Positions 1 to 64,000 of a stretch of 64,000 nt of DNA are shown here, piece after piece. Location: assembly GCF_003023845.1 (NCBI RefSeq), contig NZ_PYFT01000001.1:310001-374000 (forward strand), in the 5' to 3' direction. Positions within the stretch are counted from its first letter, which is position 1; each line of letters begins with the position of its first letter. Source of the DNA: Adhaeribacter arboris (GTDB lineage Bacteria > Bacteroidota > Bacteroidia > Cytophagales > Hymenobacteraceae). Below the pieces are notes generated by a model. That model was not told the DNA's origin, searched no databases, and saw nothing but the letters and a program-made list of their open reading frames with translations. The translations under genes were made by a program, and so were the position numbers.

Positions 1-1876
1 GATCGTTTAAGTTAATTTGCGATATCTTACCGGACCAATCCGGCACATTCGTAAAGGCACCCGACGAATGGCTTACCCAAACAATTAAATTACTAGCCGA
101 AGCCGCAGGATCAAAACGAAAGCCAATTAAAAGCCGGCGGGTAGTATCAAAGGGCGTCATCGTTAAATGATTGGTGATAGTGCCATCCGGGTTCATATCC
201 CATCTTTCAATTTTTCCGCCCGAAGTAGTGGCATAAAACCGCCGGTCCGGTCCAATGGTGAGGCTGGTAAAACCATCGAAGCCAAAGGTGTTATCTACTA
301 AAGTTTGCTCCGAAAACGATACTCCGGATAAATCGGTTGGAGTATCCTCAACCGTACTGGTGGTACTAAACCGGGAAATAAAGGGAAGAATAGGATAACC
401 AAAACCGTCTTGGACCTGGTCGGTGATAACAAATTCGTAGGTAGTATTAGGGGCTAAAGTAGCCGAAAGCGTAATAGCATCTCCGGCGGCAGAGGCATTT
501 ACTGCGGTACCTTCAACGGGAATTTTAAGCTCATTGGATATAACGGTAAATAGCTTAACCGTATTCAGGTTAACGGTATTCCCGTTAATGGAACGCCCGC
601 TCGGATATTTTAAATCCACGGAGATAGATTGATCCAGAGGAACATTAACGGAGCCATCGGCTGGTCGCACAGCCGTTACAGAAGGTCGTAAAATTTCGGG
701 TGGTTTTACAACCACAATGTAGGTATTTTTAGAACCCACGGCCGGGCGTGCCAGATTGCTCCCTATAGTTACGGTGCCGGCCGGGAAAGTTTTACTGTAC
801 AAATCCAGACGGTCGATGCGGGGATCATTCAGGCCAATACTTTCGGCGCTTTTTTGCCAGTCACTGAGCCAGGCCGGTAAAACTAGGGCAAGCGGATCGT
901 AAGCCACGTAAACGGTAGCTTCCTGACTCAATTCAAACGAAAGTACTTCCGGCAACCTGTTGGCTTTATCATCATTGGGGGTTTGAATAAAAGGAGCGCC
1001 GTTGAGAAAGGTCGGAACGGAGGTAGCTTGATAGATCCGGTCGGTGTAAAGAGGCGTGCCCAACGTTAATTCAGATACCGTATAAAGTCGGGGGCTCTGA
1101 GAAACGAGGTGCGATATCAATGCTCCCGGCGGCTGCAAAGGTCCAAAATTCGCTTTTATGTTTTTATTACTATCCATTACCAAGGTTAGTGGGTTGGTCC
1201 GGCCTTTTGCCGCGCCGCTCCAGCCATTAAACTGGTAGCCTTCGGCGGGCGTGGCGGTTAACATAACGCTTTCGCCTTTGTTAAAACTAATTTGATCCGG
1301 ATTTTTGGTTACGGTACCACCCTCGGTACTAGAAATAGTTAAGGTATACTGCGCTTGGTTAATCACCGTAAAACTAATTACGCTAGAAACACCAACTGTT
1401 CCACGACCATTTGCTCCGGAGTAAGGGGTAGCGATTAAAGTATAATTGCCCACGGGAGGAGTCCAGGCGCTATAATCACCGGCTACATCTCTGAATAAAC
1501 CATAAGGAGCTGTATTTTCGGTGTGATTACGAACGATAGGGCCCGCTAAATAAAATAAAACACTCCCTACAGTTACAGGGTCCGTAACTGCTTGGATATT
1601 TAATTTCCGGGTAGGTAAAGTAGCTAAGTTCAGGATAGCACCATCTGTAATTAACTGTATGGGTTGATCGTTATTGGCATTGATCAGGTTAAATCCTGCA
1701 ATCTTTAACTCATTATCCGCCGTTTGCATCTGTTCTGCCGGAGCTTCTTTTTTACTTAAAGCCGATTGTGCCAGGTATCCCGGAAGGTTAATCAGAAAAC
1801 TAATAAATGCTACTACAACCCATTTTCTCTGCATAATGCCGCGAAATTGTTGATGATAAGTATAGTTTTTTTTCAT
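1..1876 (-). CDS. Secreted multidomain protein (InlB B-repeat, Ig-like, sugar-dehydrogenase-like propeller), 3' end outside window
   Basis: Open for 625 codons on the minus strand and still open at the window edge, so the C-terminus is missing. Two starts are possible: ATG at 1876 and ATG at 1834. The second gives a cleaner signal peptide (MQRKWVVVAFISFLIN then LAQS). In order I see an N-terminal Ig-like region, an InlB-type B repeat (GGTVTKNPDQISF ... GYQFNGWSG, about residues 170-230), a long middle stretch with a malectin-like flavour, a bacterial Ig-like domain (PADGSVNVPLDQSISV), and near the edge the start of a beta-propeller (GFTSLTIGPDRRFYATTSGG) as in glucose/sorbosone dehydrogenase-like proteins. 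Proteins of this kind in Bacteroidota are often T9SS cargo, but the C-terminal sorting domain would lie outside the window. Function beyond cell-surface carbohydrate binding is unknown. Confidence 0.8.
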   Translation of the reverse strand, partial: MKKNYTYHQQFRGIMQRKWVVVAFISFLINLPGYLAQSALSKKEAPAEQMQTADNELKIAGFNLINANNDQPIQLITDGAILNLATLPTRKLNIQAVTDPVTVGSVLFYLAGPIVRNHTENTAPYGLFRDVAGDYSAWTPPVGNYTLIATPYSGANGRGTVGVSSVISFTVINQAQYTLTISSTEGGTVTKNPDQISFNKGESVMLTATPAEGYQFNGWSGAAKGRTNPLTLVMDSNKNIKANFGPLQPPGALISHLVSQSPRLYTVSELTLGTPLYTDRIYQATSVPTFLNGAPFIQTPNDDKANRLPEVLSFELSQEATVYVAYDPLALVLPAWLSDWQKSAESIGLNDPRIDRLDLYSKTFPAGTVTIGSNLARPAVGSKNTYIVVVKPPEILRPSVTAVRPADGSVNVPLDQSISVDLKYPSGRSINGNTVNLNTVKLFTVISNELKIPVEGTAVNASAAGDAITLSATLAPNTTYEFVITDQVQDGFGYPILPFISRFSTTSTVEDTPTDLSGVSFSEQTLVDNTFGFDGFTSLTIGPDRRFYATTSGGKIERWDMNPDGTITNHLTMTPFDTTRRLLIGFRFDPAASASNLIVWVSHSSGAFTNVPDWSGKISQINLND

Positions 1877-2705
1877 ACGTAATGGATTAATCGATTTAAA
1901 AATCAAAATGCATGACTTTGTTATACGGTAAGGAGATGGATAAAATCAGGCCTGAGAAACCTAACTAGGGTAAACTCTTTTCGGCCAAACGGTAATACTT
2001 TATTTTAGTTTAAAGAAATAAAAAGGCGTAAAATAAAGTGCCGGATATTTTATCTCTGTTAGATTAGAAAAAGAGATAATGTAATGTTGGGTAGCGGCTC
2101 CCTTGAAAAATAGTTAAGGGTTAATAATTAGATTGTAGAATAAGTTGTCTGAATTTCTATACCAATAAATTTAAAGAGATAACGTTCGCGTAGCAGAATC
2201 ACCGAAAGATAGGATCAAGCAGGTGTTTTACTTAAAAATGAAAAGCAACTACTGAACAACGGGGCGTTAATTACAATCAGAAATTAGCAGAAACTTATGC
2301 AAAAATTATACAAGCTTCGAAGTAGTTTTTGAGTTTGTTTTTACAAGCAGCCTGTCGACGGGCAAACACGGCGAGTTTAGTTTTTAAGACGTCTACAAAT
2401 TGGATTCCTAAAGATTTTGTGGTACTTACTCTCAGGAAGCCAAAAAGCTATTTGGAATGGTAAATAGATTGGAACAATAGATACTACCATTAATCTATTC
2501 TAAAATTCAGGTAATTATAAGGTATTGCTTTATTTTTTCCTAGCAAAAAGCTTATATTTAATCTTAAAATTTACCTAAATTCTTAAATAAGAAGGTAACA
2601 ATTTAATTTTCATTTCGCCACTTCCATCTTTTTCCGGACAGCTATATATTTTTCTCATTTAGAACCTGAAAATTTTATCTTTGTAAGGAATGTAAGGCAA
2701 ATGAA
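1877..2705. other. Intergenic region, about 830 bp
   Basis: AT-rich stretch between the divergent secreted-protein gene and dnaG. I find no convincing ORF, RNA gene or strong hairpin. The only signal is a -7-type promoter box just upstream of dnaG. Confidence 0.5.
2676..2683 (+). promoter_or_regulatory. Candidate -7 box for dnaG
   Basis: TATCTTTG matches the Bacteroidota -7 consensus TAnnTTTG exactly and lies 22 bp before the dnaG start. No clear TTG -33 element was found at the usual spacing, so this is a candidate only. Confidence 0.4.
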
Positions 2706-4649
2706 ATGGCCCTGATAAAAAAAGAAACGGTAGACCAGATTTTAGCGCAAGCCGATATTGTAGAAGTAGTTGGTGATTTTGTGTCGCTGAAGAAAAAGGG
2801 GCAAAATATGTGGGCGCCTTGCCCTTTTCATAACGAAAAGTCGCCTTCGTTTTCGGTGTCGCCGGCTAAGGGAATTTATAAGTGCTTTGGCTGCGGCAAA
2901 GCGGGTAATGCGGTGCAATTTATTATGGACGTAGAGGGTACCAGCTACGTAGAAGCATTAAAATACCTGGCTAAAAAATACGGGATTGAAATAGCCGAAG
3001 AATCTACTCCCGAAGCCACCAAAGCCCAGAACGACCGCGATAGCCAGTTTATTCTTTCTAATTTTGCCAAAGATTATTACCAGGAAATCTTATTTAACCA
3101 CGAACAAGGTAAAACCATTGGCCTGCCTTACTTACACGAACGGGGTTTAGGTTTACCCACTATCAAAATATTTGAACTCGGCTACAGCCTCGAAGCCTGG
3201 GATGGTTTTACCAGTAAAGCGCTGGCGCAAGGGTATCAGCCACGTTATTTAGAAAGCACCGGCCTTACCATTGTAAAAGACGACAAAAAATACGACCGCT
3301 TTCGGGCGCGTGTCATGTTTCCGATTCACAACGTATCGGGGCGGGTAATTGGGTTCGGGGCGCGTACGCTTAAATCCAACGATAAAACGCCCAAATACCT
3401 GAACTCGCCGGAGTCGGAAATTTACCACAAGAGCGATGTTTTATACGGTTTGTATCAGGCCAAAAACGCCGTCCGGAACCAGGATGTTTGTTATCTGGTA
3501 GAAGGTTATTTAGATGTTTTATCGCTGAGCCAGGGCGGAATTGAAAATGTAGTAGCTTCGTCGGGTACGTCGCTTACCGAAGGACAAATTAAACTGATTG
3601 GCCGTTATACTAAGAATATTACCGTACTCTACGACGGCGATGCGGCCGGGGTTAAAGCTTCTTTACGGGGGATAGATTTAATTCTGGAAGGCGGTTTGAA
3701 CGTGAATGTAGTAACGTTTCCGCCAGGCGACGACCCGGATTCGTACATCCGCAAGGTAGGCGATGTAGTTTTTAAAGAATACATCAATGCGCAAGCCCAG
3801 GATTTTATTACTTTTAAGACCAACCTTTATCTGCACGAAGCCAAAGATAACCCGGTAAAAAAAGCCGACGCCATCCGGGAGATCGTGAGTAGCATTGCTA
3901 AAATCCCGGATTCCATTAAAAGGCAGGTTTTTTTAAAACAATGCAGCGCCTTGTTCGGGATCGACGAAGATGTGCTGATTGCCGAGTTTAACAAAATTTT
4001 TCACCAGAACCGCCAGCAACAGCAAAAACAAGCTACTTCCGCCACTGCTTCGCGTACTTTCACCGACGAAGAATTGGCCGAAGCCGAGGCATACGGTCAA
4101 GAGACAGAAACCGAACCAGACCCGGAACTGGATGTAATCTACCACCACGAAAAAGAAGTAATTCGCCTGGCGCTGACGTACCCGGCCAACCCGCTCTCGG
4201 ACCAGGGCGTTTATATGTTGCCTTACCTGCTCGAACAATTAGACGATACTACTTTCCATACCCCGGTATTCCAGGAAATCATCGACTTTGCCCGCCAGCA
4301 ACTAGAGCAAGGCCAATTTCCCCGTTCCGAAGATTTTATTAATCATCCGCATTCTGAGGTACGCACCATGGCTATTAATCTGATGAGTCAGAAATACGAG
4401 TTGAGCGAAAATTGGGAAAGCCACCAAATATTTGTTCCCCGCGAAACCGACCAACTACAATACGCCGCCGATACGGCTTTACTGCGCCTGAAGCGCTGTA
4501 ACGTACAACGCATGATTAAAGAAAACATGGAACAGCTCAAGAATCTGACGGATTTTAATGCGATTAAGGACCAACTGGAGATTCTGAAAACCCTAAAAGT
4601 GTACGAAGACCAGTTCTCGGAACAACTGGGTACCGTAGTGGCCCGGTAA
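2706..4649 (+). CDS. dnaG: DNA primase DnaG
   Basis: Synthesises RNA primers at the replication fork. The 647-residue protein has the CHC2 zinc finger (C39-x2-H42 ... C60-x2-C63), the primase core, a TOPRIM domain with the acidic motifs EGYLD and YDGDAAG, and a C-terminal helicase-binding region after a Gln/Glu-rich linker (about 430-470). Length is normal for the family. The start at 2706 follows another ATG at 2701 that is out of frame. It overlaps the next gene by one base (TAATG), so the two are probably co-transcribed and translationally coupled. Confidence 0.97.
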   Translation: MALIKKETVDQILAQADIVEVVGDFVSLKKKGQNMWAPCPFHNEKSPSFSVSPAKGIYKCFGCGKAGNAVQFIMDVEGTSYVEALKYLAKKYGIEIAEESTPEATKAQNDRDSQFILSNFAKDYYQEILFNHEQGKTIGLPYLHERGLGLPTIKIFELGYSLEAWDGFTSKALAQGYQPRYLESTGLTIVKDDKKYDRFRARVMFPIHNVSGRVIGFGARTLKSNDKTPKYLNSPESEIYHKSDVLYGLYQAKNAVRNQDVCYLVEGYLDVLSLSQGGIENVVASSGTSLTEGQIKLIGRYTKNITVLYDGDAAGVKASLRGIDLILEGGLNVNVVTFPPGDDPDSYIRKVGDVVFKEYINAQAQDFITFKTNLYLHEAKDNPVKKADAIREIVSSIAKIPDSIKRQVFLKQCSALFGIDEDVLIAEFNKIFHQNRQQQQKQATSATASRTFTDEELAEAEAYGQETETEPDPELDVIYHHEKEVIRLALTYPANPLSDQGVYMLPYLLEQLDDTTFHTPVFQEIIDFARQQLEQGQFPRSEDFINHPHSEVRTMAINLMSQKYELSENWESHQIFVPRETDQLQYAADTALLRLKRCNVQRMIKENMEQLKNLTDFNAIKDQLEILKTLKVYEDQFSEQLGTVVAR

Positions 4650-5671
4650 TGAACAGGTTCGCCCAGTTAAAAAGATTATTTATTGCCTTAGCTCTTGCCC
4701 TACTTAGTCTGGTGGTGGGTACGGTGGGGTTTATGGTTATCGGGCAATTAAACCTGCGTCAGGCTTTTTACATGACCGCCATTACTTTTAGTACCACTGG
4801 ATTTGAGGAAGTAAAGCCACTCACCCCCGCCGGGGAAATTTTTACCTCGTTCTATATCTTATTTAACCTGTTTATTTTTGCTTATTTTCTATCAGTGCTC
4901 AGCAAATATATTTTTGAGGGCGAACTGCAGGCTATTTTTAAAAAATATATGTCGGAGAAAGATTTACAGAAAATATCCAACCACGTTATTGTTTGCGGGT
5001 TTGGGCGCAATGGCAGCAAAGCCTGCGCGGATTTACTGGCGAACCACGAGCCGGTATTAGTGGTGGAAAAGGATGAACAATTGTTAAAAACAAAATCAGG
5101 TTTTGGCGAGGTTACCACTACCATTGTTGTGGGCGATGCTACCCAGGACGAAGTATTAAAACAAGCGGGTATTGAACGGGCCAAAGCTATTATAACGACT
5201 TTACCCAAAGATGCCGACAACGTTTTTGTAACCCTCACCGCCCGCGAATTAAACAGCAGTATTCAAATTATTGCGCGCGCTTCCGATAAAAGCACCGAAA
5301 ATAAACTATACCGGGCCGGCGCTAACAGCGTAGTAATGCCCGACGAAATTGGGGGCAGCCACATGGCCAACTTGGTTACCCGGCCGGTAGTTATTCAGTT
5401 CCTGGAAATGCTGAATGGGATGGGCGCCAGTAAACTAGTGCTCGAAGAAATTGATTTTGCCGAAATTCGAAAGCAAACAGAGGTTGTGTCCATCCGCGAG
5501 TTAGATATTCGGAATAAAACCGGAGTAACCGTAATCGGAGTGAAAAATAACCGGAATCAGATTGAAATCAGTCCTAGTCCGGATACCCAAATTGGAATGG
5601 AGGATGTATTAATTTTACTCGGCACCGAAGACCAGGTAAAAGCCTTTATGCGCACCTTCCGGAAGATTTAA
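4649..5671 (+). CDS. Two-TM potassium channel with TrkA-N/TrkA-C (RCK) domains
   Basis: The 340-residue protein has an N-terminal TM helix (9-34), a pore loop, a second TM (about 66-90), a Rossmann RCK domain starting with NHVIVCGFGRNG (about 111), and a C-terminal TrkA-C domain ending in VLILLGTEDQ. The RCK domain normally senses nucleotides or ions to gate K+ flow. The pore loop reads TFSTTGFEEV, not the classical TVGYGD, so ion selectivity cannot be assumed. It overlaps dnaG by one base, an odd pairing whose functional meaning is unclear. Confidence 0.85.
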   Translation: MNRFAQLKRLFIALALALLSLVVGTVGFMVIGQLNLRQAFYMTAITFSTTGFEEVKPLTPAGEIFTSFYILFNLFIFAYFLSVLSKYIFEGELQAIFKKYMSEKDLQKISNHVIVCGFGRNGSKACADLLANHEPVLVVEKDEQLLKTKSGFGEVTTTIVVGDATQDEVLKQAGIERAKAIITTLPKDADNVFVTLTARELNSSIQIIARASDKSTENKLYRAGANSVVMPDEIGGSHMANLVTRPVVIQFLEMLNGMGASKLVLEEIDFAEIRKQTEVVSIRELDIRNKTGVTVIGVKNNRNQIEISPSPDTQIGMEDVLILLGTEDQVKAFMRTFRKI

Positions 5672-5787
5672 GCATTTACCATTTACCAATATACTCATAT
5701 ACCATAAAGCTTTATTTAAGTGCAGGAAATGATACTGATTTTTTAAGCATTTAGCAATGGATTTTTTTATTGGAAATAGCCGCCTCT

Positions 5788-5829
5788 CCTTCCCTGTTTT
5801 TAGGGAAGGTGCCCTTTAGGGCGGAAGGG
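5788..5829. repeat. Double-hairpin intergenic palindrome
   Basis: Two adjacent hairpins: CCTTCCCT/AGGGAAGG (5788-5795 with 5802-5809) and GCCCT/AGGGC (5811-5815 with 5818-5822), followed by GGAAGG. There is no T-run, so a simple terminator is unlikely. It resembles dispersed palindromic units of Bacteroidota genomes. Confidence 0.45.
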
Positions 5830-5891
5830 TTATTAGTAGCCAGATAAATGTAACTTTCATCTTTAAATTTTTTAATTCAAAATTCAGCTTT

Positions 5892-7085
5892 TTGAAAACC
5901 CTTCATCTTTGTAACCGGGTGCCTTTCCCGCCTCATGATGGCGGCGCCATTGGGATTTATGATATAATTAGCAACTTAACCGCTGCCGGCTGCGAGGTAA
6001 CCGTACTGGCAATAAACACTCCCAAACATTTTCAACCCGACCACGTGCTGCAGGACCGGGCCCGATTAATTACCGTTTTTGTAGATACTAATATTTCGGT
6101 TACCAAGGCCTTTTTTAATTTATTTACTTCCATTCCGTATATTTTTGAACGGTTTATCTCTCCGGATTATACTACGAAACTAATAGAACTGCTGCGCAAC
6201 GAAAGTTTTGATATCATTCAAGTGGAAGGCAGTCAAATGGCTTGGTACGTGCCCACCATCCGGCAATATTCTAGAGTTCCGATAATTTTGCGGGCGCACA
6301 ACGTGGAGTATACCATCTGGCAACGATTAGCCCAGCACGAAAAAAATCTTCTCAAAAAAATATATCTCCGTTATACCGCTAACCAAGTTCGGAAATTTGA
6401 GCAGGTTTATTTTCAACAGTTCGACGCTATTGCCGCCATTACTCCTCAGGATGAAGAGCGCATCCGGGAATTGGGCAACCAAACCCGGATAGAAATTATT
6501 CCGGCCGGAGTAGAAATGAACCGGTTTATTCGCAACGAAGTTATTCTGCCTAAGCCTAAAAGCTTGTTTATGCTTGGTTCTCTTAACTGGATGCCGAACC
6601 AGGAAGGAATAAACTGGTTTTTAGAAAATGTCTGGCCAGTAATAAGCCAGGAAGACCCGGATTTAGAATGGCACATTGCCGGTTCGTCGCCGCCCGAAGA
6701 ATTAATTAATTTACAAGTGCCAAGAGTAACAGTGCATGGTTTTGTACCGGATGCGGCCGCCTTTATGCAGCAGTACGAATTAATGGTAGTGCCCTTACTT
6801 TCGGGCGGAGGTATGCGCATTAAGATTATAGAAGGTATGGCTTTAGGTAAATGCATCCTCACTACCCCGGTCGGGGCCGAAGGTATTTCCATTACTCCCG
6901 GCGAAAATATTTTAATTGGCGAAACCCGGGAAGACTGGATAGAGATACTGCGTAACTACTGTAAGGGCAAATTACCGGTAGATGAAATAGCGACAAAAGC
7001 AGCATCGTTTATTCAACGGGAATACGATAACCGATTGGTCATAAAAAAATACTTAACTCTATATAGTACTATTATATCTATTTAA
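5892..7085 (+). CDS. Glycosyltransferase, family 4-like
   Basis: A 397-residue GT-B glycosyltransferase. The N-terminal acceptor half starts LHLCNRVPFPPHDGGAIG. The C-terminal half has the nucleotide-sugar region with SGGGMRIKIIEGMALGK and the conserved acidic residue of GT4 enzymes. It begins with TTG at 5892; no ATG or GTG fits better upstream. It is followed 212 bp later by a second glycosyltransferase that starts in a similar way (SRVPYLLDKGDK), which suggests a small exopolysaccharide or surface-glycan unit. Sugar donor and acceptor cannot be read from the sequence. Confidence 0.85.
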   Translation: MKTLHLCNRVPFPPHDGGAIGIYDIISNLTAAGCEVTVLAINTPKHFQPDHVLQDRARLITVFVDTNISVTKAFFNLFTSIPYIFERFISPDYTTKLIELLRNESFDIIQVEGSQMAWYVPTIRQYSRVPIILRAHNVEYTIWQRLAQHEKNLLKKIYLRYTANQVRKFEQVYFQQFDAIAAITPQDEERIRELGNQTRIEIIPAGVEMNRFIRNEVILPKPKSLFMLGSLNWMPNQEGINWFLENVWPVISQEDPDLEWHIAGSSPPEELINLQVPRVTVHGFVPDAAAFMQQYELMVVPLLSGGGMRIKIIEGMALGKCILTTPVGAEGISITPGENILIGETREDWIEILRNYCKGKLPVDEIATKAASFIQREYDNRLVIKKYLTLYSTIISI

Positions 7086-7297
7086 TATTAAAAAAATAGC
7101 TATATATTAGCGAAGGTTGTACAAGTGTAACGTTACTGTAAGGAATTATCTCTATCGTTTTTTAGTTACGAGAATCTATTTATTACCCTTTTTATTTAAA
7201 ACTTAAACGTAACTAGCTGAAAAGTTGCGCGTTAACGGTTAAAATATGGGTGGTAATTAAAAATAAGTATTACCTCAAACAAGTAGAACCCTAATTA

Positions 7298-8488
7298 ATG
7301 AAGATACTGATGTTGTTATCGCGCGTACCTTACCTCCTCGACAAAGGAGATAAACTGCGGGCCTTTTATCAATTGCAGAGACTAGCGGAAAAACACGAAA
7401 TAATTTTATTTGCCTTAGCCGAAGAAACGGACCCCTTAGAAGAAGCAACCGAGGAATTACAAAAGTACTGTAAGCAGGTATATTTTTATTCGCTGCAAAA
7501 ATCCAGCATTATTCGCAATCTGGCGGGCTCTTTCTGGAACAAAAAGCCTATTCAAGTAAATTATTTTTACCATGCCAAGGCCCAGCTTCAAATTAATGCC
7601 CTTATTGCCCAACATCAGCCTGATCATATTTATTGCCAGTTAATCCGGATGGCGGAGTACGTGCGGCACGTAAAACATATTCCGAAAACGCTCGATTACA
7701 TGGATGCTTTTTCTAAAGGAATGCTGCGCCGGGCCGAGATTGCTCCTTTTCATTTAAAACCCGTATTTCGCCTGGAAGCTGCCCGTTTAAAAAAATACGA
7801 AGCCGCTATCTTCTCTGATTTTCGCTATAAAACCATTATCTCGCGCCAGGACCGGGATTTTATTGCGCACCCCCGCCATAAAGATATTGCCATTGTGCCG
7901 AATGGTATCCAGACGAGTTATTTTCACCCGCTGGATTTACCTAAAAAATACGACCTGGTATTTACTGGTAACATGAATTATGCCCCCAATATTGAAGCGG
8001 CCGTTTACCTGGTGAAGAAAGTATTGCCATTAGTAAAAAAACAATTTCCGGAGATAAAAGTATTACTGGCTGGGGCTAACCCGAGTTACCAGGTCTTGTC
8101 GCTGGAATCTCCGAATGTTACGGTAAGTGGCTGGTTACCCGATATTCGGGAAGCCTATGCGAGTTCTCATGTTTTTGTTGCTCCCCTTTTTATTGGTACC
8201 GGGGTGCAGAATAAAGTATTAGAAGCCATGGCCATGAAGGTTCCCTGCGTAACTACCCAATTGGTGAATAATGGGGTAGGAGCGGCCAATAATTGCCATT
8301 TACTGGTGGCAAATACACCCGTAGAATTTGCCCAGCATATCCATACTTTGCTCACTAACCGGGATCTAAACGAGAAATTAATTCAGCGAGCCCTGAATTT
8401 TGTGCACGAAAATTACAGTTGGAGTAAAGCCGTAGCGCAATTAGAACAAGTATTTGACCCTGAATACGAAAACGTAGAACATTCTTGA
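7298..8488 (+). CDS. Glycosyltransferase of the TIGR03087 / EpsH-associated type
   Basis: A 396-residue GT-B glycosyltransferase. The start MKILMLLSRVPYLLDKGDK and the middle block TGNMNYAPNIEAA match the family of sugar transferases first noted beside EpsH/XrtA exopolysaccharide loci. The donor-binding C-terminus reads GTGVQNKVLEAMAMKVP. No exosortase or polysaccharide polymerase lies nearby, so the family name does not imply that pathway here. It is a probable paralogue of the preceding glycosyltransferase. Confidence 0.85.
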   Translation: MKILMLLSRVPYLLDKGDKLRAFYQLQRLAEKHEIILFALAEETDPLEEATEELQKYCKQVYFYSLQKSSIIRNLAGSFWNKKPIQVNYFYHAKAQLQINALIAQHQPDHIYCQLIRMAEYVRHVKHIPKTLDYMDAFSKGMLRRAEIAPFHLKPVFRLEAARLKKYEAAIFSDFRYKTIISRQDRDFIAHPRHKDIAIVPNGIQTSYFHPLDLPKKYDLVFTGNMNYAPNIEAAVYLVKKVLPLVKKQFPEIKVLLAGANPSYQVLSLESPNVTVSGWLPDIREAYASSHVFVAPLFIGTGVQNKVLEAMAMKVPCVTTQLVNNGVGAANNCHLLVANTPVEFAQHIHTLLTNRDLNEKLIQRALNFVHENYSWSKAVAQLEQVFDPEYENVEHS

Positions 8489-8539
8489 GTAACTTTGTTT
8501 TAGTATTCGGAGATTTTCCGAATTAAAACTAGTACTTAC

Positions 8540-9745
8540 ATGATGTTTAATACCATTGATGAAGCCATTGAAGATATAAAAGCAGGTAAAATCGTGATTG
8601 TGGTAGACGATGAAGACCGCGAGAACGAAGGTGATTTTATCTGCGCGGCCCGGACCGTAACGCCTGAAATTGTAAATTTTATGGCCACCCACGGCCGCGG
8701 CTTGATTTGCGTTCCGCTCACGGAAGAACGCTGCGAAGCATTAGGTCTGGAACTAATGGTGGGCCGCAACACGGCGCTGCACGCTACTCCTTTTACCGTA
8801 TCCGTTGATTTAATCGGGCACGGTTGCACTACCGGTATTTCGGCCAGCGACCGAGCCAAAACTATTCTGGCGCTTGTGGACCCTAAAACCGATCCGGAAT
8901 CTTTAGGAAAACCTGGGCACATTTTTCCGTTGCGCGCCAAGAAAGAAGGGGTCATCCGGCGGGCCGGACACACCGAAGCAGCCGTAGACTTAGCGCGCCT
9001 AGCTGGTTTTGAGCCGGCGGGCGTATTGGTCGAAATCATGAACGAAGACGGTTCCATGGCCCGTTTACCCGATCTGGAAAAAGTAGCCGCCCGCTTTAAT
9101 TTAAAACTAATCTCGATTAAGGATTTAATTAAATACCGTTTAAAGCAGGAGAGCTTAATTACCCGGGAAATTGCCGTCGAATTACCCACCGATTACGGGA
9201 AGTTTGATTTGTATGCTTTTACGCAGCGCAGCAACGGGGCTAAGCACCTGGCATTGGTAAAAGGTACTTGGTCCGAGGATGAACCTATTCTGGTGCGGGT
9301 CCATTCTTCGTGCGTTACCGGTGATATTTTTGGTTCTTGCCGCTGCGATTGTGGTCCGCAATTGCATAAAGCCATGCAGATGATTGAAGAAGCCGGGCAG
9401 GGAGTAATTGTGTACATGAACCAGGAAGGCCGGGGAATTGGTTTGTTAAATAAACTACGCGCTTACAAACTGCAGGAGCAAGGCCGCGACACCGTAGAAG
9501 CTAACTTGGAACTAGGTTTTGAAATGGATGAACGGGATTACGGCGTGGGAGCGCAAATTTTACGCGATTTAGGCGTTACCAAAATGCGGCTTATTTCCAA
9601 TAATCCCAAAAAACGGACGGGCTTAATTGGGTACGGATTGGAAGTAGTAGAAAATGTTCCTATTGAAATTACCCCTAACCCATACAACCAACGTTACTTA
9701 ACTACCAAGCGCGATAAATTGGGCCACACCATTCTTAAAAAATAA
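8540..9745 (+). CDS. ribBA: Bifunctional 3,4-DHBP synthase / GTP cyclohydrolase II
   Basis: Catalyses both entry steps of riboflavin synthesis: GTP to the diaminopyrimidine (RibA) and ribulose 5-phosphate to 3,4-dihydroxy-2-butanone 4-phosphate (RibB). In 401 residues the RibB half (1-200) shows [10 protein letters not shown] and the [14 protein letters not shown] motif. The RibA half shows the zinc cysteines in [15 protein letters not shown] and NQEGRGIGL. Length fits RibBA fusions. A terminator follows, so it is probably the last gene of its transcript. I see no FMN riboswitch in the 50 bp upstream. Confidence 0.96.
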
Positions 9746-9764
9746 ATCAGTTAAAATAAAGAAA

Positions 9765-9782
9765 GCCAGCATCCCTGCTGGC
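9765..9782 (+). terminator. Terminator after ribBA
   Basis: GCCAGCA (9765-9771), loop TCCC, TGCTGGC (9776-9782), followed by TTCTTTATTTT. It lies 20 bp after the ribBA stop. Confidence 0.8.
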
Positions 9783-9823
9783 TTCTTTATTTTCAGGTCA
9801 AGATATCTTCATTCTAAGATCGA

Positions 9824-10130
9824 TTACTTTTCTTTAAATACTGATTTTTTAATGTCATCTAGTTTCATGTAATTACTTACCTCTCTTTCAGGCGAGTAAT
9901 CACTTTTTGCCAGTGCCGCCATAATTCTTTGTTTTTCAGTTTCAGTTTTATTTTGACTTAAATTTTCTTGGTCCGTAAATCCGAAACTGCCATTTCAAAA
10001 GCTATAATTATAGAGGGAGTTTGAAAGTTATTTTTAACCGTTAAAATAGTAGCAAAGCTATACACCCCGTCCGTATGAAGTTAAGCTTCTCTTCTTTATC
10101 TAAAATGGCCTTTAGTTTGAGTACTATCTC
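9824..10130 (-). pseudogene. Degraded small gene, possibly an antitoxin remnant
   Basis: Minus-strand pieces in different frames read like real protein: an upstream piece (EIVLKLKAILDKEEKLNF) and a downstream piece ending KQRIMAALAKSDYSPER ... SVFKEK then stop at 9824. Stops and frame changes between them prevent a single product. The charged C-terminal style recalls small antitoxins, but I cannot assign a family. Confidence 0.3.
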
Positions 10131-10180
10131 AGTATGTAAATTTATTGGCGATTAAACTACAAAAACTATTATTTGATTGT

Positions 10181-11032
10181 TTAATGCGATAAACCGGGTT
10201 TGTTAGTTAATTTTTTTTGAAGTTGAATATAAGCTTGGGCGTACCTTTGGCCCATCAATCTTTGGCCTTTAGAATCAAAATGGATATTATCACCTTTATG
10301 GTTTAAGTCGGAGGTGCGTACCACCGATGAGTAAGGATCAGAAGAAGAATACTGTTGGATTTGTTCGTTTATTTGCTCCCATTCTGCTGTGTCTTTAGAA
10401 AAAGTACCCAGCTCTCCCAAAACAATAGGTAAATTTTTATCTCCCAGAATTTCTCTGAATTGACTTAAAAGATTAATTAACCTGGTTTTATAAAGCGGTA
10501 TATCTTCAGGGTGAGCATCGCTTTCGCCTTGGTGCCACAGAATGGCTTTTACTTGCCCTAAGCTTTTTCCGATAGCCGCTTTTTCTTTAAAGTTTGTCAA
10601 GAGTTTCACCTGACGGTGCGTCGAGTCCCCGAGCCATTGGCTAATAGAACTACCCCCAACCGCAGTAGGAATGAGTAAAATAGAAACACTTTCCGGTACT
10701 TGTTTAATTAATGTTTTTGCGAAGGAAAGCCCGCTGCCTAAACCCGTGTTATTGGGTTCGTAAAAGTGGAGGGGTTCTTTGGCCATGATTACTTCGCCTT
10801 TTTGATTAATGGTAAAAATTCTTTCATGCGGAATAGTATCCGCGGGTTCTACTTGTCCGCGGCCGGCCATATTGGATTGTCCCGCCAAAATAAAAACCCA
10901 GGTATTTTCTTTTTCCGGCAAGTCCTTTACCTTTAATTCTGCTTTCGGGAAAAACTGCGTTCTTTTATTGGTTAACTGCGGCTTGCAAGAAATTAAACTA
11001 CAAAAAGCAAGTAGTAATAAAAGTTTTTCCAT
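10181..11032 (-). CDS. Lipoprotein carbohydrate esterase, SASA/SGNH family
   Basis: A 283-residue protein with a lipoprotein signal (LLLLLAFCSLISC). It carries the GQSNMAG block of the sialate O-acetylesterase-like family, with the catalytic Ser at about residue 53. The conserved middle is LIPTAVGGSSISQW, then WHQGESDA, and a C-terminal His in GDNIHFDSKGQ. Such enzymes remove acetyl groups from sugars or plant polysaccharides at the cell surface. It sits immediately after an attC-like site on its 5' side, where a cassette would lie. No attC-like site follows it, so it is either the chromosomal flank of the small array or a cassette that lost its own site. Confidence 0.85.
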   Translation of the reverse strand: MEKLLLLLAFCSLISCKPQLTNKRTQFFPKAELKVKDLPEKENTWVFILAGQSNMAGRGQVEPADTIPHERIFTINQKGEVIMAKEPLHFYEPNNTGLGSGLSFAKTLIKQVPESVSILLIPTAVGGSSISQWLGDSTHRQVKLLTNFKEKAAIGKSLGQVKAILWHQGESDAHPEDIPLYKTRLINLLSQFREILGDKNLPIVLGELGTFSKDTAEWEQINEQIQQYSSSDPYSSVVRTSDLNHKGDNIHFDSKGQRLMGQRYAQAYIQLQKKLTNKPGLSH

Positions 11033-11052
11033 TTTTTAATGTTTTAAAGCTT

Positions 11053-11120
11053 GGTTAACGGTGCTCGTACATGAGGTGAGAGAGGCGTAGCTGGGGCTTT
11101 GCTCATGTACTTTGTTAAGT
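11053..11120 (-). repeat. attC-like site, small array (site 2)
   Basis: Imperfect palindrome read on the minus strand. The 5' end is CAACACTTAACAAAG and the 3' end is GCACCGTTAACC; inner arms GTACATGAGG and GCTCATGTAC pair. Its R'' (ACACTTAAC) complements the 5' end of the cassette it closes (GTTAGGTGTT at 11541-11549), as expected of an integron cassette. Confidence 0.7.
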
Positions 11121-11169
11121 GTTGAATTTTTAAATCATTCAGTTTCTTTATTACTAGTAATTGAATTCT

Positions 11170-11529
11170 TTAAAAACCAGAACATTCTACTTCTGTTACC
11201 AAGCCAGTTTCTGGGTCATAGTATATCACCGTATGGTAAGAAGAACTACTCGTTGGATAATCTATTGAATATTTCTTTGGTTTTCCTTTTTCAAAAGAAG
11301 TCCAGTAGTTATACGACTTTTCATTTTCATTGTAGTTCATTCCACCCATAATAACCTTGGCTTCTTCAAGTGGTATTCCCACTTTAACTTTTTGGCAGTT
11401 TTTTATATATAGTTCGCTGTACTTGCTTTCAAAGTAAAATTCTCTGATGGCAAAAACGGAGGCCGCTACTCCAACTAATGCAAAGAAGAAGAGCAAGACA
11501 ATAAATGTAGTTTCTAAAGCTTTCTTCAT
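11170..11529 (-). CDS. Cassette gene: small membrane-anchored protein, BamE/SmpA-like
   Basis: A 119-residue protein with one N-terminal TM helix (FIVLLFFFALVGVAASVFA). A periplasmic domain of about 85 residues contains VKVGIPLEEAKVIMGG, similar to the start of SmpA/BamE folds where a helix follows a conserved Gly-Met/Ile turn. Its start codon lies 11 bp inside the cassette 5' boundary and its stop is 50 bp before the attC-like site, a typical integron cassette layout. Family assignment is tentative. Confidence 0.65.
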   Translation of the reverse strand: MKKALETTFIVLLFFFALVGVAASVFAIREFYFESKYSELYIKNCQKVKVGIPLEEAKVIMGGMNYNENEKSYNYWTSFEKGKPKKYSIDYPTSSSSYHTVIYYDPETGLVTEVECSGF

Positions 11530-11540
11530 AATTTTTTAAC

Positions 11541-11610
11541 ACCTAACGGCTAGTGCATGAGACGGGCAGGGCCGTCGGCCGTAGCACGGCTTATGCACAT
11601 TGTTGTGGTG
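11541..11610 (-). repeat. attC-like site, small array (site 1)
   Basis: Minus strand: 5' end ACACCACAACAATG, 3' end CTAGCCGTTAGGTG. The R' core GTTAGGT fits the attC consensus GTTRRRY. Arms TGCATAAGCC and GTCTCATGCA pair, and the centre is GGCCGACGGCC. R'' (CACCACAAC) complements GTTGTGGTG at the 5' end of the cassette it closes (12151-12159). Confidence 0.75.
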
Positions 11611-11620
11611 TCGTAATTTT

Positions 11621-12139
11621 TTAATTCCCACACCCGTCACATTTTGTTTGAATGTAGTACCAATCATTTCCCAAATCCAAACTGTCGGTGATTTCTGTAA
11701 CCAGATTCTTTGTGAAAGATGGTCTGATTCTAGATTTGGAGAAGTATAGTTGTCCGTGATAACTTACCTGTCTATAATTACAAGTCCGATAATGGATTTG
11801 CTTTGTTTCTCCTTTATATGAAATAAATCCCCAGTCTTTTGAAGAAAACCATTTTTTCAATTTAGGAAGTTTTATTGATTTTTCTCTTTCATATTTTTCA
11901 GGAAAGTCCGTCCTTATGAAAAGGTCCTGTTCATCAAGACTTGCTATCTTGAGCGCCGTCTTATTCTGTGTAATTTCTTCCTCAACATCCTGAAATTCTT
12001 TTAGGATTTTAGGCGCTTCATTTCTCCATTCAGCTACCTTTTCTTCGCATTTATTAAAGTTATTAAAGGAATTACATTGTCCGAGTAGGGAACAAGTCAA
12101 TGTAAGAACGAGCACCTTATAAAAATTCCCTTTGTTCAT
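11621..12139 (-). CDS. Cassette gene: hypothetical lipoprotein
   Basis: 172 residues with a lipoprotein signal (LVLTLTCSLLGQC). The mature part is charged and begins with a helical segment (CEEKVAEWRNEAPKILKEF), then a beta-rich C-terminal half ending in a CDGCGN cluster. I do not recognise a family. It fills the cassette between the 12159 boundary and the attC-like site at 11541-11610, with the start codon 20 bp inside. Confidence 0.65.
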   Translation of the reverse strand: MNKGNFYKVLVLTLTCSLLGQCNSFNNFNKCEEKVAEWRNEAPKILKEFQDVEEEITQNKTALKIASLDEQDLFIRTDFPEKYEREKSIKLPKLKKWFSSKDWGFISYKGETKQIHYRTCNYRQVSYHGQLYFSKSRIRPSFTKNLVTEITDSLDLGNDWYYIQTKCDGCGN

Positions 12140-12150
12140 AATTATTTATG

Positions 12151-12232
12151 CACCACAACTAGCGGATAAACGTCATTATTAGGTATATCCTGCCAATATA
12201 GCGGTATATACGTAATCAGTTATTTCAAAAAA
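12151..12232 (-). repeat. Upstream boundary of the small array; degenerate attC-like palindrome
   Basis: The cassette 5' end reads CTAGTTGTGGTG on the minus strand. Beyond it, 12160-12232 forms an imperfect palindrome: GGATAAACGTCATTA on one side, GTATATACGTAATCAG on the other, with GAAATAAC as a possible R''. It could be a decayed attC or an attI-like end. No integrase gene is adjacent; pgk lies next. Confidence 0.4.
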
Positions 12233-12310
12233 GTAAAATAATTTTTGTCTCGCCTTTGATAATTATAGTTCATCAATTAAATCTTAAACTTGAACAAGGG
12301 CCTAAAAGCC

Positions 12311-12344
12311 AAAACACCCCGGCTGTTATCAACCGGGGTGTTTT
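12311..12344 (-). terminator. Terminator after pgk
   Basis: AAAACACCCCGG, a 10-nt loop, CCGGGGTGTTTT. A perfect 12-bp stem that ends in T-runs on both strands, 21 bp past the pgk stop. Confidence 0.85.
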
Positions 12345-12365
12345 AAAGCAAATAAATTTAAAAAT

Positions 12366-13559
12366 TTAAGCTTCTAAAGCGGCTACGCCGGGCAGGGTTT
12401 TGCCTTCCATGTATTCAAGCAGGGCGCCACCACCGGTAGAAACGTACGATACATCGTTGCCATAGCCGGCTTGATTAATCGCTGCCGCTGAATCGCCGCC
12501 GCCAATGAGGGAGAAGGCCCCGTTGCGCGTAGCGGCTACTACGGCTTCGGCAATGGTACTGGTGCCCACGGCAAAGTTCGGCATTTCAAAAACGCCCATC
12601 GGGCCGTTCCAGAGTATAGTACGCGAATTCCGGACTACTTCGCTGAAACTGGCGCGGGTTTCCGGTCCTATGTCCAGGCCCATCCATTTGTCCGGAATGG
12701 AGCCGCTGCTTACCACTTCGGAGGTAGCGTCATTCGCAAATTTATCGGCAATAACACTATCGGAGGGTAGGTACAATTTTACGCCTTTTTCTTTGGCTTT
12801 ATCCATCAGGCTCAGTACCAAATCCAGCTTATCGGCTTCCAGCAAAGAATCTCCGACAGAACCACCTTGGGCTTTGGCAAAAGTATAACTCATCCCCCCG
12901 CCAATTATCAAGTTATCCACCTTATCCAGCAGCTGCTCAATAATTAATATTTTGTCGGATATTTTAGCGCCTCCCATAATAGCCGTAAACGGTCGTTCCG
13001 GATTTTCCAACACCCGTTTGGCGTTTTCAATTTCGGCTTGCATCACGTAGCCGGTCATTTTCGCATCCGCCGGGAAATATTGAGCAATAACCGCTGTAGA
13101 AGCATGCGCCCGGTGCGCCGTACCAAAAGCATCGTTTACGTACACGTCGCCGAGTTTACTTAATTTTTCGGCGAAGGCAGCATCACCTTTTTCTTCTTCG
13201 GGGTAAAAACGTAAGTTTTCGAGCAATAAAATTTCGCCGGGTTGTAAGTTTTGGGCTAGTTCAGTAGCTTCAGCGCCAATACAATCCGAAGCAAATTTTA
13301 CTTCGGTACTAAATGCCTGCGACAAAGCCCCTACAATGTGGCGCAAGGAATATTTATCCGTAGGTCCTCCTTTCGGCCGGCCCAAATGCGACATTAAAAT
13401 GGCCGAGCCGCCATCTTTTAAAATTTTCTGAATAGTGGGTACGGCCGCGCGGATACGGGTGTCGTCGGTAATTTGAAATTGCTCGTTGAGGGGTACGTTA
13501 AAATCTACCCGCACTAAAGCCCGTTTGCCGACAAAATTATAATCGTCTACTGTTTTCAT
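12366..13559 (-). CDS. pgk: Phosphoglycerate kinase
   Basis: Glycolytic enzyme that makes ATP from 1,3-bisphosphoglycerate. The 397-residue product has the N-terminal RVDFNVPLN motif, the substrate arginine region (HLGRPKG), [12 protein letters not shown], and the nucleotide-binding GGGDSAAAI near the end. An in-frame ATG 30 bp upstream (13589) lies in a low-complexity leader and adds a non-conserved stretch, so I use 13559 (MKTVDDYNF). It is monocistronic, with its own terminator. Confidence 0.97.
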
Positions 13560-13612
13560 AGTTGTTTTTTTAATTAGTCGATAGTCCATCGTCCACAGAC
13601 CATGGTTAGTTA

Positions 13613-13678
13613 TATGGTTGAGTTGGTTTATGGTTGAATAGTTGAATGGTTATACTGTCAGATGGTTGAATGGTTGAA
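13613..13678. repeat. Degenerate ATGGTTGA tandem repeat
   Basis: Short direct repeats of the ATGGTTGA/ATAGTTGA type, about six imperfect copies, in the pgk leader region. Nearby, 13571-13605 repeats TAGTC/GTCCA units. This is low-complexity intergenic DNA with irregular spacing, not CRISPR. Confidence 0.55.
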
Positions 13679-13787
13679 AAGATACCTTGCTATTATTCAG
13701 AAACGCGCAAACTTCCCATTTTTCGACCTTCCAAATTTTTAATCAACTTGCAACCTGTAATCTGAAACCTGTAACTTATTAGCCGGG

Positions 13788-13815
13788 CAAAGTTATGTTT
13801 TTTTGGGTATTACAA
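13788..13815 (-). promoter_or_regulatory. Candidate pgk promoter
   Basis: On the minus strand TTG (13815-13813), 17 bp, then TAACTTTG (13795-13788). This fits the Bacteroidota TTG/TAnnTTTG pattern and implies a leader of about 220 nt that contains the tandem repeats. Confidence 0.4.
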
Positions 13816-13839
13816 AAGAATAGCGGAAGGAAACTGTCT

Positions 13840-13872
13840 GAGTCGCGGATTATACGGATTTCGCAGATTATT
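13840..13872. repeat. CGCGGATT-family repeat, left copy
   Basis: GAGTCGCGGATTATACGG then ATTTCGCAGATT. It is an inverted partner of the copy at 14175-14212 and belongs to the same family as the ends of the 44.6 kb element. Confidence 0.55.
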
Positions 13873-14174
13873 TATTAATGGTACTAAAAGGAACTAATCA
13901 GTATGGAAAAATAGCCGCTTCAAATCTTCCTCTCTCAAACAGGGAGCTTTCTAATAAACGCTTGATTGGCTTTTCCCTTTATTACGTCCTTTTTTTCGTT
14001 TGCTAACTTTAACTTAAGCAGGATAATTTACCGTTGCAAGGCACAATAATATGCTACTATTATACTCCTGTAATCTTCGAATTATACGATTCATGGTTCT
14101 CACAGTTAGCCTAGTCATCCTTTCATCATGATTCAGACAAAAATACAAGATAATTCCGGAATTTTGACAAAAAT

Positions 14175-14212
14175 GGAATCCGCGTAATCCGGGTAATCTG
14201 CGTAAATCCGTG
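14175..14212. repeat. CGCGGATT-family repeat, right copy
   Basis: GGAATCCGCGTAATCCGG then GTAATCTGCGTAAATCC, inverted relative to 13840-13872. The 300 bp between the copies (13873-14174) shows no recognisable gene. Confidence 0.55.
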
Positions 14213-14236
14213 ATACTATTTTCCACATTTTTAGAA

Positions 14237-14244
14237 TATCTTTG
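14237..14244 (+). promoter_or_regulatory. Candidate -7 box directly upstream of the Ddl fusion
   Basis: TATCTTTG ends six bases before the ATG at 14250. If used, transcription would start at or near the start codon, giving a leaderless or nearly leaderless mRNA. Confidence 0.35.
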
Positions 14245-14249
14245 CACCG

Positions 14250-16955
14250 ATGAAAATAGGGATAATTTTTGGCGGACCTTCGCGCGAACGGGAAATTTCC
14301 TTTGCGGGCGGTCGTACCGTTTACGATAATTTAGATAAATCGCTGTTTGAGGCAGTACCGGTTTTTGTGGATAGCCTGGGTAATTTCATTTTGCTCGACT
14401 GGCATTATATTTATAAAGGCACTATTCGCGATTTTTACCCGCCCGTAGAGGTTTTACCCCATTCTTTGCACCAACTCCAGATTTATCTGGAATCTTTGGG
14501 TGAGTTAAGTACCGAAGAGCAGGAAGGTATAATCAATAAAGTAGGTAAACGCATATTACCGCACCAGTTTAAAGAATATTTCGATTTCGCTTTCCTGGCT
14601 TTACACGGTCCTTACGGCGAAGATGGCAGTATTCAAGGTTTATTGGAGTGGTACCGGATGCCATATTCTGGTTCCGGAATTTTACCTTCGGCTATTGGCA
14701 TCGATAAAATTTTGCAGAAAGATTACATGAATAGCCATGGGTTTCCGGTGCCGCGCTACCGCATTGTGCGAGCCGAAGAATGGGCAGATACCAGCCAACG
14801 GCCAATTATTTTTGAGCAGCTTACCCGCGACTTAGGTTTACCCTTAGTTATAAAAGCGCCGCACCAAGGATCTTCTATTGGGGTTTCGATTATTAAAACC
14901 ACTGATTTCAGGGCGTTTGAAGAAGCCTTGGCCCGCAGTTTCTTCGCCAAAACCATTTACAAAAACTCCTGGCAAGGATTTTCACCGGAAGCAAAATTAA
15001 ATTTCGTAAAGCAACTCACTGACATCCGCGAGGGGATTGGTTTACCGGTTCGAACCGATAATGGGGTGATTATTCATCATCCGGAACAATTGCTGGAGAT
15101 TTTAGAAGGCGTTTTTGAGGAGAATGCCCGCGAGGAAGTTACGCTTACCAACGTGGAAAGCGAACCGTACGTGTTGCTGGAGTCTTTCATTCAGGGTAAA
15201 GAATTCTCGTGCATCGTTATTCAGGATCCGAACGGTAACCCGCTGGCTCTGCCGCCCACCGAAATTATTAAAGGCGGCGAAGTTTTTGATTACCGCAGCA
15301 AATACCTGCCCGGTTTGAGCCGTAAAATTACTCCCATAAATTTGCCCAATGAACAAATTCAGCATATCCGGCAGGAGTGTAGCCGTTTGTTCAGCGCCGT
15401 AGGTTTTAACGTGTACGCCCGCCTCGATGGTTTTATTACCGCCGAGGGTCAGGTATTCCTGAACGACCCCAATACTACTTCGGGTATGTTGCCTTCGTCG
15501 TTCTTCTTCCACCAGGCGGCCGAAATTGGCTTAAATCCGTCGCAGTTCCTAACGTACATTATCCGGACCTCGCTCGTAGAGCGCCTGAAATCAGGAAAAG
15601 ATACCGTTCATTTACGAAAACAATTGCACGCGTTAGATGCATCTATTCAAAATAAAAAAACCGCTAACCAGAAAAAAATCAGAGTAGGGGTAATTATGGG
15701 CGGTTATTCTTCGGAGCGGCATATTTCCGTAGAAAGCGGCAGGAATATATACGAAAAACTCGCCTCTACGGTAAAATACCAGCCCATTCCTATTTTCCTG
15801 ACTGGTTCAGCGGAGGAACACCGTTTGTATGTGATTCCGGTAAATATTATGTTGAAGGACAACGCCGACGACATAAAAGAAAAGATTGCGCACGCGGAAG
15901 AAGGTCATTTGCAACACCCGGTATTAGAACAAATCCGGCAGGAGGCCAGCCCAATTACCGAAAAATACACGGGTAAAATGTTACGCGAACCGCAGCTTGT
16001 TACTTATGAGCAATTGAAAGATTTGGTCGATGCGGTATTTATTGCCTTGCATGGTCGCCCCGGCGAAGATGGCGCTTTGCAAACCGAACTGGAAAAATAC
16101 GGGATTCCGTACAATGGCTCCGGTATTGATTCGTCGCGGATTACCATTAATAAATACGAAACCAACGAAATTCTGCGGCAGCACGGTATTAAAGTAGCCG
16201 ACCACTTAATGGCTTACAAGCAGGATTGGCAAACGAATAAAGAAGCATTTTTTCAGAATATTGAAAGCGCTTTTAGCTATCCTTTTATCGCTAAACCAGC
16301 CGACGATGGCTGTTCTTCGGCGGTGAAGAAAATTAAAAACCAACGCGAACTAGCGGCTTTTTCGGAGCTTATTTTCCGGGAAACCGAAGACTTAACCCAA
16401 GGCCCGGCTACGGTGCTCGCTTTAGGTTTTAAAGAAGAATTTCCGCAGAAAGAAGCCTTTTTAGTCGAAAATTTGATTTCGAAAGAAGATGGTTCGCACT
16501 TTTTAGAAGTAACGGGTGGTTTGCTTACCCGGTATTTACCCAATGGCCAGGTAGAATACGAAGTGTTTGAAGCGTCGGAAGCGCTGGCGGAGGGTGAAGT
16601 TTTATCTTTAGAAGAAAAGTTTTTAGCCGGCGAAGGTCAAAACATAACCCCGGCCCGGTATGCCCCAGAACCTAAACTGCGGCAGAAAATTTCGGATAAG
16701 GTAAAAGCCGATTTAAAGAAAGTAGCGGAAGTTTTAAATATTGAAGGTTACGCCCGGATTGATGCCTTTGTGCGCATTAAGGAAAAAAATGAGGTAGAAA
16801 CCATTATAATTGAGGTAAATTCTTTACCCGGTATGACGCCGGCCACCTGTATTTTCCACCAAACGGCTATTAATGGCTACAAACCTTATGATTTTATCGA
16901 TCGGATTTTAACTTTTGGCATGGAACGTACCCAGAAAAAAGTAAGGGCGGCTTGA
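14250..16955 (+). CDS. Tandem D-alanine--D-alanine ligase (two ATP-grasp modules in one chain)
   Basis: Makes the D-Ala-D-Ala dipeptide of peptidoglycan. The 901-residue protein is two Ddl modules head to tail. Module 1 (1-450) begins MKIGIIFGGPSREREISF; module 2 (about 475-901) begins IRVGVIMGGYSSERHISVESG. Both have the LHGxxGEDG loop and an ATP-grasp core. Module 2 keeps the canonical end IEVNSLPGMTP, while module 1 reads LNDPNTTSGMLPSS, changing the Glu of the EVN metal site. Single Ddl is about 310-370 residues, so each module also has insertions. Module 1 may be altered in metal binding or specificity; this is inference. The next gene, a PASTA protein, also points to cell-wall work. Confidence 0.93.
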   Translation: MKIGIIFGGPSREREISFAGGRTVYDNLDKSLFEAVPVFVDSLGNFILLDWHYIYKGTIRDFYPPVEVLPHSLHQLQIYLESLGELSTEEQEGIINKVGKRILPHQFKEYFDFAFLALHGPYGEDGSIQGLLEWYRMPYSGSGILPSAIGIDKILQKDYMNSHGFPVPRYRIVRAEEWADTSQRPIIFEQLTRDLGLPLVIKAPHQGSSIGVSIIKTTDFRAFEEALARSFFAKTIYKNSWQGFSPEAKLNFVKQLTDIREGIGLPVRTDNGVIIHHPEQLLEILEGVFEENAREEVTLTNVESEPYVLLESFIQGKEFSCIVIQDPNGNPLALPPTEIIKGGEVFDYRSKYLPGLSRKITPINLPNEQIQHIRQECSRLFSAVGFNVYARLDGFITAEGQVFLNDPNTTSGMLPSSFFFHQAAEIGLNPSQFLTYIIRTSLVERLKSGKDTVHLRKQLHALDASIQNKKTANQKKIRVGVIMGGYSSERHISVESGRNIYEKLASTVKYQPIPIFLTGSAEEHRLYVIPVNIMLKDNADDIKEKIAHAEEGHLQHPVLEQIRQEASPITEKYTGKMLREPQLVTYEQLKDLVDAVFIALHGRPGEDGALQTELEKYGIPYNGSGIDSSRITINKYETNEILRQHGIKVADHLMAYKQDWQTNKEAFFQNIESAFSYPFIAKPADDGCSSAVKKIKNQRELAAFSELIFRETEDLTQGPATVLALGFKEEFPQKEAFLVENLISKEDGSHFLEVTGGLLTRYLPNGQVEYEVFEASEALAEGEVLSLEEKFLAGEGQNITPARYAPEPKLRQKISDKVKADLKKVAEVLNIEGYARIDAFVRIKEKNEVETIIIEVNSLPGMTPATCIFHQTAINGYKPYDFIDRILTFGMERTQKKVRAA

Positions 16956-17164
16956 GTAATTTACTTTTATTCGTTTCAGCTAATGTAGATAATTCACACT
17001 ATCGATCTTAACTATTTCGTTTTAAGTACTTGAACACATTCTGTTTAAAGTAACAAGTAGGCATATGCTGAATTTTAGAAGCTCAGCAATTAAAAGACGA
17101 ACAATTAAAAACCAACCAATATTTATTGTTTATTCCCAGCAAATAAACGAAAACTGATTTTTGC

Positions 17165-17953
17165 ATGAGTAATTTTTTTAAAGCGAATTCGCCCGTTGAC
17201 ATTATAAAGCACCTGATCCTGATTGTAATGATTATTGCTTTAATGTTATTTATTTTCTTTTTCGTGTACCTGCCATCCACTACTAATCACGGCCAAACCA
17301 TTACGGTTCCCAAAATTACGGGCATGAGCCTGGCGGAAGTAGAAAGTTTTCTGGATAATAATAACCTCCGCTACTTTGTGAGCGATTCGAGTTACAGTAC
17401 CAGCAAAAAGCCATTTGAGATATTAACCCAAGATCCTTTGCCGGGTTCAAAAGTGAAGGAAGACCGGAAAATTTATATCTCCTACAACATGAAAACGCCA
17501 CCCAAAATAAAAATGCCTAAGCTTTTGGACGGGTCGGTGAAAAATGCGCAACTGATTCTAAAAAGCTACGATTTACAGGTTGGAGAGGTACGTTTTGTGC
17601 CGGATTTACAAGAAAATGCCGTTTTAAAACAATTATACCAAGGTAAAGAAATTGCTCCCGGCGCTCCGATTGCGAAAGGCTCGGTAATAGATTTGGTAGT
17701 TGGCAATGGTATTGGGAACGATGAATTTGAAGTTCCCCGGGTTATAGGCATGCCCATTGATGAAGCAACGGTTTTATTGGTTGGGCAGAACTTACAAGTG
17801 GGTAGCATTACGTACCAGGTGGCTCCGAACGGCGAAGCGGATGGTACTGTTTTGCGGCAAAGACCAAACGCCGGCGCCGGGGCCATGATCCGGGTAGGGG
17901 AGTTAGTTGACTTGTGGGTAGCCGGACCGGAACCCGTAAAAGCAGTGGAATAA
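17165..17953 (+). CDS. PASTA-domain membrane protein
   Basis: 262 residues with a short cytoplasmic N-terminus, one TM helix (about 19-40), and three PASTA-like repeats facing the periplasm: VPKITGMSLAEVESFLDNN, MPKLLDGSVKNAQLILKS and VPRVIGMPIDEATVLL. PASTA domains usually bind muropeptides or D-Ala-D-Ala stems. There is no kinase or penicillin-binding domain, so it is a stand-alone sensor or scaffold. It lies 210 bp after the Ddl fusion on the same strand. Confidence 0.88.
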   Translation: MSNFFKANSPVDIIKHLILIVMIIALMLFIFFFVYLPSTTNHGQTITVPKITGMSLAEVESFLDNNNLRYFVSDSSYSTSKKPFEILTQDPLPGSKVKEDRKIYISYNMKTPPKIKMPKLLDGSVKNAQLILKSYDLQVGEVRFVPDLQENAVLKQLYQGKEIAPGAPIAKGSVIDLVVGNGIGNDEFEVPRVIGMPIDEATVLLVGQNLQVGSITYQVAPNGEADGTVLRQRPNAGAGAMIRVGELVDLWVAGPEPVKAVE

Positions 17954-18092
17954 GAAGTTGTAAGTACGGACCAGAAAACTGCTACAAGTGAACGTTCGGA
18001 AGGATACATCGTAAATTAGTGACATATTACTATTGCCTTTGCCGTTATCTAAACGGTTGAAAAGATTATATTAGGCAGCACCAGATACCGAT

Positions 18093-19921
18093 ATGATGAA
18101 ACGTTTCCTTGCCGGATTGTTTTTTTATTTTAGCCTCCTTGCCGGTTACGCGCAAATTGTTACCCCGCTCGAATCGTATCCTGTGTTTTCTGCTAACCGC
18201 CGGTACCAGACGGCTCGATTAAGCGCTGAAGGCGATACTTTAGAATTGCCTTTTTTTGATGATTTCGCGAATCAACCTACTGGTCCGGTAAATTTGCTTT
18301 ATTGGCAAAGTGGGGGCGGGGCTTTGGTGAATAATGAGTTCAGCATAAGCCCCCCTCGGCGGGAGTAGTAACTTTAGAAGGAATCCGCGGCAATGGTTTG
18401 CCATATAATGCGCTTACTTCTTACGGCTATTCCGATACGCTTACATCTAAACCGCTGAATTTACAAAATTATAACCCGGCTATAGATTCGGTGTACCTGA
18501 GTTTTTACTGGCAGGCGGGTGGCCTGGCTGGTTCCCCGGATACGTATTCTGCTACCCGGCCGGTATTTTTAGCGTTAGAATTTAAAGATATTAACGGCGT
18601 TTGGCGGGAAGTTTGGCGCCAGCAAGGGCAAAACCAAGCAACTAATTTTCAGCGCGAAGATATTCCAATTCAAGATCCATTTTATTTATATTCCGGTTTT
18701 CAGTTTCGTTTTCGTAATTCGGGCGTGTTAAAAGGCACCGGCGATGCCTGGAACCTGGATTACATTTATCTGAATAAAAAAATTAATCCCGCTAAAAGAT
18801 TACAGGAAGATGTAACCATTAGCCAACGCCTGAACTCTTTATTGAACCGCTATACCGCCATGCCCGCCTGGCAATTTTTGGCGAACCCAACTACTGAATT
18901 AAACGATTCAACTTTCACCGCTATTAATAACCTGAATAACCGGTTTGCTCCCATTACTTGGCGGGGATATACGAGAGTGGTTAGTACGGCTCAACCGGCC
19001 GATACCTTCCTGCGAGGTAATGCGGCCATTGAACCTTTAGCTGAGCAATACTTAATTACCGGAAAACCTATAGTTGGGTCTACTTTTGCTCTGGGCAACG
19101 ATTTTATTGTGAAGAGTGCTATATTTTTAAATTCCCGCGAAACATTTGCCCGCACCCGCCAGAACGATACCATCTACCGAGTAACAGAATTTAAAGATTA
19201 TTACGCCTACGACGATGGTACCGCCGAAAGTAATTTTAGCTTAGATAAAACCGGCCAGCGTCAAGGTGCTTACGCCTTCGAAACCAACGTACCCGACCGG
19301 GTAAAAGGCATTCGGGTGTATTTAACCAAAACCAACGTACCCAAAAACTTAATTAACTTCCGGGTGTGGGATGCCGTGGATGGCAACCCGGCTACTACCG
19401 CCAAAGCCCAGCAAGGATTTATTATTCCAGCCGTAGAGTCGCTGAACCAATTTTTTGATATATTATTTCCGGCATCGGTTCCGGTGGAGGGTAGCTTCTT
19501 TATCGGTTGGAGTCTGAGTCCATCGGTGGTAGATTTTGTAAATTTTGGGTTTGATTTAAACGAAAGCGCCGCCGGAAAAATCAAATATAATAATGGTAAT
19601 CAGTGGAAAGAATTTAAAGATGAACGCGGCGCACTACTGCTTCGCCCAATAATGGATAAAGTGACGGGTTCTAAAGATATTTTACCGGATCAAACACAGG
19701 TGAAGGCATTTCCTAATCCTAGTACCGGTCTAATTACTTTACAAGGCCCGGTTACGAATTGGCAAGTAACCGATGCCACCGGTAAATTAATTGTAAAAGG
19801 GGAGAGAAAAAACCAAGCAGGAGTTCAAGTAAACCTGTCGGCTTTAGCGAATGGTTTATATTTTATACATTGCCAAACCAAAAAAGGAATAATTATTAAA
19901 AAAATCAGCTTAAACCATTAA
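18093..19921 (+). pseudogene. T9SS cargo protein, frame broken at a poly-C run
   Basis: The first frame (18093-18368) gives a signal peptide (FLAGLFFYFSLLAGYAQ) and a normal N-terminus up to EFSISPP, then stops. The +1-shifted frame continues from PSAGVVTLEG to 19921 without a stop and ends in a T9SS type A sorting domain (KAFPNPSTGLITL ... IIKKISL). The break is at six Cs (18350-18355); seven Cs would restore one frame of about 609 residues. The body resembles large Cytophagales gliding or adhesion-type secreted proteins of unknown role. The cause may be a sequencing error, phase variation or decay. Confidence 0.8.
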
Positions 19922-19925
19922 AAAC

Positions 19926-20219
19926 ATGGAAGATATTACCACTGATGAATTAAAGAAGCGCCTAGCTGCCGGCGAAAAGCCTTTTATTGTGGATGTACGG
20001 GAGCCGCACGAATACGAAGAATTTAATATTGGTGCTTTAAATATTCCGCTGGGCAGCCTACCGCAGCATTTAGAGGAACTGGAAGAACACAAAGACGAAG
20101 AAATAATTTTGCATTGCCGTTCCGGGGCTCGTTCCGGCAACGCCAAAGCTTATTTGCAACAGCAAGGTTTTGAAAAAGTACGGAATTTACTCGGAGGCAT
20201 GCTGGCCTGGCAAGTCTAA
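19926..20219 (+). CDS. Rhodanese-like domain protein
   Basis: 97 residues, a single rhodanese domain. The active-site loop is CRSGARS with the catalytic Cys near residue 63, and the family motifs DVREPHEYEEFNI and GGMLAWQ are present. Such proteins transfer sulfane sulfur; the substrate is unknown. It starts 4 bp after the T9SS gene stop, so co-transcription is possible but may be incidental. Confidence 0.92.
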   Translation: MEDITTDELKKRLAAGEKPFIVDVREPHEYEEFNIGALNIPLGSLPQHLEELEEHKDEEIILHCRSGARSGNAKAYLQQQGFEKVRNLLGGMLAWQV

Positions 20220-20236
20220 AAAATTGTAAATTTTTT

Positions 20237-20269
20237 AAAGCGGAAGCTGTAAATAACAACTTCCGCTTT
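20237..20269 (+). terminator. Terminator after rhodanese gene
   Basis: AAAGCGGAAG, a 13-nt loop, CTTCCGCTTT, followed by TTTTG. Confidence 0.8.
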
Positions 20270-20280
20270 TTTGTGTCCTA

Positions 20281-20612
20281 ATGTTTGTCCAGTAAAGTTT
20301 TTAGTTTTTTCAAGGTTCCTCTGTTAGGCGTAAAGCACTTGATAATAGCGGCTTAGCGCAAGCCTGCAATTTTTAGATGTTACATTTAGACCAGGTGCAG
20401 GTAGGGTATTTAAATGCTACCAAATTGTGCAAGGTTAAATTATGGATTTCAAAATGAGTAATTGAATTAAAGCCGGTAACTTTGTTAATCTGAGATAAAT
20501 TCACCGTTTTTAATCTTGATAAAATAATGATTTAAAAAAGGTTCTTTTAATTTATAATCTAAAAAATAGCCTAATCTTCGGAAAATTCGTTAGAGGAAAG
20601 AAAAACTAAATT
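20281..20612. other. Intergenic region
   Basis: About 330 bp with no ORF, hairpin or motif that I can support. Confidence 0.5.
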
Positions 20613-21038
20613 ATGAAATACAAATTAATTATAACTGTAACCGTAAGCGCCTTATTGTTTTTTAACCGCGCTTTACACGCACAAACAACCACCAACTCCA
20701 ATGTAGATTCCTTGCGTAATGCGCAACAGCAAAACATAGATCGGTTGCGAGATACGAAGGAATATAGCAATGCAACCAAAGGCAAAGCCAAAGATGCGGA
20801 TAGATACGAAGACGATGCCTCGGCGGTAGCTAAACAGGCCAAGAAAAATGCAAAAGCTGCCCGCAAGCAGGAAAAAGCTGCCCGCAGAGAACAAAAATTA
20901 GCCCGTCAACAAGAAAAAGCTACTAAACGAGAAGCCAGAGCAGCTAAAAAAGCAGAAAGAGCCGAAAAGAAAGCAGCCAGAGCGCAAAAAAAAGCGGATA
21001 AACAAGCTCGGAAAGCAGCTAAAGAATTAAGTAGGTAA
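20613..21038 (+). CDS. Secreted Lys/Ala-rich coiled-coil protein
   Basis: 141 residues with a signal peptide (IITVTVSALLFFNRALHAQ). From residue 70 on it is almost only Ala, Lys, Arg, Glu and Gln in heptad-like order (KAARKQEKAARREQK), forming a long basic helix. No domain family applies. A terminator follows. It may bind nucleic acid or a surface polymer, but that is speculation from composition. Confidence 0.75.
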   Translation: MKYKLIITVTVSALLFFNRALHAQTTTNSNVDSLRNAQQQNIDRLRDTKEYSNATKGKAKDADRYEDDASAVAKQAKKNAKAARKQEKAARREQKLARQQEKATKREARAAKKAERAEKKAARAQKKADKQARKAAKELSR

Positions 21039-21061
21039 AAACAGGATAGATTTCCAAAATA

Positions 21062-21087
21062 AAAAAGCCTCTGCAAAGAGGCTTTTT
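21062..21087 (+). terminator. Terminator after coiled-coil gene
   Basis: AAAAAGCCTC, loop TGCAAA, GAGGCTTTTT, followed by ATTTT. Strong stem, 20 bp past the stop. Confidence 0.85.
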
Positions 21088-21198
21088 ATTTTATATTCAA
21101 ATAGATGATTTCTTACGTAACATTTAGGGGATAAAATATTTTCTGGTTACCTAATAGTACAGTAGCCACAATCTTCAATCTAAAAGTACTAACTTACC

Positions 21199-21324
21199 TT
21201 ACAGGTAAAGATGATAATCTTCGTCAGCCAAGTTAATACGAATATCCTCGGCGTCTAATAAGGATTTAATAACCAAACTCAGAGTACCCAGGATTAATAA
21301 AGAAGTAATCGTAATCTTTTTCAT
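21199..21324 (-). CDS. Small hypothetical membrane peptide, 41 aa
   Basis: MKKITITSLLILGTLSLVIK reads as a signal anchor, followed by an acidic tail (DAEDIRINLADEDYHLYL). It begins with ATG and lies between icmF and the coiled-coil terminator. No family known. It has the form of a short secreted or membrane peptide, but with only 41 codons it could be chance. Confidence 0.4.
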   Translation of the reverse strand: MKKITITSLLILGTLSLVIKSLLDAEDIRINLADEDYHLYL

Positions 21325-21470
21325 GTAACAGCATCAATTAAATTTCTATAATATTAACGAAAGAACAAGAAATTTAGTTTGTGCTTAACATTATTAAATT
21401 ATTACTAATAGTATTAGGGTATTACATACTTAATTTAAAAATTATTTAAAGTATAACAAAACCAAAATGC

Positions 21471-24400
21471 TTACATATTGCGCCGGTATTGGCCACCAAC
21501 GGCAAATAAAGCATTCGTAATTTGACCTAGAGAGCAGTACTTTACCGTTTCCATTAATTCCGCAAAAATGTTTTCCTGTTGAATGGCAATTTCTTGAACC
21601 TGCTTTAATTTATTTTCGGCTATTCCGTTATTTCGCTGGTGTAGTAAATCCAACATTTGAATCTGGTATTGCTTTTCTTCTTCCGTGGCCCGGATAACTT
21701 CAGAAGGAATAATGGTAGGAGAGCCTTTGCTGCTCAAAAAAGTATTTACCCCAATTATCGGGTATTCGCCGGTGTGTTTCAGGGTTTCGTAGTACAAGCT
21801 TTCTTCCTGAATTTTGCCCCGCTGGTACATGGTTTCCATAGCGCCCAATACCCCGCCGCGTTCGGTAATCCGGTCAAATTCCCGTAATACGGCTTCCTCC
21901 ACTAAATCAGTTAATTCTTCAATAATAAACGAACCTTGCAGCGGGTTTTCGTTTTTAACTAAACCTAATTCCCGGTTAATAATTAACTGAATGGCCATGG
22001 CCCGGCGTACACTTTCTTCGGTGGGAGTGGTTATAGCTTCGTCGTAAGCATTTGTGTGCAAGGAATTACAGTTATCGTAAATGGCGTAAAGCGCTTGTAG
22101 CGTAGTTCGGATATCATTAAAATCAATTTCCTGGGCGTGCAGCGAGCGCCCCGAAGTCTGGATGTGGTACTTAAGCATTTGGGAGCGGGCGTTGGCGCCG
22201 TACTTTAACTTCATGGCTTTGGCCCAAATGCGGCGGGCTACCCGGCCAATAACCGCGTATTCCGGGTCGATGCCATTGGAAAAGAAAAAGCTTAAATTAG
22301 GCGCAAAAGCATTAATGTCCATGCCGCGGCTCACGTAATATTCCACGTAAGTAAAGCCATTCGCCAAGGTAAAGGCTAACTGCGAAATAGGATTAGCGCC
22401 CGCTTCGGCAATGTGGTAGCCCGAAATAGAAACCGAGTAAAAATTCCGGATGTTGTTTTGAATGAAATATTCCTGCACATCGCCCATCAGCCTTAACGAA
22501 AACTCCGTACTGAAAATACAGGTATTCTGGGCTTGGTCTTCTTTTAGAATATCGGCTTGTACGGTGCCTCTTACCGCGGCCAAAGTCTGGGTTTTAATTT
22601 TTTGGTACGTTTCAACGGGTAAAATCTGATCGCCGGTTACGCCTAAAAGCATTAATCCTAAACCGTTGTTGCCGGTAGGTAGTGACCCTTGATACTGGGG
22701 TTGGGTTTGTCCTTTAGCTTTGAAAATTTCTTCTATTTTCTGGTTGGCTTCAGCTTCCAGATCATTTTGTTTAATATATAATTCGCATTGCTGGTCAATG
22801 GCTGCGTTCAGGAAAAAAGCCGTTAAAATAGCCGCCGGTCCGTTAATGGTCATGGAAACCGAAGTTAAAGGATCGGCCAGGTTAAAACCGGAATACAGTT
22901 TTTTCGCATCGTCGAGGCAACAGATGCTGACCCCGGAGTTGCCAATCTTGCCGTAAATATCGGGCCGAAGCGCCGGGTCTTCGCCGTAAAGCGTTACCGA
23001 ATCGAATGCCGTAGATAAGCGCTTAGCCGGTAAACCCAAACTAACGTAATGAAAGCGACGGTTGGTACGCTCCGGGCCACCTTCGCCGGCAAACATGCGG
23101 GTAGGATCTTCGCCTTCGCGTTTAAACGGAAATACCCCGGCGGTATACGGAAACTCGCCCGGTACATTTTCCTGTAAGTTCCAGCGCAGTAAATCGCCCC
23201 AGGCTTCGTAGCGAGGCAACGAAATTTTCGGAATGGGTAGTTGCGATAAACTGGTAGTATGCGTTTTTATTTTAAGTTCTTTATCCCGAACCTTAAAAAT
23301 AAAATATTCATGCTGATAGGCTTGCTTACGGGTTTCCCAGGTTTCCAGGATTTTACGGTTATGTCCGTCTAGTTGCCGCTCCAGTTCCGTATAAGCCAGG
23401 TTTAACTGATTAATTAAACTTTCTTTGGCATCTAAAGCCAAATCCTGCAGAGCAGTTATGGACTTTTTTAAACCAAATAACTGTTGGGCAATTTCGGCTT
23501 GAGCGCTTACCCATTTATCGTATTGCCGGTTGTTTTCCGAAATTTCAGATAAGTAGCGGGTACGGCTCGGCGGAATGATGTAAATTTTTTCCGATTGTTC
23601 TCTTTGCGCTAATTCTTTCGCTTCGAAGCTAAAGTTAGTTTTTTGAGCAATTTTCTGCATGACGGCCTGGTACAACCGATTCATACCCGGATCATTGAAT
23701 TGCGACGCAATGGTGCCAAATACGGGAATTTCGTCCTCATTCGTCTCCCAGAGTTGATGATTGCGTTTGTATTGTTTTTTTACATCCCGTAAAGCATCTT
23801 GCGCGCCGCGTTTATCAAATTTATTCAGCGCAATAATGTCGGCGAAATCCAGCATATCAATTTTTTCAAGCTGCGTGGCGGCTCCGTATTCGGGCGTCAT
23901 CACGTACAAACTAACATCCGAATGCTCTACAATTTCGGTATCGGACTGGCCAATACCGGAAGTTTCCAAAATAATCAAATCAAACTGAGCGGCTTTTACG
24001 ACGTCAACGGCGTCTTGCACGTGTTTACTCAAGGCCAGATTGCTTTGGCGCGTAGCCAAAGAGCGCATGTACACCCGATCGTTGCTAATGGCATTCATTC
24101 GGATGCGGTCGCCGAGCAAAGCCCCCCCGGTTTTGCGTTTACTGGGATCAACGGAAATAATGGCCACATTGGCTTCCGGAAAATCGAATAAAAACCGACG
24201 AACTAATTCATCTACCAGACTGGATTTACCCGCTCCGCCCGTACCGGTTATTCCTAAAACCGGAGTGGGTGGCACAGAAACCCGCCAGGTTTTTAAAACC
24301 TGGCGGGTTTGAATAAATTCAGCCGGGTAATTTTCGGCGGCGGAAATTAAGCGAGCGATAGATTTGGCATTTTTTTCTGGTAGGTGGTTTACTTCGCCGT

Positions 24401-24860
24401 TCAGGTTTTTACCGGTCGGAAAATCGCACTGTTGCAGCAAATCGTTTATCATGCCTTGCAAACCCATGGCCCGGCCATCGTCGGGAGAATAAATGCGGGT
24501 AATGCCGTATTGGTGCAGTTCTTCTATTTCCGAGGGTAAAATAACGCCCCCACCGCCCCCGAATATTTTAACGTGGCCGCAGCCGCGCTCCTGCAATAAA
24601 TCGTGCATGTACTTAAAGTACTCCAGGTGCCCTCCCTGGTACGAAGTAATCGCAATCGCCTGCGCATCTTCCTGAATGGCACAATCCACAATTTCCTGCA
24701 CCGACCGGTTATGACCCAAATGAATTACTTCGGCTCCGGAAGCCTGCAGAATCCGGCGCATAATGTTTATAGCGGCATCGTGCCCGTCGAAAAGCGAAGC
24801 GGCAGTAACAATTCGGATAGGATAAACAGATTTATAAACTTCTACAGAGGCTACCGGCAT
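21471..24860 (-). CDS. icmF: Fused isobutyryl-CoA mutase IcmF (B12 domain, GTPase chaperone, mutase)
   Basis: Adenosylcobalamin-dependent carbon-skeleton mutase fused to its own G-protein chaperone, interconverting isobutyryl-CoA and n-butyryl-CoA or related acyl-CoAs. Order in 1129 residues: B12-binding domain (DGHDAA loop, about 24-140), linker, MeaB-like GTPase (Walker [10 protein letters not shown], about 208), then the mutase TIM-barrel half. The linker before the GTPase carries [13 protein letters not shown], encoded by a mobile-type palindrome (24278-24310). It is slightly longer than most IcmF proteins. It is monocistronic here. Substrate choice between isobutyryl- and pivalyl-CoA cannot be read. 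Confidence 0.93.
24278..24310. repeat. Near-perfect 33-bp palindrome inside icmF
   Basis: AAACCCGCCAGGTTTT with TAAAACCTGGCGGGTTT. It keeps the reading frame and falls in the linker between the B12 and GTPase domains. Its shape (CCTGGCGGGT stem) is that of dispersed palindromic units usually found between genes. Confidence 0.7.
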
Positions 24861-25063
24861 AAAAGTAAATTATAATTTGGGAGTACGAAGATAGAGAAAA
24901 ACTCACTCTCTATTTTTAACGGTAAGCTCACAAAATGGATTGCGGGTAAAACTTATAAATAAAATTTTTAAAAAAGTTAAAACGGATAATGCATTTTAGG
25001 GTTATAATTGTTAATCTATCAAATTTCTTCCATCAAGTATCTTATTTTTAATTCTGGTAGCCG

Positions 25064-26668
25064 ATGCTTATTTACCGTCCTTTATTGTTTGTTGATTTTT
25101 TCAGAAAGCGCTTCTTTAACCAAATAGCAGGAATAATTTTAATTTCATTATTCCTGCTTAATCAGCTGCCCTTACAAGCCCAGGTAAGACCGGAAGTGGC
25201 GCTCGGGGAGCTTTTTAAAGAGGTGCAATTGCGGGCCATTTTTCCGGATTCTAAAACTTTTCCGGATTGTATTCCGCTTTCCTCCCCGGAAACAATCCTG
25301 CAAGCTTATCAAACGGAAAAGAACCAGGCTAATTTTAATCTAAAAGCCTTTGTGATGCAGCATTTTAAATTGCCGTCCGAACCAGCTACTAATTTTAAAT
25401 CGGATACGGCGCAAGCAGTAAGTCAGCATATTACTACGCTTTGGCCTGTTTTAACCCGGCAACCGGTTCCGGAGGTTTCTTCTTTAATTCCGTTGCCGCA
25501 TTCGTACGTGGTGCCGGGCGGTCGTTTCCGGGAAATCTATTATTGGGATAGTTATTTTACCATGCTGGGCCTGCAAGCCGCCGGCCAAACCCAACTTATT
25601 CAAAACATGGTCGATAATTTTACTTATTTAATCGATAAAGTAGGATTTATCCCCAATGGCAATCGTAGTTATTATACCGGCCGTTCGCAGCCGCCCTTTT
25701 ATGCCCTAATGGTGAAAATATTACGCGACGGGAAAGGTCAGCAGATTTTAAAAACGTATGGACCGGCTTTGCAGAAAGAATACGAATTTTGGATGACAGG
25801 GGCTTCGGAGCTTACAGAATCCAACCCAGCTAACAGAAGAGTAGTACGATTACCGGATGGCAGTATTTTAAACCGGTATTACGATGATTTTCCTGAACCT
25901 CGCCCCGAAGCGTACAAAGAAGACGTAAAACTAGCGGAAGAATCGGGCCGGAATAAAGAAGAAGTGTACCGGCACCTGCGGGCGGCCGCGGAATCGGGTT
26001 GGGATTTTACGAGCCGCTGGTTTGCCGATGGAAAAACGTTGAAAACCATTCATACTACCGATATTATTCCCGTAGATTTAAATGCCTTGCTGTACCACTT
26101 GGAGTTAACTTTAGCCGAAGTAGCTATTTTAAACCAAAATAATTTCCAGGAAAATTATTACCGCCAGCTAGCAGAAAAAAGAAAGAAAGCACTGTTAAAA
26201 TACTGCTGGAGTAAAAAAGAAGAGTACTTTTTAGATTATGACTTTAAAGTTGGTAATGTAACAGCCGTACCTTCTTTAGCCGCTACCTATCCTTTGTTCT
26301 TTAAAATGGCTACTCCGAAGCAGGCCAAAGCAGTTGCCAAGCGTTTGAAAGCCGACTTCCTGAAACCCGGAGGTTTGATTTCTACGCCTAACCATACCGG
26401 GGAACAATGGGATGCTCCAAATGCCTGGGCCCCGCTGCAATGGATGAGCATTCAGGGTTTACGCAATTACCGCCAAAATAAGTTGGCTAATCAAGTGAAA
26501 CACAATTGGGTAGAAATAAATACCAAAGTATATAAAAGTACCGGCAAATTAGTAGAAAAATATAACGTAGAAGCTACCCACCTGGAAGCGGGGGGCGGCG
26601 AGTACCCTTTGCAGGATGGTTTTGGCTGGACCAATGGAGTTTTATTAAAATTACTCTCAGAAAAATAA
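25064..26668 (+). CDS. treA: Trehalase (GH37), secreted
   Basis: Hydrolyses trehalose to two glucose. 534 residues with a signal peptide (about 20-40). Trehalase signature 1 reads PGGRFREIYYWDSYF and signature 2 EQWDAPNAWAPLQW; the C-terminus EGGGEYPLQDGFGWT-like region is intact. Likely periplasmic. It stands alone between icmF and the PAS kinase, with no sugar transporter nearby. Confidence 0.93.
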   Translation: MLIYRPLLFVDFFRKRFFNQIAGIILISLFLLNQLPLQAQVRPEVALGELFKEVQLRAIFPDSKTFPDCIPLSSPETILQAYQTEKNQANFNLKAFVMQHFKLPSEPATNFKSDTAQAVSQHITTLWPVLTRQPVPEVSSLIPLPHSYVVPGGRFREIYYWDSYFTMLGLQAAGQTQLIQNMVDNFTYLIDKVGFIPNGNRSYYTGRSQPPFYALMVKILRDGKGQQILKTYGPALQKEYEFWMTGASELTESNPANRRVVRLPDGSILNRYYDDFPEPRPEAYKEDVKLAEESGRNKEEVYRHLRAAAESGWDFTSRWFADGKTLKTIHTTDIIPVDLNALLYHLELTLAEVAILNQNNFQENYYRQLAEKRKKALLKYCWSKKEEYFLDYDFKVGNVTAVPSLAATYPLFFKMATPKQAKAVAKRLKADFLKPGGLISTPNHTGEQWDAPNAWAPLQWMSIQGLRNYRQNKLANQVKHNWVEINTKVYKSTGKLVEKYNVEATHLEAGGGEYPLQDGFGWTNGVLLKLLSEK

Positions 26669-26815
26669 AGAGTTTCTGAAAAAAGTGGTAGACGTGAATT
26701 AGTATATTTGCCCGAGAAAGTAAAGAAGCTAATATAAATTGATTTTTGCTAAAAAAATGCAATCACTTGGTGCTTTTAGCGTGATTTCCTTCTAGCGCTA
26801 GTTTAGGAGCATCCG

Positions 26816-27946
26816 CTATTTTAAATAAACTTTAAACTCGGTACCTACGCCTTCTTCGCTTTCTACTTCAATTTTTCCACCTACGTTTTCAATTATTCTT
26901 TTAATCATGTAGAGTCCAATACCGGTGCCTTCTACGTGATTATGGAACCGTTTAAACATAGTAAATAATTTTGCTTTGTTTGCTTCTTTAATACCTAAGC
27001 CATTATCTTTTACACTGAGCACGATGTTAGAATTTTGTTCATATGTTTTTAACTGAATAACGCAAGTACGTTCTGGGGAATGGTAACGGAAGGCATTACT
27101 TAATAAGTTATACAAGATACTGCGGAAGTTTTTTCTTGAGTAGATGATACTCATAACCTGAAAATCAGTTTGTATTTTACACTTTGTATTTGAAAAAGAT
27201 AAACCATTTACCTCCATTATTTCCTTGTAAATCTGTGGAATATTAATTTTTTCTTCCATCAATCCTTGAGCGAAGTTTTTTTGTAGTTTAGATATTTCAG
27301 CCAAATCATTTACGGTACTTTTGAATTGCTTAATAGAAGTAGTAACGTGCTGTAAAATAGTACTGGTAGCTTGATCTAAACAATTACAATTACCTAACCT
27401 TTTATTAAGTAAACTAATCAAACCTTCAATATTCGCAATGGGAGCTTTTAAATCATGTGAAGCAGTATAGATAAAATTATCCAAGTCTACGTTTACTACT
27501 TTTAAGTCATTATTTTTTTGAGTAATTTCTTCGTGCTGGCGGACTAATTCGTCTTTTAATATTTTTTGTTGGGTTAAATCTTGGGTAACCTTAGTAAATC
27601 CAATTTGTTCCCCATTTGGCTTATAAATAGGCGTAAGGGTAATTTTCGCCCAAAACAAAGAACCATCTTTCCGCTTACGCCAATCTTCCGCTACGTAAAA
27701 ACCATTAGTTCGGGCTTCCTGTAATACTTTTAAAGGTTTACCTTCTTCTTGATAATCATCTGGAAACAATATGCCGTAAAACTTACCAATAATTTCTTCA
27801 TCTTCATAGCCTTTTATGCGCTTGGCTCCATCGTTCCAGAAGGTAATAAAGCCGTTGTTATCTGTAGCATATATGGCATATTCCTTAACTTGATCTATGA
27901 ATTGGGAGTAAATAAAATTAGTATCTATTGGCAGGCCCATGGGCAT
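26816..27946 (-). CDS. PAS sensor histidine kinase
   Basis: 376 residues without a TM segment, so cytoplasmic. A PAS domain (about 15-125, WNDGAKRIKGYEDEEIIGK) with a PAC end, a coiled linker, HisKA with H-box SHDLKAPIANIE, and HATPase_c (N-box NLLSNAFRYH, G1 DNGLGI, G2 GTGIGLYMIK). There is no receiver domain or adjacent response regulator, so its partner is elsewhere. The PAS ligand is unknown. Confidence 0.92.
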   Translation of the reverse strand: MPMGLPIDTNFIYSQFIDQVKEYAIYATDNNGFITFWNDGAKRIKGYEDEEIIGKFYGILFPDDYQEEGKPLKVLQEARTNGFYVAEDWRKRKDGSLFWAKITLTPIYKPNGEQIGFTKVTQDLTQQKILKDELVRQHEEITQKNNDLKVVNVDLDNFIYTASHDLKAPIANIEGLISLLNKRLGNCNCLDQATSTILQHVTTSIKQFKSTVNDLAEISKLQKNFAQGLMEEKINIPQIYKEIMEVNGLSFSNTKCKIQTDFQVMSIIYSRKNFRSILYNLLSNAFRYHSPERTCVIQLKTYEQNSNIVLSVKDNGLGIKEANKAKLFTMFKRFHNHVEGTGIGLYMIKRIIENVGGKIEVESEEGVGTEFKVYLK

Positions 27947-28205
27947 AAATTAAAGTTAATTTGGGAATTACTAATATCTTCCAGGATTGTTTTAAAACTA
28001 TGGATATTTTAAGAAAATAATACTGACTTAATCGTAGCTCCCTATTTTGATTATATAGTTAGTAACTAAGGATTTAGATGCCAAATATATAAAATTTAGT
28101 TTTTACATATTTTTTATTTTTACTTCAACATAGAGAACTCTTTCTGTTAGTCGATTTATAGGTACTTTTACTCTATTTGCAGAACAGATTAAATTTTAAA
28201 ATGCT

Positions 28206-28213
28206 TACCTTTG
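28206..28213 (+). promoter_or_regulatory. Candidate -7 box for lepA
   Basis: TACCTTTG matches TAnnTTTG and ends 19 bp before the lepA ATG. No -33 TTG at good spacing. Confidence 0.4.
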
Positions 28214-28232
28214 CATTTCGTGTAATTGATTT

Positions 28233-30020
28233 ATGAAGAACATCCGGAATTTTTGTATTATAGCCCATATCGACCACGGTAAAAGCACGCTTGCCGACCG
28301 TCTGCTGGAATTTACTTCTACGGTAGCCGAACGCGAAATGCAGGACCAACTGCTCGATAACATGGATTTAGAGCGGGAGCGGGGCATTACCATTAAAAGC
28401 CACGCCATTCAGATGGTGTATAATTATAAAGGGGAAGAATACATATTAAACCTGATTGATACCCCGGGCCACGTGGATTTTTCCTACGAAGTTTCTCGTT
28501 CTATTGCGGCCTGCGAAGGCGCTTTGCTCATCGTGGATGCCTCGCAGGGGATTGAGGCGCAAACCATTTCTAACTTATACCTGGCTATCGGCAACGACCT
28601 GGAAATTATTCCGGTTTTAAACAAAATAGATTTGCCGCACGCGATGCCCGAAGAAGTGTCGGACCATATTATTGACTTAATTGGCTGTGACCGCGAAGAT
28701 ATTATACATGCCTCCGGTAAGGAAGGTATAGGCGTGGAAAATATTTTAAATGCCATTTGCGATCGTATTCCGGCTCCGCAAGGCGACCCGCAAGCACCTT
28801 TACAAGCCTTAATTTTCGATTCGGTATTTAATTCGTACCGCGGCATTGAGGTTTATTTTCGCATTATGAATGGCACTCTCCGGAAAGGCGAACGGGTAAA
28901 ATTTATTAACACCGGTAAAGTGTATAATGCCGATGAAATTGGCGTATTAAAGCTAAACCAGGAGCCGCGCGAAGTAATGGCTGCCGGCAATGTGGGCTAT
29001 TTAATATCCGGTATTAAAAACGCCAAAGAAGTAAAAGTAGGCGATACCATTACCACCGTCGAAAACCCTACTACCGTGGGGATAGAAGGTTTTGAAGAAG
29101 TAAAGCCAATGGTTTTTGCGGGAATTTATCCGGTAGAAACCAGCGAATTTGAAGAATTACGTTCTTCCATGGAAAAATTGCAGCTGAACGATGCCTCCCT
29201 GGTTTGGGAGCCGGAAACCTCGGCGGCGTTAGGTTTTGGGTTTCGTTGCGGCTTTTTAGGAATGCTGCACATGGAAATTGTGCAGGAACGCTTAGAACGC
29301 GAGTTTGACATGACGGTAATTACCACCGTGCCGAGCGTACAGTTTAAAGCCTTTACTACCCGGGACGGAGAGATTACCGTTAATGCCCCCTCCGAAATGC
29401 CCGAACCTAATTACATCGACCACATAGAAGAGCCTTTTATTAAAGCACAGATAATTTCGAAAGCCGAATACATCGGACCGATTATTTCGTTGTGCATGGA
29501 TAAACGGGGGATTCTGAAAAGCCAGACGTATTTAACCAGCGACCGGGTAGAAATGAACTTCGAAATGCCCTTAGCCGAGATTGTATTCGACTTTTTTGAT
29601 AAACTCAAAACCATTTCGCGCGGTTACGCTTCCCTGGATTACGAGCTAATTGGTTACCGGGAATCCAACATGGTGAAGTTAGATATTATGCTCAACGGCG
29701 AGAAAGTGGATGCCCTGAGTGCCATTGTCCACCGCGACAAAGCCTACGAATGGGGAAAACGCTTATGCGAAAAGCTCCGCGAATTGCTTCCGCGCCAGAT
29801 GTTTGAAATTGCAATTCAGGCGGCTATCGGTCAGAAAATAATTTCCCGCGAAACCGTGAAAGCTTTGCGGAAGAACGTATTGGCCAAATGTTACGGCGGT
29901 GATATTTCCCGGAAGCGCAAACTGCTCGAAAAACAAAAAAAAGGTAAAAAACGCATGCGTCAGGTAGGTAACGTAGAAATTCCGCAGGAAGCGTTTTTAG
30001 CCGTATTGAAGCTGGATTAG
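28233..30020 (+). CDS. lepA: Elongation factor 4 (LepA)
   Basis: Ribosome-bound GTPase that acts on translocation and initiation. 595 residues: G1 [10 protein letters not shown]3 DTPGHVD, G4 NKIDLPHA, the LepA-specific C-terminal domain, and the conserved end [21 protein letters not shown]. Length is standard. Stand-alone gene. Confidence 0.97.
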
Positions 30021-30151
30021 TCTATAGTCGATGACCCAAGAATCAAAGTTTATAGTTTTTAGCTAGTAATCCTTAGTTGATGGTTTATAATTATACTATT
30101 AGGTATGGCCACAAGTGTTCAATATTGTGAAATTTTGTCAGTAAAAAGCAA

Positions 30152-30382
30152 ATGAATTACTTAGAACGCATTACTATTAACCCGGAGATATGTCATGGCA
30201 AGCCATGCATCAGAGGTATGCGTTGGCCGGTAGAAGTAGTATGAGATTTACTTAATTCCGACATGACTAAAGATGAAATACTGATTGATCATCCGGAGTT
30301 GGAAAAGGAAGATTTAATTGCGAGTATTAATTTTGCTAAACTACTACTTTCCGGTAAAAGTATACAAGAATTAGCCGGATGA
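30152..30382 (+). pseudogene. DUF433 antitoxin gene with an in-frame stop
   Basis: One frame of 76 codons reads as a DUF433 protein ([30 protein letters not shown], then stop, DLLNSDMTKDEILIDHPELE). TGA at 30242-30244 breaks it in the middle of the conserved PVEVV-x-DLL block. The reading on either side is otherwise intact. It overlaps the next gene by ATGA, the usual arrangement of DUF433/DUF5615 pairs. Confidence 0.8.
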
Positions 30383-30753
30383 AAGTTAGTTATGCTGTAC
30401 ATATTCCGCTAAGATTAGTATCTTTTTTAAATAAACAAGGAATATCAGCTGAACATGTAAATCATTTGCCTGATAGTTTTTATACAACGGATAAAGTTAT
30501 TGCTGATTATGCGGACAAGAATCAACTAGTAGTAATTACATAAGATATCGATTTTAGAAACAGTTATTACCTTCGGAAATCTCCTCAAAAGTTAATTCGT
30601 ATTTGCTTGGGTAATATTTCTATCTCCAACTTAATTGCTATAGTTGATAGTAATATTGTTTTTCTGAAGGATAGCTACACAAGATTTGATCAATTTTATT
30701 TAGAGATTAACGAAAGTGGGGTAATTACCCTAACCACACAACATAGAATTTAA
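30379..30753 (+). pseudogene. DUF5615 PIN-like toxin gene with an in-frame stop
   Basis: Frame MKVSYAVHIPLRLVSFLN to QHRI (124 codons) resembles the DUF5615 PIN-like toxin partner of DUF433. TAA at 30541-30543 replaces the Lys expected in VVIT-K-DIDF, a conserved acidic-site block. No frameshift. With the dead antitoxin next to it, this looks like a relic of a type II module. Confidence 0.75.
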
Positions 30754-30770
30754 CTTAAAGCTATAACTAC

Positions 30771-31658
30771 TTGGAAGTAATATTAATAGACGGTAAAAAA
30801 ACGTCAGAAACAATAAAACAAGAAATTGCCGAGGAAGTAGCTCAAATTAAAGAACGCGGAGGTAAAATTCCGCATTTAGCTGCCATTCTGGTCGGAAATG
30901 ATGGTGGCAGTGTTACCTACGTAAACAATAAAGTATTAGCCTGCGAAAAAGTAGGTTTCAAATCGACTCTCATTCGTTTGGAAGATACTGTAACGGAAAA
31001 TGAATTGCTGGCTAAGGTGAATGAACTAAACAATGATGCCGATATTGACGGTTTTATTGTGCAATTGCCTTTGCCCAAACATATTTCGGCGGAGAAAGTA
31101 AATGAAATATTATTGCCGGAAAAAGACGTAGATGGCTTTCACCCGGTAAATGTAGGTAGGATGGTATTAAATTTACCGGCTTATTTACCGGCTACTCCCA
31201 ACGGAATTTTAGAATTACTGAAACGCTACGACATTGAAACCAGCGGGAAGCACTGCGTGGTTATTGGCCGGAGTAATATAGTGGGTTCGCCCATGAGTAT
31301 AATGATGGCTAAAAACGCCAAGCCGGGTAATTGCACTGTTACTTTATGCCATAGCCGCACGGTAAATCTGCCCGAGATAACCCGCACCGCCGATATAATT
31401 ATTGCCGCTATCGGTATACCGGAGTTTGTTACGGCCGATATGGTAAAGCCAGGTGCGGTAGTAATTGATGTGGGTACTACCCGGGTGGTAAGTTTAACCA
31501 AAAAATCAGGTTTTGAGTTAAAAGGCGACGTGAAGTTTGACGAAGTAGCTTCGAAATGCAGTTACATCACCCCGGTTCCCGGCGGAGTTGGTCCCATGAC
31601 GATTGCTTCTCTATTATTAAATACCTTGAAAGCTTCTAAAAAGGAAGTTTATAAATAA
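30771..31658 (+). CDS. folD: Methylenetetrahydrofolate dehydrogenase/cyclohydrolase FolD
   Basis: Oxidises 5,10-methylene-THF and hydrolyses 5,10-methenyl-THF in one-carbon metabolism. 295 residues: the YVNNK Lys motif, [20 protein letters not shown]-site GRSNIVGSP and the end [10 protein letters not shown] are all intact. It starts with TTG at 30771, 17 bp after the dead toxin gene; no ATG fits the conserved N-terminus ([12 protein letters not shown]). Confidence 0.95.
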
Positions 31659-31879
31659 TGAATGCGGGGCCTTTGTTAGTAGAGGCGAAAGATTTTAAAA
31701 ATAGACTTTTGCGAGCGTAAATTGTTCTTCGGTTTACGGCACTAAGCAACAGAATTACTATAAAAGGAATCAAAATAAGCAGTAAGCTGTTACAAAACGT
31801 AGCATTTGCTGCTAATACTATACTCAAATCTATTCAAAGCAGCGTTTTTTAACTGTGTGTAATATTTTCAAATAATCCA

Positions 31880-32533
31880 TTGTCCGTAATAAAAGAAATA
31901 ACGCAACCTTCTGTTTTATCGGTGCCAGTAGATGGTAGTAGACTGCCCTTAATGGAGGCGTTTTATACCATTCAGGGTGAAGGGCATAATACCGGTCGGG
32001 CCGCTTACTTTATTCGGTTAGGCGGCTGTGATGTAGGTTGCCATTGGTGCGACGTAAAAGAATCCTGGGATGCGACTAGTCACCCGCTTACTTCGGTAGA
32101 AACCATTGTGGCTCAAGCAAAAGAATATCCGGGCCAGGCGGTGGTTATTACGGGGGGAGAGCCTTTAATTTATAATTTAGACGTATTAACCCAAGAGTTG
32201 CAAGCAGCTGGCATTCGTACCTTTCTGGAAACTTCCGGCGCTTACCCACTTTCCGGTTCTTGGGATTGGATTTGTGTTTCGCCTAAAAAATTTAAAAAAC
32301 CGCAGCCCGATGTTCTGCAAAAGGCTAGTGAATTGAAAGTTGTTGTTTTTCATAAAAGTGATTTCGGGTGGGCCGAAGAACACGCTGACCAAGTAGCGCC
32401 CCATACTAAACTTTACCTGCAACCGGAGTGGAGCAAAGCCGAGCAAATGATGCCGCTCATTGTGGAATACGTAAAAAATAATCCTAAATGGCAAGTTTCA
32501 TTGCAAACGCATAAATACCTGAACATTCCGTAA
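31880..32533 (+). CDS. queE: 7-carboxy-7-deazaguanine synthase QueE
   Basis: Radical-SAM enzyme of the queuosine/preQ0 pathway, converting carboxytetrahydropterin to carboxydeazaguanine. 217 residues. The iron-sulfur motif is CDVGCHWC (Cx3Cx2C), preceded by MEAFYTIQGEGHNTGRAA; the SAM region VVITGGEPL and a short C-terminus are conserved. Start is TTG at 31880. It is followed 8 bp later by the PorE-like gene, so they probably share a transcript. Confidence 0.92.
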   Translation: MSVIKEITQPSVLSVPVDGSRLPLMEAFYTIQGEGHNTGRAAYFIRLGGCDVGCHWCDVKESWDATSHPLTSVETIVAQAKEYPGQAVVITGGEPLIYNLDVLTQELQAAGIRTFLETSGAYPLSGSWDWICVSPKKFKKPQPDVLQKASELKVVVFHKSDFGWAEEHADQVAPHTKLYLQPEWSKAEQMMPLIVEYVKNNPKWQVSLQTHKYLNIP

Positions 32534-32541
32534 GCTGTTCT

Positions 32542-34467
32542 ATGAGTAAAAGATTTTTTTTAAAATTATTTTGTATTTTTTTGTTCGTACCCTTTGCTCA
32601 AGCGCAGCAAGGAAATCTTTCTACCAAATCGGACAAAGCAGCGGATTTGTATAATAAAGCCCAGAAATATATAATTGCCCGGGATTTTAACAAAGCTTTG
32701 GAGGCGCTGCAGGAAGCTACTAAAAAAGATCCGAACTTTGGCGAAGCCTACATTAAGGCTGCCGGTTTGTACAAAATGACCGGTAATCAGTCGGCTACTT
32801 TCGATGCGTATAAAAAAGGCCTTGCCCTTCTTCCTTTTCACCCGGCCTTAGCTACCGAATATTATAATTTTGCCGATATGGCTTTAGGTACCGGGGAGTA
32901 TGCTTTAGCGAAACAATATTACGAAACGTTCATAAAAACGAGCCCTAAAAACTCTAAAGCGCTTAAATACGCCCAACAACAATTAAAAAATATTGATTTT
33001 GCCGCAGTAGCCCGGCAGCATCCGGTAGCTTTTAAGCCATCACGCATGCAGGCGCCTTTAAATCAATTTCAACTGCAGTATTTTCCGGCCTTAACGGCTA
33101 CTAAAACGCATCTTATCTTTACCGCCCGCACCAACGAAACTCCGCAAGCCGACGAAAATCTATACGTTTCCGTTTTTCGGGAGAATGCCTGGTCGGAACC
33201 GGTTTCCATAGCCAGCAGCATAAATTCTGAATTCAACGAGGGTACCGGGAGCATTTCCGGCGATGGTAAAACTTTGGTGTTTTCTTCCTGTAACCGGCCA
33301 AATTCTTTAGGTGATTGCGATTTGTATATTTCTCTACGGAATGGCGAAACCTGGAGCAAACCGGTAAACTTAGGACGTCAGGTAAATTCATCGGCCTGGG
33401 ATTCGCAACCGTGTTTATCCGTCGATGGCCGGACCTTGTTTTTTTCATCGGACCGGAGCCAGGGAAGCAAGGGGAAAGAAGATATTTGGGTAACTCGTTT
33501 GCAGGAGGATGGCTTTTGGTCGGTGCCGGTAAATTTAGGAGAGCCGGTTAATACGGCTGGTTCCGAAACCGCCCCTTTCTTACACGCCAGCGGCAGTACG
33601 CTTTATTTTTCGAGTAACGGCCACACCGGTATGGGGGGAGCCGATATTTTTAAATCTACCTTAACGGATTCGGCCTGGAGTGAGCCCGAAAATTTGGGTT
33701 ATCCTTTAAATACGGCCTCTAACGAAGCTTCTTTCTTTATTACGCCCGATAATACCAAAGGCTATTATTCGCGGTTAGAGTTGGAGAAAAGTAAAAAAAG
33801 CGCCAATTTGTACGAGTTTGAAGTGCCGGCGGTCTGGAAAAGTAAAGAAATTAGCACTTATACCCAAGGCCGGGTGTTTGATGCCAAAACGAAACAACCT
33901 TTAGGAGCCCAGGTACAGCTCTACGATTTAAATACTAACCAAAGAGTACAACAGGTTTTATCGGATAAGGAAAATGGTACTTACACGGTAGTTTTAAACG
34001 AAGGCAAACAATACGGTATGTTTATTAATTCCGGGAATTATTTGCCTAAAAGTATGAGTTTTGACTATACCACCAAAAAAGATTTTAACCCGGTAACTTT
34101 AGATGTATACCTCGATCCGGTAGCCAAAGGAGCTTCGGCAGTTTTAAATAATTTATTCTTCCCCACGGGTAAATATCAGCTGGAAACTAAATCTAAAACC
34201 GAGCTGAACAAAATTATTGACTTTCTGGCAACTAATAACCAAGTAAAAATTGAGATTGCGGGCCATACCGATGACGTAGGTAATGATACCGATAATAAGT
34301 TGTTGTCTGACAAAAGAGCCCGTTCCGTGTACGAGTACTTAGTCGCACACGGGGTTAAAAAAGAACGCATTTCTGCCGTTGGCTACGGGGAAACCAAACC
34401 GCTCCACCCCAACAATTCAGAAGAAAAACGCCAGCAAAACCGGCGGATTGAATTGCGAATTCTATAA
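32542..34467 (+). CDS. PorE-like outer-membrane protein: TPR, PD40 propeller, regulatory domain, OmpA
   Basis: 641 residues: signal peptide (LKLFCIFLFVPFAQAQ), TPR repeats (about 30-150), a beta-propeller of PD40/WD40-type blades (GDGKTLVFSSCNR, DGRTLFFSSDR, SGSTLYFSSNGH, about 175-430), a carboxypeptidase-regulatory-like domain (about 440-530), and a C-terminal OmpA peptidoglycan-binding domain (IAGHTDDVGNDTDN, NRRIELRIL). This order matches PorE, a T9SS protein linking the secretion machine to peptidoglycan. Unlike PorE it has no lipobox Cys. Other Bacteroidota paralogues of the same build exist, so PorE itself is not certain. Confidence 0.8.
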   Translation: MSKRFFLKLFCIFLFVPFAQAQQGNLSTKSDKAADLYNKAQKYIIARDFNKALEALQEATKKDPNFGEAYIKAAGLYKMTGNQSATFDAYKKGLALLPFHPALATEYYNFADMALGTGEYALAKQYYETFIKTSPKNSKALKYAQQQLKNIDFAAVARQHPVAFKPSRMQAPLNQFQLQYFPALTATKTHLIFTARTNETPQADENLYVSVFRENAWSEPVSIASSINSEFNEGTGSISGDGKTLVFSSCNRPNSLGDCDLYISLRNGETWSKPVNLGRQVNSSAWDSQPCLSVDGRTLFFSSDRSQGSKGKEDIWVTRLQEDGFWSVPVNLGEPVNTAGSETAPFLHASGSTLYFSSNGHTGMGGADIFKSTLTDSAWSEPENLGYPLNTASNEASFFITPDNTKGYYSRLELEKSKKSANLYEFEVPAVWKSKEISTYTQGRVFDAKTKQPLGAQVQLYDLNTNQRVQQVLSDKENGTYTVVLNEGKQYGMFINSGNYLPKSMSFDYTTKKDFNPVTLDVYLDPVAKGASAVLNNLFFPTGKYQLETKSKTELNKIIDFLATNNQVKIEIAGHTDDVGNDTDNKLLSDKRARSVYEYLVAHGVKKERISAVGYGETKPLHPNNSEEKRQQNRRIELRIL

Positions 34468-34790
34468 TAAGATAGGTGAAGCTTTTTCTTTATGGTTTCC
34501 TTAGCAATAATTTTACCTAGCTAAGGCAATCAAGCAAGACGTAAATTGAGTGGCTTTAAAAGTTGTGGTTAAAAAGTGATTTTACTTCCTGGGAAATCCA
34601 GATGAATGCTTTATTAGGCAGCTTGGCGATAAGTGAAGAAAAATTTCTTTTTTATTAAAAAATAAAGCTTTGATACTCAATAAAGTAAATTGGTTAGTTA
34701 AAAAAAATAACAAAATTTTAATTATTTGATAAACTTTATGGATATCAGTCCGTATATGTATTCGGATTGATTAATTGTTTAAATGTATAA
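34468..34790. other. Intergenic region between convergent genes
   Basis: About 320 bp of AT-rich DNA with no ORF or repeat I can support; a bidirectional terminator follows. Confidence 0.5.
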
Positions 34791-34821
34791 AGAAAAAGCC
34801 CGCATCTTGCGGGCTTTTTCT
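34791..34821. terminator. Bidirectional terminator between the PorE-like gene and gltA
   Basis: AGAAAAAGCCCGC, loop ATCTT, GCGGGCTTTTTCT. A 13-bp stem with A- and T-runs on both sides, 5 bp past the gltA stop, serving convergent genes. Confidence 0.85.
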
Positions 34822-34825
34822 TTTA

Positions 34826-36112
34826 TTATCTATTTTTAATGTCAACGTATTCGCGGGCAGTGTTTCCGGTATAAATTTGGCGCGGACGGCCAATTGGTTC
34901 TTTGTTTTCGCGCATTTCTTTCCATTGGGCAATCCAGCCCGGCAATCGGCCAATAGCAAACATTACCGTAAACATTTCTTTCGGCAAACCAATAGCTTTG
35001 TAAATAATACCGGAATAAAAATCCACGTTCGGGTACAGCTTGCGTTCTACAAAGTACGGGTCGGTAAGGGCCGCTTCTTCGAGTTGTTTTGCAATATCCA
35101 GAATCGGATCTTTTATCCCTAAATTGTATAAAATGTTATCGCAAGCGGCTTTTATAATTTTGGCCCGCGGATCAAAGTTCTTGTAAACCCGGTGACCAAA
35201 GCCCATTAACCGGAATGGGTCGTTCTTATCTTTTGCTTTTTCAATGTACTTCTTCGAATCACCCCCATCCGCTTTAATGGCTTCCAGCATTTCAATTACT
35301 TCCTGGTTGGCCCCGCCGTGTAAAGGTCCCCACAGAGCGTTTACTCCCGCCGAAATAGAACCAAATAAATTAGCGTTAGAAGAACCCACTAACCGTACCG
35401 TAGAAGTAGAGCAGTTTTGTTCGTGATCGGCGTGCAGAATCAACAATTTATTTAAGGCATCCACCACCACCGGATTTACATGATAGTTCTCGGTGGGGTT
35501 AGAGAACATCATTTGCAGAAAGTTAGAACAGTAATCTAAGCTCTTCTTGGGGTACACCAATGGCTGGCCAATCGAGTGTTTATAAGACCAAGCCGCTATG
35601 GTAGTTATTTTACCCATCAGGCGCGCAATATTTAAATCTACTTGCTCTTCGGTTAAGTTAGGGTCCAGGCTATCCGGGTGGAAAGCCGTTAAAGAACAAA
35701 TCATGGAAGCCAGAATACCCATTGGGTGGGCATTAGCGGGGTAAGCACCTAATAAAGTGCGGAAATTCTCGTGTACCAGCGTGCGCCGGGCGACCATGTC
35801 GTTAAAGTGAGTTAACTCCGGCTGCGTAGGAAGTTCCCCGTAAATTAATAAATAAGCAACCTCAATAAAGTTGGATTTGGCGGCCAGCTGATCGATGGAA
35901 TAGCCACGGTAATGCAATATGCCCTGTTCGCCATCCAAATAAGTAATAGCGCTTTGCGTAGCGCCCGTATTTTTATAGCCAGAATCGATAGTGATATGCC
36001 CGGTTTGCGCGCGGAGGGCATTGATATCAATTGCTTTTTCGTTTTCGGTACCAACAACTATAGGCAGAGAATAAGACTTGCCTTCTAATATTAATTCTGC
36101 TGAATCAGACAT
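34826..36112 (-). CDS. gltA: Citrate synthase
   Basis: Condenses oxaloacetate and acetyl-CoA, first step of the TCA cycle. 428 residues with the catalytic blocks ADHEQNCSTSTVR, GPLHGGANQEVI and GFGHRVYKNFDPRA. Length fits type II (hexameric, NADH-sensitive) enzymes, but allostery is not visible in sequence. Mqo at 44.9 kb supports the same cycle; no linkage. Confidence 0.97.
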   Translation of the reverse strand: MSDSAELILEGKSYSLPIVVGTENEKAIDINALRAQTGHITIDSGYKNTGATQSAITYLDGEQGILHYRGYSIDQLAAKSNFIEVAYLLIYGELPTQPELTHFNDMVARRTLVHENFRTLLGAYPANAHPMGILASMICSLTAFHPDSLDPNLTEEQVDLNIARLMGKITTIAAWSYKHSIGQPLVYPKKSLDYCSNFLQMMFSNPTENYHVNPVVVDALNKLLILHADHEQNCSTSTVRLVGSSNANLFGSISAGVNALWGPLHGGANQEVIEMLEAIKADGGDSKKYIEKAKDKNDPFRLMGFGHRVYKNFDPRAKIIKAACDNILYNLGIKDPILDIAKQLEEAALTDPYFVERKLYPNVDFYSGIIYKAIGLPKEMFTVMFAIGRLPGWIAQWKEMRENKEPIGRPRQIYTGNTAREYVDIKNR

Positions 36113-36644
36113 GTTGTTTTATTAAGTATAACGGTGGAATGTGAGGAACTCTTCTGAAGCGAAATTATATAAAAATGTATAAAAATGAAATCTACTGGTA
36201 ATATTAAACCAGCCGGTTTCTATTATCCTTCTTCCTTGCTTAATAATCAGGTTGCCTCGCTATATTAAAATAAGTACTAATACTTCTATCTAAAAGTTAT
36301 TAGTCATTTTTTATTTACTTATATGTATTAATTAGTAGTTCGCGAAAAGGAATGCTTTTTTATTAATATGCCTTAAATTATGAAGTCTAATCAAAGAAAA
36401 TGCGCACAAATATTTAGATGAGCGTAAAAAAATAAGTTTAATATAATATCATTTTAAATTCAGCCTCATCTCGTAGGAAAACGTATATTTAATAATTATA
36501 ATGGTTAAATAAATAAGGCTTATTTTAAGATTTTAATACTATTTTTGTGAAAATGCTTTAAAATTTAAAGTTCATTGTTATATTTACAGCGTAATACTCT
36601 AAATGCACTTAAAATATTAACCAACTTTAAATTTTTAAGCAATT
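36113..36644. other. Intergenic region between gltA and the porin gene
   Basis: 530 bp of very AT-rich DNA between divergent genes. The only clear signal is a -7-type box at 36540. No ORF, repeat or RNA gene found. Confidence 0.5.
36540..36547 (+). promoter_or_regulatory. Candidate -7 box for the porin gene
   Basis: TATTTTTG fits TAnnTTTG and lies 97 bp before the porin ATG. The sequence is AT-rich, so a chance match is possible. Confidence 0.3.
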
Positions 36645-37823
36645 ATGAAAAAACGATTTTTACTCTTAATAGTTACCTTCGTTATGGGGGTTTTCGTGGC
36701 AAATGCCCAATCCGATTCAACGGCGGCAGCAACCGCAACACCCACCGAAGAAGGTTCACTGAGTATCAGTGGATACGTAGATGCCTACTACCTTTACAAT
36801 ACCAATAAGCCGGAAAGTGGATTGAATCAAGGCCGTATTTTTGATTTGTTGCATAATAATTTTTCGCTTGGGTTGGTACAAACAGCTTTAACGTATACCA
36901 AGGGCAAGCTGAAAGTAGTGGCTGACTTAACCTATGGGCCTAATGCCGATTTAGGCAATTTTTCGAATTATAGAACTTTAAACGCGAACAAATCAGATAT
37001 TACGTCTACATCTTTTGCTATTAAGCAAGCTTATGGTACGTACAACTTTACCGATAAATTAGCTTTAACAGTAGGTCAGTACGGTACGCACATTGGCTAT
37101 GAATTAATAGACGCCCCGCTTAATTATAACTACAGCTTATCTTATTTGTTCGGCAACGGACCTTTTTATCATACCGGCGCCAAGCTCGATTTTGCGGCCT
37201 CCGATAAGGTAGGTTTAATGTTTGGGGTAGTAAATGGCTGGGATGCTTTGCAGGATTTTAACAATAAGAAAACGCTTACCGCTCAGGTACACTTAATGCC
37301 GGCGGAGGGTTTTCATTTGTACGCCAACTGGATCGGGGGCGATGAGTACAACGGTAATTCTGCTTTTGGGGTCGAAAAAGGATCGTACACCAGTTTATTT
37401 GATTTAACAACGGCTTTTCAGGTATCTGATGCATTTAAAATTGGTTTAAATGCGGCTCATGGTTCTTTTATAACGGGAGCCGCTTCGGAAGTACCCGGTA
37501 CCCGTTGGATGGAAGATGCTACCTGGTGGGGAGCGGCCTTGTATTTAAATTATGCGATCACCGATAAATTTGGTTTAGGTTTGCGGGCAGAGAAGTTTGA
37601 TGATAAACACGGCGTTCGTTATTTCGATAAAATCCAGGCTACGGAGTTTACTTTAACCGGGGATATAAAACTAGCCGATGGTAAATTTAACTTGAAACCG
37701 GAAGTACGCTTCGATTCGACCAAAGATCCATTCTTTACTTCGGGGGCAAGTACCCTGAAAAAACACCAGACAACCATTGGCGCGGCCGTTGTTTATTCTT
37801 TTGATGGCAGATTTGGCAAGTAA
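36645..37823 (+). CDS. Outer-membrane beta-barrel porin (OmpL/BBP2-like)
   Basis: 392 residues with a signal peptide (LLLIVTFVMGVFVANAQ) and alternating aromatic beta-strands to the C-terminal VVYSFDGRFGK. Motifs GYVDAYYLYNTNKP and TVGQYGTHIGYELID fit the putative porin-2 (BBP2) family. It probably forms a general or anion pore; the substrate cannot be read. No TonB box or plug domain. Confidence 0.88.
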   Translation: MKKRFLLLIVTFVMGVFVANAQSDSTAAATATPTEEGSLSISGYVDAYYLYNTNKPESGLNQGRIFDLLHNNFSLGLVQTALTYTKGKLKVVADLTYGPNADLGNFSNYRTLNANKSDITSTSFAIKQAYGTYNFTDKLALTVGQYGTHIGYELIDAPLNYNYSLSYLFGNGPFYHTGAKLDFAASDKVGLMFGVVNGWDALQDFNNKKTLTAQVHLMPAEGFHLYANWIGGDEYNGNSAFGVEKGSYTSLFDLTTAFQVSDAFKIGLNAAHGSFITGAASEVPGTRWMEDATWWGAALYLNYAITDKFGLGLRAEKFDDKHGVRYFDKIQATEFTLTGDIKLADGKFNLKPEVRFDSTKDPFFTSGASTLKKHQTTIGAAVVYSFDGRFGK

Positions 37824-37908
37824 ATAAACGATACCCATAATTTCTTTAACAAAACGAGGATTTAAGGTAAACTAATCATTTCGGTAATAACTATTACCGG
37901 TAAAGTAC

Positions 37909-37986
37909 GAAACAGCTTTGCGGTGGTGTCATAAGGCCTTCTTTGGGACGTGCCTGAGGGGCATTACCGGAGCTGTTTCTTTTTTT
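37909..37986 (+). ncRNA. Structured intergenic element, terminator or small RNA
   Basis: GAAACAGCT (37909-37917) pairs with AGCTGTTTC (37971-37979), followed by seven Ts, with a 53-nt GC-rich loop that can form inner stems (CGG/CCG, GGCCTT). This is longer than a simple terminator and could be a small RNA ending in a Rho-independent stop, or only the porin gene terminator. Confidence 0.35.
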
Positions 37987-38338
37987 AGCTTTAGAAATTA
38001 CTTTCATTATAAATCAGTTGAATTACTTCAAAAATTATTTTCACTTGGGTAAGGCCAGCATAAGGCGCTTTTTACTTATTCTAAAAATTGAGCAACTAAT
38101 TGCAGTATTTTTCAGGCATACGGATATTTAATTCCTATAACAAATCTTTCCTTTCGAACAGCTTTATACTTTCTGCATAATGCAGGAGTATGTATTGTAA
38201 ATAACAGCCCTGATTTTTAGGATTCTTGAAGAGAAAATTCTTATTATTAAGGTGCTCAATTGCTTTAATTACTTAAATTTTAAGAACTGCCTAAAGAACA
38301 GAGTTTTAAATTGAAATTCTTCTCTTAACTATACGCCT
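37987..38338. other. Intergenic region
   Basis: About 350 bp, AT-rich, with no ORF, promoter match or repeat found. Confidence 0.45.
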
Positions 38339-39769
38339 ATGCCTCTAGTTTTCTCTTCTTTCTCTTGTAATCGATTTTCTAAGTATGTGGTAGCGCTCGC
38401 CGGTATTTTGTGCCTGAACCAGATACCGAAAGTAACGGCGCAGTATCAGTTGAAGGTAAGTGCGAACAAACGCTTTCTCGTGAAAGAAAACGGACAGCCT
38501 TTTTTTTACCTCGGCGATACCGCCTGGGAATTGTTTCACCGCCTTAACCGGGAAGAGGCGGATACCTATCTGCAGGATCGGGCAAACAAAGGCTTTACCG
38601 TTATTCAGGCGGTAGTACTCGCGGAACTAAACGGGCTGCACGATCCCAACCCTTACGGACAGATGCCATTAGTAAACGATGATCCTACAAAACCGAATGA
38701 AGAGTACTTTACCCACGTAGATTACATTGTAAATAAAGCCAGCTCTTTAGGGTTATACATCGGAATGCTGCCCACCTGGGGCGATAAAATTTTTAAAGAC
38801 AAATGGGGCGAAGGCCCGGAAATATTTAATCCGCAAAATGCCGAAGCCTACGGCCGGTACTTAGGTAACCGGTACAAGAATAAACCTATTATTTGGATTA
38901 TGGGCGGTGATCGTAATCCGCGAAACGAGCAGGATATAGCCATTTGGCGGGCTATGGCCGCAGGTATTGTAACCGGAGCCGGCGAGGGTAGCCAAGATAA
39001 GGTAATGATGACCTTTCACCCGCAACCTAAAGAAAAAGGGGGTTCTTCTACCTGGTTCCACCACGATGTCTGGTTAGATTTTAACATGTTTCAGACGGGA
39101 CATTGCCGGTTTTCGGATGTGTACGATCACATTAGCCACGATTATAATCTGGCCAATACTAAACCTACCATGGACGGCGAACCCATTTACGAAGATCACC
39201 CGGTTTGTTTTAACGCCAAAGAAAACGGCTATTCCAAAGCTTACGATGTGCGGCGGGCCGCTTACTTAGATTTATTTGCCGGAGCGCACGGCCATACTTA
39301 CGGATGCCACGCCATCTGGCAGATGAACAAACCCCAAGGCAAAAACGTGAACGGTCCGCTGGGTCCCTGGTCCGAAGCCATTCATTTACCCGGCAGCGGG
39401 CACATGAGCCACGTACGGGCTTTAATGGAATCGCGGCCATTTCTGGACCGGGTACCCGACCAAAGCCTGATTAATGAAGCCTTCGAGGGAGGTAACCGCA
39501 TTCAGGCTACCCGCGGGAAAGACTACGCTTTTGTTTATTCTACCTCGGGCAAGCCTTTCACGGTAAACCTGGGCAAAATCTCGGGCAAGGAACTCCTTGC
39601 TCGTTGGTTCGATCCGCGGACGGGTATTTCCACGAGTTTAGGTAAATTTAAGAATACAGGTTCCCAGAAATTTACGCCACCCAGCCAGGGAATTGATAAC
39701 GATTGGGTCCTGATTTTAGATGATGCAGCAAAAGGCTATTCTGCGCCTAAGCCTTGGAAGAAATCTTAA
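38339..39769 (+). CDS. Secreted glycoside hydrolase, DUF4038 / GH140-like
   Basis: 476 residues with a signal peptide (about 15-35). A TIM-barrel domain follows the DUF4038 order: FLVKENGQPFFYLGDTAWEL at the start, IIWIMGGDRNP, FNMFQTGHC, and MDGEPIYEDHP. A small C-terminal beta domain resembles the collagen-binding-like tail of this group. GH140 enzymes release apiose from pectin; that activity is inferred from family only. Not in a PUL (no SusCD pair nearby). Confidence 0.85.
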   Translation: MPLVFSSFSCNRFSKYVVALAGILCLNQIPKVTAQYQLKVSANKRFLVKENGQPFFYLGDTAWELFHRLNREEADTYLQDRANKGFTVIQAVVLAELNGLHDPNPYGQMPLVNDDPTKPNEEYFTHVDYIVNKASSLGLYIGMLPTWGDKIFKDKWGEGPEIFNPQNAEAYGRYLGNRYKNKPIIWIMGGDRNPRNEQDIAIWRAMAAGIVTGAGEGSQDKVMMTFHPQPKEKGGSSTWFHHDVWLDFNMFQTGHCRFSDVYDHISHDYNLANTKPTMDGEPIYEDHPVCFNAKENGYSKAYDVRRAAYLDLFAGAHGHTYGCHAIWQMNKPQGKNVNGPLGPWSEAIHLPGSGHMSHVRALMESRPFLDRVPDQSLINEAFEGGNRIQATRGKDYAFVYSTSGKPFTVNLGKISGKELLARWFDPRTGISTSLGKFKNTGSQKFTPPSQGIDNDWVLILDDAAKGYSAPKPWKKS

Positions 39770-39872
39770 AAAAGTAAACTAGCAGCTAGTTGAAGTCCTG
39801 TAATCACAAAAGCATTGAAGCAACTTTGCCCCCGCTTCCTAAATACAATTACCGCTTGCTAAGTATTCAGTA

Positions 39873-40457
39873 ATGATTAAAATAGAACTACATTCCGCCA
39901 GGTTAAAACTTAGATTAATTGAGGATACTGATTGGATGGTTGTTCATGGTCTTCATTCGTTACCTGAAACAGATGAGTTTAATACTTTAGGTATTCCTAA
40001 GAATACCGACGAAACTAAAATGATTATCGATTCCTGGATTGCTGACCATCAACAGCAAGAGATAAAGAACTATACTTTTGCGGTTGAACAAAGCGCGAAA
40101 GATCAATTTATCGGCTTAATTACCTTAAAAGTTGGGAACCCTAAATACAGGAAAGCAGAAGTCTGGTACAAAATACACGTTAAATATTGGGGCCAAGGAT
40201 TTGCAACAGAGGCCTTAAATAGAATACTTGACTTTGGGCTTACAGAGCTGAAACTGCATAGAATAGAGGCAGGCTGCGCCGTTGACAACATTGGCTCTAT
40301 TAAGGTACTTGAAAAAGTAGGAATGATAAAAGAAGGACGAAAAAGGCAGGTATTACCACTCAAATCTGGTTGGTCCGACAATTTTGAATATGCCATAATA
40401 GAAACGGATAAAAGATTGGTTGACTCTACAATGCCTGTAAATCATAAAAATGTATAA
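39873..40457 (+). CDS. GNAT acetyltransferase (RimJ/RimL-like)
   Basis: 194 residues, RimJ-type N-acetyltransferase with LKVGNPKYRKAEVWY and acetyl-CoA loop YWGQGFATEAL, then RIEAGCAVDNIGSIKVLEKVGM. Usually acts on protein N-termini or antibiotics; substrate unknown. Confidence 0.88.
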   Translation: MIKIELHSARLKLRLIEDTDWMVVHGLHSLPETDEFNTLGIPKNTDETKMIIDSWIADHQQQEIKNYTFAVEQSAKDQFIGLITLKVGNPKYRKAEVWYKIHVKYWGQGFATEALNRILDFGLTELKLHRIEAGCAVDNIGSIKVLEKVGMIKEGRKRQVLPLKSGWSDNFEYAIIETDKRLVDSTMPVNHKNV

Positions 40458-40566
40458 TAGTCAGAATAAAAAGGTATTAGAACTTAGTAAGGAGCTTATC
40501 TTAAAATCATTCTCTATTCTTGATCAAACTATAAGTAAGAAAAGCTGGCCCGGAAAAACCTTCTAA
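40450..40566 (+). CDS. Small ORF overlapping the GNAT stop
   Basis: ATG at 40450 overlaps the GNAT stop and encodes 38 residues (MYNSQNKKVLELSKELILK ...). No family; it may be the start of a truncated gene or chance. Confidence 0.2.
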   Translation: MYNSQNKKVLELSKELILKSFSILDQTISKKSWPGKTF

Positions 40567-40583
40567 CGGAACTAACTTCTCGT

Positions 40584-41099
40584 TTACTCTAATTTCTGAT
40601 CTTCCTGTTTGGTTTTTTCCATTGCTTCCGGCTCCAATTCTTCGGCGCTCTTATTCAATTTGATGAATACGCCCCAGGCTGCCAGTAGTACTGCTGCTGC
40701 TATACCAATGGAAGCTGCTTGTGGTAATTGGGAAGCATTTTTATGCGCCAGTTCAAAAACGGATACCAGGCATTCAATGGAAAGAGCAACGATAATAACT
40801 ACTAAAAACCGCGACAAAAATCTTCTTACCCGGGTCGGTCCACTCACGTGCGCCTGCCGCTGTACTTCCTCTTCCCGAATAGTTTGTCCTAGTTCGAGGG
40901 CAACTACCGCAATAGTTAACAATCCAATGCTTTCCAGGATGGAGTTAAAACGATCGCGCATGGTTAAATCTTCCGTCGGGTTGATGGCGTGCCACAGTTC
41001 TACCATTCCGAAGAAGATCAAAGAGAAAGCACCGCAGAGTAATAAAAAAATTATACAGGAATAACCAAAAGCGAAAACTTTCTCTATTATCTTCATCAT
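40584..41099 (-). CDS. Four-TM membrane protein, PsiE-like
   Basis: 171 residues with TM segments at about 10-35, 55-72, 92-110 and 125-145, then a charged tail (EELEPEAMEKTKQED). The layout and length resemble phosphate-starvation-inducible PsiE-type proteins, but no diagnostic motif is visible. Function unknown. Confidence 0.65.
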   Translation of the reverse strand: MMKIIEKVFAFGYSCIIFLLLCGAFSLIFFGMVELWHAINPTEDLTMRDRFNSILESIGLLTIAVVALELGQTIREEEVQRQAHVSGPTRVRRFLSRFLVVIIVALSIECLVSVFELAHKNASQLPQAASIGIAAAVLLAAWGVFIKLNKSAEELEPEAMEKTKQEDQKLE

Positions 41100-41307
41100 A
41101 CCTATTATACATCTTGTAATATAATACTAATTCAGCTTAGTCGGATAATCTCTGCTCCATGCGGCTGAACCGGTTAATGCAGGCAGAAAGTTGAGATTTT
41201 AAAATTTGAACTTCTAATGTAACTCAATGTATTCAGCGGATACCTAATTACCTAATCTAACCAAAGCTTTTATCTTTATTATCAGAATTTATTGATGAAA
41301 AACAAAA

Positions 41308-41762
41308 ATGACTTTACTCTCCGAAAACCAAATGGAAAAAGCCCATTCTAAAGATTTCGAAGAAATTACGGCGGTTTGGGAAGCTTCGGTGCGAGCTACC
41401 CACTATTTTCAAGCGAAGCCGATATTCCATATTTAAAGCCTTTAATCCTAAACGAATATTTATAAGCTGTTTTATTAGTATGTGTCCGAGATAGCGCTAA
41501 CCAAATCATAGGTTTTCTGAGAACGGCAAAAGATAAAATTGAAATGCTCTTTTTAAAGCCTTCGGCCAGAGGAAAAGGATTGGGGAAAACTTTAATAAGA
41601 TACGCCATAGAAAATTTAAATTGTAAAAAAGTAGACGTAAACGAGCAAAACCAGCCAGCAGCAGGATTTTACAAGCGCTTTGGGTTTAAAATAGTGACTC
41701 GCTCTGAGTTAGATGGTTTGGGTAAGCCGTATCCTATTCTGCCCCTGCAATTAGATTTATAG
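41308..41762 (+). pseudogene. GNAT acetyltransferase pseudogene
   Basis: Reads MTLLSENQMEKAHSKDFEEI then VWEASVRATH; a frameshift near 41405 leads to SEADIPYLKPL in another frame. An in-frame TAA follows at 41463-41465, and the remainder (ARGKGLGKTLIRYAIENL to PLQLDL) runs open to 41762. The acetyl-CoA loop is intact, but the gene has both a frameshift and a stop. Confidence 0.8.
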
Positions 41763-41858
41763 GTAGGATTAATCTGTTTACTATTTTTCTTCAAGTAATT
41801 ACAACCGAAGTATAGTTTGATTAAAGTTAGTTGGTCTAGTAATATTGATAAACTGCTC

Positions 41859-42842
41859 TCAGGAAATTGAATTCCGGAGACTTTGGCGCACTCTTTCGGG
41901 CGAGTCGCCGAACCATTTTTTAAAAGAATGAATAAAAGCGGCAGGTTCGGCGTAGCCTAAAATATGCGACATACTGGTTACGGAATATTCTTGGTGCCGG
42001 AGTAAAAACGAGCAAATTTGCTTTTTTAAATCTAGTAAAATTTCCCGAAAGCTACTGTTTTCCCGTTCCAGACGGCGCTGCAACGAACGCGGCGTCAAAT
42101 ATAAAGCTTCGGATACGGTAGTTATATCGGGCAAATGCGGGTCCGACATCGACAATAAGGTTACTTTCACGGTATTTGAAAAACTATTTTCCGCAGCTTT
42201 TAACTTTTGCATTAATTTCAGGTATTCCGGTAAAAGCAAGTCCAATTGTTCCTCGTGGCGTTTTCTTAAACCCGCTTTTAACAGAATCGGCGCAAACGAA
42301 ATCGCGAAAGAATCACCAAGTTGCCAATCCTTCGGATAAGATGCCTGGTAATAAGGAGAAGTTAAAGTAAACGCAACCTCTCCGGTGGCCATCATAGCAA
42401 TTTCTCGGGAAATAACCGTAAGGACATTTTCCAGAATAACTCGGTTAATTTTTTCATGGTCATTTTCTATTTGCATGAAAACGGTAATCTGTTCGCCGGT
42501 AAGAGTTACCTGCATTTTTACCAAAGGGAAAGTTGTTTCCAGGTAAGATTGCAAATAATGAAAAGCTTCTTCCATGGTAGTAACTTGCCGCGAAATCCGG
42601 TAAATCAACCCTAATAGTTTAAGCGTTAAAAATTTGCCGGCTTTTATGCCCCATAAATCATCTTGCAAGTAATGGTGCAGCCGATTCAACGCTAAATAAA
42701 AATCCGATTCCTCCATTAGTTGAGTTTGATCTTTCTCATCCAGTTCCGAAAGCTGTAAAGGAGCCAACACCGACTGCGGTAACACGCCCCGCATTTGGGC
42801 ATATTCTAAAAAGTTAAATAAATGGATGGCCGCTATTTTCAT
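41859..42842 (-). CDS. AraC-family transcriptional regulator
   Basis: 327 residues using ATG at 42842; a TTG at 42860 would add six residues. An N-terminal arabinose-binding-like (AraC_binding_2/OruR-like) domain (1-190) precedes two C-terminal helix-turn-helix motifs (SFREILLDLKKQ ... HILGYAEPAAFIHSFKKWFG). It is divergent from the membrane protein at 42912 (70 bp apart), its likely target. Confidence 0.9.
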   Translation of the reverse strand: MKIAAIHLFNFLEYAQMRGVLPQSVLAPLQLSELDEKDQTQLMEESDFYLALNRLHHYLQDDLWGIKAGKFLTLKLLGLIYRISRQVTTMEEAFHYLQSYLETTFPLVKMQVTLTGEQITVFMQIENDHEKINRVILENVLTVISREIAMMATGEVAFTLTSPYYQASYPKDWQLGDSFAISFAPILLKAGLRKRHEEQLDLLLPEYLKLMQKLKAAENSFSNTVKVTLLSMSDPHLPDITTVSEALYLTPRSLQRRLERENSSFREILLDLKKQICSFLLRHQEYSVTSMSHILGYAEPAAFIHSFKKWFGDSPERVRQSLRNSIS

Positions 42843-42911
42843 TTTGTCGCAATTTATCAATTTCCCCGGTGGGTTTACCGCTAATTTTGGTTAAACTAAA
42901 AATTAAAACTT

Positions 42912-43307
42912 ATGAAAACAGTAACCACTCTCCAAAACGTAATGTTAATTAATGCGCTCAGTTCCGGCGCCACTGCCTTGTCATTGCTCCTGGTGCCTGG
43001 TCTTATTTCTGACTTGTTTGGCCGAGGAGAAAAGTTGCCTTTTATAGCGGTTGGTATTTTTTTGCTGGTTTTTGCCTATCTGGTTTTTACGCAAAGCCGC
43101 AAGACCTACATCCACAAAGGTTGGTTAAAATTTATAATTGCCCTGGACATTTTATGGGTAGTTGAAAGTGCCATTATTCTTATTCCGCAACTTTTTCAGT
43201 TTACTACCTGGGGTTATATTCTTATTGCGGCGGTTGCCTTGTGGGTTGCCCTTATGGCCCTGTTGCAAATGAAGGGATTAAAGCAATTAACTACCGTAAA
43301 CTCCTAA
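42912..43307 (+). CDS. Four-TM small membrane protein
   Basis: 131 residues with four TM helices (about 15-33, 45-60, 76-95, 104-120). No family motif recognised. It sits divergent to an AraC-type regulator and may be under its control. Confidence 0.7.
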   Translation: MKTVTTLQNVMLINALSSGATALSLLLVPGLISDLFGRGEKLPFIAVGIFLLVFAYLVFTQSRKTYIHKGWLKFIIALDILWVVESAIILIPQLFQFTTWGYILIAAVALWVALMALLQMKGLKQLTTVNS

Positions 43308-43597
43308 AAATATAGCTAAGCGGCAAAATAAATTAAGGTTCAGGTATTTTTCTGTATTCCCGTTAGCCGGTAAGATTTAGTTGGCCTTGGTTTATTTTTC
43401 CACATTCAGCTTTTGAATTTAAAATTAGGCTAAATTTATCATTACGAAATAGTTAGTTTATTTGACTTCCCCGTGCCGGCTTCCCCAGGCCGGGAAAAAA
43501 TAAGTAGAGACGAACAACCGGTTGACTCGGAGAGATTCTGCCGCTCAGGTTTAAGTCATTTTAAATTAAGGTTAGAAATTATAAATTATCCATAACC

Positions 43598-43807
43598 ATG
43601 ATACTTGTTTTTAAAACCTCCATCAGTACCAAGAAAAAAGCCAAACGAGTAAAGCCTTACCTGGATAAACTGCTTTCTGGTGAAAAATGGAATTTTGATT
43701 TGGAAGATTGCGATAATATTCTCCGGATTGATAGCAAAGGCGACGTTTCAAAGTTAGTGGTAGGAGAACTGAATAATCTCGGTTATGAATGTGTCGAGTT
43801 AGAATAA
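43598..43807 (+). CDS. Conserved small cytoplasmic protein
   Basis: 69 residues: MILVFKTSISTKKKAKR, a helix, then NILRIDSKGD and a C-terminal helix with ECVELE. It looks like a short ferredoxin-like (HMA-type) fold without metal cysteines, a type often seen in Bacteroidota with unknown role. Confidence 0.55.
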   Translation: MILVFKTSISTKKKAKRVKPYLDKLLSGEKWNFDLEDCDNILRIDSKGDVSKLVVGELNNLGYECVELE

Positions 43808-43905
43808 GGTAAACAAAAGCCTGCATTTTAATTTTTACCTACCAGCATAGCTTATTTATTACCAAGTACGGATTTTTAGATTTCTAAAATTTATCAGGTA
43901 AACAG

Positions 43906-44595
43906 ATGAATCGTATTGACCGCTTATTTGGCATTTTAACTTTACTGCAATCTAAAAAATACCTTACCGCCGAAAAGATTGCCGATAAATTTGGAATTAG
44001 CGTGCGCACTGTTTACCGCGACATAAAGGCGATGGGGGAGCAGGGCATTCCGGTAAGTTTTGAGCAGAATAAAGGTTATTTTATTGTGCAAGGTTACTTT
44101 GTGCCGCCGGTTTCTTTTTCGTGCGAGGAAGCCAGTGCTTTGTTGCTCATGGAAAGTCTGGTGTCGGGTTTTGCGGATAAGTCCATACAAACGCATTATT
44201 CCAGCGCTTTAAATAAAATAAAAGCCGTACTGCGCGGTTCCCAAAAAGATAAACTGGAAATTCTGAATAACAATATCCGTTTGCAACTGCCGGCTTGTAT
44301 TCAAAACGATTACGAATATCTGTCGGTATTACAGAATGCTATTTCTTCTAAAGTAATCGTGCAGATGGATTACAAAAACAATCGCAGTGAAGTAAGCAAA
44401 CGCTACGTAGAACCCATAGGTTTAATTTTTTACGCTTTTAGCTGGCACGTGATTGGTTGGTGCCACATGCGACAGGAATACCGCGATTTTAAAGTCTCCC
44501 GCATTTTAAAAATATCTCTTACGGAAAAGCCTTTCGAAAAACCCGACCACATTAATTTAACCGATTACCAAAAGCTTATTCCCGTTAATTATTGA
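43906..44595 (+). CDS. HTH/WYL transcriptional regulator (YafY-like)
   Basis: 229 residues: an N-terminal HTH (IADKFGISVRTVYRDIKAM), a linker, and a WYL domain (VQMDYKNNRSEVS, YVEPIGLIFY, SWHVIGWCHMRQEYRDFKVSRI). WYL domains bind nucleotides or other small ligands; the target is unknown. Its TGA stop is the first codon-sized word of the repeat element that follows. Confidence 0.9.
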   Translation: MNRIDRLFGILTLLQSKKYLTAEKIADKFGISVRTVYRDIKAMGEQGIPVSFEQNKGYFIVQGYFVPPVSFSCEEASALLLMESLVSGFADKSIQTHYSSALNKIKAVLRGSQKDKLEILNNNIRLQLPACIQNDYEYLSVLQNAISSKVIVQMDYKNNRSEVSKRYVEPIGLIFYAFSWHVIGWCHMRQEYRDFKVSRILKISLTEKPFEKPDHINLTDYQKLIPVNY

Positions 44596-44874
44596 ATCGC
44601 AGATTTTCGCGGATTACACGGATGGCGCGGATTATTTTAGTCTGAATCGCAGCTTTGCCGGGGATTATCAAAATTTCAAAACTTCAAGGATTATCATTTT
44701 TTCGAAGGACTTTTTAAAAAAAAATAAATTTGCTTCTCACAAGAAGAGCAGCTAACCCAATTGGTTTGCCGCTCTTCTTGTATATCTTAATCGTATTTAA
44801 TTTAAATATATTCCCTTATACGGATTTTTTGTTTTAATGCCTCTACTAAAATAATCCGCGAAATCCGCGATTCA
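44593..44874. repeat. Palindromic element between convergent WYL and mqo genes
   Basis: About 282 bp with inverted ends: 44593-44640 (TGAATCGCAG ... GCGCGGATTATTTTAG) and 44845-44874 (CTAAAATAATCCGCG ... CGCGATTCA). Each end begins TGAATCGC in its own direction, and both gene stops (TGA of the WYL gene and of mqo) lie in it. A strong hairpin sits at the centre. It belongs to the CGCGGATT repeat family seen at 13.8 and 14.2 kb. Confidence 0.7.
44740..44780. terminator. Central hairpin of the 44.6 kb element
   Basis: CAAGAAGAGC and GCTCTTCTTG form a perfect 10-bp stem around a 21-nt loop with inner AACC/GGTT pairing. Placed between convergent genes, it could terminate both. Confidence 0.55.
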
Positions 44875-46392
44875 GATTTGAACTGGTTCGGATTCTTTAA
44901 TTCCCAGTACTTCGCTGGTCATGCTCCGGATTTCGTGTAATAAATCTTCGTTTTTGCTGAGCGATTCCCCGAACGATGGTATCATTTGTTTGATTTTGCT
45001 TTGCGCTTTTTCCGTATTAAAACGCTCTGGGAAACAACGTTGCAGCAAACTGAGCATGATAGAAACCGCGGTGGAGGCACCCGGTGAAGCTCCTAACAAA
45101 GCGGCAATAGAACCATCAGCGGCGCTTACTACTTCAGTACCAAACTCCAGCACACCTCCTTTTTGCGCGTCTTTTTTAATTACCTGCACTCTTTGACCCG
45201 CAGTTTCCAGTTTCCAGTCTTCCATGCGGGCTTGCGGTACAAATTCCTGCAAAGCAGCCAACCTATCCGCCGGCGATTGCCGTACCTGGTTAATTAAGTA
45301 ACGGGTAAGCGGAATATTTTTTATACCGGCAATGAGCATAGGTCGTAAATTATTGGCTTTAATCGATAAAGGTAAATCAAAGTAAGAACCTTGCTTTAAA
45401 AACTTGGTGCTAAAGCCCGCGTAAGGACCAAACAACAAAGCTTTCTCGCCGTTAATTATCCGGGTATCGAGGTGCGGTACCGACATGGGCGGCGAGCCAA
45501 CCGCTGCTTTGCCGTATACTTTAGCCTGGTGACGGTTAATAATTTCTGGATTCGTACATACCAGCCATTGGCCACTTACTGGGAAACCACCAAAACCTTT
45601 TCCTTCCGGAATTTCTGATTTTTCAAGTAAAGGCAACGAACCACCGCCCGCCCCGATAAACACAAAACGGGCGCGCAGTTTCCTTTTTTCTTCGGTTGCT
45701 AAATCTTTTACTTTTATCTGCCACCGGCCGTCTTCGGTTTTGCGCAGCTTGCGTACCTCGTGGTGGAAATGAATTTTAACCCCCTCCTGGTCTTTTAAAT
45801 AATCGAACATGGAGCGGGTAAGAGCGCCGAAGTTTACGTCAGTCCCGATTTCCATGCGGGTGGCGGCTACTCTTTGGCCCGGGTCGCGGCCTGCCATTAT
45901 TAACGGCATCCACTCGGCTAATTGAGTAGTATCCTCCGAATAGGCCATACCTTTAAACAATGGACAACGGGTAAGTGCCGCGTGGCGTTTTCTTAAGTAT
46001 TCCACGTTGTTTTCGCCCCAGACAAAGCTCATGTGCGGAATCCGGCGAATAAAGGTTTCGGGCAGGTTAATTAAATTATTCTGAATCAGGAAAGCCCAGA
46101 ATTGTTTCGAAATTTCGAAGGATTCGGCAATGGATACTGCTTTAGAGGTATCAATGGAGCCATCAGGTTTTTCGGGAGTATAATTTAACTCGCAAAAGGC
46201 CGAGTGCCCGGTACCCGCATTGTTCCAGGCATCGGAACTTTCGGCGGCGGCTACATCTAACCTTTCAAATATTTCTACGGTTACATCGGGTTCCAGCACT
46301 TTAATCATCATGGCTAAAGTGGCACTCATTATTCCGGCCCCGATTAAAATTACATCCGGATTGGCATCAGGTAAATTATCGTTGTTTGTCAT
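44872..46392 (-). CDS. mqo: Malate:quinone oxidoreductase
   Basis: Membrane-associated FAD enzyme that oxidises malate to oxaloacetate and reduces quinone. 506 residues: FAD motif DVILIGAGIMSATLA, DAWNNAGTGHSAFCELNYTP, and a conserved C-terminal GASPGASTAVSIML. The end (PVQI) and the TGA stop fall at the edge of the repeat element. Complements gltA in the TCA cycle. Confidence 0.96.
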   Translation of the reverse strand: MTNNDNLPDANPDVILIGAGIMSATLAMMIKVLEPDVTVEIFERLDVAAAESSDAWNNAGTGHSAFCELNYTPEKPDGSIDTSKAVSIAESFEISKQFWAFLIQNNLINLPETFIRRIPHMSFVWGENNVEYLRKRHAALTRCPLFKGMAYSEDTTQLAEWMPLIMAGRDPGQRVAATRMEIGTDVNFGALTRSMFDYLKDQEGVKIHFHHEVRKLRKTEDGRWQIKVKDLATEEKRKLRARFVFIGAGGGSLPLLEKSEIPEGKGFGGFPVSGQWLVCTNPEIINRHQAKVYGKAAVGSPPMSVPHLDTRIINGEKALLFGPYAGFSTKFLKQGSYFDLPLSIKANNLRPMLIAGIKNIPLTRYLINQVRQSPADRLAALQEFVPQARMEDWKLETAGQRVQVIKKDAQKGGVLEFGTEVVSAADGSIAALLGASPGASTAVSIMLSLLQRCFPERFNTEKAQSKIKQMIPSFGESLSKNEDLLHEIRSMTSEVLGIKESEPVQI

Positions 46393-46929
46393 ACAATTTT
46401 AAATTATACAGGCATCTACTAGTATAACAAGATGCTCTAAAAAACGATTACGAATTTTATAAACGAAGGACACATAAAAAAGCCGGTTATTTCTAAAAAG
46501 TCTGAAAAATTGTGTTTTCCTGCTAGCGCCAAACTACAAGAACAGGTTTTAAGCGCACTTTTATTCCTTTTTCTACTTTTAACTTCTCCATCAAAGTTGG
46601 TGGTTGGGCTTACCCTTGTCTTTCGTTAATTTCTTTAAAAACGGTATAGGCGAGTAGAATTAAGATAATTTCTTAAGGGAATGATAAGCATCCGGGTTTA
46701 AACCGATAGAAAAGTTCTCCGAAACCAAAAAATTGATTTAAGTACGCTAGCCGCCGGAGTAGATGTATTGAAAGTAAAAAATAAGGATCAAATGAAAACC
46801 TTGCGTTTTATCAAAGAATAAAGAGAAACCGAGATGATAAAATTAGATAGATAAGTAAATGAATATTGCTCCGTCGGATTTTTTTCTATTACGTAAACAT
46901 ACCCGTTTAATTTAAAGTGATGTATAATA
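46393..46929. other. Intergenic region, possible gene debris
   Basis: About 540 bp. A short open piece near 46740-46822 (LAAGVDVLKVKNKDQMK ending FIKE) reads like a coding remnant with no start or family. Nothing else found. Confidence 0.35.
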
Positions 46930-47181
46930 ATGAAGCAAAGAGAAGTAACGGATCCAAACAATACCACTTGGACTTGTGTGCAAGCTTATGCGGGTTTAGA
47001 TAGTCCGGCCGCCGAGAAAGCCACGGATATAGCAGAAACTAAAGAAGGAAAAGTGCCGGTTGTGTGTACTCCCAGCGGCGGCGCCCAAACCGTGCGGCTG
47101 GAATTAAGTAAAAATTGGCTCGAAGAACTTCCCGACGAACAGTTAGTGGATGAAATTACGGCGAATCAAGGTAACGCTTAA
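46930..47181 (+). CDS. Conserved small protein of unknown function
   Basis: 83 residues beginning MKQREVTDPNNTTWTCVQAY, middle GKVPVVCTPSGGAQTVR, end LPDEQLVDEITANQGNA. It reads like a small family common in Hymenobacteraceae; no domain known. Two cysteines (TWTCVQ and VVCTPS) are in conserved-looking spots. A terminator follows at 47360. Confidence 0.65.
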   Translation: MKQREVTDPNNTTWTCVQAYAGLDSPAAEKATDIAETKEGKVPVVCTPSGGAQTVRLELSKNWLEELPDEQLVDEITANQGNA

Positions 47182-47359
47182 TCCGTATTTTTTAATTTTT
47201 ATTTTGGCAGAAATTTGCCCATATTAATCAGTCATACAAATTATTAGCATACGCATACTAAAGAAAGACTTAGAAGGAGCAGAATAATAATTAATTCAGG
47301 GTACATTAATCTATACCAATAGTATAAAGGAGATTCCATAAAGCAGGCTTAAAAAGTTA

Positions 47360-47398
47360 AACAAACCGGGCGGGTTGGCAAAACTCGCCCGGTTTGTT
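47360..47398. terminator. Bidirectional terminator
   Basis: AACAAACCGGGCG, loop, CGCCCGGTTTGTT, then TTTTTG. Between the small conserved gene (+) and the SnoaL-like gene (-). Confidence 0.8.
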
Positions 47399-47558
47399 TT
47401 TGGTTTGTTAGGGCATCTATCTAAGGCGAAGGGGTGGTAAATACGTTTTTCAGATCTTAAAATTATATTTACCATAAAGTTGGTTATTAGAGAGCTTGAT
47501 CTATTTGATACAAAGGCTAAACTGAAAAAACAGCTACTTCCCAAAGAGTTTATCTGCT

Positions 47559-48074
47559 TCATTGCGGCTCTGGTAGAAGTACTACCGGGTTTACCTCTAC
47601 ATTGTGGTAACTAACAACTTTCCACCGGCCTGTCTCTTTTACCTTTACTTGTAATAAACGAGTCCGCAAACGTCCTTTTGTATCCGAGTGCATGCCGGGG
47701 GGAAGACCAGCTTTGGAGAATCCCGAAGTCCAGGTAAGCGTTTCTACTAGGGCCACCTCCGGACGAACAAACTTGAGTGAAACAATATTTTGTTTCATTG
47801 CTGTTCCCCGAAAGATGCCGGTAAATATTTGTTGGTGCCTTTTTTTAAATTCTTCTTTCCCGGTAAAGAACATACCCAGAATATTGGTAAAAGTGCCATC
47901 TGAGGCAAAGTAGCGGGAATAGCCTTTCGCATCGCCTTTGTTCCAAGCTTCTGTTTCTTGCTGAATAATATGTTGGATAGTTTCTTTAGCTGAAGAATCA
48001 ACTTGGGCTTCGGTGATGGCGGCGGACAGCGTAATGGCCAAAATCAGAACGATCTGAGCGTAATTTACTTTCAT
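47559..48074 (-). CDS. Secreted SnoaL/DUF4440-like protein
   Basis: 171 residues with a signal peptide (IVLILAITLSAAITEA). An NTF2-like SnoaL/SgcJ fold: QQETEAWNKGDAKGYSRYFASDG, FTNILGMFFTGKEEF. A small-molecule binding or isomerase-like role is typical; ligand unknown. Last gene of a minus-strand group with the DUF2306 and cupin genes. Confidence 0.85.
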   Translation of the reverse strand: MKVNYAQIVLILAITLSAAITEAQVDSSAKETIQHIIQQETEAWNKGDAKGYSRYFASDGTFTNILGMFFTGKEEFKKRHQQIFTGIFRGTAMKQNIVSLKFVRPEVALVETLTWTSGFSKAGLPPGMHSDTKGRLRTRLLQVKVKETGRWKVVSYHNVEVNPVVLLPEPQ

Positions 48075-48155
48075 AAAAAACGCGGATGATTTATTTTCCG
48101 GAAAATACTCTAAAGAAGGTGCGAAATTTTTTTGGTATATGGGATAGGCTTTCTG

Positions 48156-48275
48156 TTAAGAGAGCGGTAGCCACTTTACGATTGCTGGACCCCAATAATA
48201 CAAAGTAAAATAATAGGTGCCCACCAGTAAAAAAGTAGTGGCCAGCAGCAAAACAACAGAACCCGCCAACCTCAT
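48156..48275 (-). CDS. Small TM protein, coupled to the DUF2306 gene
   Basis: 39 residues: MRLAGSVVLLLATTFLLVG (TM), then YYFTLYYWGPAIVKWLPLS. Its ATG overlaps the DUF2306 stop (ATGA), which suggests translational coupling. No homologue family known to me; coding status rests on the overlap and TM form. Confidence 0.45.
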   Translation of the reverse strand: MRLAGSVVLLLATTFLLVGTYYFTLYYWGPAIVKWLPLS

Positions 48276-49015
48276 CGTCGAAGAAGCTTGGTAATCACGG
48301 GCGCGGATGAAAGTTTCCGCAACAAGGAGGTTCGGAAGGTAAAAAAGAAAAACATGATTTGGTCAAAGATGCCGGTAAACTGGGGCGTATGTCCTAGCCC
48401 ATCCGTCAAGAGCAGCCAAAAGCCATAATCCATGCGGTATAACCACGAGCCAATCGCCAGTGCATACAAGCGTAAAGCCCAAGCCCGATGTTTCTCCAAA
48501 CGCTTAACGACGGCGTGCCGGTAGGTTTCAATCGCGGCAATAAACATCAACACCCCATACAAGCCAAAGCCTAGGTCCATTACCATCCCGCCAATGGTTC
48601 CTTTGAGCAGGATAAATAGTAATCCACCCACGGCGGCTAGCAGGGAAGAGAGCACATAAACCCGACCAATCCAGCGGTGCCAGGCCGGGAAACGAAGACG
48701 GATCTTGTCCACTAGCTGAATACTGCCCAGCAAGAGAATAATCCCGCCGGTAGCGAAATGTAGACCAATCCCGGAAGTTGTGGTGACCGAACCTTTCTCA
48801 TATAAACCCGGTAAGACTTCGTTCCACCGGTTAGTGTCGCCTTCGTAGAGCGCGGCCGCGTAAAAAGCCAGAATGTATAAACCAAACAGGGCCGCACTAA
48901 TCCAGACCGTAGCCACCAGCAATAAGGCCGACCAACGCAAAGCCATTCTACTGAACTTCGTTACTTGTTGCTGATTAACTGAAGGCAGGTGGCGCTTATT
49001 TAATACATTGCTCAT
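48272..49015 (-). CDS. DUF2306-family membrane protein
   Basis: 247 residues with six or seven TM helices, including WSALLLVATVWISAALFGL and a conserved HRWIGRVYVLSSLLAAVGG block; HRAWALRLYALAIGSWLYR matches the DUF2306 end. Four-helix cytochrome-like proteins of this type are of unknown role. In an operon with two cupins. Confidence 0.88.
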   Translation of the reverse strand: MSNVLNKRHLPSVNQQQVTKFSRMALRWSALLLVATVWISAALFGLYILAFYAAALYEGDTNRWNEVLPGLYEKGSVTTTSGIGLHFATGGIILLLGSIQLVDKIRLRFPAWHRWIGRVYVLSSLLAAVGGLLFILLKGTIGGMVMDLGFGLYGVLMFIAAIETYRHAVVKRLEKHRAWALRLYALAIGSWLYRMDYGFWLLLTDGLGHTPQFTGIFDQIMFFFFTFRTSLLRKLSSAPVITKLLRR

Positions 49016-49045
49016 AATAGCGTCGTTAGTATAATTTTTAATACC

Positions 49046-49513
49046 TTAAAATATATAATCCGGAGGATAGGTATCGTATTTTAGTTGTATTTCCTGCATC
49101 TTTTGGTGATTGATAGCTTGTCCTTGGCTAAAAGTGGCTTGCAAGTCCTCGTAGTAGTTTTCAAACCCACCGGGCGTATCCACCACTAATACTTTTACCG
49201 TGGAAGCACTATCATTGGCAAAAGCATGGACGATCCTCTTGGGAATGAAAATAAAACTGCCTCTGGTTAATACCGCGGTTTTATCCGCTAGCTGAACGGT
49301 AAGCGCGCCTTCTAAAACATACCAGGCATGTTCAAATACTTGGTGCTGATGCGCTGGCGGACCTGGAAAGCCGGGAGGTAATTCATATTCGGTAATGGAA
49401 AATGTATTAGCCGTAGCCGGACTAGATAACTTGAGAAAGAGTTTAGAACTACCTACGATTATTTCTTTTCCTTCTCCAGGATTTACTAGTATCGGTGGAT
49501 TATCTTCTGTCAT
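49046..49513 (-). CDS. Cupin-domain protein
   Basis: 155 residues, one cupin barrel: motif 1 (GPPAHQHQVFEHAWYVLEG) and motif 2 (RGSFIFIPKRIVHAFANDS), with His residues suited to metal. Substrate unknown. It lies 43 bp after the other cupin gene. Confidence 0.88.
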   Translation of the reverse strand: MTEDNPPILVNPGEGKEIIVGSSKLFLKLSSPATANTFSITEYELPPGFPGPPAHQHQVFEHAWYVLEGALTVQLADKTAVLTRGSFIFIPKRIVHAFANDSASTVKVLVVDTPGGFENYYEDLQATFSQGQAINHQKMQEIQLKYDTYPPDYIF

Positions 49514-49556
49514 AGAAATTGAATAATTAGCTGGTTAAAAAAGTAATAATATCTTC

Positions 49557-50099
49557 TTAGGAGCAGTACTTATCCAACAACTGTTGTTCTATTCCTTTCT
49601 TTTTAGCCCTAATAGCCATGAGCTTTAAAAGCGGGAGGGTCAAAGACATTAAACCAGGTAAACGCATATCGCTCATCATGCCGCAAATGGCTAAATGGGT
49701 AAAACTTTTAGGAACATTTTTGGTAGAGTACAAGCCATCCGAAGCTAATGCGGCTAAAATTCGTAAGGTATTTTCAAAGCCAGTATGGCCGGGAGACACT
49801 TCGTTGCGGAAGCGGATTTCCTGATCGCCGGGATTGAAAAAACGGTGGACTTCTCCTTTCTTCACTAAGTGGGATTTACCCGGTTGGAGGATTACCTGTT
49901 TCTTGTTTTTTAATTCTAATCCTAAAGCTCCTTGCAGAGGCGTAAAGGTTTCCGAGTAGGAAGTATGATAATGCAAGGGATTGCCGCCGCCCGGCGACAA
50001 AGTAATGATTAGTTCGGTTACTTCCCTCTTAGTCTCGGCGGCGGTTTTCACAAAAATGATTGTTTCTTTCAGACAGGGATTAACAATGATTCTTTTCAT
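49557..50099 (-). CDS. Cupin-domain protein
   Basis: ATG at 50099 (MKRIIVNPCLKET) gives 180 residues; an earlier TTG/ATG reading to 50177 adds a non-conserved leader. Cupin core GGGNPLHYHTSYSETFTPLQG and KKGEVHRFFNPGDQE. The C-terminal helix region ends IEQQLLDKYCS. First gene of the cupin/DUF2306 group. Confidence 0.85.
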   Translation of the reverse strand: MKRIIVNPCLKETIIFVKTAAETKREVTELIITLSPGGGNPLHYHTSYSETFTPLQGALGLELKNKKQVILQPGKSHLVKKGEVHRFFNPGDQEIRFRNEVSPGHTGFENTLRILAALASDGLYSTKNVPKSFTHLAICGMMSDMRLPGLMSLTLPLLKLMAIRAKKKGIEQQLLDKYCS

Positions 50100-50348
50100 C
50101 TTATTTGGATGGTTTTCTTCCTTTCTAGATGGTAGCACATAATTCACTTTCCGTAGAGGGAGGTATTTTGTTCTCATAGCTCCAGCGAGTTTGGGTTCGT
50201 AATTGCGTCCTTGATCTTCAATTTTGAGTGCATGGTTTTTTATTTTATAAACTTATTACCAGATTAGGAAGGAAGGTGCCATAAAAACTTTTTTGAAGTA
50301 GAGGTGGCTAATAAGGTAAAATTAACTTTAAAATAGGAAGAATAGGAA

Positions 50349-50381
50349 GGTGGCCGTAGGTCAATTTTATCTACGGCCACC
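50349..50381 (-). terminator. Hairpin after the LRR/T9SS gene
   Basis: GGTGGCCGTAG, 11-nt loop, CTACGGCCACC. The T-run is weak, so an attenuator or stabilising hairpin is also possible. Confidence 0.5.
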
Positions 50382-50386
50382 CTTGC

Positions 50387-52594
50387 TTACTCCATCACTA
50401 ACTTAAGATGCTGCACCGCTTTACCCGTGCTTAATCGGGCCAGGTACACGCCTGTGGGGTACGGACCGGCTTGCCAATCTATCCGTACTTTTTCACCGGC
50501 TTTAGCTTTACCATTGGGCAACTGGCTCACCAACTTGCCCGCTAAATCGTAAATGGCTAAAGTATACTCTTCATCGTTTTCCAAAGTAAACTCCAGGGTA
50601 GTCTGATCAGAAAACGGATTGGGGTAGTTACGGAAAGTAGGGGAGCGTTTCTTTTCTGGGGTTATTTCTGCTCCGGGTAAACTTATCCGGGCCACGGCGG
50701 CTTTGCTAGTTTGAATCATAATGAATCCAACAATAGCAGTAATGGGGTCAGCCGCATCGGTGGTACTAGTTAGATTATTATCATATACCACCTGGTTAGC
50801 TTTGTCTTTGTTCCAGATTTTAATACGGAACTTGTCGGGTCGGCCATCCAGGAGCGAAACGAGGAAGCCGTAATTACCCTGGTCATTAATCTTACCTTTA
50901 CCGGTGTAGCAGGCCTTGGTACCCGAAATCGTTAAGGTTTCGTAGCTGGTACTGGTGAAAGCCATTTTTACTTTGCCGGCTTGGAAGGCAAATAAGGTGC
51001 TGCCTTCAGGGGTGTTGGTGCCACTCTTAAAGCGAGCATATAAACCAAACAAGGCTGCTCCGGTAAGCTTGGTATTGGCTTTATAGGCTTGCTTGGGGGA
51101 AGTAAAACCGCCGGCTCCGGTAATAGCACCCGATTCGTAAACCACTACGTACTCGTAAGCAGCGGAAGTAGTTTGACCGCAGGCATCCGTGACGGTGAGA
51201 ACAGGAGAATAGGTGCCGGCCTTGGTATACTTATGACTGCCGTTGATGGTGTTGTCATTACTTGTGGCCGGAGAAGTAGAGCCATCACCCCAATTCCAGG
51301 TAGCACTACTAACCGGGCTGCCAGAGAAGGGGACACTTACGTTAAAGTTGGTATTGATTGCGACTGGTGCGGCAGGAGCTGAAAACGTACCTAAAATTAA
51401 GGCCGGTTTCACCGTCAGAGTAGCAGTATGAGAGGTAATAGAATAGTATTTGCCGGTAACTTCTACCGAGTAATCGCCCGCATCCTCCGGGCTTACCGCC
51501 TCAATTAAATAAGTAGGGTTGGTAGCACCCGTAATCTTGTCCCGGTTCTTTCGCCATTGATAAGTAAGGTCGGAACCGATAGCTTCTACCCCAAAGATGG
51601 CTTTTTCTCCGGCGCACAGAGTAGCCGCTTGAGGCTGCGTAATAATAGTGATCGGGGCGCAGGTGGTTTGTATTTCCGCTTTACTGCTACAGTTAGCGGC
51701 ATTGCCGGAGATATAAGCAGACCCATTAGCCGCTTTAATAAGCGGTAGCAACAGACAGCATTGGGAGAGTTGAGGGTTATTAAAAATAGAAAGGTAGCTT
51801 AAGGAGGTCAGTTTTTCCAGACTGGCTAAGCTGCTCAAACTACTGTTACTATAAATATAGAGACTTTGTCCCACGGTAGTAAGCTTTTCTAAGCCGGTTA
51901 AGTTGCTTAAGTTATTATTATTATAAATTTCGAGGTTTCTTCCTACGTAAGTCAGGTTTTCGAGATCCGCTAGGCTGGTTAAACTTTCGTTATAATGAAG
52001 GTTTAGATTTCCGGCCACGGAAGTAAGATTCTCGAGCCCTGCTAGGCTCGCCAAAGTATTGTTATTATTAATGCTGAGATTTTTTAAGGAAGTCAGTTTC
52101 TTCAGCCCCGTTAAGCTAGTGATGGAACTAAAACTAATTTCCAGCTCTCCGACGGAAGTTAAACTCTCCAGCCCCGCTAGGGTAGTCAAAATTCTATTAT
52201 ACTCTAATTTAAATTTTCCTCCCACGGAGACTAGATTCTTCAGCCCGGCCAGGTCTTCCAACACAAAGTGGCTAGTAATGGTGAGATTTCCCTCAATGGA
52301 GGTAAGATTCTCCAGCCCGGCTAAACTGCCTAAGGCATGATTATAGCCGATATAGAGTGAGCCCACCTTACTTAGCCTAGTCAGCGGTTGCAGGTTAATA
52401 ATATCTGACTGCCCATTAATGAGGAGGGTGCCCGTTACTTCGGTATACTGGAAATCATTTACTTCGGTCTGACTCTTTAAAAAGATATCCCCCACGTACG
52501 TTTGAGCTTGTATCAGGCCAGGACAAAGTAGCAGACTGGCCGCTAGCCAGAAAAATAAACTGCGGTGGACCTTAGCGCTACTATTGGTAGCCAT
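50387..52594 (-). CDS. LRR/Ig/PKD T9SS-secreted surface protein
   Basis: 735 residues. A signal peptide (about 10-32), then about eight leucine-rich repeats of 22-24 residues (LTSLAGLENLTSV type, 60-280), an Ig-like domain (PQAATLCAGEKAIFGVEAIG), a PKD domain (ATWNWGDGS ... TVTDACG), a beta-rich region, and a C-terminal T9SS sorting domain (NYPNPFSDQTTLEFTLEN ... QHLKLVME). Probably a surface adhesin. Its upstream neighbour is the broken HTCS gene, which may once have regulated it; that is inference. Confidence 0.9.
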   Translation of the reverse strand: MATNSSAKVHRSLFFWLAASLLLCPGLIQAQTYVGDIFLKSQTEVNDFQYTEVTGTLLINGQSDIINLQPLTRLSKVGSLYIGYNHALGSLAGLENLTSIEGNLTITSHFVLEDLAGLKNLVSVGGKFKLEYNRILTTLAGLESLTSVGELEISFSSITSLTGLKKLTSLKNLSINNNNTLASLAGLENLTSVAGNLNLHYNESLTSLADLENLTYVGRNLEIYNNNNLSNLTGLEKLTTVGQSLYIYSNSSLSSLASLEKLTSLSYLSIFNNPQLSQCCLLLPLIKAANGSAYISGNAANCSSKAEIQTTCAPITIITQPQAATLCAGEKAIFGVEAIGSDLTYQWRKNRDKITGATNPTYLIEAVSPEDAGDYSVEVTGKYYSITSHTATLTVKPALILGTFSAPAAPVAINTNFNVSVPFSGSPVSSATWNWGDGSTSPATSNDNTINGSHKYTKAGTYSPVLTVTDACGQTTSAAYEYVVVYESGAITGAGGFTSPKQAYKANTKLTGAALFGLYARFKSGTNTPEGSTLFAFQAGKVKMAFTSTSYETLTISGTKACYTGKGKINDQGNYGFLVSLLDGRPDKFRIKIWNKDKANQVVYDNNLTSTTDAADPITAIVGFIMIQTSKAAVARISLPGAEITPEKKRSPTFRNYPNPFSDQTTLEFTLENDEEYTLAIYDLAGKLVSQLPNGKAKAGEKVRIDWQAGPYPTGVYLARLSTGKAVQHLKLVME

Positions 52595-52795
52595 TTTAAT
52601 GCACTAGCCGCCGGAATCGTTTTAACTTGGGGACAGTTTAATGATAAAAACATTTTCATGGGATGGTTAAGTTTGAGAATTGAAAAAGGAACACCACAAA
52701 GGTTGCCGGAGCGGCATAAAAAGGCAGTAACCCACGTTACTAATGTGGTAAATGAGGTTACATCCGGTAGATTTTAGTCCTTTTTTAGCTGATTT

Positions 52796-55700
52796 TTAGT
52801 TTTGGCGGGCAAATTCACTGGGGCTCATCTGGTATACTTCCCGGAAACACTTGGCAAAATAAGGCGGGCTATCGAAGCCGACCCGGTAAGCCGTTTCGGA
52901 ACTGTTGAGGCCTTCTCGCAAATAGCGGGTAGCCTGCTTAAGGCGATAATTGCGGATTACGTCCCCGGCTGGCAGGCCCACCAATGTTTTGAGTTTGCGA
53001 TGTAAATGCACGCGACTCATGTTCATCTGGTCCGCCAGTTGCTCTACGCCAAAAGCGGTATCATCCAGTCTTTCTGCTACCACGGTGTAGAGTTTCTCCA
53101 GAAAAGGATCGGGAGGAGCAGTTGGGAGCGAAGGAGCGGGAGTACTCGCGGGACGACTTAGTTCTTGCCGCAGGTATTCCTGGTAGCGGCGCTGTCGCTC
53201 GAGTAGGTTATGGATGCGCAAGTTTAGTTCCGGCACGTGGAAGGGTTTGGTCAGGTAATCATCGGCTCCGCGGGTAAGCCCCTCCAGGCGGCTGTCTAAA
53301 GCCGCTTTCGCCGTCAGCAGAATGACCGGAATGTGGCTGGTGCGTTCATCAGCTTTGAGTTGATGGCAGAAAGTATAGCCATCCATCACCGGCATCATCA
53401 CGTCACTGATTACTAGGTCCGGCAGCTCGGACAAGGCTTGCTCCAGTCCTTCGGCCCCGTTCGTGGCCCGGCAGATACGGTACTGTTGGGGCAGGCTGTC
53501 TTGGATAAAATCGGCTAGTTCCGGATTGTCTTCTACCAGTAAAATGAGCGGTTGTTCCCCGGTACTAGCTTGGGCAACTGCAGTAAGCCCGGTGTCGGAT
53601 GACAAGGGTATTCCCAACTTTTCGGGTACTAGTTCCGCCGCCGGTTGAAGCGGTAAGAAAACCTGAAATCTGGTGCCTTGTCCCAGCTGGCTTTCTACCG
53701 TAATTTGCCCGCGCTGGAGTTCCACCAGTTCTTTCACTAATGCTAGACCAATCCCCGTTCCGCCAGCAGCGCTATCCGCTGTTTCGGCATTTACTTGGAA
53801 AAAACGGTCAAAAATATATGGGAGCTTTTCATCTGGTATTCACACGCCTGTATCCGCAACCGTTAAAAGTACCGTTTCGGCAACGTTCAGCGAAACAATG
53901 ATCTGGCCGCCCGCGGGGGTAAACTTTAAGGCATTGGCCACTAAGTTCGAGAGAATGCGTTCCATTTTGCCGGCATCGAACCAATAATCTCCTGCTACAT
54001 CGGTTTGGTAAACTAGCCCAATAGATTTAACGGTAGCTTCTTCTTTAAATAATTGTATTATTTGCGCTACAAAGTCGGCCAGGTTACCCCGCGACTTTTG
54101 CACAGTAACCATTTGAGCATCTAATTTAGAAAAATCCAGCACCTGGTTGATTAATCCCAATAGCTGTACGGCATTTCGCTGAATCAAGCTTAGCCGTTTG
54201 CGGTAAGGTGTATCCGCCAATTCTTGCATTAAGCCTTCTAATGGAGAAAGAATCAGCGTTAAAGGGGTCCGGAAATCGTGGGTGATATTGGTGAAAAAGC
54301 GAGATTTCATCTCATCCAACGCCCGTAATTGCCGGGCTTCCTGTTGCCGCATGGTAACGGCTTGCTGCAAGCGCAAACGGTTTACGTACAGCCGGAAGCC
54401 ATACCAGATCATGCTGGTAATTAAAATTCCGTATAAGAAGTAAGCCCACCACGTGCGCCACCAAGGTGGAGTAATGATAATAGCTAGCTGGCGTACGTAC
54501 GGACTCCAACGCCCGGAAGTGTTAGAGGCATTTACTCGTAGCGTATACGTTCCGGGGAGCAAAGCCGTATAAACAGCCTGAGACTGCTGGCTTTTTACCC
54601 ACCCGTCGTCAATTCCTACCAGTTGGTAGCGATACTGGTTTTTACCCGGGCGATTATATTGTAAGACCGCAAAACTAGCCGTGATAAAGTTCTGATTGTA
54701 GGGTAATACCAACTCCTTTGTTGTATGAATAGGATGAGTCAGCGGGGAATCTTTTCTAGGTTCCGCCACTCGGTTGTTTATTTGTAATTCGGTTAGTTCT
54801 ACTTTGGGTTTAAAGTTATCCTCTTGGAGTTGGGAAGGGCGAAAAACAGTGAATCCTTCTACGCCAGCCAGGATAATCTGACCGGTAGTGGGCACCTGCA
54901 AATAGTGAAACCGATTGAATTCATTCGCCAGCAGTCCATCCGCGGTGGTATAAACTTGTATTTGAAAGGTTTTCCGGTTCATACGGCAAAGCCCTTTATT
55001 AGTTCCCATCCATAAATATCCTTGCTCGTCGGGCAGCGCGGAATAAATCACGTTATTGGGTAAGCCCTCCTGCTCCGTAATCCGGCGGCTCCGCCCGGTC
55101 TTTTTGTCGAAGGCGCATAAGCCACTGCCAAAGGTGCCGATCCATAAACGATTACCATCAGTAGGATCTTTTGATAAACAAAATAAAGCATTGTTGCTCA
55201 AGCTAGTGGCCTGCGTTGGCTGATACGTATATTGTTGTAACTCCCCCGTTTGTCGGTCGAGTCGAAACAAACCGCGCCCTTCCGTAGCTAACCAGAATGC
55301 CTGCTCATCTGCCACCATTTGCAGCACTAATTGTGTTCTTTGCCAATTGTTTCGGTACGAAGACAGAATCCATTGGTGTTGCTGCGGGTTGTACCACCAA
55401 AACTTAGAATCATGTAATACCCATACCCGCCCTTGTTCATCCGTTGACATGGGACTAACATCCTGCTCAAAAGGTACCGGAAAATCTACTTTTTCGGTTC
55501 GCCGGGTATTAAGATTAATGTGATAGAAGGTAAAACTGCCAACATTCGCCCAAATGGTCCCCTGATGATCCAAAGTGGAGCGAAAATGGTAAAAATCATT
55601 ATTTTTTAGATAGGGCCGCACTAAAGAGGCAGGAACTCCCAACCACTGAATAAGCAAATCGGTGTAAAAATTAGTTCGGTAACGAACCGTCTGAAAGCCA

Positions 55701-56735
55701 TCCGAACGCAAATCATACTTGCGTACGCCTATGCCATTGGTACCTAACCATAAAACATCCGATTGCTCAATGAAAAGACTTTTACAAAATCCCGTTTGTG
55801 CCGTTAGGTTAGTCAGAAATTGAGGACCGGTACCATCGGTAAAGCGAAACAAACGGTCCCGGTGGTTAAAGTAAACGGCTCCCCGGCTGTCTGTTGTCAG
55901 GCGAACGCCCCAGGTTAAATTACCTTCATTTGACAAAGGGTAGGAGTGTACTTGTTTGGTCCGGGGATTAAACCGGATGAAGTAGTTAGTCGAACCAATA
56001 AGAATTTCTCCATTTGGTCGCAGGTAAAGGGCATGCAGATCTAGTTCCGGTAACGCTTGTGGCGTTGCTGAGTTAGGCCGATAATGAGTAAAGCTCCTGG
56101 TTTGTTCTTCAAATCTATCGAGCCCAGCATCCGTGGCTAGCCAGATAGTACCGTCTTTATCTTCTAAAATATTCCGGATGCGATCACTAACTAATGATTG
56201 TGGCTGGTCAGCCTGGTGGCGAAACCGATGCACCTGGCCCGTCTGGACGTTAAAGGAAAGCAAACCTTGCCCATCAAATCCCAACCACAGGCGATTCTGC
56301 CGATCGGGATAACAATGTTGGATATGAATTCTACTAAGCGATAGCCCAGGAAAAATCAGCTGAGAAAAGCTTTTGAAGGTCTCTGTCCGGGGATCAAACC
56401 GAACGACTTGGCCCAGTTCGGAGGTAATCCAAATAGTACCCTGGTAGTCGAGTTGCAAGGACTGAAGATCAGAAAAAAATAAGGACGATGGGGCATTAGG
56501 CCCAGGACGGAATATCTTAAAACGGTTACCATCATAACGACATAGCCCGTCTCGAGTGGCCAACCAAATAAAGCCTTGCGGGTCTTGCACGATGCCCGGC
56601 ACAAATCCTTGGGGTAAGCCTTGGCGGTCGGTAAATTAGTTCAGGTGGGGGCAGACTATTTAACTGCGCCCGAGTGGTCAGTCCCACCCAGTTTAGCCCC
56701 AGTAAGAGCAGCAACCATTGAAACTTTGGGCACAA
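52796..56735 (-). pseudogene. Hybrid two-component system (HTCS) gene, broken twice
   Basis: Full domain order is present: signal peptide (WLLLLLGLNWVGLTTRAQ), regulator propeller repeats (56.6-54.8 kb), Y_Y_Y domain, TM, HisKA (THDFRTPLTLI), HATPase, receiver (LILLVEDNPELADFIQ, SDVMMPVMDGY), and an AraC HTH (YFAKCFREVYQMSPSEF). Break 1 is a frameshift near 56630, after PPPELI, where the signal-peptide frame leaves the propeller frame. Break 2 is TGA at 53840-53842 in the ATP-site block DTG-x-GIPDEKLPYIFDRF, where GGA is expected. The 313-residue piece 52796-53737 could be re-initiated. HTCS proteins sense sugars and switch on polysaccharide-use genes. Confidence 0.88.
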
Positions 56736-56841
56736 AGTACAGTTACTTACTAAGACTTTAAGTGGGCAAATAAGTTATACCCGAAATAATAAAAAAGCAA
56801 ATTTGATTATCTTAGTTAAAAAATGGGTAATGTTTGGTAGC

Positions 56842-57234
56842 ATGAGAAAGATAATAAACCGGGCGGGCATCCTGACAGTATTTATAACGGGGCTATTTAG
56901 CTGTACAACCCATTTCTTTCCAAAAACAAAGCAGATGGTAGTGCCACAAGTGATAAAAGGAATACTAAAATTTGCTGCCGGGGAAACGCTACGTTATACT
57001 TTTAACAATGCCGTTAATACCATGATGATTCACTATCAAGGGGAAACCATTACCTTAGTAGGGCATCCCACCGGTTCGGGATTAAAATACGCCAATAACC
57101 CGTTTATCTATACCGAATGGCAAGACACTTCTACTTGTTTTATCTGTTCTGGTAGATTTATGGTTAAGGTCCTTAGTTCCGATGAATCAATTTTTTGGAA
57201 TATTTTCTTCTGCTGCCTTGTATTTCTCTATTAA
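56842..57234 (+). CDS. Lipoprotein, MliC/lysozyme-inhibitor-like
   Basis: 130 residues from ATG 56842 (an upstream ATG at 56803 adds a hydrophilic leader and is less likely). Lipobox ITGLFSC. YTFNNAVNTMMIHYQGETIT, then GSGLKYANNPFIYTEW resembles membrane-bound lysozyme-inhibitor (MliC) proteins. The last 25 residues (IFFCCLVFLY) look unlike the family, so the end may be frameshifted or truncated. It borders the cassette array. Confidence 0.6.
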   Translation: MRKIINRAGILTVFITGLFSCTTHFFPKTKQMVVPQVIKGILKFAAGETLRYTFNNAVNTMMIHYQGETITLVGHPTGSGLKYANNPFIYTEWQDTSTCFICSGRFMVKVLSSDESIFWNIFFCCLVFLY

Positions 57235-57252
57235 AAGTAAATAAGACTTGCG

Positions 57253-57516
57253 CTATAAATTTTCCTCCATTGTGTCTTTTGCGCTCCTTTTCTTACAATT
57301 TAAATAATCTGATACAAGGTCTCCTCCAATAAATGGGTTAGTATGTGTGTCAAATATCCCCGTTGATCTTAATTTGCTTCCTTTTTCATACATATTTTTC
57401 AAGTAGAAGTCCAAAGCTTTTTCCTCAATAGATGTATTTTGAGAAAAACAAAAAATGGAATAAAGAAAAGGGTTACCGTTAATATAGATTTCACTATCTT
57501 TTTTAGTTTGCCACAA
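57253..57516 (-). CDS. Terminal cassette gene fragment
   Basis: 87 residues read from TTG exactly at the attC boundary (57516). Upstream in frame is a stop, so its real N-terminus is missing. The content (FLYSIFCFSQNTSIEEKAL) recalls the middle of a lipoprotein or enzyme; family unknown. No attC follows it, so this end of the array is truncated. Confidence 0.45.
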   Translation of the reverse strand: MWQTKKDSEIYINGNPFLYSIFCFSQNTSIEEKALDFYLKNMYEKGSKLRSTGIFDTHTNPFIGGDLVSDYLNCKKRSAKDTMEENL

Positions 57517-57647
57517 CGTTTAAGTGTTTATGAAGTTGTGGCCATTGAAAAAACGCCCGTTTTAATTAACCACAAAAAGCAAAATAGTGATTTAAAGTGG
57601 AATGGTTAACGTCCAGCCACAATTTTATAAACACACTGTTATGTGCT
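57510..57647 (-). repeat. attC-like site 8 (long, 138 bp)
   Basis: On the minus strand the 5' end is CAGCACATAACAGTG and the 3' end AAACGTTGTGGC. Long arms pair (GTGTTTAT ... TTGTGGC with GCCACAA ... ATAAACAC). R'' partly complements GTTGGGTGC at the other end of its cassette. Confidence 0.7.
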
Positions 57648-57654
57648 GTTTGTA

Positions 57655-58335
57655 TTATTTTAGCTCTTTGTCAATTAGTTTCTGAATTTCGTGTGCTTTA
57701 TCTATTGTACTGTTATTGACTTTGATTAAGGCTTCGCTTATTTGGGCGTCCAACGTAATTTTTGCTCTCAGGGTACGATCAGCCAGGGATTTTTGCCCAG
57801 CCAAAGAATTGATTGTTTCCCATACTTCCAAATGCTTCTCATAATGATACTTGTCAACATCGTATAAGGCCGGCAGATACTCTTGATAGTATTCGAGAAT
57901 TAACTTTTTTAATTTTTTGTTTTCTATATAACCAATCTTCCCGCTTGATTTAAATCCTTCATAATTTCCATCATTAGCCTTAAACGTATTAAGCGAGAAA
58001 TTTAGGCTCAAATTATTTGCTGTGTCAAGCTGTTTAGGCGATAAGTTGATAATCTGTAAACATGACGTTAAGATAGTGGAAACGTTTTCTTTCTTCTTGG
58101 CCATGCTTGTAAGGTCTTTGGCCAAATCATCCCTTATATCCATTAAAAAATCTTTTGCTTCGCGTTGCTCATGCCTGTGTTCACTCCAACTGTGCAACCA
58201 AATGGAAAGTGTTACAGCAAAAACAATGATGAAAATCTCGATCAAAATTTCCCTCACTTTACCCGCAAAGGAATGTGCAGGATTTTTGACTGTTTTATAT
58301 ATTTTCTCCGTATGCTTTATTACTTCATCGTGCAT
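57655..58335 (-). CDS. Cassette gene: one-TM protein, DUF6090-like
   Basis: 226 residues (ATG 58335). TM at about 32-48 (ILIEIFIIVFAVTLSIWLHSW), then a long helical region with coiled-coil character (RHEQREAKDFLMDIRDDLA). Such proteins are common unknowns in Bacteroidota. Cassette between attC-like sites 7 and 8. Confidence 0.7.
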   Translation of the reverse strand: MHDEVIKHTEKIYKTVKNPAHSFAGKVREILIEIFIIVFAVTLSIWLHSWSEHRHEQREAKDFLMDIRDDLAKDLTSMAKKKENVSTILTSCLQIINLSPKQLDTANNLSLNFSLNTFKANDGNYEGFKSSGKIGYIENKKLKKLILEYYQEYLPALYDVDKYHYEKHLEVWETINSLAGQKSLADRTLRAKITLDAQISEALIKVNNSTIDKAHEIQKLIDKELK

Positions 58336-58388
58336 GGTCAATTATATTTTTCATCCTTGTTTTCGAAAAATTATTTTTATAAAATAGC

Positions 58389-58440
58389 ACCCAACGGTTT
58401 GGCTAAAAAGTGGTTTATGCTTTTTAGGCTGTGTTAGCAG
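58389..58440 (-). repeat. attC-like site 7 (CTAAAAAG type)
   Basis: Minus strand: 5' end CTGCTAACACAGCC, 3' end CCAAACCGTTGGGT, inner stem CTAAAAAG/CTTTTTAG. R'' CTGCTAAC complements GTTAGCAG at the far end of its cassette (58908). The stop of the gene at 58424 lies inside it. Confidence 0.75.
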
Positions 58441-58888
58441 CAGAACTTTTATTATTTTCTTTCGCCTGTTCAAACTTCATTTTTAATTCTTTTAAAACTT
58501 TATCTGGGTCCAAGGAGAAGAAATCCCTGAACGCATCAGTGTAATTTAATAAGAAATAAACGGTTTTTTTATTTTCAAATTCAATGTAATAACTAGACGC
58601 TGGAATTCCTTTACCTATAGTTTTATACTTAGTTACTGGTACTTTTTTAACTTTAAGCCGTTTCTTAATTATTATAAAATTATCAGTTAAAGTAATTTCT
58701 GCATAGTAGAAGGCATATCTAATAAATAGAATAGATGGAGCAACCATAACTAAAGTGAATATCAATCCATCCAAACTAATATTTTTAAAAAAAGTGTAAA
58801 ATAAAAGCGAATTAAAAGGTGTAAAGAAAATCAATAAAAAGGTTTGGCCAAATAAGATGGTCCATCCATCAGATATTTCTTCATTCAT
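58424..58888 (-). CDS. Cassette gene: two-TM PH-like membrane protein
   Basis: 154 residues: two TM helices (about 12-32 and 38-56), then a bPH2/PH-like domain (NFIIIKKRLKVKKVPVTKYK) and a charged tail. The last residues AANTA and the stop are encoded by the attC-like site, so the cassette ends right at the site. Confidence 0.7.
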   Translation of the reverse strand: MNEEISDGWTILFGQTFLLIFFTPFNSLLFYTFFKNISLDGLIFTLVMVAPSILFIRYAFYYAEITLTDNFIIIKKRLKVKKVPVTKYKTIGKGIPASSYYIEFENKKTVYFLLNYTDAFRDFFSLDPDKVLKELKMKFEQAKENNKSSAANTA

Positions 58889-58907
58889 TTTTTTCTTATT
58901 GTTTTAC

Positions 58908-58964
58908 TGCTAACGGCTTGGCCTATGCGGCGGCATAGCTGCCGTATAGGTGTGGTTAGCGGTA
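58908..58964 (-). repeat. attC-like site 6
   Basis: Minus strand: 5' end TACCGCTAACCACACC, 3' end AAGCCGTTAGCAG, arms CCTATACGG/GGCCTATGCGG-like with inner GGCATAGCTGCC. R'' CTACCGCTAAC complements the 5' end of its cassette (GTTAGCAGTA at 60620) with one mismatch. Confidence 0.75.
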
Positions 58965-59800
58965 GTATTTTTTAGTAATATTCATATATTTTCTCCCAAA
59001 ATCGGTCTACTACTACTTTCCCATTTTGAAAATCTATTGTGTTTTTCTCTTTTTCCGGTTTTCCTTCGGTATTGTATTCAAATTCAATATGGTATTCAAA
59101 AATTCTTTGATTATTTTGATCATAATCAATTTGCCTTATCTGGTTGTTAGGAGATATGTAGGTTACATAATCCTCAGGGTAGAGATAATAATAAGATAAA
59201 TATTGTTTCGGATTAGGCTTGTTATTATAGGTATATTCTGATTTGCCATTTGATCTCCTGCCATCGTAAGGAGAAGAACTACTTTGGAAATTAGTAGTAG
59301 TTATATTGCCACTACTATCATACTGATAACTGTATCTTATGGAATCCGGAACAACAGTTGGGTTATAATTTAATTGCAGAACTTCTGTAAGTTGCTTTTT
59401 TGTATTAAATTTGTAATAGTATTTTTGCAAAAGCGGTTTAGAGTAATATGCTGAATAGTGCAGCATCGAATCTAACATTCCATTTTTGTCATAATAATAG
59501 AATCTTCTAGTATTTAAATTTCCTTCTTCTTTGTCAATAATTCCTCCATCAAGGTTAATAGCCTCTTTAATATTATTACCTGAGTATTTAAAAGACTCTT
59601 GAAAAGATACAGTCATGTGACTATTTGCCATTTTATAGTCACTAAGCATCAAATCGGAATTATAGTAAAAATACTCAGCACCAGGTTCTAAACTATTTGG
59701 GTAAACTATTTTTTTAAGCTTCCCTTTCAAATTTGCTTTAGCATTCTCTTCTTCCTTTTGGCAACCAATCAAGAGCATACAAAGGATAATAAAATAGATA

Positions 59801-60586
59801 GTTGTGGACTACAAAGTATGATGTTTGGCTTTATGTCTATTGCGATAGTCAAACATCAGGTTTAGACTTGCTAAATGGTTTTCCTTCTTTTTGGAGAAGC
59901 AGGTTGTTTTTCTGACGAACCGTCTGTTTCTGGCTCTGATGCAAGTATTCACGCCTTCTATGTTTTTAGTGTAAGCTTTTCCTATCGTGTGCTTTGTCGG
60001 GGGGATTACCTGAGCAAACGCTTTCCAATGATCAGTACAATATTGTTCTATTTCCACTCCTTTTAGCTTTTTGAGTAGCTGGCGTACTGTTTTAGCGCTT
60101 CGGCCGCCACAACTATAAGCCAGTACTTCATCTGTTTGGGGACAGTAAGCATACAACAACCAGTATTTTCCTTTCTTGCGCTTTCCGACAAAGCTCCAGA
60201 CTTCATCGATCTGTACGGATCTATAATGCTTTTGGGTTGGTTGAATCTTAAGGGCATTCCCCTGTCGGCACAAGTTGCTTAGCACACACTTTCTACTCAC
60301 TTCCAGCAACTTTTCAATGTCACGAACACCATTATTTCTTTCCAGAAGACGCCGTATCAACCGCTTGGTAGTCGGATCCGCTCCTCTATAGCGATATATT
60401 GGCTGAAATTGCTTCTGGCAATTACGACATAGAAGGTTCTGAGAACCATTCTTTTTCTTGCCATTTTTTACTACCTTGCTGCTCTGGCAGTGGGGACAGT
60501 TTATTTTGATCTGAACTTCGAACATTCCATCATCTTAAACACTTCACTGCCTCTTTTTATCCCATCATACTTTCTTTACCACTACC
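59801..60586 (-). mobile_element. IS1-family insertion sequence
   Basis: About 786 bp. Imperfect terminal repeats: left GTTGTGGAC ... AAAGTATGATG, right GGTAGTGG ... AAAGTATGATG (reverse strand). A 9-bp direct repeat AAATAGATA flanks it (59792-59800 and 60587-60595), the size typical of IS1. It carries one transposase gene. Confidence 0.9.
59809..60525 (-). CDS. IS1-family transposase, single ORF
   Basis: 238 residues: zinc-binding N-terminus (CPHCQSSKVVKNGKKKNG, CRNCQKQF), a helix-turn-helix (DIEKLLEVSRKCV), and a DDE-type core (VQIDEVWSFVG, CTDHWKAF, ending FRNRHK). The usual IS1 insA/insB frameshift is absent; one continuous ORF, as in some IS1 members. Intact and probably active. Confidence 0.9.
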   Translation of the reverse strand: MFEVQIKINCPHCQSSKVVKNGKKKNGSQNLLCRNCQKQFQPIYRYRGADPTTKRLIRRLLERNNGVRDIEKLLEVSRKCVLSNLCRQGNALKIQPTQKHYRSVQIDEVWSFVGKRKKGKYWLLYAYCPQTDEVLAYSCGGRSAKTVRQLLKKLKGVEIEQYCTDHWKAFAQVIPPTKHTIGKAYTKNIEGVNTCIRARNRRFVRKTTCFSKKKENHLASLNLMFDYRNRHKAKHHTL

Positions 60587-60619
60587 AAATAGATATTTTT
60601 CATTTTTTAATTCTTATTA

Positions 60620-60692
60620 CTGCTAACGGTCTCGTGCATGAGGCGTGCAAGGCCGTCGGCCGTAGGATGCCTTATGCGCTTTGTTAGCCACT
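60620..60692 (-). repeat. attC-like site 5
   Basis: Minus strand: 5' end AGTGGCTAACAAAG, 3' end GACCGTTAGCAG; arms GTGCATGAGG/CCTTATGCGC; centre GGCCGTCGGCC. R'' complements GTTAGCCAC at 61431. Confidence 0.8.
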
Positions 60693-60693
60693 A

Positions 60694-61419
60694 TTATTTA
60701 TATTTTAATTTAAGATAATATTCTTCTGAAGGTTCTTTGGGAAAAAAGTTATCCTCCATTTTTTCTGCTTTTATTAGTAAATCACCATCCCTGTCCCATA
60801 GGCATTCAATCGGATTGAACATTAATTGGTCTAATTCAAGAATTTTTACCAGCTCAATTGGATCAAATGAATCACCTTGGTCTTTCTTTATTCTCCAAAC
60901 CTGTAATCCTACAGGTTCCCCTTCCAACCCGTACGGCCTGAAACAGAAAAAATACTGACCGTCCTTTGAAAATTTCGGCGCACTCCAAATAGGGGTTTTG
61001 GTTCCTCTTTTTGAAATTAGGTTATATTCATCGTGCTCATAATATAGGGTCACCAGAAGGTGCCTATCAATTATTTTATAATATCCTTTGTACTGGTGGA
61101 TAATATCTGCTTCCTCATTGTTAGGGTAAATCTTGTCCTGGAAAACCAAAGATGAGTCTCTGCGGGTATATCCCTCGATTGGCAAAATAATTTTTCCGCT
61201 AGTCTTCTTAATTAAGGCAGTATCTACAAAAGAAGCATTCTTGCTTTCTTTCTGTGCTTGCCTGAAATGTTTTTCATCTACTTCTGTGATTGAGAAGATA
61301 TTACTGCTGCCGGCTTTTGCCTCTGTTTTAGCACCTTGAGATGAGTTAACGGGTTCCTTACTGCTTTCTCTGCAAGAAAAGGCTAAGAGGGACAGTAAAA
61401 GGATTTTGAGAGATTTCAT
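60694..61419 (-). CDS. Cassette gene: hypothetical lipoprotein
   Basis: 241 residues with lipobox LLSLLAFSC. The mature part is beta-rich with a WSAPKFSKDGQYFFCF block resembling propeller blades and a C-terminal EECLWDRDGDLLIKAEK-like segment. No family assigned. Start is 13 bp inside the cassette boundary. Confidence 0.7.
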   Translation of the reverse strand: MKSLKILLLSLLAFSCRESSKEPVNSSQGAKTEAKAGSSNIFSITEVDEKHFRQAQKESKNASFVDTALIKKTSGKIILPIEGYTRRDSSLVFQDKIYPNNEEADIIHQYKGYYKIIDRHLLVTLYYEHDEYNLISKRGTKTPIWSAPKFSKDGQYFFCFRPYGLEGEPVGLQVWRIKKDQGDSFDPIELVKILELDQLMFNPIECLWDRDGDLLIKAEKMEDNFFPKEPSEEYYLKLKYK

Positions 61420-61430
61420 TAATTATAATT

Positions 61431-61505
61431 GTGGCTAACGGTGCTCGTATATGCGATTTGCAAGGCTTTAGCCGAAGCATGAAGTATATACTTGGTTGTA
61501 TGGTG
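61431..61505 (-). repeat. attC-like site 4
   Basis: Minus strand: 5' end CACCATACAACCAAG, 3' end CACCGTTAGCCAC. R'' CCATACAAC complements GTTGTATGG at 61839, the other end of its cassette, exactly. Confidence 0.8.
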
Positions 61506-61525
61506 TAATTCTTTCTATTTTCTCT

Positions 61526-61828
61526 TTACTTAAATATAAAAAAAACAAAGTGAATTGATGCGAAGGTCATTGCAGAGTATAATAGTGAAAATAAAAGACT
61601 TTTTCCAATTTCCTTTTTGCTCATGATGTAGCTCCCTAAGGCAAACATTACCAATAGAGTTACATCAATAAGGAGGGCAATGAAGCCAAAGTAAAAGAAC
61701 CCTATTCCTTTAGCTTCTTCTGCATTATAAGCAAGCCAGTTAAAGGTAATAGTAACAGTTGCAACAAGTATAATATTGGCTATGACTATTTTTTTAGTAA
61801 TGTTCTTCAATTTATCTGTTGTTTTCAA
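61526..61828 (-). CDS. Cassette gene: three-TM membrane protein
   Basis: 100 residues starting TTG at 61828; TM at about 15-33, 43-64 and 75-98 (IVIANIILVATVTITFNWL, GFIALLIDVTLLVMFALGS, LFSLLYSAMTFASIHFV). No family. Lies between attC-like sites 3 and 4. Confidence 0.6.
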   Translation of the reverse strand: MKTTDKLKNITKKIVIANIILVATVTITFNWLAYNAEEAKGIGFFYFGFIALLIDVTLLVMFALGSYIMSKKEIGKSLLFSLLYSAMTFASIHFVFFIFK

Positions 61829-61838
61829 TAATCAATAT

Positions 61839-61912
61839 ACCATACAACGGTCTTGTGTAAACGTCGGCGAGGCCGTCGGCCGAAGCTGAGGTTTACACGT
61901 GGTTAGGGGGCA
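61839..61912 (-). repeat. attC-like site 3
   Basis: Minus strand: 5' end GCCCCCTAACCACG, 3' end GACCGTTGTATGG; centre GGCCGACGGCC. R'' CCCCTAAC complements GTTAGGGG at 62481. Confidence 0.8.
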
Positions 61913-62468
61913 GTTGTTTTAAGTTATTGTTCAGAATATCCCTTGTCTCCATCAGAGCGAATCCTAATAGATTAAGACCTTCCCAATGTTCGGGATTTTC
62001 GGCTTTTTTGTCGTCGACTGATAACCCAATTCCCCAGATATTATCAACAGGACTTGCCTCTACAAGTATTCTATCTTTAGTATTTATTAAGAATTCTTGC
62101 AAGTCTTGATGCTGTCCGAATTTTTGGAGGCTTCCATTGACCACAATTTCAAAGCGTTGTTCTTCCCAAACAGAATCATCGAAGTTTTTGACCTCACGTC
62201 CGATGGCTTTGGCTTCACCAGGTGTTCTTGCTTTTACTATTTTATCAAAAGCATCACTGTCACCAAACAGGTGTGCTTTCTGAGCCATCATCCAATGCTC
62301 TGCGGTTTTATAAACTACATTATCAACCGTAAAAGGGGCAACCCACCACTGGCTAAAACAAGAGGCTGTAATTTCTTTTTTATTTGACTGGTGACCCCAG
62401 AAGTAGAGATATTTAAATCTTTTTCCTTCTTCCAAGTTTCTTTTAAGCCATTCAATACTGTAATTCAT
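61893..62468 (-). CDS. Cassette gene: NADAR/YbiA-like protein
   Basis: 191 residues. The true start is ATG 62468 (MNYSIEWLKRNL); the longer ORF runs back into the attC site. NADAR motifs: FWGHQSNKKEI, CFSQWW, TAEHWMMAQKA, GIGLS. NADAR proteins act on ADP-ribose/NAD-type metabolites or are nucleic-acid N-glycosidases; which applies here is unknown. The stop overlaps attC-like site 3. Confidence 0.85.
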   Translation of the reverse strand: MNYSIEWLKRNLEEGKRFKYLYFWGHQSNKKEITASCFSQWWVAPFTVDNVVYKTAEHWMMAQKAHLFGDSDAFDKIVKARTPGEAKAIGREVKNFDDSVWEEQRFEIVVNGSLQKFGQHQDLQEFLINTKDRILVEASPVDNIWGIGLSVDDKKAENPEHWEGLNLLGFALMETRDILNNNLKQLPPNHV

Positions 62469-62480
62469 TTTTCTTTCAAT

Positions 62481-62556
62481 TGCCCCTAACGGCCTCGTGC
62501 ATGAGGCGTGCAAGGCCGTCGGCCGTTGCATGGCTTATGCACCTTGTTAGCCAAAG
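62481..62556 (-). repeat. attC-like site 2
   Basis: Minus strand: 5' end TTTGGCTAACAAGG, 3' end GGCCGTTAGGGG; arms GTGCATGAGG/GCTTATGCAC; centre GGCCGTCGGCC. R'' TTGGCTAAC complements GTTAGCCAA at 62990 exactly. Confidence 0.82.
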
Positions 62557-62577
62557 TAATTTTTTTATTTTTTAAAT

Positions 62578-62979
62578 CTATTCTTTCTTCTTCACTTTGC
62601 TTGCAGCCTCAATCCATTCTTCTTTTGGCTTTATGAATTTGTCGGCACTCTTTGCGCTAATTTGACCATAGTCTGTCCAGAGTATTTCTGCGCCGTCTTC
62701 TAAGTCCTCGTAAAGCGGGAGAAAATCACCGATTCCAACAAAGGAAATTTCCATTTCTACTCCTTGGTCATTCTTGAAGGTATAGTTGTAGTCGGCTCCC
62801 AGCTTTTCTGCCTTGTCGTATGCTTCTTCTAGGGAATCCGCTTTCACGAGGTGGTAGTTGCCCCACACAGTGCATCTTCTATTCGGCTTAGTTTTGTCTG
62901 TATCGGCTGGCTCTGTCCTTTCGATTATCTCAGCTATGAACCAATTGCCTTTGTTGATTATCTTTTCCACTGGTTTCAT
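62578..62979 (-). CDS. Cassette gene: DUF4288 protein
   Basis: 133 residues: GNWFIAEIIERTEP, RRCTVWGNYHLVKADSLEEAYDKAEKLG, FVGIGDFLPLYEDLEDGAEI. Matches DUF4288, small proteins of unknown function, some linked to immunity in toxin contexts. ATG start 62979; lies between attC-like sites 1 and 2. Confidence 0.8.
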   Translation of the reverse strand: MKPVEKIINKGNWFIAEIIERTEPADTDKTKPNRRCTVWGNYHLVKADSLEEAYDKAEKLGADYNYTFKNDQGVEMEISFVGIGDFLPLYEDLEDGAEILWTDYGQISAKSADKFIKPKEEWIEAASKVKKKE

Positions 62980-62989
62980 AGTTCTTATA

Positions 62990-63058
62990 TTGGCTAACGG
63001 TTGGTATATGCAAAGCCCGTAGCGGAGCGAGGGTTTTGCATATGCAGTGTTAGAGGGT
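62990..63058 (-). repeat. attC-like site 1
   Basis: Minus strand: 5' end CACCCTCTAACACTGC, 3' end AACCGTTAGCCAA; arms GCATATGC/GGTATATGC-like and CCCTCGCTCCGC centre. R'' CCCTCTAAC complements GTTAAAGGG at 63805 with one mismatch. Confidence 0.78.
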
Positions 63059-63066
63059 GTTTTCTT

Positions 63067-63423
63067 TTAGTATTCCTGAATAAGCACATTCGTCGGAATA
63101 TTTAAGGTTTTATGCAGGTTCCTTATCATTTCCAATGTGAGTTTTCTTTTCCTGTTCAACACTTCGCTTACCCTACTCTTGAAACCTAGAACTTCGGCCA
63201 AGTCTTTCTGCTTTATTCCAAGTTGTTCCATTCTGAACTTCACCGCCTCAATCGGGTCTGGTGCCTCTATTGGGAAGTGTTCCTTCTCATAGGAATCAAT
63301 CAGGAAAGAAAGCACCTCCAATTCATCGCCTTCGTGTGTATCAGGCTCTGCATCAAATATCACTTCCAGCCTCTGAAGGGCCAGTTGGTAATCTCCCTCT
63401 GTTTTTATTAATTTAATATTCAT
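63067..63423 (-). CDS. higA: HigA-type antitoxin
   Basis: 118 residues (ATG 63423; a TTG at 63432 would add three). An N-terminal helical part, then an XRE HTH (RMEQLGIKQKDLAEVLGFK, RVSEVLNRKRKLTLEMI). It starts 11 bp after the HigB stop, the toxin-first HigBA order. Represses its own operon and neutralises HigB. The pair is one cassette. Confidence 0.88.
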   Translation of the reverse strand: MNIKLIKTEGDYQLALQRLEVIFDAEPDTHEGDELEVLSFLIDSYEKEHFPIEAPDPIEAVKFRMEQLGIKQKDLAEVLGFKSRVSEVLNRKRKLTLEMIRNLHKTLNIPTNVLIQEY

Positions 63424-63434
63424 CTCTTCCAAGT

Positions 63435-63728
63435 TTAGATTTTAGTTGCGTCAACTTTATCGTATTCTGCGTGGGTGCCTACGAAGCGAATCCATACAAT
63501 TCCGTACTTGTAGTTGATTCTTACAATTAACCTGTAATTATTTCCCTTTATATTGAAGACCATCCTATGGTCCTCCAAGATGCTTGCAGAAGGATAATCC
63601 TTCTTTATGTCGTTCGGGGACTTCCAGTCTGCTTGCTCCGCTTCATTGTACCAGGATTTTAATTGCTGTTCGCTATCGGCATGCTTTTCCCAGAAATCCC
63701 GCAGGGTCCGTTTTGCAATTACTCTCAC
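63435..63728 (-). CDS. higB: HigB-type toxin
   Basis: 97 residues starting with GTG at 63728: MRVIAKRTLRDFWEKHADS, LEDHRMVFNIKGNNYRLIV, IVWIRFVGTHAEYDKV. A ribosome-dependent mRNA endonuclease of the HigB family, with the conserved VGTHxEYD end. Sits directly upstream of higA in one cassette. Confidence 0.9.
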   Translation of the reverse strand: MRVIAKRTLRDFWEKHADSEQQLKSWYNEAEQADWKSPNDIKKDYPSASILEDHRMVFNIKGNNYRLIVRINYKYGIVWIRFVGTHAEYDKVDATKI

Positions 63729-63804
63729 TTCTTTCTTTTATAACTCAAATATAAAGAAAATAGTTACCATGCTGGTAACTATTACTTGCATTTATTTTTA
63801 AATA

Positions 63805-63862
63805 CCCTTTAACGGGCCGCGGCTAAAAAGCGTTTTAATGCTTTTTAGGTATTGTTGGCATT
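63805..63862 (-). repeat. attC-like site 0
   Basis: Minus strand: 5' end AATGCCAACAATACC, 3' end GGCCCGTTAAAGGG; inner CTAAAAAG/CTTTTTAG stem, same type as site 7. Its R'' should complement the 5' end of the HepT cassette, which lies outside the window. Confidence 0.75.
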
Positions 63863-63867
63863 AGTGC

Positions 63868-64000
63868 TTATTTAGTCAGTTTGTGTACTTCTGCTTTCAG
63901 CTTTGGTAAATGGTTGATGATAATAGCCCAGATATTCTCATCTGAAATATTATCATAAGCGTGGATTATTTGATTTCTTAGACCTACTATTCTTCTTGCA
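63868..64000 (-). CDS. HepT-like HEPN toxin, C-terminal part
   Basis: 44 residues seen, start outside the window: ARRIVGLRNQIIHAY, DENIWAIIINHLPKLKAEV. RNQIIHAY fits the R-x4-H-x-Y active-site motif of HepT (HEPN) toxins, which are RNases and whose Tyr is AMPylated by MntA. Whether MntA is the next gene cannot be seen. Confidence 0.75.
   Translation of the reverse strand, partial: ARRIVGLRNQIIHAYDNISDENIWAIIINHLPKLKAEVHKLTK

Follow-up and report, generated by a model that had tools for sequence, protein, structure and literature searches.

The stretch of the Adhaeribacter arboris chromosome that we analyzed (64,000 nucleotides, hereafter the window) carries two gene cassettes in head-to-tail order at positions 12159-11053 of the minus strand, flanked by pgk and a SASA-family lipoprotein gene; they begin at a putative attI-like dock. 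With a probability of roughly 0.8, we read this feature as a dock to which the two cassettes were joined at G|TT, and sequence comparisons point to a 480-aa tyrosine recombinase as the most likely enzyme, which would act in trans on some 20 docks of the same chromosome. In this reading every cassette is a gene that lacks a promoter and is paired with an attC hairpin of its own, and site-specific recombination at G|TT would have joined it, in the form of a free circle, to the dock. The bottom strand of attC is probably folded into a hairpin during joining, as in integrons, and the N-terminal repeats of the recombinase may recognize the folded site.

Two cassettes beside pgk

Read on the minus strand, the first half of the feature runs from TAG|TTGTGGTGC through a 172-aa open reading frame (start MNKGNFYKVLVLTLTCSLLGQC) to CACCACAAC and a hairpin, and the second half from CCG|TTAGGTGTT through a 119-aa open reading frame to AACACTTAAC, a hairpin and CCG|TTAACC. 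With limits set by the G|TT rule, cassette 1 occupies 12158-11547 and cassette 2 occupies 11546-11059; each starts directly after the G of the motif, runs on into its attC-like site and closes on G. The first-pass annotation had assigned lipoprotein or anchored-protein genes to them, and by eye we found a lipobox in the 172-aa frame (11621-12139) and a hydrophobic N-terminus in the 119-aa frame (11170-11529); searches of NCBIfam and Pfam gave no match to either protein at E ≤ 0.001. The attC-like sites are located at 11541-11608 (cassette 1, 77.7 bits, the bottom strand being the plus strand) and at 11053-11120 (cassette 2, 65.4 bits). The array is flanked on the right by the SASA-family (PF03629) lipoprotein gene (10181-11032), which lies outside the cassettes, and on the other side by an inverted repeat 3' of pgk (12311-12344), by eye a terminator, in a flank common to the nearest relative, G024. 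All of these features are on the minus strand.

The bit scores refer to a covariance model, R1, which was seeded with six sites of the window, two beside pgk and four in the main array, read on the putative attC bottom strand; the six seeds match it by construction. Applied to the whole genome at E ≤ 1, R1 gave 44 matches, including some that are the same site on the opposite strand, and together with looser searches of selected loci this led to a working set of 57 attC sites. The earlier assignment of the two pgk-side sites to the hairpin family of the main array was confirmed, as the shared model finds more sites genome-wide. A home-made regular-expression finder of attC sites was dropped in favor of covariance models because its false positives were overwhelming. 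By DNA folding alone, the region 11540-11612 reached a z of −3.1 and the region 11050-11124 one of only −1.4; the site at 11053-11120 folds weakly, and its bottom strand is no more stable than its top strand. The bottom strand was the more stable in 235 of 246 attC sites, an observation to which we give little weight because R1 was built on that same strand. A search of the window against Rfam gave no match, and tblastn found no recombinase remnant in it.

The annotation had also proposed an end-swap rule, by which the start of a cassette is complementary to its closing box. This rule holds: the quoted complements are exact in cassette 1 (9/9) and agree at 9 of 10 positions in cassette 2, and the R' and R'' ends of an integron cassette are described as having 9-11 complementary nucleotides (PMC2727003). 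In 167 consecutive attC pairs from this genome and its relatives (3 further pairs, without GTT or AAC, were excluded), on average 5.48 of the 7 positions compared agreed between a cassette start and the reverse-complemented R'' box of that cassette, and shuffled pairing gave a mean of 2.45 of 7 (sd 0.10, maximum 2.77 in 2000 shuffles). The two boxes within one site matched at 2.66 of 7 positions (n = 235). Circular cassettes leave such a pattern when they are joined at G|TT, and the integron hallmark of attC sites with complementary cassette ends is present here.

A tyrosine recombinase gene directly before cassette arrays

The gene of the 480-aa tyrosine recombinase (C1:6676226-6677668) stands directly before the largest array of the genome (6.679-6.690 Mb), about 0.68 Mb from the pgk-side array if the chromosome is circular and 6.35 Mb along the contig. 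Among NCBIfam profiles, the protein matches NF040815 best (208 bits, just below the cut-off of 220). Against the IntI profile TIGR02249 it scored 201 bits (cut-off 265) with profile positions 180-241 unmatched, and the insertion specific to IntI is absent from it. The catalytic residues were invariant in 12 of 12 aligned recombinases, and both these residues and the catalytic fold are those of Xer/XerA enzymes.

We surveyed linkage at 78 loci, drawn from the best 80 of 181 relatives of the recombinase. The genera named among these loci are Pontibacter, Rufibacter, Adhaeribacter, Botryobacter and Sabulibacter, and the loci of 36-53% identity belong to other Bacteroidota and to a few MAGs of other phyla. 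After removal of 14 opposite-strand echoes, R1 found 193 sites at the 78 loci, all on one strand, with 192 in 328 kb downstream of the gene versus 1 in 671 kb upstream. Downstream attC sites were present at 41 of the 57 family-type loci; at 15 of the 16 others the contig ends no more than 1.4 kb further on, and at the last (L184), whose frame is broken, it continues for 10 kb. Among the 21 loci outside the family-type set, R1 matched at an Algoriphagus locus alone (L190, two sites, both downstream), and the repeats at L190, L181 and L195 formed no clear array. For 10 of these 21 distant relatives (L177-L199) the search covered no more than 513 bp 3' of the gene, where the contig ends as if the assembly breaks at repeats. 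A decayed second relative of the recombinase with two stops (39% identity) is located at G000:C1:6723295-6724326 (L059).

attI-like docks across the chromosome

At 43 of 47 aligned recombinase loci (the set after duplicate removal; 2 were skipped), a conserved site some 100-150 bp 3' of the recombinase stop ends in TAG|TT, the start of the first cassette. We call this site a dock; like attI it stands next to the recombinase gene, and "attI-like" is a judgment from position and G|TT. The dock model R2, built from 31 sites, contains a dyad with two-sided changes in 8 of 10 pairs, which was reached by 3 of 500 shuffles, and a covariation score reached by 0 of 500. With regard to a promoter such as the Pc of integrons, which drives the array, TATATTA is conserved upstream of the dock in the locus alignment and, by eye, is also present at several docks of this genome. 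Docks at L055 15640-15731, L052 8057-8160, L044, L046, L049 and L207 have, by eye, three or four alternating inverted arms of ~13 bp, not two.

In this genome R2 gave 27 matches at E ≤ 5, and the matches at E ≤ 1, with one opposite-strand echo removed, form a set of 21 docks. A modeled attC site on the right strand lies within 3 kb downstream of 16 of them, and one has an attC site upstream; the remaining five are followed by cassettes that, by eye, end in divergent attC-like hairpins. A dock stands no more than 14 kb upstream of 53 of the 57 attC sites, and the other four are without one. An intact recombinase gene adjoins only one dock, and tblastn found no recombinase remnant at 13 other dock loci. 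Five relatives from three genera have 60 docks, and 28 of these are within 5 kb of a right-strand attC site, compared with a mean of 0.39 and a maximum of 4 in 1000 random placements; two have an upstream one. These relatives have 115 attC sites, 76 of them within 14 kb downstream of a dock and 39 without one; the poorest of the five, G003, has attC sites at 3 of its 11 docks and 3 of its 21 attC sites near a dock.

The dock that borders the mini-array on the left (12157-12205, minus strand) corresponds to an R2 match at 12189-12157 that is weak (16.7 bits, E 0.5 genome-wide) and whose end is the exact TT of TAG|TT. If the E-value is taken as it stands, a chance match would end on any one specified base and strand with a probability on the order of 1e-7, the E-values of the tool being rough. 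The two cassettes had been described as a satellite of the main array, which was not borne out: each array starts at its own attI-like dock, and these are 2 of the 21 detected. With two attC sites and no adjoining integrase gene, the mini-array fits the definition of a CALIN (at least 2 attC sites, no adjoining integrase gene); unlike a CALIN, it begins at an attI-like dock and is part of a genome-wide set.

The same place in related genomes

Seven other genomes of the genus were compared, of which three keep the order of pgk and the SASA gene and four could not be aligned at this place. The first-pass annotation had proposed a presence/absence comparison at 11053-12159, and the outcome that would have counted against its suggestion was not seen: rather than being carried by all relatives, both cassette genes are missing from all three that align. 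In G024, whose pgk is 95% identical, the flank and that of the window can be aligned from the terminator of pgk up to TAGTT exactly, past which they diverge; this place holds a dock match of 12.9 bits and unrelated cargo, a different open reading frame with a stop, and gave no attC match. The other two relatives, G009 and G003, have unrelated genes there, with neither a dock match nor an attC match, and a conserved exact empty site was not found among the three. In a DNA search of 59 genomes, the cassette 2 gene was found in G033 (79%) and partially in G022 (66%), all other matches being pieces of attC. The match in G033 has no attC site and stops at the gene, and therefore the gene is not a cassette in that genome. 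Elsewhere in the A. arboris genome the DNA search gave attC matches only, with no copy of either pgk-side cassette.

Distribution in the family and the candidate enzyme

Among 241 genomes of the order, many attC matches per genome (8 to at least 21) were seen in the family of the window only, and 10 genomes of other families had one match each. In a survey of 120 family genomes, in which the best 42 candidates per genome were scored for the R1 counts, attC sites were present in 70, docks in 69, the recombinase in 66 and an IntI gene over the cut-off in 2; such counts overstate the number of events because related genomes are not independent. All 69 dock genomes fall within the 70 with attC sites, and the exception, G107, has one attC match. 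The number of docks per genome ranges from 3 to 27 with a median of 12. Of the 69 dock genomes, 61 gave a match to the recombinase, which was close to full length in 52 (one of them with a stop) and fragmentary in 9; matches were also present in 5 of the remaining 51 genomes, all of them partial (45-48%). In the relatives, a dock and an array always come directly after the recombinase gene. On the strength of this linkage and co-occurrence, we consider the 480-aa enzyme the leading candidate for the predicted cassette recombinase; linkage alone does not prove that it is the catalyst.

The 480-aa recombinase could instead be mere cargo linked to the docks, or a mobilizer of docks, with another tyrosine recombinase of the host moving the cassettes in trans. 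We regard this as unlikely. It would agree with the eight dock genomes that have no recombinase match (G009, G024, G042, G057, G082, G098, G104 and G118), among which G009 has 12 docks without either the 480-aa enzyme or IntI, and with the other tyrosine recombinases encoded in the A. arboris genome. However, the order of recombinase, dock and array is fixed across the five named genera, the active site of the 480-aa enzyme is conserved, some of the eight genomes are drafts, and loss of a gene after array formation is ordinary.

Slightly less probable still is the explanation that an IntI, now broken or lost, placed cassettes at near-random GTT (attG) sites and left the arrays behind as CALINs. 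Insertion at attG by IntI has been published (Loot et al. 2024, as cited in PMC12444791), and CALINs are reported in ~50% of Xanthomonas genomes (PMC12444791). A genuine IntI gene does exist in this genome, the sole one over the cut-off (C1:1659408-1660301; L001 1501-2394; TIGR02249, 297 bits), and G024 has an open one of 346 aa. A stop within the frame breaks the former gene, in which, by eye, Lys also stands in place of the catalytic Arg and the GKGKKD motif is missing. R1 found no attC match in the 40 kb around it, and none within 1.5 kb of the gene in G024. Because the gene in this genome is broken and R1 matched nothing in the 40 kb, the cassettes were probably moved by an enzyme of another kind than IntI. 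The two family genomes with IntI, one gene being broken, also stand against 70 with attC sites. Finally, the targets consist of a conserved 53-nt dock that is also found after the 480-aa recombinase gene, not a bare GTT. An attG site is by definition neither attI nor attC, and the target beside pgk resembles the attI-like dock, though weakly. Like the published attC x attG insertions, the cassettes lie outside a main integron and are cut at G|TT; unlike those insertions, they are located at a dock common to the recombinase locus and not at a scattered short consensus. The suggestion that an integrase worked at more than one spot in this chromosome stands for recombinase action at several spots, and an integrase of the IntI kind is improbable in that role.

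The main array and movement of cassettes

The main array starts at a dock at C1:374565-374617, 565 bases beyond the window end. Its attC-like sites in the window, all on the minus strand, include the four R1 seeds at 62484-62552 (87 bits), 61842-61908 (68 bits), 61433-61501 (68.6 bits) and 60621-60689 (82.5 bits), two further R1 matches at 62992-63055 (32 bits) and 58908-58961 (32.4 bits), and two sites at 63807-63860 and 58389-58439 that were recognized by eye only and have no R1 match. The cargo at 63067-63728 is a gene for a HigB-type toxin (PF09907) together with one for an HTH antitoxin, and at 59809-60525 a 238-aa transposase-like open reading frame splits, by eye, a lipoprotein cassette. 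A NADAR cassette at 61893-62531 recurs, 100% identical, at a distance of 2 Mb.

Cassettes that are 95-100% identical occur at different docks within the chromosome. At 2.37 Mb, an IS splits a cassette that is 100% identical to the one at 371845-372490 in the main array; a cassette of ~570-590 bp has copies at 126.3 kb, 2.837 Mb and 5.196 Mb plus two in the 6.68 Mb array; and further cassettes have copies at two or three places. This near-identity points to recent movement, so the word "once" in the earlier suggestion may be wrong.

It is highly improbable that an IS or segmental duplication spread whole blocks of dock and array, and not single cassettes. A leader and an IS copy are indeed common to the docks at 374.6 kb and 2836.6 kb (2156 bp, 92.8%), and 156 bp (87.8%) to those at 125 kb and 374.6 kb, but the same cassettes appear at different docks in a changed order and with other neighbors, bordered by the G|TT core, and cassette ends pair within cassettes and not between them. 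Such block spread may well account for the dispersal of the docks themselves. Copies of the IS (1.69 kb, 510-aa transposase) lie upstream of both of these 374.6 kb and 2836.6 kb docks and within the cassette at 2.37 Mb (L009 2566-4700; L050; L049), and the docks of this set have a leader of at least 150 bp in common; the IS and the leader are a possible route of dock spread.

Predicted structure of the recombinase

An AlphaFold model of the 480-aa recombinase, based on 25 sequences, reached a pLDDT of 83.5. Its second half is predicted to be Xer/IntI-like, with Foldseek matches to 5HXY, 2A3V and 4A8E. The N-terminal extension is predicted to form two repeats (strand-strand-helix-strand-strand-helix), and modeled alone these repeats gave a pLDDT of 83.4 and a pTM of 0.44. 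Foldseek found no match for the N-terminal half alone at E ≤ 0.001, the list being noise of HIV reverse transcriptase. When the entries of that list were compared by VIA-align, the XPB damage-recognition domain (2FZ4) ranked top (Z 6.5, 56 residues, 2.1 Å), and the HARP domain of SMARCAL1 (4O66) had a Z of 3.4; a Z under 8 may reflect a common arrangement. The Pfam HARP profile matched 2 of 8 full-length recombinases below its cut-off and gave no match to the family-type one, and the N-terminus of one recombinase matches 4O66 at E 0.003. These weak likenesses suggest that the repeats are possibly HARP/XPB-like, in a protein that, unlike HARP and XPB proteins, has no helicase part. We infer with modest confidence that they are a structure-specific DNA-binding module that replaces the IntI insertion, which has been described as essential to integron function (PMC8138268).

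Relation to integrons

The system shares with integrons the attC-like bottom-strand hairpins with a G|TT core and complementary cassette ends, an attI-like site between the recombinase gene and the first cassette, and a cargo of toxin-antitoxin and other genes of unknown function. It differs from them in a recombinase that lacks the IntI-specific region and has extra N-terminal repeats, in a recombinase gene that lies upstream of the cassettes in the same direction, and in having 3-27 docks per genome versus one attI beside intI. Because it would work like an integron yet lacks the IntI feature, we do not class it as a classical integron. Comparison of the genomes suggests that it is probably a second kind of integron, in which a tyrosine recombinase with a HARP-like domain, whose hairpin-reading part is unrelated to that of IntI, fills the docks of each chromosome in Pontibacter, Rufibacter, Adhaeribacter and their kin, so that the whole chromosome serves as a cassette platform.

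Integrons have been thought to be nearly absent from Bacteroidota, and IntegronFinder 2.0 is reported to have found one complete integron in Bacteroidetes, in Salinibacter ruber (PMC9024848). Our search of the open PMC literature, a scope outside which subscription papers and preprints fall, found no paper on integrons of these genera, and a Xer enzyme linked to cassette arrays was not found in the literature and databases searched. The hosts in this family are common soil and freshwater bacteria, and their genomes carry dozens of cassettes each together with an enzyme that has no IntI insertion. If our reading is true, recombination of folded hairpins has been achieved with a different recognition module, tools based on IntI profiles overlook such systems, and many docks around the chromosome, not one array, can serve for cassette expression. 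Distant relatives of the recombinase in other Bacteroidota may run more such systems. The catalytic half is closest to XerA/archaeal Xer and IntI4 (5HXY, 4A8E and 2A3V; 208, 207 and 199 bits by profile comparison; Foldseek E 1e-15 to 4e-14), and unlike the Xer enzymes the 480-aa recombinase has ~170 aa extra at its N-terminus.
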